DNA from: Malus domestica
Taxonomy: Eukaryota > Streptophyta > Magnoliopsida > Rosales > Rosaceae
Direction: 5' to 3'
Length of the DNA: 64,000 bases
NCBI RefSeq assembly: GCF_042453785.1
Contig: NC_091673.1
Location: 8,949,001 to 9,013,000 of the forward strand
The notes beneath the pieces are model-generated. The model worked only from the letters and a program-made list of their open reading frames with translations. It made no database searches and was not told the origin of the DNA. Both the position numbers and the translations under genes were made by a program. How positions within the stretch are numbered: the stretch's first letter is position 1; the number at the start of each line of letters is the position of its first letter. Below, piece by piece: positions 1 through 64,000 of the stretch.

Positions 1-1130
1 TGCACGAAAAATGAGGTAGGATAAGGCGTATAAATCGAGGTGCGCAAGGAAAACAAGGCTGGTTCTATGCATGCAAAAATGACACGGGCTCCATGGACTA
101 AAAAAAAGGGCGGGCTTTCAGCACGCAAAACGATGTAGACACCACACATACAGAACGAGACGAACCAAGACACACAAGACGAGGCATGCTCTGTGCATGT
201 AATAACAAAACAAAATTTTGCTATTTTTTGTTGAAACCTCACCTACATATGATTTTAACATATCTAATTTAGAAAATATACACTAAATGTACATTTTAAC
301 ATCTCTATATTTGTCACTTATTTCATTACTTTTGGGTTTAAATATTCTACTAAATATACACTTGTTGGTCAATAAATCTTAAATCCACTTTCAAAAACAT
401 TACAAAGATTTTCTTAATGCTTACGGAAAATATTTAGAGAAAATAAAAAAATTTGTAGTTTTTACAATAAACGTGAATTAACACTCATGGTTTTTAGTCG
501 ATTTTGCAAATTCGTACAAAAATCACGGTTCAATTTTTTATTTTAACCTTCGCTTTACTGTGAAGTTTTAAAAATTGAGGTGAGACTTTTCGTTGAGATC
601 CTTGAGTGTAGAACCCCATTTGACAATGTTATGGGCCTCACTACTATATTTTTCACTTATTTTTTTAGTTTCCTACTTAAATATTACATTTGTTGCTCAA
701 TAAACCATAAAACTGCTTCCAAATTCCTTTAAAAGTTTAACTTAATGCTTAGGAAAAATATTTTGAAATAATAAAAATTTTGAATTTTTGTCAAAAAAAC
801 ATGGGTGTCAGGCGGGCTCGCCGCACACAAATTGATGTCGACTCAGCTTGTGTAGAACGAGGTGAACCATGACACGAAAAACAGGGTGGGCTCGGCTCAC
901 ATAAAACAGGGCGTGCTTCCAGCACACAAAATGAGCACGAGCTTTGCGTATGAAAAACGAGGCCGTATAAGGCACATAAATCGTGGTGGGCACAGAAAAC
1001 AAGACTGGCTCGGTGCACGCTAAAACGACGCGGGCTTCGAGAACTGAAAAAATGGGCAGGTTTCTAGCATGCAAAACGATGCGGACACCATACATGCAAA
1101 ACGAGGCAAACAAAAGCACACAAGATGCAA
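1..1130. repeat. Degenerate GC-richer minisatellite blocks around an AT-rich repeat
   Basis: Two related blocks (about 1-190 and 800-1130) are built of imperfect units of roughly 30 bp with the recurring words aaaacgagg, gggctcg and gcacacaaaa. Between them lie two related AT-rich segments (about 207-560 and 620-790) sharing phrases such as acttgttggtcaataaa and cttaatgcttagg. The order is therefore minisatellite, AT-repeat, AT-repeat, minisatellite. The open frames here are repeat translations without protein character. Probably transposon debris; family not recognised. Confidence 0.55.
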
Positions 1131-1311
1131 AGTCGGCCCTAAGAATTTGGGGGCCCTAGGCAAGCCTTCAAGATAATGCCATAAAGTTTTCTAACCCATG
1201 ACTCTTTGTACATTGATACGTAAAAAAAAAAGAAATTCGCTAAATACACAAAATATATATTTCAACATCAAATACCTTTAGAAATTAATATCAAAAGAAG
1301 AAATACAAACA

Positions 1312-2544
1312 TTACTTAAATATTACACGTCTCACGTTTTTAGACGCAAATGTACTAATTAAGTTTACATAATCTAATTTTTCAATTGATAAAATAGCTA
1401 ACTCGTTCAACCGTTCTTGTGACATAGTTGATTGAAGATAAGATTTGATCAACTTTAAATTTGAAAAACTTCTTTCAGCAAACGCAACTGTAACTGGTAT
1501 GCTTAACAAAATTCTATAAGCAACCCATGCATTCGAGAAACAACCATCCATTTGTCTCAAATAGTCCAACACTTCCATTGCCCGACTGTCATTCGGTAAA
1601 GTCTCTCTCAAGATTCTTAGCTCTAGAAATAAGTTTTTCCATCAATATTAAAATGCTTACCATGTTTCAAAAATTCTTCAAGATTGATAAAAAAAAAAAC
1701 TCATCAAGCTATCATTCTCCGCAGCTTTTAACTTCTTCAAGTTAAACAAAAGCCCAAACGTTTCTTCATTTTTCTGAAATTGTTCAAAACTGATATCAAG
1801 TAAAGTACGAGCTTGATCAATTATATAAAGGAAGTAATCAACTTTAGAAGTTTCAATAGCTGATTGTTTTACCGCTTCACTAGCACTCTCATCAAACAAT
1901 TTCTTTTTTCGAATGATGCGTTTCTCATGAAAACTAGGTTCAATCCCCATCTCACTTGCTATTTTCTTAGCTTAATTCATTGCCTCATCAAATCCATGTT
2001 CTCTATAATGATCAAGAAGGGTTATAAGTCTTTTTAACTAATCAATAGCAACATCAATATGCATGTCTTCTTTTTGAAGAGCTTTGCTAACAATATTAAT
2101 AACAAACAATAATTCATGCCATATAACCATACCTAACAAGAATTCAAAATTCTCCAACTCATGAATTGCTAGGGACTCGACGTCACTCATTGACTTAGGA
2201 TCTTCACTAGTATTTGCCAAGTGAATTAAAGCATCTCTTATTTGTTGAGTGCTTTCTCTTATGGGTTTAACACTTTCAATATGACTTTCCCAACAAGTTT
2301 GTGACAATGGTTTCAGGGTGTGACATTCTTGCACATGATTTGTAGAAACTTTTCATCGCTTTGTAGAGGATGAGAACAATGTATATATGTGTTGTACTAC
2401 TCCAAAACAAGACATAGCTTTAGGGCAATAGTTGTCCATATCACAAAGTGCAAGATTAAGGCTATGACATCCACATGGAGTGTAGAATGCTATAGGATTT
2501 ATGTTAAGTACTCTGCTTTGTACACCTTTATTTTTCCCTTTCAT
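1312..2544 (-). pseudogene. hAT transposase remnant (zinc-finger MYM-type 1-like)
   Basis: Read on the minus strand from 2544 down to 1312, separate open pieces follow each other in the order expected for a plant hAT transposase of the TTF-finger/DUF4371 kind. There is a core segment with C-H-S-L-N-L-A-L-C-D (about 2544-2353), a middle helical part (2334-1680), and the hAT C-terminal dimerisation block with A-F-A-E-R-S-F-S-N-L-K-L-I-K (about 1570-1400). Stops and frame changes near 2353, 2040, 1975 and 1680 break the frame, and the N-terminal zinc finger is absent. The family is known to cut and paste DNA with 8-bp target duplications. This copy cannot make a full protein. Confidence 0.8.
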
Positions 2545-2837
2545 ATTAGAACCATTGTCATAACCTTGTTCCTTAGAACCCTCAAGAATTTGAATCGTTT
2601 TTATTAATTATTCTTTTATTTCTCTTACCACTACAAAAGACTATTGTATTCATGTTCTTCAAAATATATTTTTCCATGCAAAATTTATTATAATTCGTAT
2701 TTAACACTTGTTATCAACGATTTAAAACCTAAATTTATAAAGATTTGGACCTTTTTTTATGTTAATTTTTATTTTATCTAAATTTGAACTACATATTAAT
2801 AGAACTCTATTTGTCAACTAGAAGAAGGTGACACACT

Positions 2838-3175
2838 ATTTAACAAAACAAAATTTTACTAATTTTTTATTGAAACATCACCTACAGGTGATTTTAACAT
2901 CTATAATTAAAAAAAATATTAAAAAATATACACTAAATATACTTTTTAACATCTCTATATTTTTCACTTATTTCATTACTTTTGGGCTTAAATATTCTAT
3001 TAAATATACACTTGTTGGTCAATAAATCGCAAATCCGCTTCGAAATACATTTTAAAGATTTTCTTAATGCTTAGGGAAAATATTTCGAGAAAATAAAAAA
3101 TGTGCATTTTTTTTTTACAAAAAATGTGGATTAACACTCACGGTTTTCAATAGGTTTTGCAAATTCATACACAAA
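2838..3175. repeat. Third copy of the AT-rich repeat seen at 207-560
   Basis: From aacaaaacaaaattttact onward this stretch follows 207-560 closely, including the bcacctaca-gtgattttaac, cacttatttcattacttttggg and cttgttggtcaataaatc segments. It lies on the other side of the hAT remnant, in the same orientation. It may be one end of a larger composite element. Confidence 0.6.
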
Positions 3176-4860
3176 TCACCGTACTCATGCTAGATTCAAG
3201 CTTGGAAATTGGTTGTGACATCTTTGAGAGCCATTCTTGTGGCATGGGTCGGTATGTGCAAGAAGAGATATTGTGCGGTTCCTAAACCTATATTCGTTAA
3301 TGTTTTGCTTTAACGTCGTGATCTAGTGGATATGATGTATCAAAATGAAAAACACATTTAGTCCAAATTTGAAGTTTAGTATTCATTTCTTCAAGAGTTA
3401 TTATTGTCCTTCTGCAATGGATATTTGTGGTGTAAGTTGATCGATTAATTGAAATGATTTTAAGACATAAATTGTTTTTATTTAGTTTTTAGACCTAAAC
3501 GTTGTGATAAAATGCAAATAGCGTATCGATTTTGAGGAACACAAAATTGACTTCCTCATCTTAGCAAAAGGGCCAATTTGTCACTATAAATATTAATACA
3601 CATGAAAATGACATTCCTTTCCTTTCAAGCCCTTGGTTGAGAAATACAAAGGGCCCCACTTTTGCAAGTCAAATTTGGACTTCTATTGCACCGTACTAAT
3701 GGTTAGAGCCAAACAAACAACAGTTAGGTGACGTTGAATTCCCAATCGATTCACTCCACAAAAAATTCTTTAGGTCCTCTTGTTTTGGCATGTCGATAAT
3801 TGCTTTTAAGTTGTTGGCAATGTGAAATTCGATATGTTTGATGATAAAAGAATTTTATGATGGACAATTTAGCTACCTGTAGTCTTAATTTAGATTTAGG
3901 TAATTTTAATTCTGATACTCCTCCTTATTGTTCAATTAATTTTATTCGTAAAAATCGATTTAATATGTCCTGATCTAAATTTATTATTGAATAGGTTTGA
4001 TTGAACTATTGTTTTTAGCCTTGTTTTTCAAAACAAGAAAAAGGAAAGAAAAAAAAAAACCCTTTTGATTCATTATTTTTTTATTACCAAACACTTTGCT
4101 TCCTCTGGTAGTTGAATCCACGCGCTACCTACCTTCATTTTCCTTTAGCAAATGAGCTCAACCGACCCTACATTGCAATTTAATTTGTCTCTTTTTTTAA
4201 AATAAAAGTAGTATATTCTTCAAACAATCTTTTAAAACCAGTATGAGACTGATAACACCTCTAATTAAGTAAAAGGAGTTTCGCTATGCTAATAGTTATG
4301 TGCGTTGTATTTATTTGACTGCTACCATAATTTAAATCATTTTTATTAATTATATTGCTAATTACATGTTTAATACAAACAAATCTCGTGTATAAATTCA
4401 AATGTATTGGAAAGGTGATAAGCAAAGTCGTGAAGACATGTAGTATAAGTAACATCGTTCGATTAATTTGATTGTTATTTATTTCATTTATACAAAAAAA
4501 ATGATACTAAGAAAATTACTTTTGAATAACATTTATGTATCATCCAATGTGACAATTAATACGTATAACCAATATTCAACTGAATTAACTTATTAATTAA
4601 TATGACAAGTAAACGTTCTGCCTCGACATAACAAATCATTTGAAAGCGTTCATGTGCTTTTCACGGCTGTCCGCGCCTCCAAGCGTCGGGTTCCAAAACT
4701 GCCCGCCAACCCTGAATTATCTTCCGTATATGACCCTACATTCCTACACAATTACGCCTTTACCTACCTTTTTAAAATTAATTTTGGTGCCAGCAAGGAA
4801 AATGAAATAAATTGCACTATCCCTCCCTCACAATATTAAAACCCGCAGTACTTGGTTGAA
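3176..4860. other. Intergenic, AT-rich, no gene seen
   Basis: No splice-supported coding sequence or recognisable transposon was found. The 3' part is presumably promoter of the gene at 5194, but I could not single out a convincing TATA box. Confidence 0.5.
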
Positions 4861-4924
4861 TTCCCGAACAATAAAAAAATAAAAATCAGAGAAATAAAAA
4901 GTAAAAAAATAGAGAATATTAGGT

Positions 4925-5193
4925 AATTGAAAGAAAGTGGTTGCTGCTGCTGCTGCTCCGCTGCTCCCTCAACGCTCATTTTTTACACATCGCGTCGCCG
5001 ATCCGATCCCCGCTCCAATCCGCCAAACAGGTTCGCTCACCTCTCAAATCCCTACGATTTGTTTCCGTATGAATTTTGATCTGATTATTTTTATTTCCAT
5101 ATTTCCAGTAAATCGTTTGTTCTTCCTCCTCATCTTTCTCAGTGCTTTCACTGAAATTGGCGTTCAGTGTGATTTTTTGGGAAAGAAACGAAG
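4925..5193 (+). promoter_or_regulatory. 5' UTR of the PDH E1 beta gene with a probable leader intron
   Basis: A (GCT)n run at about 4940-4960 is followed by a good donor (aacag|gttcgc, GT at 5031) and an acceptor (gcgttcag, AG ending 5167) 27 bases before the ATG at 5194. A leader intron of about 137 bp is inferred from these signals. No transcript evidence is available. Confidence 0.45.
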
Positions 5194-8100
5194 ATGTTGG
5201 GGATTTTAAGGCAGAAAGTGGGAGCTGGAAGCTCGTCAGCTATGGTACACCCTAATACTTCTGCAATTTACGATTTTAGTTTTGTAAAACAATTGATTAA
5301 TTTATTTTTTATGTGAGTTATTGGCTAATATTTGTGATGATTCAGATTTTGGGGCAGAGGATCCGCCCCGCCGCTTCGGCATTGAGGGGTTTCGCATCTT
5401 CTGCGAAAGAGGTAATGTTGGTTCTGGATTTCCACTTGTTCGTATTGTTTGTATTATTAGACTCCCAGTTTTTGGGGATTGGTTTTCTCTACATGTTTGT
5501 TGCAATCATGCTATTTTCATATCCGTATCTGTTCTCAGTGGAATATTGTGAATTCCAGAGGCACATAATATTTTTTGACAATGAAATTATGCACACAGAT
5601 GACAGTGAGGGATGCTCTGAACTCTGCGCTCGATGAGGAAATGTCCGCGGACCCAAAAGTGTTTTTGATGGGTGAAGAGGTGAGGATGCATGGGTAGGTT
5701 GTATTTTTTGTGATTTGAGTAACCAACTGAATTTATTTTCGTAACATTGATCGTTGCTCTTTCTGTTATGCAGGTTGGGGAATATCAAGGTGCTTACAAG
5801 GTTAGAATTATTTGCTGAAACTTCATTTTTTTCATTTTATCAAGAACCCATGTGAACATTGATGTCTTTAACAGTTGCCCTTTGTTCTCCATTGTATATA
5901 GATAACGAAAGGACTTCTGGACAAGTATGGTCCTGACAGGGTTCTTGATACCCCAATCACAGAGGTTAGTCCTATTACTTGACGTGCCGTGCTACTTCTC
6001 TTTTGTTTACTTCCGTGTTTCAGTAACATCATAAATGTTCTTCCCTTTTATCTCCTCGTCTCCTAAATTTGAGGCTATGTGGGCCAATTCGTTTATATAC
6101 ATTAGTGATAGTAGTTGATAGTGGCTGGCTGACCTTATTTATTTGGAAATTTTTTTGCAGGCTGGGTTTACTGGGATTGGAGTTGGTGCTGCTTACTATG
6201 GTTTGAGACCTGTTATAGAGTTCATGACCTTTAACTTCTCAATGCAGGTTTGGAGGATTTTTTTTTATTTTATTATTATTTTTTTTTCTGTTATGACTTT
6301 TATACCAGAGTTTTAATGTTATAACTAATAGTTGATGGTTGACACTGAATATTCTTTCCGAATCTCTGAAGCTATTGCCATCCAAATGCTAACTGAAAGA
6401 TTCTTATCATCCTTCTAGATCAGTTGGTCCAATTTATTTTTCATTAAAGGATTATGTTCTGGTGTTTATTGCAGGCAATTGACCACATCATCAATTCCGC
6501 TGCAAAATCAAATTATATGTCTGCTGGCCAAATAAATGTGCCCATTGTTTTCAGAGGACCAAATGGTGCGGCTGCTGGGGTTGGTGCCCAGCATTCTCAA
6601 GTATTGTTCCCCACACCCTTTCTTTTAAGTCTCTTTACTACTTTGTTACATTGCAATCTTTCATATATTACCTTTTGTTTATTCCTGATCTACCATTTAC
6701 CCACATCCACAGCATATGTAGCCTTCATTTCTATGTGAGTAGTGAATGAATTTTGACAATTTTATGATATGCTTGTTGGTCTAGTGTTATGCAGCATGGT
6801 ATGCAGCCTGCCCTGGGTTGAAAGTTTTGACTCCTTATTCATCTGAAGATGCTCGTGGACTCTTAAAAGCTGCCATTAGGGACCCTGATCCTGTTGTTTT
6901 CCTTGAAAATGAGTTGTTGTAAGTAATCCACTGCAAGGATATTGTGATGCTTATGTTTGTTATCAAGTAAAACGTTATGGTCTTGATGTAATTTTCTGTT
7001 TCAGATATGGTGAGTCATTTCCTGTTTCAGCTGAAGTTCTTGATTCCAGTTTTTGCCTCCCAATTGGAAAAGCTAAGGTGATCATCAGCTAATGGAATTC
7101 TATAGGAAAATGATTGTTAATTCCAACCAGATTTCCAACTTTTATGTTATCTATCATTGATGATTGCCTTCTACTTATTATATAATAAAACACAGATTGA
7201 GAGAGAAGGAAAGGATGTCACTATTACAGCTTTTTCGAAAATGGTTGGCTATTCTCTACAGGTTTGTTTACTATACCTCCCCCTGCTGCCAGGATGGATT
7301 GACATATGACAAATGCATGCTCATTGGTACTTGATAGCCTGATGGAAAAAAATTGAAATGGGACTTGCATGGAAACTTGATCATGGCTTTGAGAATAAAG
7401 GCTTATCTGCTGCTGTGACTATGTGATGCGGGTCAGAGTAGGGGTGGGTGATAAGGGTATACGTATGGTGGGCTTATAATGATAGAAATTTGAAGAAATA
7501 GGATATTTAGAGAACAAAGCAGGCTGTGGTTGCTGTAATCTCTAGACAAACGGGGAAGAGGAGAAGAATTTGGAAGAAAAGAGAAGAAGATGGGGTGTCC
7601 AAAGATAAAAATTGGGTGTACAAAGAACCACTCAAATTTTAAATGCAGTGCATTGTCCTAAGACCCAATTAACTAAACACTTGATTATACTCTCAATAAA
7701 CCTTGATTTTGACTCTGCGCAACCATCCATACCTTTTCTCTAGACCCAAAAGGCTTTAGCTTTAGGTTTGGCCCTATGATCTCATGCTTGGGCTTCCAAA
7801 GAGAACACTTGTTTTCTAACCTAAGTAGGAGCAACTTTATCAATGTGCAATTGTCCTGGGTCACTGGATTGTTTGAGTTAACTGTGAAAACTTTGTTTTT
7901 GTATTGGTCAAGTTGTTGGGTATGTTGGTTAATTTTGGTCATCATTGCATTAGATTTTTATAGCCGACCCCACTTAGTGGGAAAAGGCTTTGTTGTTGTT
8001 GTTGTTGTATTGCATTAGATTTTTGCCTGCCTATTTCTCATATTTTGAAATACTATTGCCATTAATTTCTGAATAATGGGGATCTTATTTTGTCCCGCAC

Positions 8101-8931
8101 TTTCCTTTTATTTTACATTTTCTTTGGCACGGACCAAGAAAAAAAAACACTGGCCTAAGAAGGATCTTATAAAGTGTATTTTCTCTAGCCACTTTTGCAA
8201 AATTGTTGTTTATAGTCTTTGGATTTCAGTCAGAATCTCTCTCCCTTCATTATAATAGTGGATTTATTCTGTTATTTGGTATTCAGGCTGCTGAGATACT
8301 CGCTAAGGAAGGAATCAGTGCTGAGGTAAATTTGTGTAACAGCACAATCTTGTTAGTACTTTAGTAATAGAGATGGTTTGACCATTTGTGATGTTGTAGG
8401 TCATAAATTTGAGGTCAATTCGTCCTCTCGATAGGAAAACCATCAATGATTCAGTCAGGAAAACCAACAGACTGGTGACGGTTGAAGAAGGGTTTCCTCA
8501 GCATGGTGTCGGCGCTGAAATCTGGTCTTTCTCTTTACTCTTAAATGTTCCCTGCTGAGTGGTTTTCAGACACCACTTATGCTAACATTGTTTACTTCTT
8601 AACAGCGCATCTGTTGTTGAGGATAGCTTTGGTTATCTTGATGCACCGGTTGAGAGAATTTCTGGGGCTGATGTTCCCATGCCTTATGCAGCCAATTTGG
8701 AGCGATTGGCTGTTCCTCAGGTGAGTTTCCCTTCAGATTTTTATTGTTTGGTCAGTAAGTGCTTGTAGTTGGCCAGTAAAAGTTATTCAGTTGCTGGCTT
8801 CTTCCCATTAACTCGGCTATAGGTTGGTATGCCAATAACATCTTGGTTAACTGTTTTTACAGGTCGAAGATATTGTGCGTGCAGCAAAGAGAGCGTGCTA
8901 CAAATCTTCCTCATTGGCTGCAAGTGCTTAA
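5194..8931 (+). CDS. PDB1: Pyruvate dehydrogenase E1 component subunit beta, mitochondrial
   Basis: Fourteen exons can be joined: 5194-5244, 5346-5411, 5599-5679, 5774-5800, 5902-5964, 6161-6247, 6475-6600, 6785-6918, 7005-7077, 7196-7261, 8287-8325, 8400-8524, 8606-8720, 8863-8931. They give 1122 bp and 373 residues, close to plant E1 beta length (about 360-375). The first 35 or so residues are Arg/Ser/Ala-rich and acid-free, as in a mitochondrial transit peptide. The transketolase pyrimidine-binding domain follows (about 38-215, with [12 protein letters not shown] and G-V-G-A-Q-H-S-Q), then the transketolase C-terminal domain (about 235-360). E1 beta pairs with E1 alpha and thiamine diphosphate to decarboxylate pyruvate in the matrix and feed acetyl-CoA to the TCA cycle. 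All junctions are GT-AG. Intron 10 (about 1 kb) carries a tiny SINE. Confidence 0.95.
7944..8024 (+). mobile_element. 5'-truncated SINE with (TTG)n tail and perfect 16-bp TSD, in intron 10 of PDB1
   Basis: The direct repeat ATTGCATTAGATTTTT occurs at 7944-7959 and again at 8009-8024. Between them are only 49 bases: the core GCCGACCCCACTTAGTGGG, AAAAGGC, and a (TTG)n tail. Perfect long TSDs with a simple-repeat 3' tail mark target-primed retroposition by a SINE. The tRNA-like 5' part is missing, so this is a 3'-end fragment. A second copy with the same core lies at 20075-20168. Confidence 0.85.
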
Positions 8932-9470
8932 TTTTTACCACTTCAATGCAGAAATTTCTCTGGATTGAGGTTAGTTATAAGTTATTTTATGTTTCATAGA
9001 ATGATTTGATGCCACATGGTACTCTATCTGCGCTACATATCTTTACCGACGTTCTTCACTTACGTTTTAGGTTATGCTATGATTCAAAGAACCTTTTGAC
9101 ATTTTAGTTTATGCCAGTTTCTTATGTGTGTGAGTTTGTTGTTTATTTTTTCTTTCAGGAGTTATAGAAATTGTACATTATTTCTCTCCTCATCGATTGT
9201 TGGGAGGAACTGCTTGTCAAATAACTGGTAGATCATCCCGTGCGGGGAAGAACTGCTTGTCAAATAACTTGGGAGAACGTTGACAAGGGCGAGAAATTTT
9301 TTGACTTGTGTTGTTTATTATTTTTCGCTGTCCGCATTAAACCTATTGTGTTTTGGAAGCCATTTTCTGGGTTGAAGTACTTGATTTCCGGAAACGTCAA
9401 TGGCTGCTGCTTCAGTCTTTTCCTTCCTTCCAGTGGTTTTGGTCCCAATTGGTGAATTTCAGTTAACTAT
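8932..9470 (+). other. 3' UTR of PDB1 with a possible intron and a 42-bp-spaced duplication
   Basis: A donor at gag|gttagt (GT at 8970) and a polypyrimidine-AG acceptor ending at 9158 could remove a 3' UTR intron. Downstream, the phrase aactgcttgtcaaataact occurs twice (about 9208 and 9250). The open frames in this stretch look like UTR rather than protein. Confidence 0.4.
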
Positions 9471-9778
9471 GCGTGATCGATGTACACTGCAGAGATTTAT
9501 GATTGTTGGAACCGAAACGAATCAATTGGATAAAAAATATTAGAAAGGAGAAGGAAATATTTGAATTTTGAAGTTAATCGTGCAGCTATTATGATTGAAT
9601 TTTTTGTAGAAACACGAGGCCAATGGCTATAGAATTAGCAGAAATTCTGTGCACGATGTCCGTTCCGTAGTCGGACTAGTATAATTAGAGTAAACTAAGA
9701 TCACACTATTTAAACAATAACACCTATATTTTAGCTTTTTTCTGATGCATCACTGTCAAATATAAAGATGTCTGTTTG

Positions 9779-9817
9779 AATTCTTTTTATTTGAACAAAC
9801 GATATTATCTATACTAA
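9779..9817 (-). mobile_element. Tail half of a tRNA-derived SINE split by the Harbinger element
   Basis: Reverse-complemented, this piece reads TTAGTATAGATAATATCG followed by TTTGTTCAAATAAAAAG. That is the 3' end of the SINE whose other copies are at 15546-15716 and 44728-44892. It continues across the Harbinger insertion at 14541-14659. A nine-base near-match, GTCTGTTTG (9770-9778) versus GTCTATTTG (14660-14668), may be the SINE's own decayed TSD. Confidence 0.8.
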
Positions 9818-10410
9818 GAGCACCTCCAGCGGGAGAGGTTGCTCGGGGGCTGTGGATCAAATAGTAGGAAATTGCTGGGGGGATGAGCTCCAGCGTATGG
9901 AAGCCCGAGCAACAGGCGAGGCCCGAGGAGCAGGCCCGTCGAGGATTGCCAGCCCGAGAGCCCGAGGGCTGCGTCAGGCGCGTGCGTTTCACGCGTGCGT
10001 GGGCGCGAGTCGTCCGACAAAAAAACAGGGCTGGGGCCCGCGATTTCAGTTTTGAAAAGTAACCGTTGGGGAAGCCATCTGTTCGATTGAAACGGTCATG
10101 TTTTATGGACCGTTGGATTTCCAACGGTAAAAAACATTTAAAAATCTCATTTAATTTCATCCGTTTGATCTAAGATCAACGGTTCACGTTATTAGGCTTT
10201 GTAAATTATATAAAAAAAAGAAAAAACTGTTTAAAAATCTAAAATGTTACTGTTGTGACACGTGGCACAATCTTGAGTGTTGGAATTTAATTTTTTTTAA
10301 ATCCAACGGCAGAGATTAATTAGGTGAATAAAAATTAAAAAAAAATGTAAAAAAATTCTTAAAAATCCGAAAAAAATTATGAAAAATTATAAAAAATTAT
10401 GATTTTACTT

Positions 10411-10420
10411 TTCTATAAAT
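10411..10420 (+). promoter_or_regulatory. TATA box of Harbinger ORF1
   Basis: TTCTATAAAT lies 110 bases upstream of the ORF1 ATG, followed by a C/T-rich leader. Farther upstream, a CACGTG motif at 10259-10264 echoes the G-box array on the transposase side. Confidence 0.55.
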
Positions 10421-10529
10421 ACCTTCTTATTATCTTCTACCCTACACCACAATTTCATATTTTCTCAACTACTTTCAACCACATTCCTATCTTTCTTTCA
10501 AAGTTTCAATCCAATTTTTTTCCAACAAA

Positions 10530-11926
10530 ATGACTACTCAACCAGGTACGAATTGGACGCTTCTTGAAGATGTTGCGTTGTGTACTAGTTGGGTTCAAGT
10601 TACTCATGATTCGATTACGGGTAATGAGATGCAGTTGCGAGAAATGTGGAGTCTTATTCATACCAATTATCTTGAGAAAATGGGTGGGCAAAGAACTAAA
10701 GAATCGATGTCCAGTCGTTGGAAATTACTTAGTCAATCGTTTAGTACGTGGAGAGACGCCTTGGCACAAGCTAGTGGTAATCTTCGAAGTGGGGAAAATT
10801 TAACGGATCAGGTAACAATATATTATTTATTTGTTAGCTACTTTCATTATATTTATTTGTTTGTATTATTTATTTGTTATCTTCTTTCATTATAATTATT
10901 TGTTAGCTACTTTCATTATATTTATTTGTTTGTATTATTTGTTACCTACTTTCATTATAATTATTTGTTAGCTACTTTCATTATAATTATTTGTTTGTAT
11001 TATTTATTTGTTACCTACTTTCATTATAATTATTTGGTTGTATTATTTATTTGTTACCTACTTTCATTATAATTATTTGTTAGCTACTTTCATTTATAAT
11101 TATTTGTTTGTATTATTTATTTGTTACATACTTTCATTATAATTATTTATTTGTTACCTATTCTCATTATAATTATTTGTTTGTGTAGGAACTTCAAGCA
11201 CAAGCTTGGTATGGTGCCAAAACCAAAAGCAAAAACAAAACATTCACCCGGTTTGAATGTTGGAATATTGTCAAAGATTGTCCTAAATTTAGAGTTGTGC
11301 ATGTCGGTCCAGAAGTTTTCATGAACAGCACCCCTCTACACTCTACACCTGAGCATGCCTCGCATGATCATGATGAAGATGATTATGAAGAAGTGCCTGA
11401 AACGCCCCCCGTTGAACAAGCGTCGGGGTCGACTCGTTTTCCAATTAGGCCTCAAGGTAAGAAGGCTTCAAAGAGAAAAGGTAATGCTTCCAAGAATGAT
11501 TATGCAAAGTATATGGAAGATCTTGCCCGCCAAGGTGAATTGAATTTGGCCCGGGAAATGGCTAAATTTGAGGCTGATAAGGCTAGAGAGGATGCAAAAG
11601 CTGCAGCTTTTGAGAGAAAATTTGAAGCTGATGAGAGAGAAAGAGAACTACTTCGGCAAGAAAGGGAACATAGAAGAGAAGAAAGAATGGCTGAACGAGA
11701 TCGTGACATTATGAATGAGCCTTTAGAAGGGAAGTCTCCAGACTCTAAATATTTTTGGAAGTCAGAGAAAGCGGACGTGGTGCGAAGGAGGCGTGCAAGA
11801 GAAGCGAGAGCAAGAGGAGATGGTCCTAGCACCACAAGAGAAGATTATCCTAGCACGACAAGAGAAGATCATCCTAGCACCACAAATTGGTTAGGTGATG
11901 GTTATCATCCATTCACGAACCCATAA
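10530..11926 (+). CDS. Harbinger ORF1: Myb/SANT-like DNA-binding protein with NAM-associated C-terminal region
   Basis: There are two exons, 10530-10811 and 11189-11926 (339 residues). Exon 1 holds a SANT/Myb-like trihelix: conserved N-W-T-x-x-E-D near residue 8, then a second helix with W-S-L-I and a third with S-S-R-W. Exon 2 begins with A-Q-A-W-Y and F-x-C-W-N-I-V-K, typical of plant proteins often labelled glutathione S-transferase T3-like or NAM-associated. A long Arg/Glu/Ala-rich coiled coil (about residues 205-300) follows, then a short T-T-R-E-D repeat. In PIF/Harbinger and Pong elements this partner binds DNA and is needed with the transposase for movement. The intron is GT-AG and the frame is preserved across it. 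The 3' end faces the transposase gene. Confidence 0.88.
10815..11182 (+). repeat. AT-rich minisatellite filling the ORF1 intron
   Basis: The intron is almost wholly made of variants of TTATTTGTTACCTACTTTCA and TTATAATTATTTGTTTGTAT, arranged in about six irregular rounds. The repeats stop a few bases short of the donor and acceptor, so both splice sites stay intact. Confidence 0.85.
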
Positions 11927-12080
11927 TTTTCCAATCAATTCGGGTTGTAATTTCTTATTCGGGTTGTAATTTCTTATTCATTGAATAGAGTACTTTATGT
12001 TGTTTCCAATTTATTGAACTTAGTACTTTATTCAAAACACATTTAAACACACCAAATAAAATAACATCAACACACCAAAA

Positions 12081-12290
12081 AAACACACCAAATAAAAACA
12101 AACACCAAATAAAATAAAATTACATTTCAACTCACTAAATGAACTAAAAAAGCACACCACATAAAATAAAATAAACACACCAAATAAAAACAAACACCAA
12201 ATAAAATAAAATTACATTTCAACTCACTAAATGAACTAAAAAAACATACCACATAAAATAAAATAAACACACCAAATAAAAACAAACACT
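12081..12290. repeat. 92-bp tandem repeat between the two Harbinger genes
   Basis: The phrase AAACACACCAAATAAAAAC recurs at about 12081, 12173 and 12265, giving a 92-bp period for about 2.3 copies. The array lies between the converging 3' ends of ORF1 and the transposase. Confidence 0.85.
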
Positions 12291-12297
12291 AATGAAC

Positions 12298-13713
12298 TTA
12301 AGTATCGTCAGCACCCCTCAATTCCCACTGGTGCTCTATCAAGTCAAGTTGGCGGGCATTGTGCATATATGACCTTTGAAGTGCAGTATATCGTTGGATG
12401 ATCCTTTCATTGTAACGTCCATCCCTTTCTAATGGCTCATGTTGCACGGGCTCATCGGTGGCGTCATGAGCACAATATATACGTGTTCTTGAATTGTTCA
12501 TCGTGTTTGGCTCATATTTATCAACGGCTTCATAATCGTACTCATCTTCCACAATCATGTTGTGAAGAATGATGCACGTCATCATGATGGATCGAAGCGA
12601 CTCTACATCAAACAATCTGGCAGCACCCCTGATGATCGCCCAGCGAGCTTGGAGGATACCGAAACAACGTTCCACATCCTTCCTGCACCCTTCTTGACAT
12701 CTTGCAAAGTGTTTTTCCTTTGCACTGCGCGGACGTGGCATTGTTTTGACAAATGTTGACCACCTTGGGTAAATGCCATCAGCTAGGTAGTATGGCCCGT
12801 CGTACATACGTCCATTGACCTCATACGTGACTTTTGGTGCCTTTCCTTGCAGGACATCGTTGAACACTGAGGATTGGGCAAGGACGTTGAGGTCATTTTG
12901 AGCTCCCGGAACCCCGAAAAAGGCGTGCCAAATCCATGTATCAAAAGATGCCACCGCCTCTAAAATGATACTTTTTGATCCTTTTCTATCCCCATAAGCA
13001 CCTTGCCATGCACTTGGACAGTTTTTCCAAGTCCAGTGCATACAATCAATGCTTCCAATCATCCCTGGAAAACCTCGCATCTCGCCTTTCTTCAGAAGCC
13101 TTTGTAAGTCCATATGAGTAGGTTTCCGGAGGTACTCTGCGGTGTAGATAGATTCGATTGCCGAACAAAACCTCATCAAGGACTCAAGAATGGTTGATTT
13201 TCCCATCCTCGTTATCTCGTCCACTTGGTCTGCAGCTGCTCCATATGCAAGCATCCGCAAGGCAGCAGTAATTTTTTGTTGAGGCAGGAGACCCATAGCA
13301 CCAAAAGCATCCGGCTTTTGCACAAAGTAAGAATCATGGTTGCAAACAGCGCCCATGATTTTGTTGAACAAATGTCGTTCCATTCTAAAACGACGTCGGA
13401 AGTATGTATCAGGGAATGCACTGTTACGGACAAAATAATCGTCCAAGAGCTCCTGACCTTGTCGTTGCCTGTTTCTATCAATGTTTACAGCACGGTTGGG
13501 CCTGCAGATATGAGCCACAGTTTGGACGACTCGACGGGATTGTGAGGCTCCTGCCATTCTTGATTCGTCATCTCTTCGTCTACGCTCGTCATCCTTTTCC
13601 ATCTCATTTTGGGCCCAATCCCCAACATTGAACATTCCTTCTGATTGGTTAAACAATTCTTCCTCTTCTTGCTCGATTTCCCACATCATCTTTGAAGACG
13701 AAGAAGAAGACAT
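12298..13713 (-). CDS. PIF/Harbinger DDE transposase (HARBI1/Plant_tran type)
   Basis: Single-exon gene of 471 residues. I start at the Met of M-S-S-S-S-S-S-K because the 34 codons upstream are encoded by a tandem repeat. Catalytic candidates are D223 in G-S-I-D-C-M-H-W, D274 in G-A-Q-N-D-L-N or D312 in L-A-D-G-I-Y-P, and E348 in K-D-V-E-R-C-F-G-I-L-Q-A-R-W. These blocks are the signature of the plant harbinger transposase family (Pfam Plant_tran). A helix-turn-helix-like region with T-A-A-L-R-M-L-A-Y precedes the catalytic core. The enzyme would excise and reinsert the element at TWA sites together with ORF1. No frameshift or stop was seen, which is unusual for a plant copy. Confidence 0.93.
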   Translation of the reverse strand: MSSSSSSKMMWEIEQEEEELFNQSEGMFNVGDWAQNEMEKDDERRRRDDESRMAGASQSRRVVQTVAHICRPNRAVNIDRNRQRQGQELLDDYFVRNSAFPDTYFRRRFRMERHLFNKIMGAVCNHDSYFVQKPDAFGAMGLLPQQKITAALRMLAYGAAADQVDEITRMGKSTILESLMRFCSAIESIYTAEYLRKPTHMDLQRLLKKGEMRGFPGMIGSIDCMHWTWKNCPSAWQGAYGDRKGSKSIILEAVASFDTWIWHAFFGVPGAQNDLNVLAQSSVFNDVLQGKAPKVTYEVNGRMYDGPYYLADGIYPRWSTFVKTMPRPRSAKEKHFARCQEGCRKDVERCFGILQARWAIIRGAARLFDVESLRSIMMTCIILHNMIVEDEYDYEAVDKYEPNTMNNSRTRIYCAHDATDEPVQHEPLERDGRYNERIIQRYTALQRSYMHNARQLDLIEHQWELRGADDT

Positions 13714-13724
13714 TGTAAGAAGGA

Positions 13725-13892
13725 AACAGAAACTATGAATAATGATATGGATTTTGGTGAAGAAGGAAGCAAAAACTATTAATAATGATAGGGATTTTGG
13801 TGAAGAAGGAACCATAAACTATGAATAATGATAGGGATTTTGGCGAAGAAGGAAGTAGAAACTATGAATAATGATAGAGATCTTGAGAAAAT
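13725..13892. repeat. 43-bp tandem repeat at the 5' end of the transposase gene
   Basis: Four rounds of a unit containing aataatgatagggattttgg and gaagaaggaa stand just upstream of the transposase start on its 5' side. They extend the open frame artificially by 34 codons. Confidence 0.85.
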
Positions 13893-13954
13893 TGGTGTGA
13901 GATTTATGAGGATGGATGGTGGATTATATGGAGGATTTAGAAATGATTAGGTTG

Positions 13955-14225
13955 TAGATAATGCCACGTGGCATGCCGTCATTCGTTAAAAATCTGGTGG
14001 AAATCTATCCTCAAAGATTGTAATCGGATTGTGACACGTGGCACGACGTGATTGGTTACAAATCTTATCAGAAATCCATCATCAATAATTGTCTTTTCAG
14101 ATAATGACACGTGCCTTGACACAACGATTAAAAATCTTATCGGAAATCCATCACCAATAATTGTCTTTGCAGATAATGACACGTGGCGCAACGAGAACGA
14201 TAAATATCTTATCCGAAATAACAAA
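13955..14225 (-). promoter_or_regulatory. Four 70-73-bp tandem units, each with a CACGTG G-box, upstream of the transposase
   Basis: CACGTG occurs at 13965, 14035, 14108 and 14180, spaced 70, 73 and 72 bases. Each sits in a unit that also carries aaatcttatc.gaaatccatc. G-boxes bind plant bHLH and bZIP factors. Their position before the transposase gene suggests a promoter role, which is inference. Confidence 0.6.
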
Positions 14226-14540
14226 TAAAATTCTTTTGAATTATTTTATAAATACAAAAATACAAAAATTTTATTGCTATTGGCTTTTCGGAGCGCAACG
14301 AGAACAATTAAAAATCTTATCCGAAATTACAAATAAAATTATTAGGGTTATGTATTATTTTATAAATAAAAAAGTAATAATATTTTATTGCCAATTGCCA
14401 GGGCTATTCAATGCAGGAGTGGAGATGCAAAAGACAATTGCCAGGGGAATGCACTGTTCATTAAGGGCAATTACTATTCACTAGGTGGATTAAATAGTGA
14501 ATAGCCTGGGGGGAGGGCTCCTACACTGGAGTTGCTCTAA

Positions 14541-14659
14541 GGGAGAGTGGGTGGACTTAGTCTCAATGTGGTTCAAATTTATCTTTGGCGAGAATCGAAC
14601 CTAAGATCTCTCATTTATAAGTAAAGAAAAAATGCTACTAGACCGTAGTACTAAGTAAG
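14541..14659 (-). mobile_element. Head half of the SINE split by the Harbinger element
   Basis: The reverse complement carries the pol III B-box-like AGGTTCGATTCTC and the GTACTACGGT start region, matching the SINE copies at 15546 and 44728. It continues into 9779-9817 once the Harbinger and one TAA are removed. Confidence 0.82.
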
Positions 14660-15540
14660 GTCTATTTGTATGTATTGAGTTTGGTTGTTAGATCCAAAAG
14701 AAACACAGTAAAGATTCTCTCTAGAGAAATTTTATTTGGATCCAATTTTCCTCTCTCTAAACCCAACTTTAATATTTTGTTACCTAAACTCTCTAGTTTA
14801 CCCTCATAAATTATAAACATAAATAAACTGGAAAAAGAAAAACTCATCAAACCCATTTCCCGACTGTTCTCTTGCCTTCTGGCGTCTCCTCCCTGTATTT
14901 GTTGGGTCTGTCTCCCTCCCGACTGTTTTTTTCCCCTGATATTCTCAGTGTGTTCCCCCACCTCTCCCACACCCACCAATTCTTTGCGGTGGCTACTCCA
15001 CCTACCGTCCATTGAATCTTTCCATTTTTCTTCTATTGCGCGTGATAGGGCCTTGCTGTTAATAGGCAAAACTAAGTGGCATCGTTGATTCCATAAGCGA
15101 CTTGTTACATAATTCCAAAATGGAGTCAAATGGATTTTGTATTGGGTCGGGTTGTTGAAGGCGATGGCTGATTTAGCAATCCCGCCTAACTACTTCTATA
15201 TGCAAGAGAAGGAAGGGGGAGGGAGGTCTAAAGTAGTGGTTGAGTGGTGGCGATGTATGTGGGTTCTATCTCGGTTGAATAGGTGTAGAAAGATATTTAA
15301 TTTTCAGTTTCTTATTTTATTTTGTATAAGGGGTAATATACGAATTACATAAAAAGTTTTTTGTAACTGGGTGTAGAAAGAGTCTTATTTTATCAATTCC
15401 CAAATGCTAGACAATCCTGTTTATTTATTAATTATTAATTAATTAATTAATATAGGTACCGTGGTGGCTACAAATTAAATTACAAAACAATATCCTACTT
15501 AATTAAAAAGGGTGGTGGGTGATGTAAGAATTCAAAATGG
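14660..15540. other. Intergenic, no gene recognised
   Basis: A minus-strand open frame (15129-14662) and a short plus-strand frame have no familiar motif and no flanking splice logic. I see nothing I can support. Confidence 0.4.
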
Positions 15541-15545
15541 CTAAC

Positions 15546-15716
15546 CACTTAATAGTACGGTTTAGTGATATTTTTTTTACTTGTAAGTGAGAGGTTTTAG
15601 GTTTGATTATCTTCAAAGACGAATTTGAACCACATTACTGCTAGCCCATTGTAAGGTTAAGCCCATCATCTCCTCCTTAATGTAAATAATATCGTTTGTT
15701 AAAAAAAAAAAAAAAG
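15546..15716 (+). mobile_element. tRNA-derived SINE with poly-A tail
   Basis: Starts near aatagtacggtttagtgata (A-box-like), has a B-box-like AGGTTTGATTATC, then gccCATTGTAAGGTTAAGCCC, taatgtaaataatatcg and a run of about 14 A. Flanks GGCTAACCACT and GGCTGGCTACT may be a decayed TSD. Same family as 44728-44892 and the split copy around the Harbinger. Confidence 0.8.
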
Positions 15717-17327
15717 GCTGGCTACTGCATGCATTGCTCATATGCGTAGTTAATGAATCTCTGCTTGATTATTCTCTGTTTGATTCTTTTAAGGATTCAA
15801 ATAATCTATTTGATTTTTCTCTTTCGCAAATTATCTATTTGACTTTTATATAAGACATGTGGAAAAATACTTTTAAGTGTTTCCTATAAAAAACATATAA
15901 CTGATTACTTTCTCGGAGAGCGTTTTAAATGTTTTTTAAAGAGGTCAACCAATAGTTGAGGCCCAAAAAACAAAAAACAAAACTACAGAAACCAGAACAA
16001 TCTACTGCTATTGCCGCCACCGTAGTGTTTCTCGATCCATCCAATTCTGCGCCCACAACCAAGCAATGCCTCGTCAATCGCAACATCCAACCCCGATCTG
16101 CTCCTTGAGTACAACCACAAAGTAATGATAGCCAACAACTAAACAAAGAAGCCAACTATCAAGATGAAGCACGTAGAAACCCACGAGTAACATTGACAGT
16201 AAAGGCAGACAACATAAAAAAGGTGGTGGTGTTGGAAACACCCAAGCCGGTGGAATCATTTAATCTGGTGGAAACACCGATGCATGGCTGAAAATCAATA
16301 ATAAGGATGGATAAGGAGAAGGGATACCAGTGGGTAAGAAGAACAGAACATATTGGGATGTTAAGCAAAAGATAAAAAGCAGTAGAAGCAAGGAAAAGAG
16401 AAGAAAGGGGAAGAAAAGGGGGGACGGGAACGACGACCGAACGAATTTGCTCAAAATTGAAAACTTCACACAAAAAAGTGAGAAATATTCTCGATAGGGG
16501 AGAAAGTCTATACTCTCAAATAGGGGAGAAAATCTATCACGCGGAAAGACGTTACGTGATTTTTAGGTTTGAAAAAGTGTAATGTCTTAATTTGCTTTAT
16601 TAAATTTCTACGATGACTTTCTGTACCTGAAAGCTTCCTTCCCAGCTGCTCTGCAAGACTGCAAATGAATTTCGTCAACAAAGCATGTGATGATTAATTT
16701 TCAATTGGACCCAGAATTCCTACCAAAACAGTGTGGCGGAGATGTAGCCTAGTAAGTACACACCAACTACTAAATTTAATGTGTAAGACTAGGTAAACTA
16801 ATTGTCTAAACTAAATTTTATAAATTATATAACGTGATTATTGATAATTAGATTATTACTTAAGTGTTGATTAACAAGCTTATTTTTTATTAGTAACACA
16901 TTACATGATTTACAGATTTGATCTAAAAAGTTAGTCGACCTAACATTACTCTTTTGATAGATTGACAATGATATAATAATTTTGAGCTAGATCACCAAAA
17001 TTAAATATATCGAACTTGTCACCCATAATGAAAGTCGACCTTGAGACTTGCTGTTTAAAAATAATTTTCACGGACGCGTATATATATGGGTGATTCACAA
17101 CTCAATTATCTCCCTAGCACTACATAGCCTCAAAAAAAAAAAAAAAAAAAAACCCAATAAATAATGATTGATTTTGTTGTTTCGTATGAAGGTGCATGCC
17201 ATCAACATCATGACTGGAGAATTTTTAGCACGTCGTCAAAACCATGCATGGAATGATGAGATGGTCAAGAGACTTGAGACTTGCCCCTTATGAAACACGC
17301 GCGCACACATACATACATATCTATATA

Positions 17328-17362
<35 letters not shown>

Positions 17363-18260
17363 GTGTGTATATAACAGTTGACCGAAGCAAGGTCTTTGTC
17401 TGTATTTCCAAATTCGACCACCGATTCCTTTCCATTTGGCTTTTCGTCCTCGACTCGCTAGCGGGGTCACACGGAGTGACCCCCAGCACCTTTGACACCG
17501 CTATTCGGGTAGCTTTCAAACACGCACAATATTTTACCCTCATCAAGAAAATTGCTACAAATAAATTCATGTTTTTCTTAGCAACTTCCAACAAGTGAGA
17601 TAACATTTGTATTCCATTCTAGGGTTTGAGAATTTATGTTAAGTCAAGATCATTATATTTATCGAACTTCCTATTAATGTGAGTCGAATCTGAAACATAT
17701 CACCAACAAGCGCAAATAAATACTATAAAAAATGATAAACACACACCCTTCTTCCCTTTCTACACACCCTTATTTAATCATGTCTATTGTTTTTGTCTAA
17801 TTTAATAAATTCATGATCAGAGTAAATAAGGGTACGTGAGAAACTAAAAAAATATGAAAATTACGTCACATACCGCTATATTATAGTGTTGGTAGCTTAA
17901 TACAATTACTTATACATGTTTTTAATACCATTGATATTAATTTAAAATATTCTGATCAACTTAGCTAAAACCTAAATTGCCGTAAAAAGAGTGAGTGTTC
18001 ATATACCATGATGCATTAATAATTGGACGTTGCCGTACCAAAATTCCATGCCGGTTTGATTAATTCTTCTGTAGAAGATGACGAGTCAATTAAAAGGCGG
18101 TCAACCCTGCTTAATTTTCGGATTAGCAGTTAAATTACCGCCCCCTCTAATTGCTCTCTACAAATTGACCAACTTTTTCCTTCTTTCCGTTGGTCTAATT
18201 TCATGAATTGACCAACAAAATATTCTAATTTTCACATTTAATTAAATTAATCATAACCCA
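15717..18260. other. Intergenic, AT-rich; no gene recognised
   Basis: It includes an (A)20 run near 17132-17151 and a composite microsatellite. Minus-strand open frames at 15925-16473 have no recognisable domain. Confidence 0.45.
17307..17372. repeat. Compound microsatellite (ACAT)n-(TA)n-(TATG)n-(TG)n
   Basis: Visible directly: acatacatacat, a run of ta, then about seven gtat units and gtgtgtgtat. The ORFs that cross it on both strands are repeat translations. Confidence 0.9.
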
Positions 18261-18277
18261 ATTACAATCCTCAAGTG

Positions 18278-18502
18278 TATTTATAAACTTGCCAGATCAA
18301 CATTTTGGCCTTCATCTTCTTCTTCCCATCGGTTGTAGAATTGAATTCACAGAAAAAGCGCTTGCAAGAAAAACCCATCGGTTGTAGAATTGAATTCACA
18401 GAAAAAGCACTTGCAAGAAAAGCACAGAGCTTTTTGGAAAGCTTTTTGGGGTAGTACGGGTTTTAAATCCGTGAATTGACGCAGAGAGGTGAGGAAGGGC
18501 AA
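18278..18502 (+). promoter_or_regulatory. TATA box and 5' UTR of the BAR-protein gene, with a 49-bp tandem duplication
   Basis: TATTTATAAA at 18278-18287 is a good TATA box. About 45 bases later the leader holds two near-identical 49-bp units (18325-18373 and 18374-18422) beginning cccatcggttgtagaattg and ending cttgcaagaaaa. Confidence 0.65.
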
Positions 18503-21500
18503 ATGAAAACCTCTCTCAGAAGGCTGCGAGGTTTCGCACTTCACAAGCACGATGCCAAGGACCGGAGAGATCTCCGGCCGCTGCCGCAATTGGACGAGCT
18601 CGCCCAGGCCTCTCAGGTACGCCGTGGTCCTCCTCCTCTTTCTTTGCTTGGCTATTTTACGACGACCCAAAACCAAAGCTTCCGACTTTAAGACGATCGA
18701 CGCGTAAACCCCCCCAAATTTCATCGAATATGGAATTCTATGGTTTGGAAAAAGGGCAGAATTGGTTAATTAGGGTTTGAGAGTTGGTGGTGGATCTGAG
18801 GGTTGACGTAATCTGACATTGGTTGCTGAAAATTGGGTTTTTGATTGCAGGATATGCACGATATGAGGGACTGCTATGACAGCTTACTTTCTGCCGCTGC
18901 CGCCACGGCTAATAGCGCTTATGGTATTTCAATTTCCTTTTTTTTTTCTATTTGTTTTGATATAAAGTTAGTTATTTTTTAACTTATTTGTATGCATTGT
19001 ATTCTTGTATAAACCACATCAACTGTATTCTATATGAAAACTGAGTCATTTATTAGTTTTAGCTGATAATTATTGTGTCTACATTCTTCTAATTGAGTTT
19101 CTAAATTTGATTCTTATAATGCTAATTTCAAGAATAGTATTCTTATACATTTCAAATTTGTTTATAGAGTTTTCGGAGTCGCTGCGGGAAATGGGTTCTT
19201 GTCTTCTTCAGAAAACTGCACTAAATGATGATGAAGAAAGTGGTAAGATCAAAACTTTGTGTGGCATTATATAAATTTGAGGAAACGTAACTAACCCTTT
19301 TTTTACCTGTCATTTCTCTTGCAGGTTCAGTTCTGCTGAAGCTAGGGAAACTGCAATATGAACTCCATAAACTCGTTGATAGCTATGTGAGGCTTTATCG
19401 TTTATGTAAATAATTTTGAGAAACCTTTCATTGAGTTTGCTTTACTAATATATTCATTGTTGTGCATGCTGCAGCGCTCTCATATATTCCAGACAATTGC
19501 AGTTCCATCAGAATCTCTTCTGAATGAACTTCAAACAGTTGAGGTGCGTTTGCTTGGACTCGGTCATTTGATAAGCTCATAGGAAGTGTTGTGTACGCAT
19601 TTCTCAAGCACAAATTCTGCACAAGTGTTTTCAATCTATGTTTAATTAACAATTTTACACGGGTTATTGCTTTTGTGTGCACATATTATTGCGTAATGTT
19701 AAAGTGATGTTTGTTCTTTCATGTTGATGCAGGAGATGAAGCAACAATGTGATGAAAAAAGGTATTCCAAACACTATATGTTTGTGAACGATTACATTTG
19801 CATATCTGATTTTAGACGAATGTCTTCTCATATGGCTCATGATCTACAGAGATGTATATGATTTTATGATAAAGAGATACAAAGAAAAAGGGAGGTCAAG
19901 AGGTGGTGGGAAGAGAGAGAGCTTTTCTATGCAGCAAATACAAGTGGCTCGCGATGAATATGATGAGGAGGCTACATTATTTGTTTTCCGGTTGAAATCT
20001 CTGAAGCAAGGACAATCTCGTAGTCTTCTCACGCAGGCAGCTCGCCATCATGCTGCTCAGGTTTTTTCTTCTTCCATGTTTTATTGTTGTTATAGGATTC
20101 ATACAGCCGACCCCACTTAGTGGGAAAAGGCTTTGTTGTTGTTGGTTGTTGCATGTTTTATTGTTGTTCATCATCGTTAAACTGTTCATACTCCTTTTAT
20201 TTTCCTCTTGAAACAGTTGTCCTTCTTCAAGAAAGCACTTAGGTCTGTTGAGTCAGTAGAGCCACATGTGAAACTGGTAACTGAGAAGAAGCATATTGAT
20301 TACGAGTTCCATGGGCTACATGATGAAGGGGACGGTGACAACGATGACGATGAGAATGATGACGATGATAGCATCGATGTGAATGATGATGGAGAATTGA
20401 GCTTTGACTTTGGACAACAGGACCAAGATCAAGATGTTTCTACTTCAAGAAACTCAATGGAGGTATTACTTCAGTGGAATTTACTTATGATAAACCGCAT
20501 TTGCTCCCTTGAAAGGCATTTAAAATAGAATACAAAATAGAGCTGGTAGAACCAGCTGTACATGCATACAACTCAAAAGCAAGACACAAACATATCTCTG
20601 TCGTATTCACTGAAGTGTGTAGAATCTCTTAACCACTAAAACTAATGTGAAACTAAAAGAACGGAAAATTATATATCTCATGGACTGTTAAAGTATATTG
20701 TGCAAAAGTTTGGTCTTATATATTGTGTGCAAAACAGTATTTCATAGGCAGTTTTACAAAATATATTCGTGCAGATAATGGTTTATGATCCAGATGAACA
20801 TGGAAGGAAAGGGTACAAAGAATAACCAGAGTTTGATTTTTCTTTTTGGTCTTTTGTCATGGTGAATGCTTCTATTGGTGTAAGATAGAAAGATCTCACT
20901 CCCAACCCAATTTGGCAGTTATTATTGTGGACGTAATGACCTTGTTGTCATGTTCTACTTTCAAATTTCTTTCTGAAACATTTTGTCATGATTATTATGT
21001 TATTTTGACATGAAACTTATCTGTAATGCAGTTGGATCAGGCAGACATTACCTTTCCCAGATTACCGCAGGTGGAGGCTCTCAAGGTAAACATCTGCTCT
21101 GTTATCAATTCATCTGTTCACAAATATTGCAGGTTTATGTAATGCACATTCTGGTCTTCACTTTGTAAGTTGGCCTAGTAAAAAATAAAACTGTACTTGG
21201 AATCAATCTCTCTGTCCTATCCTTTTGATTGATTGCATGAAGGTAAATCCCTGCAGTGGTATCTCTGTACGGATAACTAGTTTTAGAGGTCCATGTATTT
21301 TATCTAATCAAACAGTGTCTTGGTTATACAACTTAAGTCTACAGTAATCTCCTAATGCTAGTTTAGTTGTTGACTGGATTGGTTCTTGCATGTTTTCACG
21401 TCTGCCCATCACATGCTGAATGTACAACACAGTCCATCTCCCATTATGCAGTTGTAGAACCTGTTAAACATTTTACTATGCTAAATTCCGATGTGGATGA

Positions 21501-22808
21501 CTTTTTATTTATTTATTTATTAATTTATCTTGAAAATGCATCACGTTTCTAATTTGTTGTAGCTTACATGTCTCGCATCATTTTGCCTATTTCCAGGACA
21601 GACTCCGCAGGAATTCGTTTTCATTTAAGGGTAGAGGAGTCAGCCAATCAGCTCCGCTGTTTCCTGAAACTAATTTGGGTCGATCCGAAAAAATGAGACA
21701 TAGGCAGACATCATTTTCACGGAAGTTCCACTCATATGTACTACCGACACCAATTGATAAGAGTCGAGTTTCTACTAGATCAGGTATGCCAGTGCCCACT
21801 GTACAGACAACTTTAAGTGAGCGAACACAGAATTTGTGGCATTCATCACCCTTGAAACCGGGGAATGAAAGGACGGGAGAGAAGAAAATTGCTGGAACCA
21901 ATTTTATAGATGTGCAGTCAGTACTCAAAGAGAGCAACAATAATATTGCACCGCATCGATTACCCCCTCCTCTCACAGGTCAGGTTTTGTTTTCGGGGCA
22001 GGATCCACTGGTTGCTTCTGACTTTAAAAAAATAAAAAGGCAAGCATTCTCAGGTCCATTGACAAGTAAGCCTTGGGCTTCTAAACCTGTCCCCTCGGAC
22101 CATCACCCAATGTTTTCTGGACCTATTTTGCGAAATCCAGGGTCTCAACCTCTGTCAACTTCACCTAAAGTATCTCCAAATGCTTCGCCTACTTTTATGT
22201 CCTCTCCTAAAATAAGCGAACTTCATGAGCTTCCTAGGCCACCTGTAGCCTCCAAGGCTTCAAGACCTGCGGGTCTAGTTGGTCATTCTGCTCCCTTGGT
22301 GCCCAGACTACAAATGCAATCTGCAACAAATAAACCAGTGGTGTCACCGAAAGCAGCTCCTCTGCCCAAACCTCCTCTGGTCCTTGCTCGTAGTTACTCT
22401 ATACCTACAAGGGATCATACAGCGATGGAGTTCCATGTAACTGAACCACAGGAAGCTTCCCCCATTCCTGAAGTGCCAGACAATTCACCTCCTTTGACTC
22501 CAATAACCTTACCTAACACAGCCAAGCCACCGTCACCCAGCTCTGAGATTGTCACGCGGGCTGTTCAATTCAGAGGTAATTTGAACGTTCGTATACCCTT
22601 TCTTTTTTTATATCGTCAAATATGAATGCTGAGGTTGTTTTCAAGTAAGACTAATACCATGACTGAAAAGCAACCTCTGGGGACTAAATGTATATACATA
22701 TATATCAATTTATCTTGCAGCTTGTTCTTCTCTTTACTGTTTTTTGTGGCATCGAATTTACTTGTTTCTAAGTCAGAAGCATATTCGTTGAATGCAGGCG
22801 GAGATTGA
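18503..22808 (+). CDS. BAR-domain-like protein, At2g33490 family (annotated as hydroxyproline-rich glycoprotein family)
   Basis: Eleven exons: 18503-18616, 18851-18923, 19168-19242, 19325-19386, 19475-19543, 19733-19761, 19850-20060, 20217-20462, 21032-21085, 21597-22575, 22798-22808. They encode 640 residues, near the family's usual 600-630. The start M-K-T-S-L-R-R-L-R-G-F is typical. Residues of about 20-240 are helical and match the BAR/arfaptin-like region, which in general bends or senses membranes. An acidic Asp/Glu run follows (about 245-275), then a long Ser/Pro-rich tail (about 330-635) with repeated S-P motifs and the family's L-A-R-S-Y-S-I-P. There is no signal peptide, so despite the legacy name it is probably cytosolic or membrane-associated. 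Intron 7 holds a mini-SINE. The last exon adds only three codons and the stop. Confidence 0.9.
20075..20168 (+). mobile_element. 5'-truncated SINE with (TTG)n tail and perfect 17-bp TSD, in intron 7 of the BAR gene
   Basis: CATGTTTTATTGTTGTT occurs at 20075-20091 and 20152-20168. The 60 bases between include GCCGACCCCACTTAGTGGG, AAAAGGC and the TTG tail, the same core as the copy at 7944-8024. It falls between the splice sites of a 156-bp intron and leaves them intact. Confidence 0.87.
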
Positions 22809-23110
22809 TTCAGTTCACCGTTGGGCGACATTTGTTTCCAAGTAGGCGACAGACTGTTGTCTAAGTAGGCAACAAACTGTTGTGGGGAGGTTCAAAAGAT
22901 TGCCTTCTCTTCCACATGTAGAGGTGCATAGATGTAAATATATCTCTGTTGATGATATTCGTTAATTTGTTAATTTGTCAGTTTTAGTAGCTAGTTATTT
23001 TGTGTTATTGGGGCACATGGCATAAAATTGTAATACAATTGCCAATCTTGTTCGATCGTCTGAGGAATTTTGTAATTCATCCCCAGCAATTAATACTTAT
23101 CAATACTTAT
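22809..23110 (+). other. 3' UTR of the BAR gene and short spacer
   Basis: It contains a small duplication (aagtaggcgac / aagtaggcaac near 22840-22875) and an aataat-rich end. No other feature seen. Confidence 0.4.
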
Positions 23111-24015
23111 TATATTAACATCCCACAAATTGTTGAATAAACTCCACATACTTAATACACTCCACATTTGCTTTTTCATTTAAAAATTATCTTAATACAC
23201 CCCTCGTACCTTCCCATAATACCCTCACACCTCACATTCTCAATTTACACCTTATATTTGTACGTACACCCCACATTTTCTATACATTCCACATTTATCA
23301 AATCTTATAACACTCATTTTTAATTTTCAGAGACTGAATCTAACCATTTGAACGTTTAGTTTGTCGAAATATTTCAAATCATCAACAATGGCTTCATTGT
23401 GAAGGTTCCATGAGAGCTGGGTTGATGCAAACTCCCTTCAATAGAAATCCCTGTAAATTATTACTCTTAGAAATTTAAGTGTTGAAAATGACCTTGTGAA
23501 GCCAACCAAGGCTCATTTTCAAAGACATAATTGAAGCCTGTATCATAAAGTATGTATGTACCTTTGTTTTGCAGCTAGACGATATATGTCAGGTACATCT
23601 AATTGCTTGTGATGCTTAGGATAGGCCACTTGCCCATACAGATCATACTTGTCAATGAGCTTGAGCACAGTTGTAAGAACAATCGAGCTACTATTTGACA
23701 TTTCTTCAATGTCATCTCTGTTGCCAAGTATTAGTGTCTGCATAAGCAACAGGTGTAACCCAGTATTAGTATCCGGTATAAGAATAGATGATCCAGTTAT
23801 CGGAGAACAAAGTATGAGCTATACCAAGTTGACTAGCTCCCGAAGAGCTCGGCATTCACCACGTTAAAAGTGATTTGGGGTGTATTTAGAAATTTATATT
23901 TATTTTTATAAAACTTAATAAGGTCAAAATTGTCATTGCATCATGAGGTAAATAAGTTATTTAATATTAAATTTTAATATGAGGTGCATTCAACATTTTA
24001 TGGGGTGCTAATATA
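23111..24015. mobile_element. TIR-flanked non-autonomous element carrying a host gene fragment (Pack-type)
   Basis: The left end TATATTAACATCCCACAAAT then TGTTGAATAAACTCCACAT, and the reverse complement of the right end, TATATTAGCACCCCATAAAA then TGTTGAATGCACCTCATAT, match at about 31 of 39 positions. The pair spans about 0.9 kb. Between them lies a piece of a sucrose-phosphate synthase gene. I could not fix the TSD, so the superfamily (Mutator-like is one possibility) is open. Confidence 0.65.
23400..23865 (-). pseudogene. SPS: Sucrose-phosphate synthase gene fragment with introns
   Basis: On the minus strand three exon pieces keep their order and splice phases. The first (about 23864-23825) encodes E-C-R-A-L-R-E-L-V-N-L. 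An intron of 87 bp, gtatag...atgcag, follows. The second (23737-23572) encodes [13 protein letters not shown] through [18 protein letters not shown] to R-L-A-A-K. The third (from 23435) encodes G-V-C-I-N-P-A-L-M-E-P. This is the glycosyltransferase B-fold part of plant SPS, which makes sucrose-6-phosphate from UDP-glucose and fructose-6-phosphate. One base is missing near 23575 (K-Q-R where the family has K-T-K), and the frame ends soon after M-E-P. Retained introns show a DNA-level capture, not a retrocopy. Confidence 0.85.
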
Positions 24016-24020
24016 AAAAA

Positions 24021-24529
24021 CATTTTTTTTATGTAGTTGTAAATTGAGTGAAACCCTATATGGTCACTTTTTAGATAATCGTTGATTGAGAATGATCTGT
24101 ATTTGGCCAATGATCTGTATTTGGCCACAATAGGGGTGATAATTTTAGACATGACTAACACAATTATTAGTAGGAGTGAGAATTCCGAACCTGACTAACT
24201 TGATCAACACGGTTTTACTTTTAAACGAGTAAAAAATAACCATCAACAAAAGTAATCAGGCTCAAACCGAACCACTTCAACAAGTAAGAATTGAACCTAA
24301 ACTTGGAGATTGGAGGGTGGAGAATGGAGAATATTGGTGCTTAATTAGTGTGAAGACTCTCTTGATGTAGTAATTAAGTTGTAGTAACGACATTGATTAG
24401 TGGAACACAAAAACCCTTTCCGTAGAAAAATAGATTTATCTAAATACAAGTGGAGATTTCCTAATTGGTAAATGGCAAGCTTTTGTTGCCTTTTGGGTGG
24501 TAGTAGACTGGTTGTACTAGTAGTTCACA
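24021..24529. other. Spacer and 3' flank of the LRR gene
   Basis: No coding sequence seen. A short tandem repeat (tgatctgtatttggccacaa) lies near 24090-24130. Confidence 0.4.
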
Positions 24530-26355
24530 TCATTTGCAGCTTCCTCTGGTACTATCATATCTCACAAATCCCATCAGTTCTGGTCCTTCCAATCTTGGGT
24601 TATTCTTGAAACTGCATCCAAACAAACAATGAAGACACAAACCCCACTAACCTCCGATGTCCAAACAAAGAAAGAAAAACAAGGTTTTTGACTTTAATTA
24701 ATCACCTTTCTTCAGATAACTGGGAGAAGGAGCCTGAGGTTGGGAAAGTACCACACAAATCGTTGCTGGATACATCACTGGACGAGTCATTTAATTTAAT
24801 GTCACCCTAATGAGGTTAGAGGGAGAAGAGAAGGAAAGTAGTCAAGGGTTAATGTGGGGATTGCATAGAGAGATGACTCACAGTATCTTGAGGCTTTGAA
24901 GTTTGGTAAGCTCTCTAGGTATTCTTCCAGTCAGTCCGTTACCATTCAGTCTCCTGCATTGAACTTACTGACATGAGCTACTAAGTAAAGGTGTATCTTT
25001 CGATACGGGCAGTTGTCCACGTAAGAGTGGATATTCCAGCCGTTGATCAACAATTGGAATAACCTAAACGCACACTGGGCAACTGACCAGGGCATTGCCT
25101 CGTTGAATTATTGCTTACAAGAATTTGAGATTGGAGAGGTTGGAGAGGGAGGGTGGGATGGTCCCAGAGAAGTTATTGTGGTAGAGATCCAAGCTCACAA
25201 GGCTCTTCAATCCTCCAAGCTGTTTTGGTAGAGATCCCATCAAGTTGTTCATGTACAATTCCCTATAATATTAATACATACATAAGAGACACACCAACCA
25301 ATACTTTCTATCAGTCACAAAAACTAGATGCATGATGATGGTCCACGATCCGACGGTGGTGGACTGTCTGTATGGCTGGTGGGGTTGGTGACATCGATCA
25401 GTAACCTCATATCAAGTTTTTTATTTGAGCGAGTCCAGCTAGCATTCATCTTTTTATTAATCAATCCAACCTTCACCAGGTCCACACTCCCGAGTCCATA
25501 CAGACTCAGTCACTTCCAAAGAAACAAGAAATTTAAGAAAAGCAATTTCCGAAAAAAATTGTGAGACTCACAGATACTGAAGGCGCTCGAGCTTCCCCAA
25601 CTCGGGTACAAGACTGCCCGACAGGTTCGCATTTCCAAGGTCTCTGCAACACATTATTTTATACTAATTCATTTATATAGTAATTGCATGATTAAAGTAC
25701 CAACAAAAGTTTCAACAACCAAGCAAAAATTTCAAGTAACCAAGAAATTAAGCTTAACAAGTTCATGCTAATTTGAATACAAACCAACATAATTATTATT
25801 ATTTTTTAAATAGAAAAGGAAAAAGCAAAGAATGCAACACAGTTAATGCAAAACAAGAAGAAATCTTTGGAGTATCTAACAAGCAGATACAAGAAAAAGT
25901 ACACAACATATCTTAGCAAAAAAAATAATTAATTAAAAGTTTTGAACCAAATGTTACAAATAAATGAAAAAGAAGAAGAAGTAATTGAGTAGATTACAGT
26001 CGAGTAACCCGATTGTCGCCGTCGCAGGTGACATGAAACCAAGTGCAGGGATCAACCAAGGTCGGATCCCAGCTCTGCAGAACACTATTCGGATCCTTCA
26101 CTGCTTGTCTCAAAGCAAACAAAGCATCTCCTGATCATTCCATTACAAAGGTATTAACACATTAATTAGTAGTTAACATAATATATATATACACTGAATA
26201 TATAGTCTAAAAACATATGTGTTTAAGAAAGTTATTAACTTAAACTTAAACAGTTAAATTTGTTTTGCATATTTACCTTCTAGGTTTGCAGTTGTGGGTG
26301 ACAGTAGAACAAGGGCAACAGTAACAAGATGAAACAGCAAAACCCAGATCGCCAT
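24530..26355 (-). CDS. Short secreted leucine-rich-repeat protein (At5g21090/SERK-ectodomain-like)
   Basis: Minus-strand exons 26355-26277, 26130-25998, 25643-25572, 25262-25119, 24953-24882, 24777-24706, 24611-24530 give 217 residues (Arabidopsis At5g21090 has 218). A signal peptide of about 24 residues is followed by the LRRNT motif with W-D-P-T and P-C-T-W-F-H-V-T-C. Then come five 24-residue LRRs of the plant xLxxLxLxxNxLxGxIPxxLG kind, one or two per 72/144-bp exon with phase-2 borders, and a C-terminal tail ending G-S-C-K. There is no transmembrane helix or kinase. Relatives (rice LRR1, pepper LRR1) are apoplastic or plasma-membrane proteins linked to HIR1 and defence; the same role here is inference. 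It is more diverged from the two LRR genes downstream than they are from each other. Confidence 0.92.
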
Positions 26356-26429
26356 TTGCAACAGAGAAGCTTATTATTTGAGAGTTGGGGTTGAACTTAA
26401 AACCTGAGCTTAGTGGACCTAAAAAGATT

Positions 26430-26430
<1 letters not shown>

Positions 26431-26456
<26 letters not shown>
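26431..26456. repeat. (AG)13 microsatellite in the 5' UTR of the LRR gene
   Basis: Thirteen uninterrupted AG units lie 75-100 bases upstream of the ATG, a CT-run leader on the coding strand. Such runs are often length-variable. Confidence 0.95.
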
Positions 26457-26461
<5 letters not shown>

Positions 26462-26530
26462 ATGTATGAGAGTGAGTTTTTACTTCTTTCTCCAAAGCAA
26501 AGAAGTAAGGAATCAAAATTTGGTGGGGGA

Positions 26531-26540
26531 ATTTATAGAG
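26531..26540 (-). promoter_or_regulatory. TATA box of the first LRR gene
   Basis: The minus strand reads CTCTATAAAT, about 75 bases upstream of the CT-rich leader. Confidence 0.6.
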
Positions 26541-27984
26541 CCCATAAAAAGATTGTTGCCCTTCTCCTTGTGCAGGAAAACTGTAATTACCAAAGCTAAA
26601 TGGCGTGGGACTGTGTTTGGGTTTCCCTGTTTTTATTCTGTAGTACTTTATATTCTTGCTCGTATTGTCCATTACCCCTATCTTAATATCTTTTTCTCAA
26701 TAAGACAAATCTGCCCATCTCATTTTTCCTTTTTTGATTTATTTTGGAGCTAATCTTCTGTCCTATCCCATTTGCCACAATTTGCAATCGAAATTGATCA
26801 CTTATTTCTAATTTTCTATAATCAAGTGTTGTATGTCACATAATTTCTAAGTGTCTTTCCGAACTAAAAAGTGATATATATGCAATTTTGAAAATATTGC
26901 TTATACTAAAGATGATAAACGACTATTAATCTAGTGGTAGCTGTATTCAAATATAACGTATGATGAGTTACATACCTCTTTTATGGAAGACCCATTGTGG
27001 TGGCACAACCAAAAACATATATAGTGTAATACTATGTTATAAATCTATGTTTGTCACATACAAAATTCTATGAAAAATGAATTTTAAAGAATTTTTTTTT
27101 TCCAACACATTTTCTTTATTTCTAACTTTTGAATTTTGAATTGAATAAATGCAAGTAGTATAACAAAAGTGGCATAAGAAAAAAGGTGTCCCGAAATGAC
27201 TTTGTTCCATTCGGAGTCTCGGACCATTCCCTCCCAATGTCTTCAGTTTTGTTTCCTATTTTTTTTATGTATGAAACTTGACGATAAAAATGGACAAATA
27301 TTAGGGTAGAGGTTTGCGTGCATGGCAGCTTTGAAAAGAGAGATGGTGGGAGGATCCAGACATATCTTTTGAACCTCTGTCGGAGCCAAACGAAAGGCTT
27401 AACACTTGTTGGACGGACTCAAACAACAAAATTGCTGGGATGTCCCCATAAAGTTACAAACACTGTTTACAGTAGTGCAGTGCATAATTGTATTGAAGGA
27501 TATGTTGCATCAATATCAACAAGAATCTAAGATTACTAATGCCGCACCAGGAGACTTGTTACAAACTGATACTTAATCCATTTCTAATTTTCTATACAAC
27601 TTTAATTATTATTTTTTGTTGTTTAAACAAGTATTAATCTTGTAATTTGAATTTTGATTTGGTTTTTGTTTTATTCCCCGAGGTTAAAGCATAGATAGGG
27701 ACAATTATAAACAGCATATATATAAGCATTGGGGAATAATGCAACTTGGAAAGCTGTGGTGGTCGGGAATACCACAGAGACTATATATATATATATATTG
27801 CAAATTTGGATGAATATAAAAACATATAATATTTATACTCAGATTCGGCATTGAGAGGCCTGCTTTTAAAGGAACTGAGTTCCATTAGCTTTACCAAAGT
27901 CAACCAAATTGCACCAAGACCTCGATCCATCTTCAACTCTAGAAGAAGCTGTTTCGATTCTCAAGTATGCAAAAGGTGTTAGGG

Positions 27985-28329
27985 CTGTTTTGGTATTGCT
28001 GTGCTTTGAAAAAAAGCTGCTGTGAGAATAAGCGGCTGTGAAATAAAGCAGCAGAGTGTTTGGTAAACTTTTTTGTAAAAGTGCTTTTGGAAAAAAAAGC
28101 AGTCTGATAGTGGGTATTTTCATTAAAGGAGCACTGTAGCTCCGTGTGCTTTGAAAAAAGCCAGTTTTCCAAAGCTGCAAATAGCAGCTTTAGCTTTTTT
28201 CTTTGATTTCAGCTTATTCTCACAGCAGCTTCCAAAATAAGCCATTTTTTTTCAGTTTACCAAACACCTAAAACCCTTACAGCTTTTTTTCATGGGTGCT
28301 TTTTTTTAAGCACCTCACTCCCAAACCAG
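27985..28329. mobile_element. MITE with imperfect TIRs, hAT-like
   Basis: The left end CTGTTTTGGTATTGCTGTGC and the reverse complement of the right end CTGGTTTGGGAGTGAGGTGC pair well, and both continue into TT.AAAAAAAGC. The interior also folds back on itself (agcagctt / aagctgct). About 345 bp; TSD not clear. Confidence 0.65.
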
Positions 28330-28696
28330 TTCTTAGAATAATGTGACTGTAAACAACTTAAAAGAAAGAGGAATCATGAAAATTGATTTGTAAGTTGGGA
28401 TTCTTATATATATTATATTTAAATGAAATGAAAGGAGAAGACTATATTGACAAGACATCAACATAATTTCTTTTAATTAAAAACGATAACTCTAATCTAA
28501 ATTACACTTAGGAAAGAAAAAGAATTCCAGCAAAGGTGCACTGAAACAACTGGAACAATCGGCCACATGCAACACATCAACATAATGAAACACTACATCT
28601 TGCAAATGTCCACATAACACAAAAAACATTGCTTTATACAAAACGGTAGATCCTATAGAAGCCCTAGTTAGTGACCGAAAAAAAGAGAAACGATAA

Positions 28697-28856
28697 TTGA
28701 AACAAGGGAGTTTTAACCGAACACTCCCAGTACTGTTCAATTTTAACGAAAAACCACATTTATACCTTTCTCTGGTACTATTTACTATATCTTTAAAAAT
28801 GATTTTTCATTAAAGGGAAGTTTTTTTGAACTTTTCGTTAGTTTTCCTTTGAAACA
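28697..28856 (+). mobile_element. hAT-type MITE, copy 1, perfect 8-bp TSD TTGAAACA
   Basis: TTGAAACA flanks both sides (28697-28704 and 28849-28856). The 144-bp body starts AGGGAGTTTTAACC and ends GTTAGTTTTCCT. It shares tactgttca.ttttaacgaaaaa with the copies at 36265 and 44976. Confidence 0.88.
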
Positions 28857-29766
28857 ATGGTTATACACATAGATCGGCCCCAGAAAAACCCTACTTGCTA
28901 ACTATTCTAACAATGACAATATTGATGATTGAGTTTTGAGCCAATATCCACTGTTAGAGAAAGACCCCATATATACATGGATTAGTTTTCGATTCATTTA
29001 TGTGATCACAGATTCACAGTGGGCAGTAATTTGTTTTGGAGTTAGTAATTATATATGGAGCATCAGGTCCACTATATACGACTAAGAATTATTAGAAAGG
29101 TGTGGTGATTGCAGTAGGCATGCATGTGAGACTCGTCTTTTAATGGATTGGCTAGTGTAATATTATAAATAGGGGTCCATCTTCTAGTCTAAATTTAGTA
29201 GTCTTATCCTAGAAATTTGTAGTATATGATTTGGAGTATATATAGTACATATATATCGAAATTGAAACGTTGATTTTTTTTTTATCAAATATTCAATAAT
29301 CGAAAATTCAACAACTTAAGATTCCTATGGATACTATACATAGATTCTGAGCATACTATAATTTTCGTTCTTATTCTATCTTCATGAGTCCATTACATTT
29401 CATTTGGTTGATCCACAACATGTGTGCATGTGTGTGTTGTAGGGTTCCATATAGAATATATAGGGAGTGGGACAAGGCAAAGACCTTATTGTATAAAAGA
29501 GATTAGACATGATTCATGCATACCTCATTCTCCTTGAAAGAAGGGACTTGACCAACCCAAAAGCACTTTTTTTTAACCCAAAAGCACTTAAAATCGCAAA
29601 TCTTCTCCCACTTTATTTTTATCACTTCCATCATAGAATTGGAAAAAGGTGGAACAAAGTAACAGAAAAAGCCATCCACTTAATCTTCTTCAAACAGAAA
29701 AAGCTTTCTATATATACGGACCATTGAGTGTATAAGATCACCACCCCATAAGTTTTAGGCCTATAG

Positions 29767-29971
29767 TTTGAAAGTTGTTTTAAAATGACTGAAAGCGTTT
29801 GTGATGAAAATGTTTAAAATCAATCATTAGTAAAAATCCAACTGGATCCTGGAAAAAAAACTTTAAGTGCTTTTTGCAAGCACATATCTGGTGCTTCTTT
29901 TAAGAAGCACTTTGAAGCCCAAAATCAATTTAATCAAAAGTGTTTTCAGTCATTTTAAAAGCACTTCCAAA
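29767..29971. mobile_element. MITE with 30-bp TIRs
   Basis: The left end TTTGAAAGTTGTTTTAAAAT, then GACTGAAA, matches the reverse complement of the right end, TTTGGAAGTGCTTTTAAAAT, then GACTGAAA. The element is 205 bp and AT-rich, with no coding capacity. No clear TSD. Confidence 0.7.
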
Positions 29972-31689
29972 CGAGCTCTTAAATTGTCACAAAGCTTCCT
30001 CCCATTGCTCTAAGAGACTGAACAGGTGCCCATTGAGCCGATCATCTTAAGCTTGACTCAATTAATTTAGAATTTGATATTGGATATTGGATTAAACTTG
30101 ACCAATTTCAGGGACCAGTTGTGATAAAAACCATAGAAATGAATTACATTTATATATGTGAAACTCACTTGTATAAAATAATATGATTCAAATGATAATA
30201 CTCACTCAAATAAGTCTGCTATTTATCAACTCGATTCAAAAGTAAGATACATGTTTGGTAGTAGGGATTTGATTTTTGAGGCAAACAGCTTCCCGCTAGT
30301 AAATATGATTCAAATAATAATACTCACTCAAAACATAGTAATGCATTATTTGACTGAGTGACATGCTAATGAAAAGGGCAAAGCTTCCCGCTGCTTTTGA
30401 CCTTCCCTACACAAGTTTGATTTCTGTACTTTATGATGCTTGATCTCTCCTCTGTCACTCAACTGGTATACTAGTGCCACTGAAAAACTAAACCACTTAC
30501 TCTCGCTAGCAACACTGCATAGGGATTCCAAGTGACTCCAAAACAGGTCTTGGAGTCAAGTATGTGAAGGATTAGTTATGCCATGCCTATTCGTTTCAGA
30601 TATTGGAGTCAAGTATTTGGAAAACAACAAAACAAATTGTTTTAGATTACATTATTCGGTAACTTCTTTTCTTATTAAAGAAAATCGAGCATTGTTCCGA
30701 GATTTTTGTCCAATTGGAGATTTAGTCGTGAACTAATAATCTGTAAGTATTGATTTCTAAATTTGTCACAATATGGAGCAATATGGTCATTTTGTGTAGC
30801 ATCATTAGAACTTGCATCTAAAATAAAAGATATAAAAAGACAAAATCATTACTCACAAACTTTTTGTTCAAGGAAACCGAACTTCCAAGCAATGCAATTA
30901 GCGACTTTAATTAAAGGGCAATTGATTAAAATAATGAAAACTAAAACTTGTTTGCTAAAATTATCAGATTTAAAAAAATCATCAATCTATAAGGGAGATA
31001 TGATGGGTCTATGAAAGTTAATATGATAGGTTAATTTAAAAGGGTGTCTAATCAGTTTAACAATGGTTTTTTATTTTTTATTTTATCATTTTAGACAATT
31101 GCCCTTAATTAAATGGGGATGCATTACAACCAAGGAAGAAAATATCGGTAATATCGGAAATATCGGTAGTCCGAAAACACGGAAATATCGATGGAAATAT
31201 CGGGATAATATCGATATCGATAAAAATTACATGGAAACCACGGAAATTGTAAGAAAAACTTGGAAATTTTTAATGAAACTTTGTAGGATGTTTATTTAGT
31301 CAATTATCTATTAGTTTATCACAAAAAATTGGAAGGAAATGCATTGCATGATGGATTTAACTGATTTAAGTTGATTATATAGCGAGCTGGCAAACATTAT
31401 GAGTGTAGAAAATATGTAGTAATTAATGAAAGAAGTTTAAACACACCATAATCATTTATATATAATTAATTAGTACAATATTTGGAGGTTTTATTTAGGA
31501 TATTAAAAAAAAAAAGGGAAGTGAATAAAATGATGAAGAATAATGTGCCGAATTTGACACTTTAAATTTCTTACACATAAGAATAAGACTAAACTTTAAT
31601 TTGGATGCCGATTATGTTTTTTCAAGTTTATATAAAGTAAAAGAATTGAATTTTGGAAGCCAGGAGTGTGTCAATTGAATTTTGGCCGG

Positions 31690-32300
31690 CGTGCAAGGTA
31701 TCAATCTCTTCGTCTCGTCGAGTAGTACAACTTTCCTTTTTGTTTCACTCAATTTCGTTGAGTATTGAAAAAGTTATACTCATTTGAATCTTACCCAGTT
31801 TCAGGCGACCTCAGTGGCTTTCGAGGAAATTTCCGGCCAAACAACAACGAGTCAGACATCGTGTGAGATACCATTCTCTTCGTCTCTTCGAGGGCTACAA
31901 CTTTCCTTTTTGTTTCACTCAATTTCGTTGCGTATTGAAAAAGTTATACTCATTTGAATCTTACCCAATTTCCAGCGACCTCAGTGGCTTTCGAGGCAAT
32001 TTCCGGCCAAACCACGGCGAGTTGGCCGACGTGCAAGGTATCAATCTCTTCGTCTCGTCGAGTAGTACAACTTTCCTTTTTGTTTCACTCAATTTCGTTG
32101 AGTATTAAAAAAGTTATACTCATTTGAATCTTACCCAGTTTCCGGCGATCTCAGTGACTTTCGAGGAATTTTCCGGCCAAACCACGACGATTCAAACGTT
32201 GTGTGAGGTACCATTCTCTTCCTCTCTTCGAGGGCTACAACTTTAGTTTTTGTCTTGCTTGATTTCGTTGAGTTTTGACAAAGTTATGGCCGTTTAAAGT
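31690..32300. repeat. Tandem 170-bp monomers in alternating A-B-A-B order
   Basis: The landmark ctcttcgtctc recurs at 31706, 31876, 32046 and 32216, exactly 170 bases apart. Monomers 1 and 3 share gcaaggtatcaatctc and cgtcgagtagtacaac. Monomers 2 and 4 share gag.taccattctc and ttcgagggctacaac. The higher-order unit is therefore a 340-bp dimer. All share the phrase tttttgtttcactcaatttc and a ttccggccaaac end. Confidence 0.9.
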
Positions 32301-32346
32301 GGGTGTAAATTTTCGGCCGAAATTCTGATTTTCTCCTATTGGGAGA

Positions 32347-32397
32347 GTCCCACATCGCCCATGCTTGCTCACTGCCCTCGCAATTTGTCCTATAAAA
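32347..32397 (+). promoter_or_regulatory. snRNA-type promoter: USE plus TATA at Pol II spacing
   Basis: GTCCCACATCG (32347-32357) is a perfect match to the plant snRNA upstream sequence element RTCCCACATCG. TATAAA begins at 32391, leaving 33 bases between. In plants that wide spacing is typical of Pol II snRNA genes (U1, U2, U4, U5); Pol III U6 genes have about one helical turn less. Confidence 0.8.
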
Positions 32398-32422
32398 CCC
32401 ACATTCCCCTGCTCGGTAAGCC

Positions 32423-32515
32423 ATATCTTGTTCACCCTTTGGGCTATGATCAAGTGAAGTATATGTTGAGTTTTCTCAACATATTTAAGTATTTTTTAGT
32501 ATTATGTGGCGATAT
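32423..32515 (+). ncRNA. U2-snRNA-like sequence, probably a pseudogene
   Basis: Starting 32 bases after the TATA, ATATCTTG then ttcacccTTTGGGCTATGATCAAGTGAAGTAT follows the U2 snRNA 5' half. The block GGCTATGATCAAGTGAAGTA differs from the U2 form at few positions. The branch-point-pairing GTAGTA of U2 reads GAAGTA here, and similarity fades after about 32470, where a new hairpin (gttgag.tttt.ctcaac) appears. Splicing function is therefore unlikely. Comparison is with the conserved plant U2 sequence from memory. Confidence 0.68.
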
Positions 32516-32856
32516 TATGATGAAAATCATTTGGATAGTTAAAAAAATATCGGATCTCTAAAAAAACGATAATATCGGCAATATTTCACCGATATTATCG
32601 ATTTTTTCTTCCATGATTACAACTAACTGAGTATTACACAAGCAGCAGGAGGAGAAAATATTGCCCTAAAAGTTTGAAATCAACAAAACCAATATATAGG
32701 CTTTATTGATTATCTATGAAGCTTCACATATGCAACATCTGTTTAGGTTTATTGGGCTGTAGGAATTAGGAATCACAATTATTATTTAGTAAGCAACATA
32801 TAGGCACTGCATAGATATATTATGTAGGGATTCTGTATTCATTTCCCCATCTTCAC

Positions 32857-34405
32857 TTACTTCTGAGCTTGTGGATCTTGTATTATTGTGGTAACTGCAA
32901 ATCGTATATAGCAAACACCAAAAATACAAAAGAAAAAAAAAAAAAAGATTAAGCAGCGGATTACTGAATTTTCAAATAGAATTTAATTAAGAATCAATTT
33001 TAAACAAGGATGATAGACTCCTTTCCTAAGTTCTAAGTTCTAACCTCACAGTAAATTGGTAAAATAATAATTTGCTTGATTACCTGTTGAATTGGTACGG
33101 TGTACAGTCCCTTGCAGTAGATTGTCTGATACATTGCTGCAAATAAATCATAGTATCCCAATCATTAGATCAACAAGGAAGTATACACCTTTTTAAGGCT
33201 TTAAAATGGAGTCAAGGACCAAGTGAACTCACAAAAGATTCAAGTTGCCAAATCGAATGAGATTAAGGAGCTCTGCAGGTATAGTGCCAGTGAGCAAGTT
33301 ACTGTTTAATTCCCTAACAAAAGAAATTAAGCATGGACGACCGAGTAAGAAAACAAATTATTAACTGATACAAATGCTTATGATCACTAAGCTGTACTTA
33401 ATGACATTATAAACTTACAAGATCTGTAAAGATTTCAAATTTCCGAGACTAAGAGGAATAGGTCCAGTCAGACTATTGCTAAAGACCCTCCTGCCAGTAG
33501 GATTGATATACAGCCCATGTATCAGAAAAACCAACGGAACCAGAATTGTTGTTAACAGGTTTAGTGCGACATAAGTTACATAGAAAAAGCTCATCGTTGA
33601 AAAAATTAAAATTTCTTGATGGATTCAAACAACTCAAAGAACATTGTTTTATAAAGGGAATATGTACTTGCATAAACCTCAAGGAAGGGAGGTGTCCCAA
33701 AGATGTCGGAATTGTCCCTGTGAGATTATTCTGGTAAAGGTCCAAGCTGACGAGTTTTGTCAAGTTACCGATTTCCTTTGGTATAGATCCAAAGAGGTTA
33801 TTGCCAAATACCTCCCTGCAGCGCAAACAGACATATTTACCTAGTTATTTCATTCTACTCAAACTACTCTAACTTGTAGTTCGAGAGATGGGAAAGATGA
33901 TCTTACAAGTACTGAAGGTTGGCCAAGATTCCCAGCTCAGGGACAATAAGTCCTGACAGGTTAGCATCGCCAAGGTCCCTTCATATATATACATACGCAG
34001 AAAGATAAGTCCAATTTAAATACTAAACTTCCCGGAGTAATTAGTGGAAGGAATTTGCGGCAATAGATTGTAAGGAGTTGAGTCAATGTTAATAAAAAGA
34101 CCACTTACACCCTTGTAACACTGTTTTCAGAATTGCAAGTAACGTGGAACCAGGTGCATGGATTTCGTAACGTTGGATCCCAGCTCTGGAGGACATTGTT
34201 TGGGTCGACCAAGCTGGATTTCCAGACACTCAGAGCATCTCCTGTTCATGAAGTAAAGCACTGAAAAGAATTAAGCCTTGGCCAACATAAATTTGCTTGA
34301 ATTTGCCTGAATATAGCAAGTCAATATCATACCTTCCGAGTAGCATTCCACTGATGCAATAGCTACTGCTGCAAGATAAAAAACAAGCAAAACTCGAGAA
34401 CCCAT
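32857..34405 (-). CDS. Short secreted LRR protein, duplicate copy 1
   Basis: Minus-strand exons 34405-34333, 34241-34109, 33978-33907, 33815-33672, 33490-33419, 33313-33233, 33136-33084, 32894-32857 give 221 residues. Signal peptide about 1-20, LRRNT with P-C-T-W-F-H-V-T-C, then LRRs on 72- or 144-bp exons, then a tail ending D-P-Q-A-Q-K. The intron after the 144-bp exon begins GC (gcaagt, 33671-33666), where the sister gene at 43715 has gtaagt. The penultimate LRR exon is 81 bp, nine longer than the family unit. The tail replaces the canonical G-S-C-K end. No kinase or membrane anchor. Probably apoplastic like At5g21090, but the divergent end makes the role uncertain. Confidence 0.85.
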
Positions 34406-34482
34406 CACGCACAAATCAGTAGAGTCTAAACGATAAGGTTAGAGTAGAGCTCGAATCATTGTATTTTTTGCAGAGGAACTGA

Positions 34483-34492
34483 GATTTTATAG
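34483..34492 (-). promoter_or_regulatory. TATA box of LRR duplicate copy 1
   Basis: The minus strand reads CTATAAAATC about 78 bases before the ATG. The same context is conserved before copy 2 (44493-44502, TATAAAATC). Confidence 0.65.
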
Positions 34493-34499
34493 AGAAGAT

Positions 34500-35436
34500 A
34501 AACCAGCATTGACAGTGATTTTGATATAGATGGAGGAAAAGTTTAGGAAGATGAGTTGTTGGGATTATTAAATTCGTGACTAGAAGAATACTTCAATAGT
34601 GAAGGTTGACGAGAGGAAAAACTCATAATCATCTGTAAGTTTAGGAGAAAGACTTACATTAAACAGAGATATCAAGTTGGTCATGTCCCAAATCTGTTAC
34701 ACTTCGTCTTGTGCTTCAACACTTTTCCACATGGCGATGAGTGATAGGTCTGAGACACCTAACATTTTGAACCCATCATGCATTGTCATTTGTTTCAACT
34801 TTCTCTCTTGACAACACGAGTTTAAGACATTACGCCTTGACATCTTTACTTCATGTCCTATACTGAGTTTATATCCGAAATAATTTACGCGAGTTTTTGA
34901 CTTGTGACTCGAAGCCGCAACTCCAATTCTAGATATAAGACCATAAACAGTAAAAGAATCAGAGAAATTGTGACTAAAAATTGTGAAGATATGGTCTCCG
35001 AGGGGTGTTTACCAGTACAACGTAAGTTTCTTTTGTCTTAGCATGACAACTTGGACTGTCTTCTCTTCCAATTCATCCAGAATGTTGACTATGTAGAAGG
35101 TATTGTTTGTTTACCTGTATAGCAAACGAGGCACTAGAATTCAAATTGAGATTAGTCAATAAATCCTTCACCTAACCATAACGTAAGCGTTTTTTAACTC
35201 TTGTATCAAGTGTAGTTAAAAGCGTTTTTTGGTTCTCAAAAAACACTTTTAGTTATTCTAGAACCTATCCTAAACAGGTGTAGACACTACTTAAATGATC
35301 TGTAATTTTTTTTATTTGACAACAGACGAAGGAATTGGTCCGGTCCGTGATATTTTGAGCAGTACTCAATTTCATGTCAGAAATAGAAATAGAAATAGAG
35401 AGAAAGATGGACGCATATGCATTATCATGGCCATAC
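34500..35436. other. 5' flank of LRR copy 1, partly shared with LRR copy 2
   Basis: Segments near 34600-34690 and 34990-35110 match 44605-44700 and 45190-45330 (shared phrase tcttagcatgacaacttgg). This shows the duplication extends about 0.7 kb beyond the coding region. No gene seen. Confidence 0.55.
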
Positions 35437-35512
35437 AAGTTTCCAGGCTCGGGGACAGTAATTCCCGATCCATAGTCCAGCTTGCCAAGGTCCCTTCATA
35501 TATAAATCATAC
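35437..35512 (-). pseudogene. Relic LRR exon
   Basis: The plus-strand text gctcggggacagtaattccc ... gccaaggtcccttcatatata follows the third exon and acceptor of the LRR gene at 33907-33978 with many changes. Its isolated position suggests remains of a fourth LRR gene or a partial duplicate. Confidence 0.65.
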
Positions 35513-36256
35513 GTTAAGATCATAAGACATGCATGTGATGACTCTGTGAGTACTGCAATTTAATTCAGTTTTCCCTCAGAGTTCAACGATTATGCTGGCT
35601 GTTCGTTTTAGATCATGGGGTCAAGTTTTCGGAAACCAACACAACATATAGGTTATATATATACATCGGTTTCCGAATACAAATTAGCTTATATATAATA
35701 TAGGTTAGTGTTTCAATGAAAATATAAATATGGGTTAGTATAGGTTATAGAATACTTCTTTTCTATTTAGTAGATATACTAGAAATTGGTACCCCGTGCG
35801 TTGCTGCGGGATTAGAAATTGTAAAAAAAATATCATAGACGATTACTATTATTTACATTAAAAATGTTTGAAGATTTTAACAAACAAAAGATTTAATCTA
35901 TACAATCCACACATACACAATCGTAGAACTTTTGTCTCTACATACAAAAAAAAAAAAAAAAATCAAAGTTGTTCACTGAAGCACCTAAAGTTTCTCTCCA
36001 GTCCTCTTGATTGTGAAGAAAGCAACCTAGGCAAGGGAAAATATGAAATACTAAAATACATGCAATTAATATATACATCAACAGGTTTTCTTTTTTTGGT
36101 GGAAAAGAATCTGGTTTTATACCAGTTAAAGAGGACTTTTTTTCAGTGATTAAATAGTCTCTTATTTAGATCAGTGCATTTTTATATTGTAAATTGTAAA
36201 TATTGAGATTTTATGTTATAACTAAATAATCAATCTAAAAACCAAGTTAACACCCA

Positions 36257-36427
36257 TAGATTTTAGGGAACTTTAACGAAAAGCTTCCGGTACTGTTCAC
36301 TTTAACGAAAAATCATATTTTTACATTAAAAAGTCAATCATGATACTATTCACTTTACCCTTTATTTTGTCCTTATCGTTAAAACTCAAAATTTTCAAGT
36401 TTTTTTTATTAGTTTTCCTTAGATTTT
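36257..36427 (+). mobile_element. hAT-type MITE, copy 2, 8-bp TSD TAGATTTT
   Basis: TAGATTTT flanks a 155-bp body (36265-36419) starting AGGGAACTTTAACG and ending TTAGTTTTCCT. It is the same length as copy 3 and has the same internal tactgttcactttaacgaaa. Confidence 0.85.
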
Positions 36428-38142
36428 ATGTTATAGCTAAACAGTCAAAACTAAATAACTTGGGTAATCACTGAAATTACAAAGCTTCATAAACAATAAA
36501 GAAGGGAGAGGGGTATAGACCATGAAAAAATTTGGAATCACTGAAATTAAAACCCAAATTCCATAAAGTCTAAATGTAAATTCACAGAAATCATTCAAAC
36601 CAACTCCACATCATTCACGATAATTATTCAATAATCCAAGAAATTGAAATTGCCACCGTCTCCGAAACCAAACAAATTGCTTCATCATTCACCAATATCC
36701 TCTGTGTTATAAATTCGAATAAAAAACCATTGAATAAAAGTGCCTACTAACCAAAGCATCCTTTGACCAAATTAAGAAATTCAAATAAAATTAAACACTA
36801 AAATCTGCAATAATTTTTCAACAAAACAAAAAACACTTCTCTTTTAACACCTTCACCAACACTCTCAACAATGTTGTAAAAAAATGCAGTCTTTTCATTC
36901 CTAGTTTGAAATAATTCCGAATTGAAAGAAAGAAAAAAAAATTAAGACTGAAAAGCAATAAGAAAATTTGAAAAGAAAAGACCCCAAAAATAAATCATTT
37001 AGCTATAAACAGTATGCAGAAACGTGGAAAAAAAATTAGAGATGCACTAACACTACAATTCATGATCATTACCCAAAATCTCCAAAGTAAACATATGCTC
37101 AAATATACACCTCTCTATTTTTCATCTCTCACCCTGTTATTTGGTATTGTGATAAGGTTTATGATAAGCAATGATTTTACCAAAATTTAATACTAAAATA
37201 CATCACAGTAGAAGTTTAACATCAGAGGAGGAGTTGATCTCTACCTTTGATATGTTGATCCTGGAGTCAATCTCTACCTTTGATATACCATTTCCCTGCA
37301 TACTTGATTCCTTTTAAGGCCACCTGTTGGGAAAAAAATAAACACAAAACTTGGAACACTATTTAAACAAAAAGAGATTTCTCAATCAGAGAAAGATTCA
37401 ATTTCATGTAATTTATTTTGTTAACAATGCAATATTGGAACTTGCATTTGGTTCAAAGAAGTAAGGTAAATTGATAACGCAAAAGGAAACTGAAAACAGA
37501 ATCTCTACCGATTGGTTTAAAAGCAGCAATCAGAATGGCAATGAAAAATTCATACTGAAATCTCACCTTGTGAGATTATCCTGATATGTGTTCACTTTCT
37601 ATTTTTTATCAGACCAAAATTCTCATTCTGTAGCTCTGAGTTTAATTTTTATTTCGACTCACTACATAGATCGGTTCAACCTCCTTCTGTTTTTCCTAGA
37701 ATTTTTTCACAGAAATACAAACTGTGTAAGTGTTAAAAAACCTGTCAACGGCCATACTACCAATGAATAAAAAATAATCACCATTAAGAAATTCAATAAC
37801 CAAGCACACCTCTTGTGCTTTCCCCAATATCACTATTTCACATTGCAATTGGTAGTGAGAACACATAAAGGGCAAAAAAGTTGAAGCAAAACCCTTAACA
37901 TCATATTGTAATGGATAAAAACAGTGGGGCAGAGCGTTGATTAAAAAGAAAACAGTGATGTTTCCCTTTTGGATTTTCCACACCATCCAGTTCATCAAAG
38001 CAAATAAAAAGAGTGAGGTAAATCTTCGAAGCTTGCCTTAAACCAAGGAGAAAAGAGGATGCCTGTTGAAAGTAAGAATCCAAGTAATAATCAAACCAAC
38101 ATAGTAAGTCATGAACTGACCATCTGTGTTTTCCATTCGAAA

Positions 38143-38350
38143 ATGGGAAAGGCCGATTTCACCACAGAGAGGATCAAGAGAAAAATTTGGCTTCAAATTA
38201 AAGTCAAACAAATCGACCAATTTGTATAATAGTAGAACGATCTAACATGGGAAAGGCTGATTTCACCACAGAGAGGATCAAGAGAAAAATTTGGCTTCAA
38301 ATTAAAGTCAAACAAATTGACCAATTTGTATAATAGTAGAACGATCTAAC
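38143..38350. repeat. 104-bp perfect-looking tandem duplication
   Basis: 38143-38246 and 38247-38350 both run from atgggaaagg to gaacgatctaac and differ at only two noticed positions (gccg/gctg and atcg/attg). Head to tail, no spacer. Confidence 0.93.
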
Positions 38351-38428
38351 ATATATGAATTCATCTAGAATCCCGCCACCAATCTATAACTAAAAGAAAA
38401 AATAACAGCAATGTAAGACAAAAGGTAC

Positions 38429-38502
38429 CTGCTTTGCTTTCTCCCCCTCTTTTCGGCGCCTCTCCTCTACCCTCTGCTTGTTCTTCAACTCCTTTTTGTG
38501 CA
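38429..38502 (-). pseudogene. Isolated exon resembling the lysyl-tRNA synthetase N-terminal helix
   Basis: Between an acceptor (tttacag) and donor (gtacct) on the minus strand, 74 bp encode H-K-K-E-L-K-N-K-Q-R-V-E-E-R-R-R-K-E-G-E-K-A-K-Q. The pattern K-K-E-x-K-x-K-Q-x-E-E-R-R-R-K-x-E-E-K-A-K is that of the Lys-rich helix at the front of eukaryotic LysRS. No neighbouring exon could be joined confidently, so it is probably a captured fragment. Low-complexity charge makes the match weaker than it looks. Confidence 0.4.
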
Positions 38503-39090
38503 CTGTAAACACCCCCACACAAAATTCGACACAATCAAAACAAAAAAAATAAATAAAGAATTAACAGCTCTCGTAGCGGAAATAAAAAACCCATATGGAT
38601 TAAAAACAAAAACCCAGAAGTGGGAAATAGCCTGACAAAGCATGACATATATATTTTTTAAAAATTGATATTAACAGGGAAAACACAAAACTTGATAAAT
38701 CTAATGAACAATTTCCTTCAACCCAATAAATATTTTTCCTTAAATAATCCAGAAACTCCACTGTCCTGTTATTAATACTACACCTATGCCTCAGTCCAAT
38801 ACTATTTTTTTTATATTTGCCAAAAAACCAAAACAAAATCCCAGCTTGATTCCCCCTATTTTATCCTAACTATAGGTGGCTTCAAATTATATTACTTCTA
38901 TGCACAATATATAATAACATCAAATTATAATAATTGATAACACAATTATTCTTAGGATTTGCATATGATATTTGACTAAACACATATTTTTTCTTTAATA
39001 ATGCTTTTACATGTTTTTAATTGGGTTTTTTTTTCCTCTAATTAAGTTCACTATATTATTCAATCATCTTCTACTTCTACAAATTCTACT

Positions 39091-39251
39091 AAAAAGGTCG
39101 TACCCAGTGCACAAGGCTCCCGCTTTACGCAGGGTCTGGGAGAGGTGAATGTCGGCTAGCCTTACCCCCATTTGTGGAGAGGCTGCTCCCAAGTCTCGAA
39201 TCCGAGACTTACCGCTCATGGGCAAAGGCACTTGCCATCGCACCAAGTGCC
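39091..39251 (-). mobile_element. Au-like SINE, copy 1
   Basis: The reverse complement runs from GCACTTGGTGCGATGGCAAG through GGATTCGAGACTTGGGAGC (B box) to GCACTGGGTACGACC and TTTTT. It is close to copy 2, with a few changes. Possible TSD around catcttct on both sides. Confidence 0.85.
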
Positions 39252-39590
39252 ATCTTCTTCTGTGCAAATTTGTTTTTCCTAATGAATCCCCATGTTTTGA
39301 AAATTGAATAATATTCTCTTGGACACACATAGAATTCTTTCTATGGACAAACTGGAGACATGAATACCACAACCATAGACACATGTAATTATTCCAAACC
39401 ACCATACAAAAATATTATAACATTATAATGTACTACTGATATTCGAAAGCATAATGCATTCAAAGTAATAATCAATACACACTATATAAGTGGAAGCATT
39501 TATACCTCAATTCAATTTCAAGCTTAATTTTCTTGCTGGAAAATTTTGACTTGCAACACCAAATTACATTGATCAACAAAAAGCAATGAA

Positions 39591-39792
39591 TTTAACAAAG
39601 CAAATACAAAAGATCGTACCCAGTGCACAAGGCTCCCGCTTTACGCAGGGTCTGGGAGAGGTGAATTGTCGGCTAGCCTTACCCCCATTTATGGAGAGGC
39701 TACTCCCAAGTCTCGAACCTGAGACCTACCGCTCATGGGCGAAGGCACTTGCCATCGCACCAAGTGCGACCTCTTTAACAAAGCAAATACAA
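39591..39792 (-). mobile_element. Au-like SINE, copy 2, with perfect 19-bp TSD
   Basis: TTTAACAAAGCAAATACAA stands at 39591-39609 and 39774-39792. The 164 bases between are, on the minus strand, a tRNA-related head (ATGGCAAGTGCCTTCGCCCA; AGGTTCGAGACTTGG) and a 3' end GCACTGGGTACGATCTTTT. The intact long TSD points to a young insertion. Confidence 0.93.
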
Positions 39793-40400
39793 TGCAAAAA
39801 AAACAAAAAAGCATTCAATTTAGCTCTGTTTATATTAGACAAAGATCTGTTCAAATCATAAACACTGGAATAAAAAATTGAAGAACCAACCTTTTTCAAA
39901 AACCACTGGCTCAACTTCTAGCTTTTAATTAATCTACTGAAGACGAAATTAATCTAAAATTAAAACAAAAATCAGTACTTAAATCAACCAAAAATGTGGA
40001 ACAAATACAAAATGACACAAAGACACACATCCTCAATTTCTTTCTACAGGTAAGAAAACAAAAGATCTCTAAAACAACCAAAACCTCATTCTACATCAAC
40101 TAACCAATAGCTTGAACTATCACCAAAAAAAAAAAAAGAAAAAAAAAGTAAGAAGAAGAAGATTCCAAAACCTTTGCATCACTAATTCAAAAACTTGTGA
40201 TTCATCTGCCGTTTACGCACACCCCAAATCCCCATGTCCAACAAATCTGCAGCAATCTACGGGTCAGTCAAATATCTAGCTTCATGGGCTTGCTTGAACT
40301 CTTGTTTGTAATTCATTGACGATGTATGAAATGTGAGTGTTTAACATTATCTATTTATGAAATGTTAGGGTTTAGCATTACCTAAAACTATTTATCAAAT

Positions 40401-40426
<26 letters not shown>
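40401..40426. repeat. (GA)13 microsatellite
   Basis: Uninterrupted ga units. The sequence before it (gtttagcattacctaaaactatttat) is repeated before the next microsatellite at 40619. Confidence 0.9.
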
Positions 40427-40431
<5 letters not shown>

Positions 40432-40618
40432 TTGAGTATTATTAACACACTTGGACTACATGTAACATGATTATGGTCCAAAGGTTTACATGCTGTACAT
40501 AGGACCCTTAAGATTCAACGAAATTTGGCCTATAAAATGGGCTTGAGTGTATTAAACCGCATCACATGTAATAGGGTTCAGCATTACTTATAACTATTTA
40601 TGAAATGTGCGTGCAAGC

Positions 40619-40673
<55 letters not shown>
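40619..40673. repeat. (GT)n(GA)n compound microsatellite
   Basis: About nine GT then about eighteen GA units, preceded by gttcagcattacttataactatttat, which parallels the flank of the 40401 run. Confidence 0.9.
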
Positions 40674-40675
<2 letters not shown>

Positions 40676-41860
40676 GTGGGCTGGCGTTTATTAACCTGTA
40701 ACTCATGTAGTAGTGATAGTTCGGTTTTGTGGGTCTATTGACAGGGGGTGTTGCAAAGGATTTGCCTATGATATGAAGTAGAGGGGACACCTTGTTTGAG
40801 GGTAGGACTGAAGCTATTGATGAATATAGAATGGTGCCGGTAGGATAAGATTGAGAAGCTCTGTCAGAATCGGAAGGCGCTCGTCTAGAGTATACAGTCA
40901 TGGAGAATTTTAGGATAAATAAAATCGAAAGAGAATGCGAAAATCACTCCCTGTCATCTATAGGGCATGCTTAGAAGTTAGAAGCATCACAATTTTCACC
41001 GTAACCCTAAAAACATGTGCAGATTGAAAACAGTGCCAATTATTAAACTGCAAATTCGAAATTACAGATAATCGTCTTCCTCCTCGCAAACAATAAAACC
41101 AAAACAAACATGCAAAAAAGCACATCAAGATAAGAGGGAGGAGTCCGGATCTCACCTCCAAGCTTTGTCGGTCGGATCCAGATCCTCGTCCGGTGAGGGA
41201 CTTGGTCTGAACACCAAAACAATCAGATCCAATTAGCAAAAATAATAAAAAAACAGACACAGATAAAAAAAATTCAGATTACAATTACAGATCATGCTTT
41301 AAAAAACCAATAAATTCATGAAAATTTTGAAAAATTGAGAACGCTCTCTTCATTCATTAGAATCCCTGTTCGAAACCCCTCATACCTTAAAATTTAAAGT
41401 TGGAAACTCAAAGAGGAAGGCAAGTTATGCGTACATTCAATATTTGTTGGCAAATAAACAGGAATTAAACAACAAATTTCAAATTGAGGACAAAAATCTT
41501 ACCAGGCAAAGGAGCCATCTAGCTCGTCGATGTCGGAGTCGTAGAAGACGCACCAGAGGCAGTTGGGGAAAGTTCGAGAGAGGAGAGGAAAGAGAGAGAA
41601 GGGAGAAAGAAAAGGTGAGGGAGGGTTTGGTTATGGTTGGCTTGTGGTTTGAGAGCTTTAAGATTGCAGAGAGAAAGCGAGGAGTGAGAGTGTAGAGAGG
41701 GGGACGGAAGTCTCTGGAACCCTTCAATTGCAGGCACAAATGAAGTAAAATACCAAAGAACTAAAATAGGAGTAAAAATGAAATAAAAGAAACTAAGTGG
41801 GGTAAAAACGGAACAACACTGTGTTTATGAACAGTATTTCAGTTGTTTTTTGCAAAATTG

Positions 41861-41878
41861 CCCGTGCGATGCTGCGGG
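41861..41878 (-). other. Second Helitron-like 3' hairpin without CTAG
   Basis: The minus strand reads CCCGCAGCATCGCACGGG, one base different in the core from the hairpin at 35793-35810. The following bases are caattttgca instead of a CTAG end. It may be a relic end or internal copy. Confidence 0.5.
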
Positions 41879-42651
41879 TTTTTAAACAACATACAACATG
41901 TAGAAAGTTATATTTACAACTCTGCCTAACTTCAAGAATAGATAAAAGTTTGTTTCTTATCGAAATATGCGAATTTGAATGAAATGTATCAAAGAAGTAT
42001 AGAGTGCGATAACAAACACACAAAACTAATGGTTAATCAGATCAGCCACAAATAATTCGAATCGAATTAAAAACAGGTAGAAATTAAGAACTCTGACAAA
42101 GAAGAACAAAGCAAGAAACCGATGAATTGGCATAGCGACAGAGAACAATATCTCAAACGAAGAAAAATAGAGGGCGAAAGACCAATGAAGTGGAGGTATC
42201 CCAGAGAAGAAAGCAAAAAAGCAATTCAATGGTTGATAACAACCCATTTAAATTGAACCCAAAAAGCTTCTACCATTTAAAAATCAAGAGAACACAATCT
42301 ATACAGTCAGAAGAAAACGGTCCCAAATGTGAGATTAGAAGAACTCACCGCAAAACTACCCACTCTGAGACTAAGCGAGGCGAAGAGAGCAGAGAGGAAG
42401 AGAGAGCAAACGGCTGGAAAAGAAGGGAACCAAATGCAGTGGGGAAAAAATTCGACTAAAAGCAGTGAAAAGGAACTGAAAAACGAAGAGAAAGCGACGA
42501 TGACAGTAGCATGGAAGTAAAGGGCACAACCGTCCTTTGAATGTGGAAACTAGGAAAAAAAAACGAACAGAAGGAAAAAATTTAAGGGCATTTTGGTCCG
42601 CACATTACCCTAAAACAGTACCACCCGAGTTTGGGTTTTAGTATATATAAA

Positions 42652-43021
42652 TATAATATAATTTGAACAATTTCTTTTTCTTGACCAAATCTCGCACTTG
42701 GTGCTATTTCAAGAAATACACAACAAAATTGTAGATAAAAAACACTCTAGCAGAAACACACGTGTACTGTAGCAGAAACATTGTTCACAAGTTTGGTACA
42801 CCACAAATCACACAAATGTAGCATAAACAATACTGTTCAACAAATTAGGGTACGACACGTCACGTCACACAGGTCATCAAGAATGAAATGCTCTGATTTT
42901 AAGTTAAATTGAATACGGATAAATTTTTTATTCATTGTATTACTCTTCTCCAAAGTGGAGTATATATAAGGTTTACATGAGTGTTTTGCAAGTAATTACT
43001 GGGAACCTAATTACAGTAAGA
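42652..43021. other. Spacer, no feature recognised
   Basis: AT-rich sequence with repeated words gtagcagaaaca and cacacgt; no coding sequence seen. Confidence 0.4.
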
Positions 43022-44434
43022 CTAAAACAGGCTAATATATATTAGCACAACAAATAAATTAATCCTAAATAATAACAACTCGCAATAGTAGTTTGCTCGA
43101 TTACTTGTTGAATTGGAACGGTCTGCAGTCGCTTGCAACATATTGTCCGATACATTGCTGCAGATATATGGTAAATCATGTAATCTTCAATCGTTAGATC
43201 AATGAGGAAACAAGCACAATTTGAAGTCTTTAAAATGTAGTCAAGGACCAGGTGAACTCACAGATACGTGCCAGACTGAACGAGATTACTGACCTCTACC
43301 GGTACGGTGCCAGTAAGCAGGTTACTGTTTAATTCCCTAAAAATGAAATCAAGCATGGGCGACTGAGTAAGAAAACATATTATCCGATAAAAATGCTTCT
43401 AATCACTCAGCTCTACTTAATTTCACAGGCTTATGGATGAGATGGACATTTTCAAACTTACAGGATCTGTAAAGATGTCAAATTGCCAAGACTAGGAGGA
43501 ATAGATCCGGTCAGACGATTGTTGTAGAACCTCCTGTCAGTAGAAATAACATACAGCCATGCATCAGTAAAACCAGCAGTACCAGAATTGTTGTTAACAG
43601 GTTTAGTAAAACATAATTTACATAGAAAAAGCTCATATAAAAAATCAATTCAAATGGCTTGATGGAATTCAAACAACTCAGAGAACATTGTTTATAAAGG
43701 GTATATGTACTTACATAAACCTCAAGGAACTGAGCTGTCCCAAAGATGTCGGAATTGTCCCCGTGAGATTATTCTGGTAAAGATCCAAGCTGACGAGTTT
43801 TTTCAACTTACCAATTTCCTCTGGAATAGATCCAAAGAGGTTATTGCCATATACCTCCCTGCGGTGAAAATATTTAATTAAAACAAACATATTCCTGACA
43901 GGTACTCAAGGTTGAGAATTGGGGAAGATGGTCTTACAAGTACTCAAGGTTGGCCAAGATTCCCAGCTCAGGGACAAGAATTCCTGACAGGTTATTATCG
44001 CCGAGGTCCCTTCATATATACAGATGCATATAGACGAATCTTATTTAGTTACCAAACTTACAAGCAGGGGCTAATTAGTGGAAGGAATCGGAGCAAGAAG
44101 TAATGAACTGAGTTCAATGTGATTTAAACTGCTTACACCCTTATAACGCTGTTTTCGGAATTGCAAGTAATGTGGTACCAGGTGCATGGACTTGGCAACG
44201 TTGAATTCCAGCTCTGGAGGGCATTGCTTGGGTCGACCAATCCATGTTTCCAGACATTCAGAGCATCTCCTGTTCATGAATTAAGGCATTGAAAATAATT
44301 AAGCCTTAGCCAGCATAAATTTGCTTGAATTTGCCTGAATATAGAAAGTCAATATGCATACTTTCCGAGTTGCAATCCACTGATGCAATTGCTACTACTG
44401 CAAGAAACAAACCAAACAAAACTCGAGAACTCAT
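43022..44434 (-). CDS. Short secreted LRR protein, duplicate copy 2
   Basis: Minus-strand exons 44434-44362, 44269-44137, 44009-43938, 43858-43715, 43533-43462, 43336-43262, and 43157 onward. The layout equals copy 1 exon for exon, and most residues agree: signal peptide, P-C-T-W-Y-H-I-T-C, LRRs with G-N-N-L-F-G-S-I-P and N-N-L-T-G-T-I-P. The donors after exon 1 and exon 7 read A|gt where copy 1 has G|gt, changing Gly to Arg at the first border. If exon 7 is not spliced, the frame runs to TAG at 43022 (234 residues) with a hydrophobic, Leu/Ile-rich novel tail. If it is spliced at 43104 I could not find the last exon. Expression and true 3' end are uncertain; it may be decaying. Confidence 0.75.
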
Positions 44435-44727
44435 CACGCACAAATCAGTTGGGCTTGAAATGAATCATTGTTTTTTTTTGCAGAGGAACTGAGATTTTAT
44501 ACAGAAGATGAACCAGCATTGACATTGATAATATGGTATAGATGGGGGATTATTTAACAACACCGGAAGTTGTTAGGATTATTATATAAATACCAGCGGG
44601 ATGCTTCGGGAGTGAAGGTTGACCGGAGGGAAAGTCCACAATCAATCTGAAGTCTAAGGGTAAGGGGAGAGATATACATGAAACAAGACTTCAAGGTGGA
44701 GATATCCAAAATACGGCGTCGCTAATT

Positions 44728-44892
44728 AGTAGTACGGTTTAATGATATTCCTTTTCGCTTGTAATTGAGAGGTCTTATGTTCGATTCTCACCAAAAACAA
44801 ATTTGAATCATATTATTATGACTGGCCCATTGCGAGGCTTAACTTAGTCCGCCATCTTTTAATATAGATAATATCTTTTGTTCAAAAAAAAC
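44728..44892 (+). mobile_element. tRNA-derived SINE, third copy
   Basis: agtagtacggtttaatgata, then B-box-like ATGTTCGATTCTC, ggCCCATTGCGAGGCTTAAC, taatatagataatatcttttgtt and a poly-A-rich end. It lies in the 5' flank of LRR copy 2 and is absent from the matching flank of copy 1. Confidence 0.82.
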
Positions 44893-44967
44893 AAGTCACC
44901 ATGTCTTTTAATTTCCCGATTGACGACCCATAATAGGTTTTGGACGCCACCACCTTAGGCCCCCGTT

Positions 44968-45138
44968 TAATTTAAAAGAAAACTAATGAAAAAGACTTGA
45001 AAACTTTGAGTTTTAATGATAAGAACAAAATAAAGGGTAAAATAAATAGTATTATAATTGACTTTTTAATGTAAAAATATAGTTTTTCGTTAAAGTAAAC
45101 AGCACCGAGAGCTTTTCGTTAAAGTTCCCTTAATTTAA
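44968..45138 (-). mobile_element. hAT-type MITE, copy 3, 8-bp TSD TAATTTAA
   Basis: TAATTTAA flanks both sides (44968-44975, 45131-45138) of a 155-bp body in reverse orientation to copy 2. Its plus-strand right end reads gcttttcgttaaagttccct. Confidence 0.88.
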
Positions 45139-45535
45139 TTTTTAGAACGAAGAAATGTTAAATAATTCTGAAATAATGCATTTGATTCCTTGTAAATATG
45201 GTAAACATTCCGAGGGCGTTTACCAGTTCAATGGAAGTCTCCGTCTTTAGCATGACAACTTGGCTTGTCCGCCTTCTCATTCGATTCCTTGTCAAGAATC
45301 AAAGTGTTGACCTTGCACAAAGTATTGTTTTATTGGATAACTTTGATTATTTTCCACTTATTGTTTTTGTTTTGGGAGAACAGCGGAGCTGTTTATATGC
45401 ACGCATGCACGTCGCAGACAGACCAAACAATAATATTTGATTCCATGGAGAGTGCATAATTATACATTTGCCTTGCGACGAAAGTAACAAATATTTACAG
45501 ACATAGAGCTAGGACAAGCCTAACTCGACGCGGAT

Positions 45536-48133
45536 CTAACCATCGGGAGATTCGGTAGTAGCCTTCACAAATCGACCCTTGACTCGCTTCCTAGTATCAG
45601 CTCTTGCCTTCCTTGACTCGTACCTTATGTGCTTATCATATCTATCGACAAAATGGTACAAGTTTTGTTATACAGTGAAGGTGGGGTGGGTTAAGTAAAA
45701 GAAGATAAAAAGGAAACATACCTTCGAGTTTTCTTCTTCTCTTTGTAACGAAGCATGGCGTTGCCTCTATTTTGTGCAAGCAACTCCATGTCTGCTTTTG
45801 TTCCTACCGTTCTCATACTGATACTGTCACCCCTCATAAGAAAAGATTGTTCCATAAAACTGATGTCATTAGAAGCACCAGAACCTTTGTCATCGCCAAA
45901 CACGGACCCTGATAATGGCTGTCCGATAGGGACGTTGTTGCTTTCGGATGTTGCTGGACCCAGACTGCCTTCTGGGTTATTAGAGGTGATCTGCATTTTT
46001 GAATTAAAAAGACCACAATATTCAACTGCAGCCCTCACAATTAAAGAACCAAAGTTTACGTACAAGAAGTTATGCATAAAACTTGTTACAGATGCTTTGA
46101 TATCCATATCTCAAATATGCGAGTTCCAATCATCAAAAAACCACTTGCAAAGCACTCAAACAGCGTTTTGTTTACAATCTTGACCACTTTGTCAAGACAA
46201 ACATCTTGTTACATTAAACATCAAACATTTTGTGCCACGGTAAAAGAACGTTGGTTTAGTACTTGCTACATTAATATTTTAAATTTCTAGTTACAATGCA
46301 TGAAAAGTAAGAGGAATTACCACATATGGAATTTATACATCTCTAAAACCGAAAGTGAGGTTTAACAAATCTCATACAGGGGGATCTAGAGTATATTGAT
46401 CTTGTAACATTTTCCAATCACAACCACTACTGTCGAGATTGATTGACATACGAAATACATGAACATGACAAATGGTTTCGTACGAGGACATTATGGTACT
46501 GATGTATATACAATGCCTCAGAGAACTTAAACAAGAACTGATTTAACAAAAAATGAATACAGAAAGGACTTACATTGAATTTTATATCATCATGTCCAAC
46601 AGGGGAGTTCATCTGGTAGATATCTCTTAACATTTTTGTATCAGTCAAAGATGATTCTTTCATAAGTTCGCTGAAATCTTTAATCATAAATCCTGAAACG
46701 TTTGAACCATATGTGACTTTCAATGGACCTGACTCTTCATGATCCCTCAACCGTCCTAAATTAAAATCCCATATCTGCGAGGCAGAAGCAAGTTAGCATA
46801 CAAAACCCTTAATACTGGAAAAGAATCCAGCCCTGCCAAAGCTTAAAGATAAGTTGCAGAGGAAGTAAACAAAAAGAAACTGGGAACTAGAGTGGCACAA
46901 GCTCACAACTGAAATCCCATCGACGAAAGGAATTACTTTCTTTGCTCTTTCCTCTCATATTCCCACCATTCGAAGTTCTAAAGCTAGAAGTAGATAAATG
47001 CAGGAATTATAAGGAACACCGTGTGGTCTATACTAGTAGAACTTGTAAGAGTGAGAGTTGTTCAATATAAAAGGAAGAATGTGATAAGCTAGAAGAGAAA
47101 CGCGAAACGCATATTAAGGTGAAATCTCGGTTAAACATTGTTCCCATTGTCTTGAAATAAACAATGTTCATTCGTTATCGGTGTGTTTTAACCAAGTTCA
47201 ATTCATCAATGAAGTAAAATAGACAACAAACCAAAAGCAAATTCAGGACAGCACCTGAGTCTGACCATGGGGGTTGCTATCCCACAACATGTCACCGTCA
47301 CGATTCTCTTCTGGCATCATGAGCATAGTCGAAAAGGGCGTTTGTTGCTGCAACACCGTCTCCAAAGAGGCAGCACGAGCTGCAACCCCACCAACACCTC
47401 CATTCTCATTCCTCACATCAATCGAAGCAAGCCCTTCCACATCCCCATTTCCCTTCCCATTCTCCTCCTGCCAACCATTCCTTGTCTGCGTCCCTGGCAC
47501 TAAATTCTCGCTGCCACTACCACCTCCGCCGCGGCCACCACCCAAGTCCCTCTTAAGCAACTCCAACAGCTGCTTCTGTATCCCCTGCTTCTGCTTCCCG
47601 CTTATACCCCCACTATTCTGCCTCTTCATATCACCGGTCAGGTCAACGACGCCGTTCTGGATGGGCACCATCAAGTCCTGCATCCCAAACCCATTCCAAG
47701 ACGGATCCACGGACGGCAAACCCATATCCCAGTTCTGGAGCTGCGGGTCGGGTCGAGCCGGTAGATTCTTATCCTGGAGATCCAGACCCAAAAGAGACGC
47801 GAGCTCGAGCGCCGAGGGGCAGCCGGAGAACCCCTCGAGAGGGGTGCGATCGTGCGCGGCAGTGACAGAGCAGCTGCCGTGGGCGTCCCAATCGCACTCC
47901 TGGCAGAGAACGAGGTTGTCGGTGGAGCAGCGGACGGAGACGGCCTCGGAAGAGCAATTATCACAGATCTGAGAGCGCACGTGCTTCCGGGAAAGCAAGT
48001 TAGCGGAGTGCACGTGCTGGTCGCAGAACAAGCAGAGCTTGGCGGAGTCTGCCCGGCAGTAGAGAACCGCCGGCTGGTCGCTGCAGAAATCGCAGGGCAC
48101 CCCCTCTACACCTCCAGATTTGGGGCTTACCAT
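45536..48133 (-). CDS. COL: CONSTANS-LIKE 14/15-type B-box and CCT transcription factor
   Basis: Minus-strand exons 48133-47255, 46774-46574, 45990-45722, 45641-45536 give 484 residues. I start at M-V-S-P-K, directly before the first B-box; an in-frame Met 31 codons upstream would add an unusual N-terminus. B-box 1 (about 13-50) has C-D-F-C, C-R-A-D, C-D-Q-H-V-H. B-box 2 (about 56-95) has C-D-N-C, C-x-E-C-D-W-D-A-H. A Gly/Asn-rich middle follows, and a C-terminal CCT domain (about 433-476) with [14 protein letters not shown] and K-R-V-K-G-R-F-V-K. The CCT motif is split by a phase-2 intron. Two adjacent B-boxes plus CCT and a four-exon layout fit the COL9-15 group of nuclear regulators tied to light and flowering; the exact member is not certain. 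Confidence 0.92.
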
Positions 48134-48239
48134 TTCCAAAATCCCTAATTTCCTCCCTACCAGTATCAAACTATTCCAAATTTTGCAGAAAAATTCAAAG
48201 TTCCAAACTTTGAGAGAGATTTTCAAAACCCTTTTGAGA

Positions 48240-49864
48240 ATCTGAAAAAAAAAATAGTTTGAAGGTTCCGGAGCAGAAAATTATGAGAGCAAGAACTGAC
48301 AAATGGAAGAGTGTGTTTTGTGTTTTTCAATTTTGGCTTCTGATCGCGATGCTGATTTTTTTTACTTTTTTATATTATTTTTGATCCTAAAATGAAAAAG
48401 GGTGTAAATAGTAAGCGGAGTGTATGAGTAAGAGCAAATCTTTCTTTTGCTAAAAAAAAAAAAGAGCAAATCTTTCTTACTATCTTGGGAAGTGGCTGAC
48501 AGGCTCAATTATTATTAAAAGGTTTCGGATAAAATATCGTAAAAGATGCAGCTTATTCGATTAAACTAGTGATAAGCATCACTATCGTCGACCTTTTTGC
48601 TGTGCTGACGTCTGCATTAGCATGTTAATTATTGTTATCCTTCTGTTTTGGTGATCAAGTTTTGCACCAATGTGACTTGGGAAAAAAACTAACTTGTATA
48701 CGCAGGACACTATCGTGGTGTTTCGGATAATAGAACAACATAAGCTTCACACGTCGTTTGAATAGTTTGATATATTATTACTTTAACGTATTTGTTTAGG
48801 TAAAAAAATTTTATTTTAAAGAATATCGACGATGTGAGAAAATTTGCACATAATCAAGTGACATAAATGATATCATCATAAAGTAAAAAAACAAAATATA
48901 TAAAAAGTAAAAAAACAAAATATATAAAAAGAGAGAGATATGGTCAAATTCAGTGGGCCGAATCGAAATCTTATTCCTCACGCATTCTACTAGGTTAACA
49001 ACTTTTGCCTATAGGCCCGTCTTTGCGTTTAGGTTGGATACGTTCCTTTCAAAATGTGATTTTTTTCATAAACCTTATCCTCTTGAAAATGAGGATATTT
49101 TTGTTATATCTTAGTGTGAGTGAATAAGGAAGTTACTTGCCCGCTTGTTAGCCACCGCCGTTTTAGTTGGACCAACTTCCTTTTCTTCAGGTGGTAGGTA
49201 GGTTACTCACTTAACGTTGTTCTCAACTTTGCTTCTTACCTGCGACCATAGTTTCTTCTTTTTTCTTCGATAGACCACATAGAGTTAAAAAGGGAGACAA
49301 ACCTGTGAGCTATTATGCTTAAGAAATCTGAATGCTGAAAAGAAAAGATCTCTATAAAAGAAGCGGCATGCTAAATAAATAAAGAAAAGAGAAGCCCTAA
49401 ATTAACTAATTTATCAGTATTCTATTCTTGAAATATATGAAAACAACAGAAAATCATGTGCTGCAATTGAGAAATACAATTCTTGCAACAAATCTGGAAC
49501 AACCAAGGAGGAGAAAAAGAACAAGAAATAAAGCAATAATTACACTAGAAGAGTCACTTTCAAGCCATAAATTTTGTTCTTAATGAATCATAAAAATTTG
49601 GTCCTTGTGTTTTGAAATTTAGCGAAAAGAACTCTTAGTCCACCACAAAAAAAAACTCTTAAATTTATGAAGTCTTAACCACTAACAATTCCTCCTCTTT
49701 ATTAGTAAGAAATTTTAAATTCGACTTACTTGAAAAAGAAATTTAATACTTCATTATTATGAATCGCATATTAAGTGGCCTAGCTTTATCTTTTCCACCC
49801 TTGAACGTAGTATATCGGAAGTGTATGATGTGAAAATTAACTTAACACACAAATTAAACCCTCT
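48240..49864. other. COL promoter side and intergenic spacer
   Basis: A tandem duplication of a 20-bp unit (aaagtaaaaaaacaaaatat) lies near 48882-48928. No coding sequence recognised. Promoter elements of COL must lie here, but none stood out. Confidence 0.4.
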
Positions 49865-51754
49865 TGTTGTCAAACTGTAGTATAAATGCAAGTAGGGATC
49901 GTTCTAAACCAGGGATTAGGAGGGCTTGGTAAAACCTCTAAACTGACTTAAAAACATATAAACAAAGTTAAAAACACTAAACTAGACTCAAAGAACTTAA
50001 AACAAACTAAAAGGACTCAAAACAAGCTAAAAACGCTCAAATCTGCTTAAAAACACAAACTGGGCAGATTTAGACTTTAACACACTTTTGGGACACCTAA
50101 AAACACAAATCAAAACAGATTTTGACTAATAAAACACTTTAAAGTAAAGGGGGTTTTGGTTTTGATGAATTTGAAAACAAAACAAGTAAATTAAAGAACT
50201 AATGAAATCTGCACGAATTTGAGTAAATTGAATGGATGGAAGGCTAGCTAGGACGTTCTTCTCCACACATGACATACTTGCACATAAACCAATTTTCAAT
50301 TGTTCTTTCGATCAATCATGAAACTCAACACCTCAGGTTAATTAAGTCTGCTTAAATTAACCTTCAAGTTCTCCTTAAGTTATTGAATTGGATGGGAAAG
50401 CGCATACAACAATTCAAGCATTCTTCAAAAGTTCTTTACGTGAACAGCACAATAAAGATACAATCAAAGATCATTAAGCATTATGAAAACTATAAGTATT
50501 GACGAGGCATTCGTTACTATGATGAGCATGAAACTCCTGCCAAGAATTTATTTAACGCGATCGTTTATAAGCGACCTCCACTACTTGTGAATATAAGTTT
50601 GTAACTATTAGGTGAAATTCCCTTATACTCTAGCATCATATTCATGCATGCAAACTAAGTGTGCACTCTTAATAAACATACAGGAATAAGTTATCAATCA
50701 AGCATTTAAACAAATTGAATTCACAACTTATGAAATCACAACTGAAGGTAATCAAATCATATTGCAAGCATGAACATGGTTTCGAATTCCCCCCTAGCTA
50801 AGGGGGGTTTAGTTCCTCATACTCACAAAGCAAAGATAAACAAATTTAGACATTGAAAACAAAAGAATGAAAACACCTAAAAACGCTCTAACAATCCAAC
50901 TTGAATGGCAAGCACGTCCAAAGGTCCTCCTTCTTCTCTTTGTTGCAGCACAAGGTGTGGTTTGATGGATAAGTGGTAAATTATGGTGGTGGATGGATAT
51001 AGGTGAGTTATGGTGAAGGGTGGATGGGTGGATTGTGTTCTCTCGGCCAAAGAATGAAAGTGTAAGTGTATGGAGTTGTGAGATGTGAATGTAGTGTCTT
51101 TTGATGGATCTTGTTCTCCCTCCCTTGTTATGGTGAAGGGTGGATGTATTTATAGGCTAGGGAGAGGACCACCAACTAATTAAGGTGGTAGTGGTGTATG
51201 TTGTGGTAATGAGTGGATGTAATGGGTGTAGTGGGTGAATGTTTGGTAATGAGTGGATGTAATGGGTGTAGTGGATGGATGTTTGGTAATGAGTGGATGT
51301 AATGGGTGTAGTGGGTGAGTGTTTGGTAATGAGTGGATGTAATGGGTGTAGTGGATGGATGTTTGGTAATGAGTGGATGTAATGGGTGTAGTGGGTGAGT
51401 GTTGTGGTAATGAGTGGATGTAATGGGTGTAGTAGGTGAGTGTTTAGTAATGAGTGGATGTAATGGGTGTAGTGGATGGATGTTTGGTAATTGTAGGTCA
51501 ACACACTTGCACACAAACATGCTGATTTCTAGCCTTCAAATCTTCAAAAACGTCCATCCTCATGTCTCCATGCTTGCACTATTCAATTTTGGCCCAAAAA
51601 TGCTCCAAAATGCTCCAAATAGCACTTTGTTGCTAACTTTGTTATTTGAACCTACAAACACACGAAAATAGCTTAAAGTACTAAAATAACTAGAATTAAA
51701 CTAAGTAAATGCCAAGAAACAAGCTAACTAAGTTGCATAAATATGCTCATATCA
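49865..51754 (-). repeat. 3' LTR (1890 bp)
   Basis: Its first 880 bases are near-identical to 57097-57980 and its last 250 to 58275-58525. The middle, about 750 bases, holds a 40-bp minisatellite and is not in the other LTR. Confidence 0.8.
51205..51490. repeat. 40-bp minisatellite in the 3' LTR, about seven units
   Basis: ggtaatgagtggatgtaatg recurs at 51205, 51245, 51285, 51325, 51365, 51406 and 51446 (last with agtaat). Units end mostly alternately in gggtga.tg and ggatggatg. Open frames on both strands here are repeat translations. Confidence 0.93.
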
Positions 51755-51770
51755 AATTCCCCCACACTTA

Positions 51771-54239
51771 ACTTTTGCTAGTCCTCGAGCAAAACAAAAG
51801 AAACAAAACGAAACAAAACAAACAAAACACAACCTAACCTTCCAACATTTGCCTCAGGGATTTCCAATGCACATGACATGTTAAAAATCATCATTCCCAC
51901 AGATTTTGGTTATCTTCACACTTGAGCACAAACTTAATCACAGTCACTACTTACTAGTTCACAATTAACCAACTAAAACAATGTTTTGAATGTAGTAACA
52001 TGCCTTAGAGAATTTGCTCAATTCCTTACAAGATACTCTCTATTTTCACACACATTTTCTGACTGCACACCCTACACTAGAGACTGAGACTCACATATGT
52101 TATAACGAAGGAAGCAATTTTCTGGAGTTATTAAGCATGTTTAGATATGGTCTCATGAATGGTATGCTACTACTTAGATGCGAGAACCAGTGACACCATA
52201 TGCTCATACCAATTTCAAACTCCACAAATTGAAACGCACAACACTCAAGATTGAAGTCAAGGGTTGTAACAGGGCTTGGGGGTAATGGCTAACAAAGAAA
52301 GGATAGGAATAACAAACATTCTTAAAGCGATAGCAAGCAAAGCAATGAAATAGACACTTGGAATTCACTTTAGCATGCAGAATCAACTTTTACATACAAA
52401 GGGAAGATTCATGCAACACTTAGGGCCGAATTTAATGTTTTGGACCCTTTTTTAACAAACAACACTTTAGAACTCTTTTTCATACTTTTTTTTTCTTTTC
52501 TCTACCCGTGCCTTATAAAGACTTTGGCGCACACAGACACAAGAATCACTTCCCCCCACACTTGCTTTCTACAATACATTGATAAAAAAAGGAGTTCATT
52601 TTAGGTCGTACTTTACTATGCTTCAAGAACAAGGGTATGGATGATCCTAAAACTAGGCTAGGTAAGGATAGTGTGGGTTAACAAAGAACATAGGCTTAAC
52701 AAGGCTCAACGGAGTTAAACTTAAACACATAATGAAATAGGGGCACGACAATTTGGCTTTGGTGGTAACTACACAACTTCATCTTGAATATGTGTTATGC
52801 AAATCAATAGCATGCTTTGAATGAAATAGGTATGAGTTCTAGCATTTGGAACTAAATGATGAAACGCCTTCTAAGTAGCAACCAAGCAAAGAATAATGAG
52901 ATCATGCAACGACTTTAGAAAACAATGATGCACAGATTATTAACTCTCCAAATAAACGTTTAGGCTCAAGTCTCACAAGGTTGTAGCGTTCATTTGAGTT
53001 CCTTCCTTCAAGCATGTTACAAAAACTGATTTTTCCTTTATGATTGCATGTAAATTCATAAATTATAACCACAACCAAGCATACACCAAAGAGTAAATCA
53101 ATTTTCATCCATGTTTATAACTCTCTTTAACAATCATGTAATTAAAAACCAAATCCTCATCATTGTGTTGTAAGGTACCCTAAGACACAAATAAACACAC
53201 AAAAACAACTCTTTTTGGATTTTTCAAAACAATTTTTTTTTTCAAATTTTTATGAGATTTTCGGATTTTTTATGTCAAAACACACTAAAACACTCCTAAA
53301 TAGCTTAAAAATACTTAAAAACAGTAAGGAACAACACTGGAAGTAATGGGTGATAAACTCCTACGAATTTCATGCAAAACAACTTGGTTACCCCCCCACA
53401 CTTAAATCTAACATTGTCCTCAATGTTTCAAGCATAAACTCACACAAAAACAAGCAAACAAACAAACAAACAACGAATAAACATGACAAGTATGGTAAAG
53501 TAAAAACCAGACAGAGTAGAGTTTAAGAACGCAAATCTGGTTTTGAAGATAGATGATCTTGGCGACTTTCCACAGCTTTGATCTCGAACTGGTTTGGAAT
53601 TCTGAGTGAGGAATATGAGAGTTCCTTGGTTTCAAATCAGACTCTTTCTGCTGGGTTGATTTGATTGTGCAGTCTGCTTTCTTCTCTGCTTGTTTCTTCT
53701 GCATGGCAGGCAGGCAAGAGGTAGAGGTGTTGGTCTGTTTCTTTCTTCAATCTTTCCAAGTGCCCACCTCTTGCTTTCTTTCTCCTTGTCTCTAGCTGAT
53801 GATGAATTGGCAAATTGTCTCCACATGCTTCGAGGTATCATTTTCATTTCCCTTATCTGTTCCCCAAGCAGATGTGGTAGACGAAGAGGAAGCATAAGAT
53901 GATGAAGATGAGTACCCGAGAGCAAGGCTAGGTAAGCAATCAGGAAGGGGTTCCAGGCAGTCGGTTTCAGATCGGAAGATTGATACCAAGTGCTGGCTGA
54001 TTGTTTTCTTTCTCCTTGTCCCAAAACAACGACAAGGAAAAGGACAGGGAGAAAGCATGATATGAGATACTCTTGCTTTCAACCTTCATGATATGAAATA
54101 CTTTTGCTTTGGATGAGTTGTTTGCAGAGGTACCCCAATGAATAAGGAACACTGAGTGACTCGAGATGGTTTGTTGGAAAGGCATTCTCGGAGAAGAAGA
54201 AGGGTTATGTATGTCCTTGCAATGGAGGGTGAAGGGTGT
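51771..54239. other. Internal region of the LTR element without recognised protein
   Basis: Contains the words ccccacacttaactttt near 51761 and ccccacacttaaatctaac near 53393. Open frames are short and without motifs. I see no polymerase domain. Confidence 0.45.
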
Positions 54240-54339
54240 CATTTATAGGAATTAATAACCGATACTATTCTTTCACTCTTGTCAGCAACCGTTGGATGAT
54301 TTAATAGTAAACTTCACGTGCTTTCTACTTCACAAGAGA

Positions 54340-54740
54340 TCCTCGACAGATTGCCCGTAATTTTCGTAAGGCTGAGTGTGCATGTGACAGACGCTGACAT
54401 GTCTGGAAAAGCACGTGCCTCTTCGATATCTAGAATCGGCGCTTCGACAAATTACCCGTGATTTTCGCAAAGCTCACTCTGCATGTGACAGATGCTGACA
54501 AGTCTGGAAAAGCAGATGCCTCTCCGATATCTGGAATTGGCGCTTTGACAAATTGCCCGTGATTTCCGCAATACTGACTCTGCATGTGACAGATGCTGAC
54601 ACGTTTGGAAAAGCAGATGCCTCTCCGATATCTGAGCTTGCCTCTTCGATCTCTAAAATCCCGTCGAGTGCAGAGGTTGCAAGTGACAAGTGCGGACAAA
54701 TCTGGAAAAGAAGATTGGCCGTGGTTTCTGAGCAAGCCTA
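54340..54740. repeat. 101-bp tandem repeat
   Basis: ttgcccgt.attttcg starts at 54351, 54452 and 54553, a 101-bp period. Each unit includes gcatgtgacaga.gctgaca and tctggaaaagca. A fourth, degraded unit ends near 54740. Confidence 0.85.
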
Positions 54741-54955
54741 TCTTTTGAGAAAGCTAGCGCATCTTCAATTTTTGAGTTGGCCTCTTCGATTTCTGAGCTC
54801 GCCTCTTCGATCTTTGAAATCCCGTCGAGTGCTGATGTTTATAGAGGTACGTATGACGTTCAAAGCACACTTGAATTTCTGCCTGTAGAAACTCCTTTCT
54901 TGCACTTCTACGATCTTGACTTTTCCGACCTCTTCTTTCTTTAACACCACTGAAA

Positions 54956-55600
54956 ATGTCTGGCCCCTCCAACCGTCGTTTTGACTTGAATCTTGGTGAA
55001 GAGGCAGTCTCGCCTTCTCCAGACAACATATAGCGCCCATCGTTCATATCCCCTACTGGTTCCCTTACCGTTGGGGATTCGGTGATGAAGAATGATATGA
55101 CAGCTGCGGTGGTGGCCAAGAACCTTGTCACTCCCAAAGATAACAGACTACTTGCCAAACGGTCTGATGAGTTGGCTGTTAAGGATTCTCTGGCTCTCAG
55201 TGTGCAGTGTGCAGATTCTGTGTCTAATATGGCCCAACGCTTATTTGCTCGAACCCGTCAAGTTGAATCATTGGCAGCTGAAGTGATGAGTCTCAAACAG
55301 GAGATTAGAGGGCTCAAGCATGAGAATAAACAATCGCACATAACTATGCTACAAACATGAAGAGAAAGATTGACCAGATGCAGGAATCTGATGGTCAGAT
55401 TTTACTTGATCATCAGAGGTTTGTGGGTTTGTTCCAACAACATTTGCCTTCGTCTTCTGAGGCTGTACCACGTAATGAAGCTCCAAATGATCAACCTCCG
55501 ATGCTTCTTCCTTCTGGGGCTCCGCCGATTGCTGAGGCTCCGCCGACTACTGAGACTTCTCCTAGCTTTTTTCTGCTTAATGTTCTTTTTTTTTATGAAA
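54956..55600 (+). pseudogene. Coiled-coil gag-like ORF of another retroelement, plus strand
   Basis: From ATG at 54956 the frame reads M-S-G-P-S-N-R-R-F-D-L-N-L-G-E-E and then, after a stop at 55031, a helical part rich in Ala/Leu/Lys (R-Q-V-E-S-L-A-A-E-V-M-S-L-K-Q-E-I). A frame change at about 55345 leads into M-K-R-K-I-D-Q-M-Q-E-S-D-G-Q and a Pro-rich tail. Opposite strand to the enclosing element, so probably an independent nested insertion. Function is not known; gag-like is a guess from its coiled coil and repeat setting. Confidence 0.5.
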
Positions 55601-55847
55601 ATGAATGTAAAAATACCTTGCATAACTGTCAGTGTTTTAAAAATAAACCCACACAAAAAACAATTAAACAAGCAACAAATAAAAATGACAATCATGGCAA
55701 AATAAAACTACAGAAAAGGGAAGGTTTTTAGGAATGCAAAATCAATCGTGGAGCAATTCAAAAATCTTCCTTATTTGAATACATGAGTTGCCTCCCAAGA
55801 AACGCTTGCTTTAACGTCTTCCAGCCGGACGAAACTTCCTTCTAAAC

Positions 55848-57064
55848 TTAGATAGGGCCCATAGCATGGAATTGATCCTTGAATGGACGGTGATACTTGA
55901 CGTGATCCGGCAATGGTTTAAATTCTAGTGTAGGTGCCTGAATCATCAAAATCAGCAAGTTAGTATATAATAAAATCGAAGTTGGAGAAGATGGCTTACT
56001 TGCTTGCTCCAACACAAACTCAATTACGAACACCACATCTTTGAAGGTTGCAGGGATATGAGACTTGGCCAGATTTGGTGTTTTGAGAGTTATGACTTGT
56101 CCCATGTCATAAAATCCAACTTCTTTGGGAATTTTCGTCTCAAGTGTATCTTCTTTGATGAATTCTAGACATTCCCCATCCACTTCTTGCTCTTGATTCG
56201 TTGGAAAGGTTTCGAAGATGCCTTTCTCACCCTTTTTTTCCTTGGATTGCATAATCCTGCAAGGAATAAGGACATTTGGTGAAACGGGGTCAGAACAAAT
56301 TGAATTTAGGCTTACCTTGGTTGTAGTGGACGACATAGAGGGCATATGAGGCTGCGGCAAGGGTGGTTCTTCCCTTGCCGTGGCCTTGTTATTCTCCTCT
56401 TCTTCGAGCAGCAGTTGTTCATCCATGTTTTGGCTTGGTTTGGATGTCTTGGGTTTACCTCTAACCTCCATATCACTTCCCAAAGTGATAGCATCATGGA
56501 TTTCAAAATCTTCCTTCAAATTTTCAATAATTGGTTGGAGAGTTCACTTTGTTCTTGAATTTGTGCCATGAACTCTATAATCTGCCTAATTTGCTTCTCT
56601 AATTCACCCGTCTTCTTGGCTTGATTTTGTATCTCTTTGTTTCCATTTTCTACTTCCTTGTTCAAAGAGGTGAGTAACTGATTAAACATATCATTATCCA
56701 AAGACGTACCTGAATTGAATTGGGTATATTGTTGTGGTGGCTGCATAGGTCTTGAATATAACTCATCTTCTTGCTGCCAATACCCATCTTATTGGAATTG
56801 TTGAGGTTTTCCCTACATGTAATCTGAATAATCTCTCCAATCCGAATTGTAAGCGTTGGAAAACATGTTGTCCCATGATTGGCTATGGCCTTGATAACCT
56901 CAAACATCTTCATTCGCAGCGAATTGAGAACATTGATGAGTTGGATATCCTTGCCCATAGGACACACCATATGTAGGGACACTTTGCATTGTGGTCCCTT
57001 CGGCATATTGTGACAATTGAGAAGTAAGTTTCGCCAATTGAGCTTGAATGGTAGCAAAATCCAT
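55848..57064 (-). pseudogene. Degraded gag-like gene of the LTR element
   Basis: It starts 33 bases inside the 5' LTR with M-D-F-A-T-I-Q-A-Q-L-A-K-L-T-S-Q-L-S-Q. It continues through a Gln/Tyr/Ser-rich part, a helical part with L-N-K-E-V-E-N-G-N-K-E-I, and an acidic region to 55848. At least four stops and two frame changes were seen (near 56907, 56818, 56790 and 56514). No zinc knuckle found. Confidence 0.6.
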
Positions 57065-57096
57065 ATCTTACTTCTCTAGTACCTAAAATCAAATCT

Positions 57097-58525
57097 TGTT
57101 GTCAAATTGTAGTATAAATGCAAGTAGGAATCGTTCTAAACCGGGGATTATGAGGGCTTGCTAAAACCTCTAAACTGACTTAAAAACATATAAACAAAGT
57201 TAAAAACACTAAACTAGACTCAAAGAACTTAAAACAAACTAAAAGGACTCAAAACAAGCTAAAAACGCTTAAATCTGCCTAAAAACACAAACTGGGTAGA
57301 TTTGGACTCTAACACACTTTTGGGACACCTAAAAACACAAATCAAAACAGATTTTGACTAATAAAACACTTTAAAGTAAAGGGGGTTTTGGTTTTGACGA
57401 ATTTGAAAACAAAACAAGTAAATTAAAGAACTAATGAAATCTGCACGAATTTGAGTAAATTGAATGGATGGAAGGTTAGCTAGGAGGTTCTTCTCCACAC
57501 ATGACATACTTGCACATAAACCAATTTTGAATTGTTCTTTCGATCAATCATGAAACTCAACACCCCAGGTTAATTAAGTCTGCTTAATAAAACCTTCAAG
57601 TTCTCCTTAAGTTATTGAATTGGATGGGAAAGCGCATACAACAATTCAAGCATTCTTCAAAAGTTCTTTACGTGAACAGCACAATAAAGATACAATCAAA
57701 GATCATTAAGCATTATGAAAACTATAAGTATTGACGAGGCATTCGTTACTATGATGAGCATGAAACTCCTGCCAAGAATTTATTTAACGCGATCGTTTAT
57801 AAGCGACCTCCACTACTTGTGAATATAAGTTTGTAACTATTAGGTGAAATTCCCTTATACTCTAGCATCATATTCATGCATGCAAACTAAGTGTGCACTC
57901 TTAATAAACATACAGGAATAAGTTATCAATCAAGCAGTTAAACAAATTGAATTCACAACTTATGAAATCACAACTGAAGGTAATTGATAGAAGCATATTT
58001 ATGCGACTGAGTTAGCTTGCTCTCATGCATTTATGTTGTTATTTCTTAGTTAATTATGTATTTTAAGCTATTTTGTGTGTTTGTAGGTCCAAAGGGTTAA
58101 TGTGGCAAAGAAGTGCATTTTGGAGCATTTTGGAGCATTTTTGGGCATGGAATGGATAGCTTATGCTTGGAGCAAAAGGAATGGATGAAATTTGAAGTTT
58201 GTGCATCATCATCTCCCTATAAATAACCATTTTAGCATACTCATTTCACCCAACACATTCATCTACCACTACATGCTTATATAGTTCATGCACACAAATA
58301 TGCTGATTTCTAGCCTTCAAATCTTCAAAAACGTCTATCCTCATGTCTCCATGCTTGTACTATCCAATTTTGGCCCAAAAATGCTCCAAATAGCACTTTG
58401 TTGCTAACTTTGTTATTTGAACCTACAAACACACGAAAATAGCTTAAAGTACTAAAATAACTAGAATTAAACTAAGTAAATGCCAAGAAACAAGCTAACT
58501 AAGTTGCATAAATATGCTCCTATCA
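57097..58525 (-). repeat. 5' LTR (1429 bp) with an internal palindromic segment
   Basis: 57097-57980 and 58275-58525 match the 3' LTR. 57982-58100 is instead an inverted relative of the LTR's own end: TGATAGAAGCATATTTATGC here versus the reverse complement of 58506-58525, TGATAGGAGCATATTTATGC. Confidence 0.78.
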
Positions 58526-58735
58526 GTGTATATAGACAAAGACGAAGTTACGTAGGGACTTGTGAAGGGCACGTGCCCCCATTGGGTTAGTTGTCATCAC
58601 ATCGGGCAAGTTCTACATATTTAAGATTTTCTAATGCCAAACATGTAAACACATAAAACAAACTCAGTACTCCAACAGATTAAGACGCACACCTGTCTAT
58701 ACACTAATGTAATTTTTCCCTTAACCATATAGAGA
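58526..58735. other. Short spacer between the two retrotransposons
   Basis: About 210 bases of ordinary AT-rich sequence; nothing recognised. Confidence 0.5.
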
Positions 58736-59333
58736 TGTTAGGAATGTCGGTACTACAAGATAGAGAATGCTCAAGATAAAGTAGAAAATGGACACCAAGA
58801 ATTTATGTGGTTCGGCAATTTATGCCTACGTCCACTAAACAAGGATCAATCTTCACTATATGAAAAATATGAGTACAACAAGAGTAGTCTTACCAAGCCA
58901 AAGATAAGGCTTGATGGATACAAGAAATTATAACAACACTTTCTCACACTAAACTTCACTCACACTATGTGTAGTGGAACACACTCACTCTCACTTTTGG
59001 AGTGGAACTATAACTTTGGACTTGATCCTTTGCTACTCACTCTTGGTTCTTAATTGGTTACTTCACTACAACATCACACCCATATTTATAGGTGAGGATT
59101 TGGCATTCTACTAGTTTCTAGTGTATTCTTCAAACTTCTAGCATAGAAAGATCTAGACTAGCCACAAAATTGTAGCTTCTAGATCTTTCCATTTGCAACC
59201 AAGGAAGCTAGTACTCTCTAGCTTCTTCCATCTACTTAATAATATGCTAGAATTGTCTAGCATGCTCCAGCCATCTCACTTGCTTACTAGAATAATCTAG
59301 AACATTGATCATGGGCTGGACCATATACCAACA
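58736..59333 (-). repeat. 3' LTR of the copia element (598 bp)
   Basis: Bounded by tgttagg and ccaaca. Contains many ctaga/tctag words in its right half, in partly inverted arrangement (about 59105-59300), and a TATA-like ccatatttatagg near 59083 in plus orientation. Confidence 0.85.
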
Positions 59334-59381
59334 ATCTCCTCCTTCAGTCCATGATGGAGGAATTCCGATTATGACTCCAAG

Positions 59382-62300
59382 TTACCTGGAGTCTATCCCA
59401 ACAGCCTTAATGCAGAATTCCAACTTTGATTTTGTGACTACCTTTGTCAACATGTCTGAAGAATTATTATCGAAATGAATCTTCTTCAGCTGTAGCAACT
59501 TATTCTCAATAGCATCTCTAAGCCAATGATAACGAATATCAATGTGCTTAGTGCGTGAATGATATGTAGTATTCTTGCTCAAATCCAGAGCACTCTGACT
59601 ATCACAATAAACACCATAATCACTCTGCTTCAAACCCAACTCTTGGAGAAACCTTTTTAGCCACAATAACTCCTTATATGCTTCTGTAACGACTATGTAT
59701 TCAACTTCGGTTGTAGACAAAGCAACACACTTTTGCAACTTGGATTTCCAAGACATGGCTCCCCCTGCAAAAGTAAACAAGTACCCAGATGTAGATTTTC
59801 TACTATCCAGGTCACCTCCCAAGTCAGCATCTGTAAATCCTTCCAAGATTGGTTTGGAACTGCCAAAGCACAAGCACATCTTAGAAGTCCCCTTCAAATA
59901 TCTGAGAACCCACTTAACAGCTTCCCAATGGTCTTTTCCTGGATTAGAGAGAAACCTGCTCACCACGCCTACTGCATGAACAATATCTGGCCGTGTGCAC
60001 ACCATTGCATACATGATACTTCCTATCGTTGAAGAGTATGGAACAACTGCCATTTTCTCCTTTTTTTCATATGTTTTTTGACACGACTCTTTGCTCAACT
60101 TGATATGATTGGCTAAAGGTGAGCTTACCGGTTTGGCTGTTTTCATGTTAAACCTTTCAAGCACCCATTCAACATACTTTTCTTGTGACAGCCACAACTT
60201 CTTGGATTTTCTGTCACGAATTATCTCCATGCCCAAAATTTGCTTGGCTGGCCCTAAGTCCTTCATGTCAAAGGACTAAGATAACTATTTTTTGAGCTTT
60301 TTAATCATAGAAGCATCTTGACCGACAATCAACATGTCATCAACATGAAGCAATAAAATGATGAATTTACCTCCAAAAAATTGTTTGATATAGACACAAG
60401 AGTTAACATGAGTTCTCTTGTACCCATTACTCACCATGAATGAGTTGAACTTCTTATTCCATTGTCTCGGAGCCTGCTTAAGACCATATAAGCTTTTCTT
60501 GAGCTTGCACACCAAATTTTCTTTACCTTTGACTTCAAAGCCTTCGGGTTACTCCATGTATATCTCCTCTTCTAAATTACCGTGGAGAAATGCAGTTTTA
60601 ACGTCTAACTGCTCGAGCTCAAGATCCATGCTTGCTGCCATACCAAGTATAACTCGAATGTAAGTCATCTTCACCACCAGTGAGAAAATCTCATCAAAGT
60701 CAACTCATTTCTTTTGACCAAAACCTTTGACAACCAAACGAGCCTTGTACCTTGTCATGTTGTCGTCTCTTTTCAATTTGAACACCCACTTGTTTTTCAA
60801 TGCTTTTCTGCCATTTGGAAGCTCCACCAGCTCATAGGTATCATTCTTTGATAAGGAATCCATCTCCGACTCCATTGCCTTCATCCATTTGTCACTGCCG
60901 TTATGAGCTCTGGCTTCCTCATAAGTTTCGGGCTCTCTATAATTAGTCAACATGATATACTCTGATGAAGAATACTTGGTAGACGATCTTCGACTTCTGC
61001 TGGATCTTCTGACTTGATCTTCATTCTTTTGTAGGACTGGACGCTCCATCTGATCAGCAATCTCATGGTCTGGCACATCTTGATCAGGCTTCATCTGATT
61101 AACATTATCTGGTTCTGCAAGCACTTCATTGGCAGCTGTTTTAGGGATGTCATCATGACTTTCTTCATCTGAAGCTAATGGATCAACTCCTCTGACTGCT
61201 CCATCTGGTTATGCCTATTTATTCGAATCCCCAATTGTTTGATCTTCATAAAAGACCACGTCTCTACTTCGGATAAACTTCTTTTGGTATAGGTCCCATA
61301 ATCTGTAACCAAAATCTTCACCGCCATAACCAAGAAAGATGCATGGGGTAGCTTTGTAGTCTAAGTTCGATCTCTGCTCTTTGGGCACATGCACAAAAGC
61401 TTTGCAGCCACACACCTTCAGATGAGAGTAAGACACATCATTACCAGTCCATACTTTCTCCGGAACATCAAGACCTAATGGTACTGATGGAGATCGGTTG
61501 ATCAAATAACAGGCTGTCCTTACAGCTTCACCCCATAACTGTTTAGATAATTTTGCAGTCTTCAGCATACACCTGACTTTCTCCATGATGGTTCAGTTCA
61601 TTCTTTCAGCAACACCATTATGTTATGGAGTTCCAGGAACCGTCTTCTCATGACATATGCCATGTTTCACACAATATTCTCTAAACTGGTGAGATGTGTA
61701 CTCGCCGTCGTTGTTGCTACGAAGGCACTTGACAGGTTTCCTAATTTCCCTCTTGACCATGACATGTAACTCCTAGAATGTTTGAAACACTTGGTCTTTG
61801 GATTTCAACAAATACACCCAAACCTTTCATGAAGCATCATCAATATAAGTAACAAAATATTTATTTCTTCCAAATGACTCGACTTCCATGGGACCACACA
61901 CATCTGAATAAACAAGATCTAACAAAATTCCTTTCTTTGTAGATGGAACAGAAAAACTAACTCTTCTTTGTTTTCCGAATAAACAATGCTCACAAGAGTT
62001 TAACGACGTACCTTTGGCAAAGGGAATGTGAGACTTCTTTGCCAAAACTTGTAGGCCTTTCTCGCTCATGTGGCCTAACCTCTTATGCCACAAGTCTAGA
62101 GATGAGTCATCCACAACATTCAACTCACCTTTCAAAACCTTGGCATTTGACCGGTACAACGTACAAAAAAGTTGTGTTCTTGCTACCACCATTAAGCCTT
62201 TAGTAAACTTCAATTTTCCTTCGCCAATATGGTGATAATAACCTTGTCGATCAAGGGTACCGATGGATATCAGATTGAGACGTATATCAAGAATATGTCT

Positions 62301-63350
62301 CACATCTTTCAACATCAACTGGCAGCCGAGATTAGTTCTTAGGAAAATATCACGAATTCCAATAATTTTGGAATAGCTTTCATTCCCCATCTTCACTATG
62401 CCAAAGTCACCTTCTTTGTATGTACTAAAGAACTCCCGTTTGGATGTAGCATGGAAGGAAGCTCCATTGTCAAAGATCCATTCAATGTCTCAATCAGAGT
62501 TGCCTATATGCAGACATTCACCAACGAACAATATTTCTGGTACATCACCACATATGACAGCGGTGGTATTGCCAGTATCATCTTTCTTCTGATTGTTTCC
62601 TTCCCTTTACTCTCTCTTCCAAACTCGACAATTTTTCTTCATATGGCCTTCTTTGCCACAATGGTGGCATGCACCCCTGAACCTTGACTTGGATCGGCTA
62701 TGACTCCTGCCATGACCTCTAGGCTCTCTACTCTTACTTCTTCCGCGGTTCTTTGTGACAAATACTTGGTTGCTATCTGTGCTAGAAGTCTTTCTCCTTG
62801 TTTCTTCATTGAGCATGCTATTTTTAACGTTATCAAGAGTAAGAACACCATTAGAAGTAGAGTTACTTATACTCACCATAAAGGTCTCCCAACTGTTTGG
62901 CAAGGATCCAAGTAGCAATAACGTTTGCAGCTCGTCCTCAATCGTCATTTTCATAGTAGCCAACTGGTTGATGATATTTTGGAAATTGTTCAAGTGTTCT
63001 GCTACATTTAAACCATCTTTGTACTTCACATTGATGAGCTCTTTGATCCAAAAGGCTTTCTTGGCTAGGGTCTTCTTCTCGAACAAGGACTCAAGCTTCG
63101 TCCAAAACTCGCGGGCATTGGTTTCATTAGACATATGGTGAAAAACACTATCGTCCACCCATTGTCTAATTGTGCAAATAGCCTTGCGATTCATCTTCTT
63201 CCACTCGGCATTGGACATACTTTCGGGCTTAGCGGCATTTCCTTCAATTGGCTCATGTAGATCCTTGCAAAATAGAATGTCCTCCATCCTTGGCTTCCAT
63301 GTTACCCAATTGGAGTTGGTGAGTTTGATCATAGTGCCACTTCCTTCCAT
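59382..63350 (-). pseudogene. Copia gag-pol polyprotein gene with premature stops
   Basis: Gag starts at 63350 (M-E-G-S-G-T-M-I-K-L) and ends with a zinc knuckle C-H-H-C-G-K-E-G-H-M-K-K-N-C near 62640. Protease is fragmentary (62400-62600). The GAG-pre-integrase motif L-W-H-K-R-L-G-H-M-S and integrase run 62396-61215. Reverse transcriptase spans about 61124-60285, with L-L-L-H-V-D-D-M-L where Y-V-D-D or similar is usual. RNase H follows (G-F-T-D-A-D-L-G-G-D, and C-D-S-Q-S-A-L) to the stop at 59382. In-frame stops interrupt it near 62600, 61827, 61623, 61593, 61210, 60703, 60549 and 60283, but most of the frame is kept. It cannot make the full polyprotein. Confidence 0.93.
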
Positions 63351-63403
63351 CTTGTAGTACGAGCCAACAGGGCTTTGATACCACTTGTTAGGAATGTCGG
63401 TAC

Positions 63404-64000
63404 TGTTGATGCACAAAATCAGCGAAGACTTTGGTACAACAGAAAGTGTCAGGTTTTATGACCTTCGCTTGGTTGCTTCGGTCACTAGTGAGGATAAGTA
63501 CGTAAATGAATAGAGACAGAGAAGCAAACACAGGATGTACGTGGTTCACCCAGATTGGCTACGTCCACGGAGTAGAGGAGTTCTTATTAGTAGTGAAGGG
63601 CTTACACAAGTACAAAGGATCAAGCTCTCAATTTAGTGAGTTCTTGTGAATGATTTAACACAAATGGCATTAGGCAATATTGTGGGGGGATGGCCCCTAT
63701 TTATAGAAAAACTTGTAGCTTTGTCACATTGACATGTGTCATGTTATGATTGGTTCTTGATGTTGACACGTGCTGCGCTCTGATTGGCTTCTAATCTTGA
63801 CACGTGTCGAGTAGTGATTGGCCTCCTGGTCGGAGGGGAACTCTTCTGAGTCCTTGACAGTATAGCGTTGGCCGGTGTTCGGTAGTTTCGGGATTGGTCA
63901 AGTATGGTACAAACAGTGCTCCCCTAAGTTCTCGAGTGAGGGAAACTCCTCGGTTGGGGACTTGCAAGATCCAATCCCTTGAGTAATCACGAAACTTCTA
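63404..64000 (+). mobile_element. Start of another LTR, inserted in the copia 5' LTR, running off the window
   Basis: At 63404 the copia LTR text stops and TGTTGATGCACAAAATCAGC begins, with TG as LTR starts have. The segment has a TATA-like CCCTATTTATAG (63697-63708) and three or four rounds of a unit with gacacgtg.. and ttgattgg (63725-63830). The right end is not in the window, so element class and TSD are unknown. Confidence 0.65.

Follow-up and report, generated by a model that had tools for sequence, protein, structure and literature searches.

A Pack-hAT-like transposon family of Malus domestica that carries captured U2 and U4 snRNA promoters

The element found at 31131–32615 of the window (the whole 64,000-nt stretch of Malus domestica DNA that was analysed) is, with fair confidence, a member of a Pack-hAT-like, non-autonomous hAT family that has captured the promoters of U2 and U4 snRNA genes and spread them in the genome. 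The elements of this family are mobile, they contain host DNA and they have multiplied the captured promoters. These promoters are predicted to initiate transcription and may benefit the element that carries them.

The window element is bordered on both sides by the 8-bp target-site duplication (TSD) ATTACAAC (31123–31130 and 32616–32623), at which other family copies have different 8-bp sequences. Its matching terminal inverted repeats (TIRs) are located at 31131–31157 on the + strand, with subterminal ATATCGG repeats, and at 32589–32615 on the − strand, and the arms 31128–31157 and 32589–32618, each including 3 flanking bases, show 87% complementarity. The 5′ terminal region (31131–31511, +) is common to the D and E elements described below. 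In the interior, a unit of 170 bp is tandemly repeated 3.5 times (31696–32287, +), and an apparent two-unit (340-bp) rhythm is seen by eye in this array. All parts of the promoter lie on the + strand: the snRNA upstream sequence element (USE) GTCCCACATCG at 32347–32357, a linker of 33 nt (32358–32390) and the TATA box TATAAAA at 32391–32397 (TATAAA core at 32391–32396). The U2-derived sequence begins at 32423 (32423–32467, +), which is the expected start site. Thus, the TSD, the TIRs, the USE–33–TATAAA arrangement and the U2-like start were all located where the initial annotation had placed them. Farther downstream are the element's own 3′ module (32468–32518, +) and the position 32518–32519, where, according to the alignment of the copies, approximately 70 nt found in most of the 30 copies are missing. 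The exact USE sequence occurs only once in the window, as do its first ten bases, for which about 0.005 matches are expected on one strand from the base composition. The 11-mer, having A or G as first base, is also present in the host U2 genes L043 and L044, while the host U4 gene L085 has its last ten bases. In PMC545797, the USE is printed as RTCCACATCG, that is, with one C fewer than in the element. Elsewhere in the window, a long ORF at 12298–13818 (−) has the Plant_tran/DDE_Tnp_4 domains of a PIF-Harbinger-type transposase, and an ORF at 59382–60275 (−) is similar to the terminal part of a copia polymerase; its RVT_2 score of 28.7 bits falls just short of the Pfam cut-off, 31.6.

The 651-Mb Malus domestica assembly (19 contigs, the window being on C13) was searched with the element, which gave 4463 first-look candidates; 40 of these were scored and 30 copies were cut out. 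Each of the contigs C1–C17 carried matches. The TSDs, for which a script chose the best placement close to each end, were exact over 8 bp in 23 of the 30 copies, 22 of them being distinct, and matched at 7 of 8 positions in three others, while four copies had no clear TSD. Such 8-bp TSDs, short TIRs and multiple copies with the same ends are those of hAT elements, which bears out the proposed hAT-type mobility as well as the expectation that a genome search would find many copies with the same TIRs, different TSDs and a conserved USE/TATA pair. Neither the ends nor the USE/TATA pair are confined to the window: beside the 30 copies, a query with the promoter cassette gave 180 candidates, and all 40 that were scored matched (41 matches), a count that, like that of the CCC-linker class below, is a lower bound or a mixture of classes and not a census of the family. 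Alignment of the tails divided the 30 copies into three subfamilies: A with 12 copies, that of the window among them, B with 10 and C with 8. All three have the USE, 33 nt and TATAAA in common despite their differing linkers.

Two further subfamilies came from an Rfam U2 search of the genome (30346 candidates, 46 scored matches, 32 above the cut-off), which found host U2 loci, for example, L043 and L044, together with element copies. Subfamily D (L063, L065–L068, and L072) has a U2 part nearer to host U2 than that of the window element, and its 5′ region is 92–95% identical to that of the window element over 353–379 bp in five of the six loci; the TSDs are CTCCTACT in L063 (by eye) and ACATACAC in L066. 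Subfamily E (L058–L061 and L070) consists of elements of about 2.3 kb, one copy being 3.8 kb long. Four of its five members have TSDs (GTATTAAG, GTTCTAAG, CTTACACC, and GTTATGGT), and the right end of L076 is not intact. Compared with the window element, all five E copies are 89–94% identical over 342–381 bp at the 5′ end, and 73–76% identical over 106–116 bp at the 3′ end. The 5′ terminal 340–380 bp of D and E (89–95%) are thus far closer to the window element than is the 3′ end of E, as if 5′ ends had recently been exchanged among subfamilies. MITEs are short elements of under about 800 bp without coding capacity, and the members of this family, ranging from about 1.5 kb (A–C) to 2.3 kb and, in one E copy, to 3.8 kb, exceed that size.

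The window copy scored 24.9 bits with the U2 model RF00004 and did not match at the gathering score of 46 (E 0.014 in a search of 4227 families over 1501 bp, which by division corresponds to about 3e-6 for that family alone). It is colinear with the host U2 gene L043 over nt 1–45 only (36 of 45 identical), which reduces the 93 nt at 32423–32515, originally taken for the 5′ half of U2, to the 45 nt at 32423–32467. The sister copy L081 retains GTAGTA and, with 46.6 bits, reaches the gathering score. The U2 part also ends at nt 45 in L081, in the A copy L022 and in the B copy L028, whereas it extends to nt 61 in the D copy L063 and to nt 94 in E; in the C copy L036 the alignment with U2 is confined to nt 14–40. 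Capture is seen in the E copy L058, in which a block of 476 bp matches the host U2 locus L044 with 75.9% identity over 497 columns (E 3e-96). The block begins about 385 bp before the U2 start, takes in the USE and TATA (the TATA position of L044 reads GATAAAA) and continues through U2 to nt 94, where it stops at ACACGATATTA, a sequence also found in the element's own tail. A tree placed E among the host U2 loci and left D and A–C unsettled. Members of the family have captured host U2 5′ flank, the USE–TATA promoter and the 5′ end of U2, as the initial annotation had proposed for a U2 gene with its promoter. Other host DNA between hAT ends, typical of Pack-hATs, is the U4 locus described below and, in the D copy L063 (1048–1386), a DUF632 gene fragment (PF04782, E 4.4e-10) located upstream of a duplicated promoter. 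A 1.1-kb family copy with the TSD GTTAAGAG lies upstream of a host U2 locus (138.5 bits) in L047 (280–1386; C13:11503565), and about 48 bp separate its end from the USE-like site AACCCACATCG there.

A scan of the genome with the pattern TCCCACATCG-N20-45-TATAAA, with the reversed pattern as control, identified 433 sites versus 5; among the 100 sites listed, which are on C1–C5, the gap was 33 in 53, 32 in 32 and other in 15. One of the listed sites, L083, has a 3′ end of this family's type, which is attached immediately past the start site of another promoter, and the host gene with this type of promoter, L085, proved to be U4 (RF00015, 103 bits). The element locus L093 is identical to L085 at 213 of 228 positions, and 168 bp of the match lie upstream of the USE. 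Two U4-type copies followed in full have the promoter but lack the U4 RNA, the element 3′ end being fused instead. The right flank of L083, GGGAAGAC, joined to the family 5′ TIR has one match in the genome, approximately 1.55 kb upstream of its USE; since this pairing of TSD and TIR is unique, L083 represents a full-length element of this type, about 1.8 kb in size. A host U4 promoter with its flank was captured separately from the U2 capture, and it is mainly these promoter copies devoid of RNA that support the earlier suggestion that the promoter is the part which the elements kept. When the genome was searched with a U4-type query, 12 of the 40 scored candidates spanned promoter and tail (the query itself includes the U4 promoter, so this share is not a census), and five of these 12 have a second promoter unit. 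The tandem unit is directly visible in L086. Tandem promoters of U2 type were detected in L063 and as pairs 59–78 bp apart in the pattern scans, which also gave, on C10, five promoter matches of any family within 623 bp. Among the C1–C5 sites are those of L079, a frequent repeat of LTR-like appearance with USE–32–TATAAA and a linker ending in CTCAAC, which belongs to this genome as well and differs from the element in having no hAT ends in 501 bases (its LTR nature was judged by eye). Another repeat-like site, L080, has USE–33–TATAAA and an extra partial USE copy, and no hAT ends in 551 bases.

The spacing of USE and TATA sets the polymerase, and 33 nt is the Pol II type. About this distance separates the two boxes in the element family, as in a Pol II snRNA unit: of the 30 A–C copies, 27 have a gap of 33, 29 have TATAAA, and 25 have an exact USE (A 7/12, B 10/10, C 8/8), while ATCCCACATCG in all six D and GTCCCACATCG in all five E copies are likewise followed by a gap of 33. 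Among nine host U2 loci, some of which may be pseudogenes, an exact USE was confined to L043 and L044 and the gap of 33 to L051, the spacing ranging from 31 to 33 in the loci with a TATA; thus, the element promoters lie nearer the consensus than those of the majority of host loci compared. The 33-nt linkers of A, B and C diverge: the segment 32363–32381 in the A linker is an exact 19-bp inversion of that of C (18/19 relative to B). Comparison of the A, B and C consensuses made from all 30 copies showed 0 changes in the 17 promoter columns versus 35 in the 103 others (P 0.003, or P 0.012 without the linker). These P values assume independent columns and count the inversion as many changes; they are taken as suggestive of selection on the promoter. 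The loci L081, L082 and L084 were left out of this main test, because they had been found through an exact promoter match and a version including them is biased. Among the A–E consensuses, the 17 promoter columns had no change versus 93 changes in the 103 others, an identity that may derive in part from constraint in the host genes before capture. The earlier consensuses, including those of A–E, were built from 7/12 A, 5/10 B and 5/8 C copies, the A copies being those with intact USE, and the A–B–C test on this subset gave the same result as all 30 copies. The USE is mutated in five and the gap shortened in two of the 12 A copies, which indicates that single copies decay. The CCC-linker class, named for the first bases of its linker, brings together relatives of A–C, copies of the U4 type and at least one host U4 gene, and it numbers 204 exact sites in the genome versus 0 for the reversed pattern; among the 100 listed, the gap is 33 in 80, 32 in 19 and 30 in one.

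Relatives without the promoter also exist. In the search with the U4-type query, 28 of the 40 scored places matched the 3′ end alone, three of them being E copies with a U2 promoter. In six of the remaining 3′-end relatives no USE was found within two mismatches in about 370 bp upstream (two have a match with three mismatches), and by eye their cargo is gene-like (L087, L089, and L091) or tRNA-like (L088, L090, and L092). The boxes resembling A and B that had suggested tRNAs in the latter three were seen by eye only, ARAGORN found no tRNA in the six loci given to it, and Rfam gave no match at E 0.05 in the seven loci L087–L093. As all six relatives sampled lack the USE, the family can spread without the promoter, and their cargo implies that the family captures other DNA, too. 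This is what is expected if the promoters are pure passengers of a promiscuous Pack-hAT that takes up any nearby DNA, snRNA promoters being merely easy to recognize and looking conserved since the captures are young or come from constrained host genes. We consider this explanation nearly an even call: the foreign cargo of the 3′-end relatives, the DUF632 fragment of L063, the decay of the USE in single copies and the insertion in L047, which hints at transposition near such genes, are all in its favour, while it does not account easily for a promoter that stayed fixed when the linker was changed and inverted among A–C, for the capture of two different snRNA classes, or for tandem promoter units in both U2-type and U4-type copies.

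The sequence downstream of the U2 part offered another possible function, namely that the U2-like RNA is itself the cargo and works as a short RNA of the Sm class, binding splicing proteins or partners of U2. U2 nt 1–45 include the branch-site recognition region, L081 retains GTAGTA with its 46.6 bits, and in the window copy a stable hairpin is predicted by folding 3′ of the U2 part, together with an AU-rich Sm-like stretch, ATTTTTTAG. However, the tail following nt 45 aligns to a module also present in L088 and L090, which are copies without U2; the scores against the L090 module, 20 for the window (32460–32530), 30 for L081 and 23 for L063, each exceed those of all 500 shuffles. Hence the Sm-like stretch and most of the hairpin come from the 3′ module rather than from U2. 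The plant snRNA 3′ box reads CAN3-10AGTNNAA (PMC545797 and PMC5079582). A match to it occurs in the window copy (32528–32543, +), in L081 and, strictly, in 14 of the 30 A–C copies, but in none of the six D, five E and two U4-type copies, and its chance of occurring in a 35-nt zone is 3.8%, so the match in the window is probably fortuitous. For these reasons we abandoned the reading favoured at first, a complete snRNA equipped with stem II, an Sm site and a 3′ box. The branch-recognition sequence is moreover altered in A and B, and two U4-type copies have the promoter without any RNA; therefore, we regard a functional RNA cargo as improbable. Chance resemblance of an ordinary hAT element to USE–TATA and U2, compatible with the sub-threshold Rfam score of the window copy alone, can be practically dismissed in view of the unmistakable U2 with host flank in sister copies, the 433 sites versus 5 in the reversed-pattern control, and the host-flank matches of L058 to L044 (U2) and of L093 to L085 (U4).

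In the reading that we favour, a Pack-hAT-like family capturing and spreading snRNA promoters, pieces of U2 and U4 loci were joined to the element 3′ end and copied to new sites. The joining presumably took place through repair or template switching where the two partners have a short sequence in common, as is clearly seen at the E junction. The promoter would face the element 3′ end, which in the window copy lies at a distance of about 190 bp, and direct transcription toward the 3′ TIR. Pol II is predicted to initiate at 32423, on the model of plant snRNA genes, for whose transcription USE and TATA are essential (PMC5079582). The predicted short transcript would comprise U2 nt 1–45 and the element tail and might read out into flanking DNA, which the unreliable 3′ box makes plausible. 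The promoter could be of use to the element, for instance if it held the element end in open chromatin, and a benefit of this kind would explain the fixed USE and TATA beside a rewritten or inverted linker as well as the tandem promoters in U2-type and U4-type copies. The strongest form of this proposal, that the family recruits U2 and U4 Pol II promoters beside its 3′ terminus since initiation there aids mobilization, and so spreads working and sometimes tandem promoters, is put forward tentatively, as a possibility somewhat short of probable.

Pack-TYPE elements, including Pack-hATs, are non-autonomous TIR elements carrying captured host coding DNA or genes (PMC8903248), and the present family resembles them in being non-autonomous TIR elements with captured host DNA; neither snRNA nor promoter appears as a word in the main text of that report, whereas here an snRNA promoter was repeatedly captured. 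With plant Pol II snRNA genes, as described in PMC545797 and PMC5079582, the family shares the USE, the TATA and the start position, and its flanking sequence corresponds to that of host U2 and U4 loci, but its RNA is truncated (U2) or absent (U4 type), there is no reliable 3′ box, and it is mobile and present in many copies. The trans-species MIRNA loci of Cuscuta also have a U-snRNA-type USE promoter, with Pol III features (PMC10226582, a commentary), and are similar in that an snRNA-type promoter serves another transcript, which in the element family is a predicted one; unlike the elements, they are miRNA loci, and no transposon is mentioned there. The open-licence literature yielded no hAT element with an snRNA promoter and no DNA transposon with promoters of two snRNA classes. 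Gene capture by hAT elements is thus known, while the mobilization of snRNA promoters of two classes is apparently new. Searches outside the plant gave no relatives: pattern scans of viral contigs identified 4, 0 and 7 loci, of which L001–L004 had no Rfam match at gathering and the seven of the third scan were taken as chance; one scan of genome contigs was empty and another gave a bacterial MAG locus, L012, unrelated by eye; 128 plasmid records (127 of Staphylococcus and one of Aliivibrio) had a weak match of about 51 bp with E 0.01–0.03 among the matches listed, and phages had no match to the element.

Copies with a promoter, with promoter and RNA, and without a promoter coexist in this genome, which constitutes a natural experiment on whether captured promoters aid the spread of the elements that carry them. 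If the promoters are live, transposition would have supplied the apple genome with additional snRNA-type start sites, from scores of them up to a few hundred; these could drive nearby host sequences and compete for snRNA transcription factors, and the annotation of snRNA genes could be confused by element copies. The captured promoters, often intact, may let the elements switch on transcription at their landing sites.
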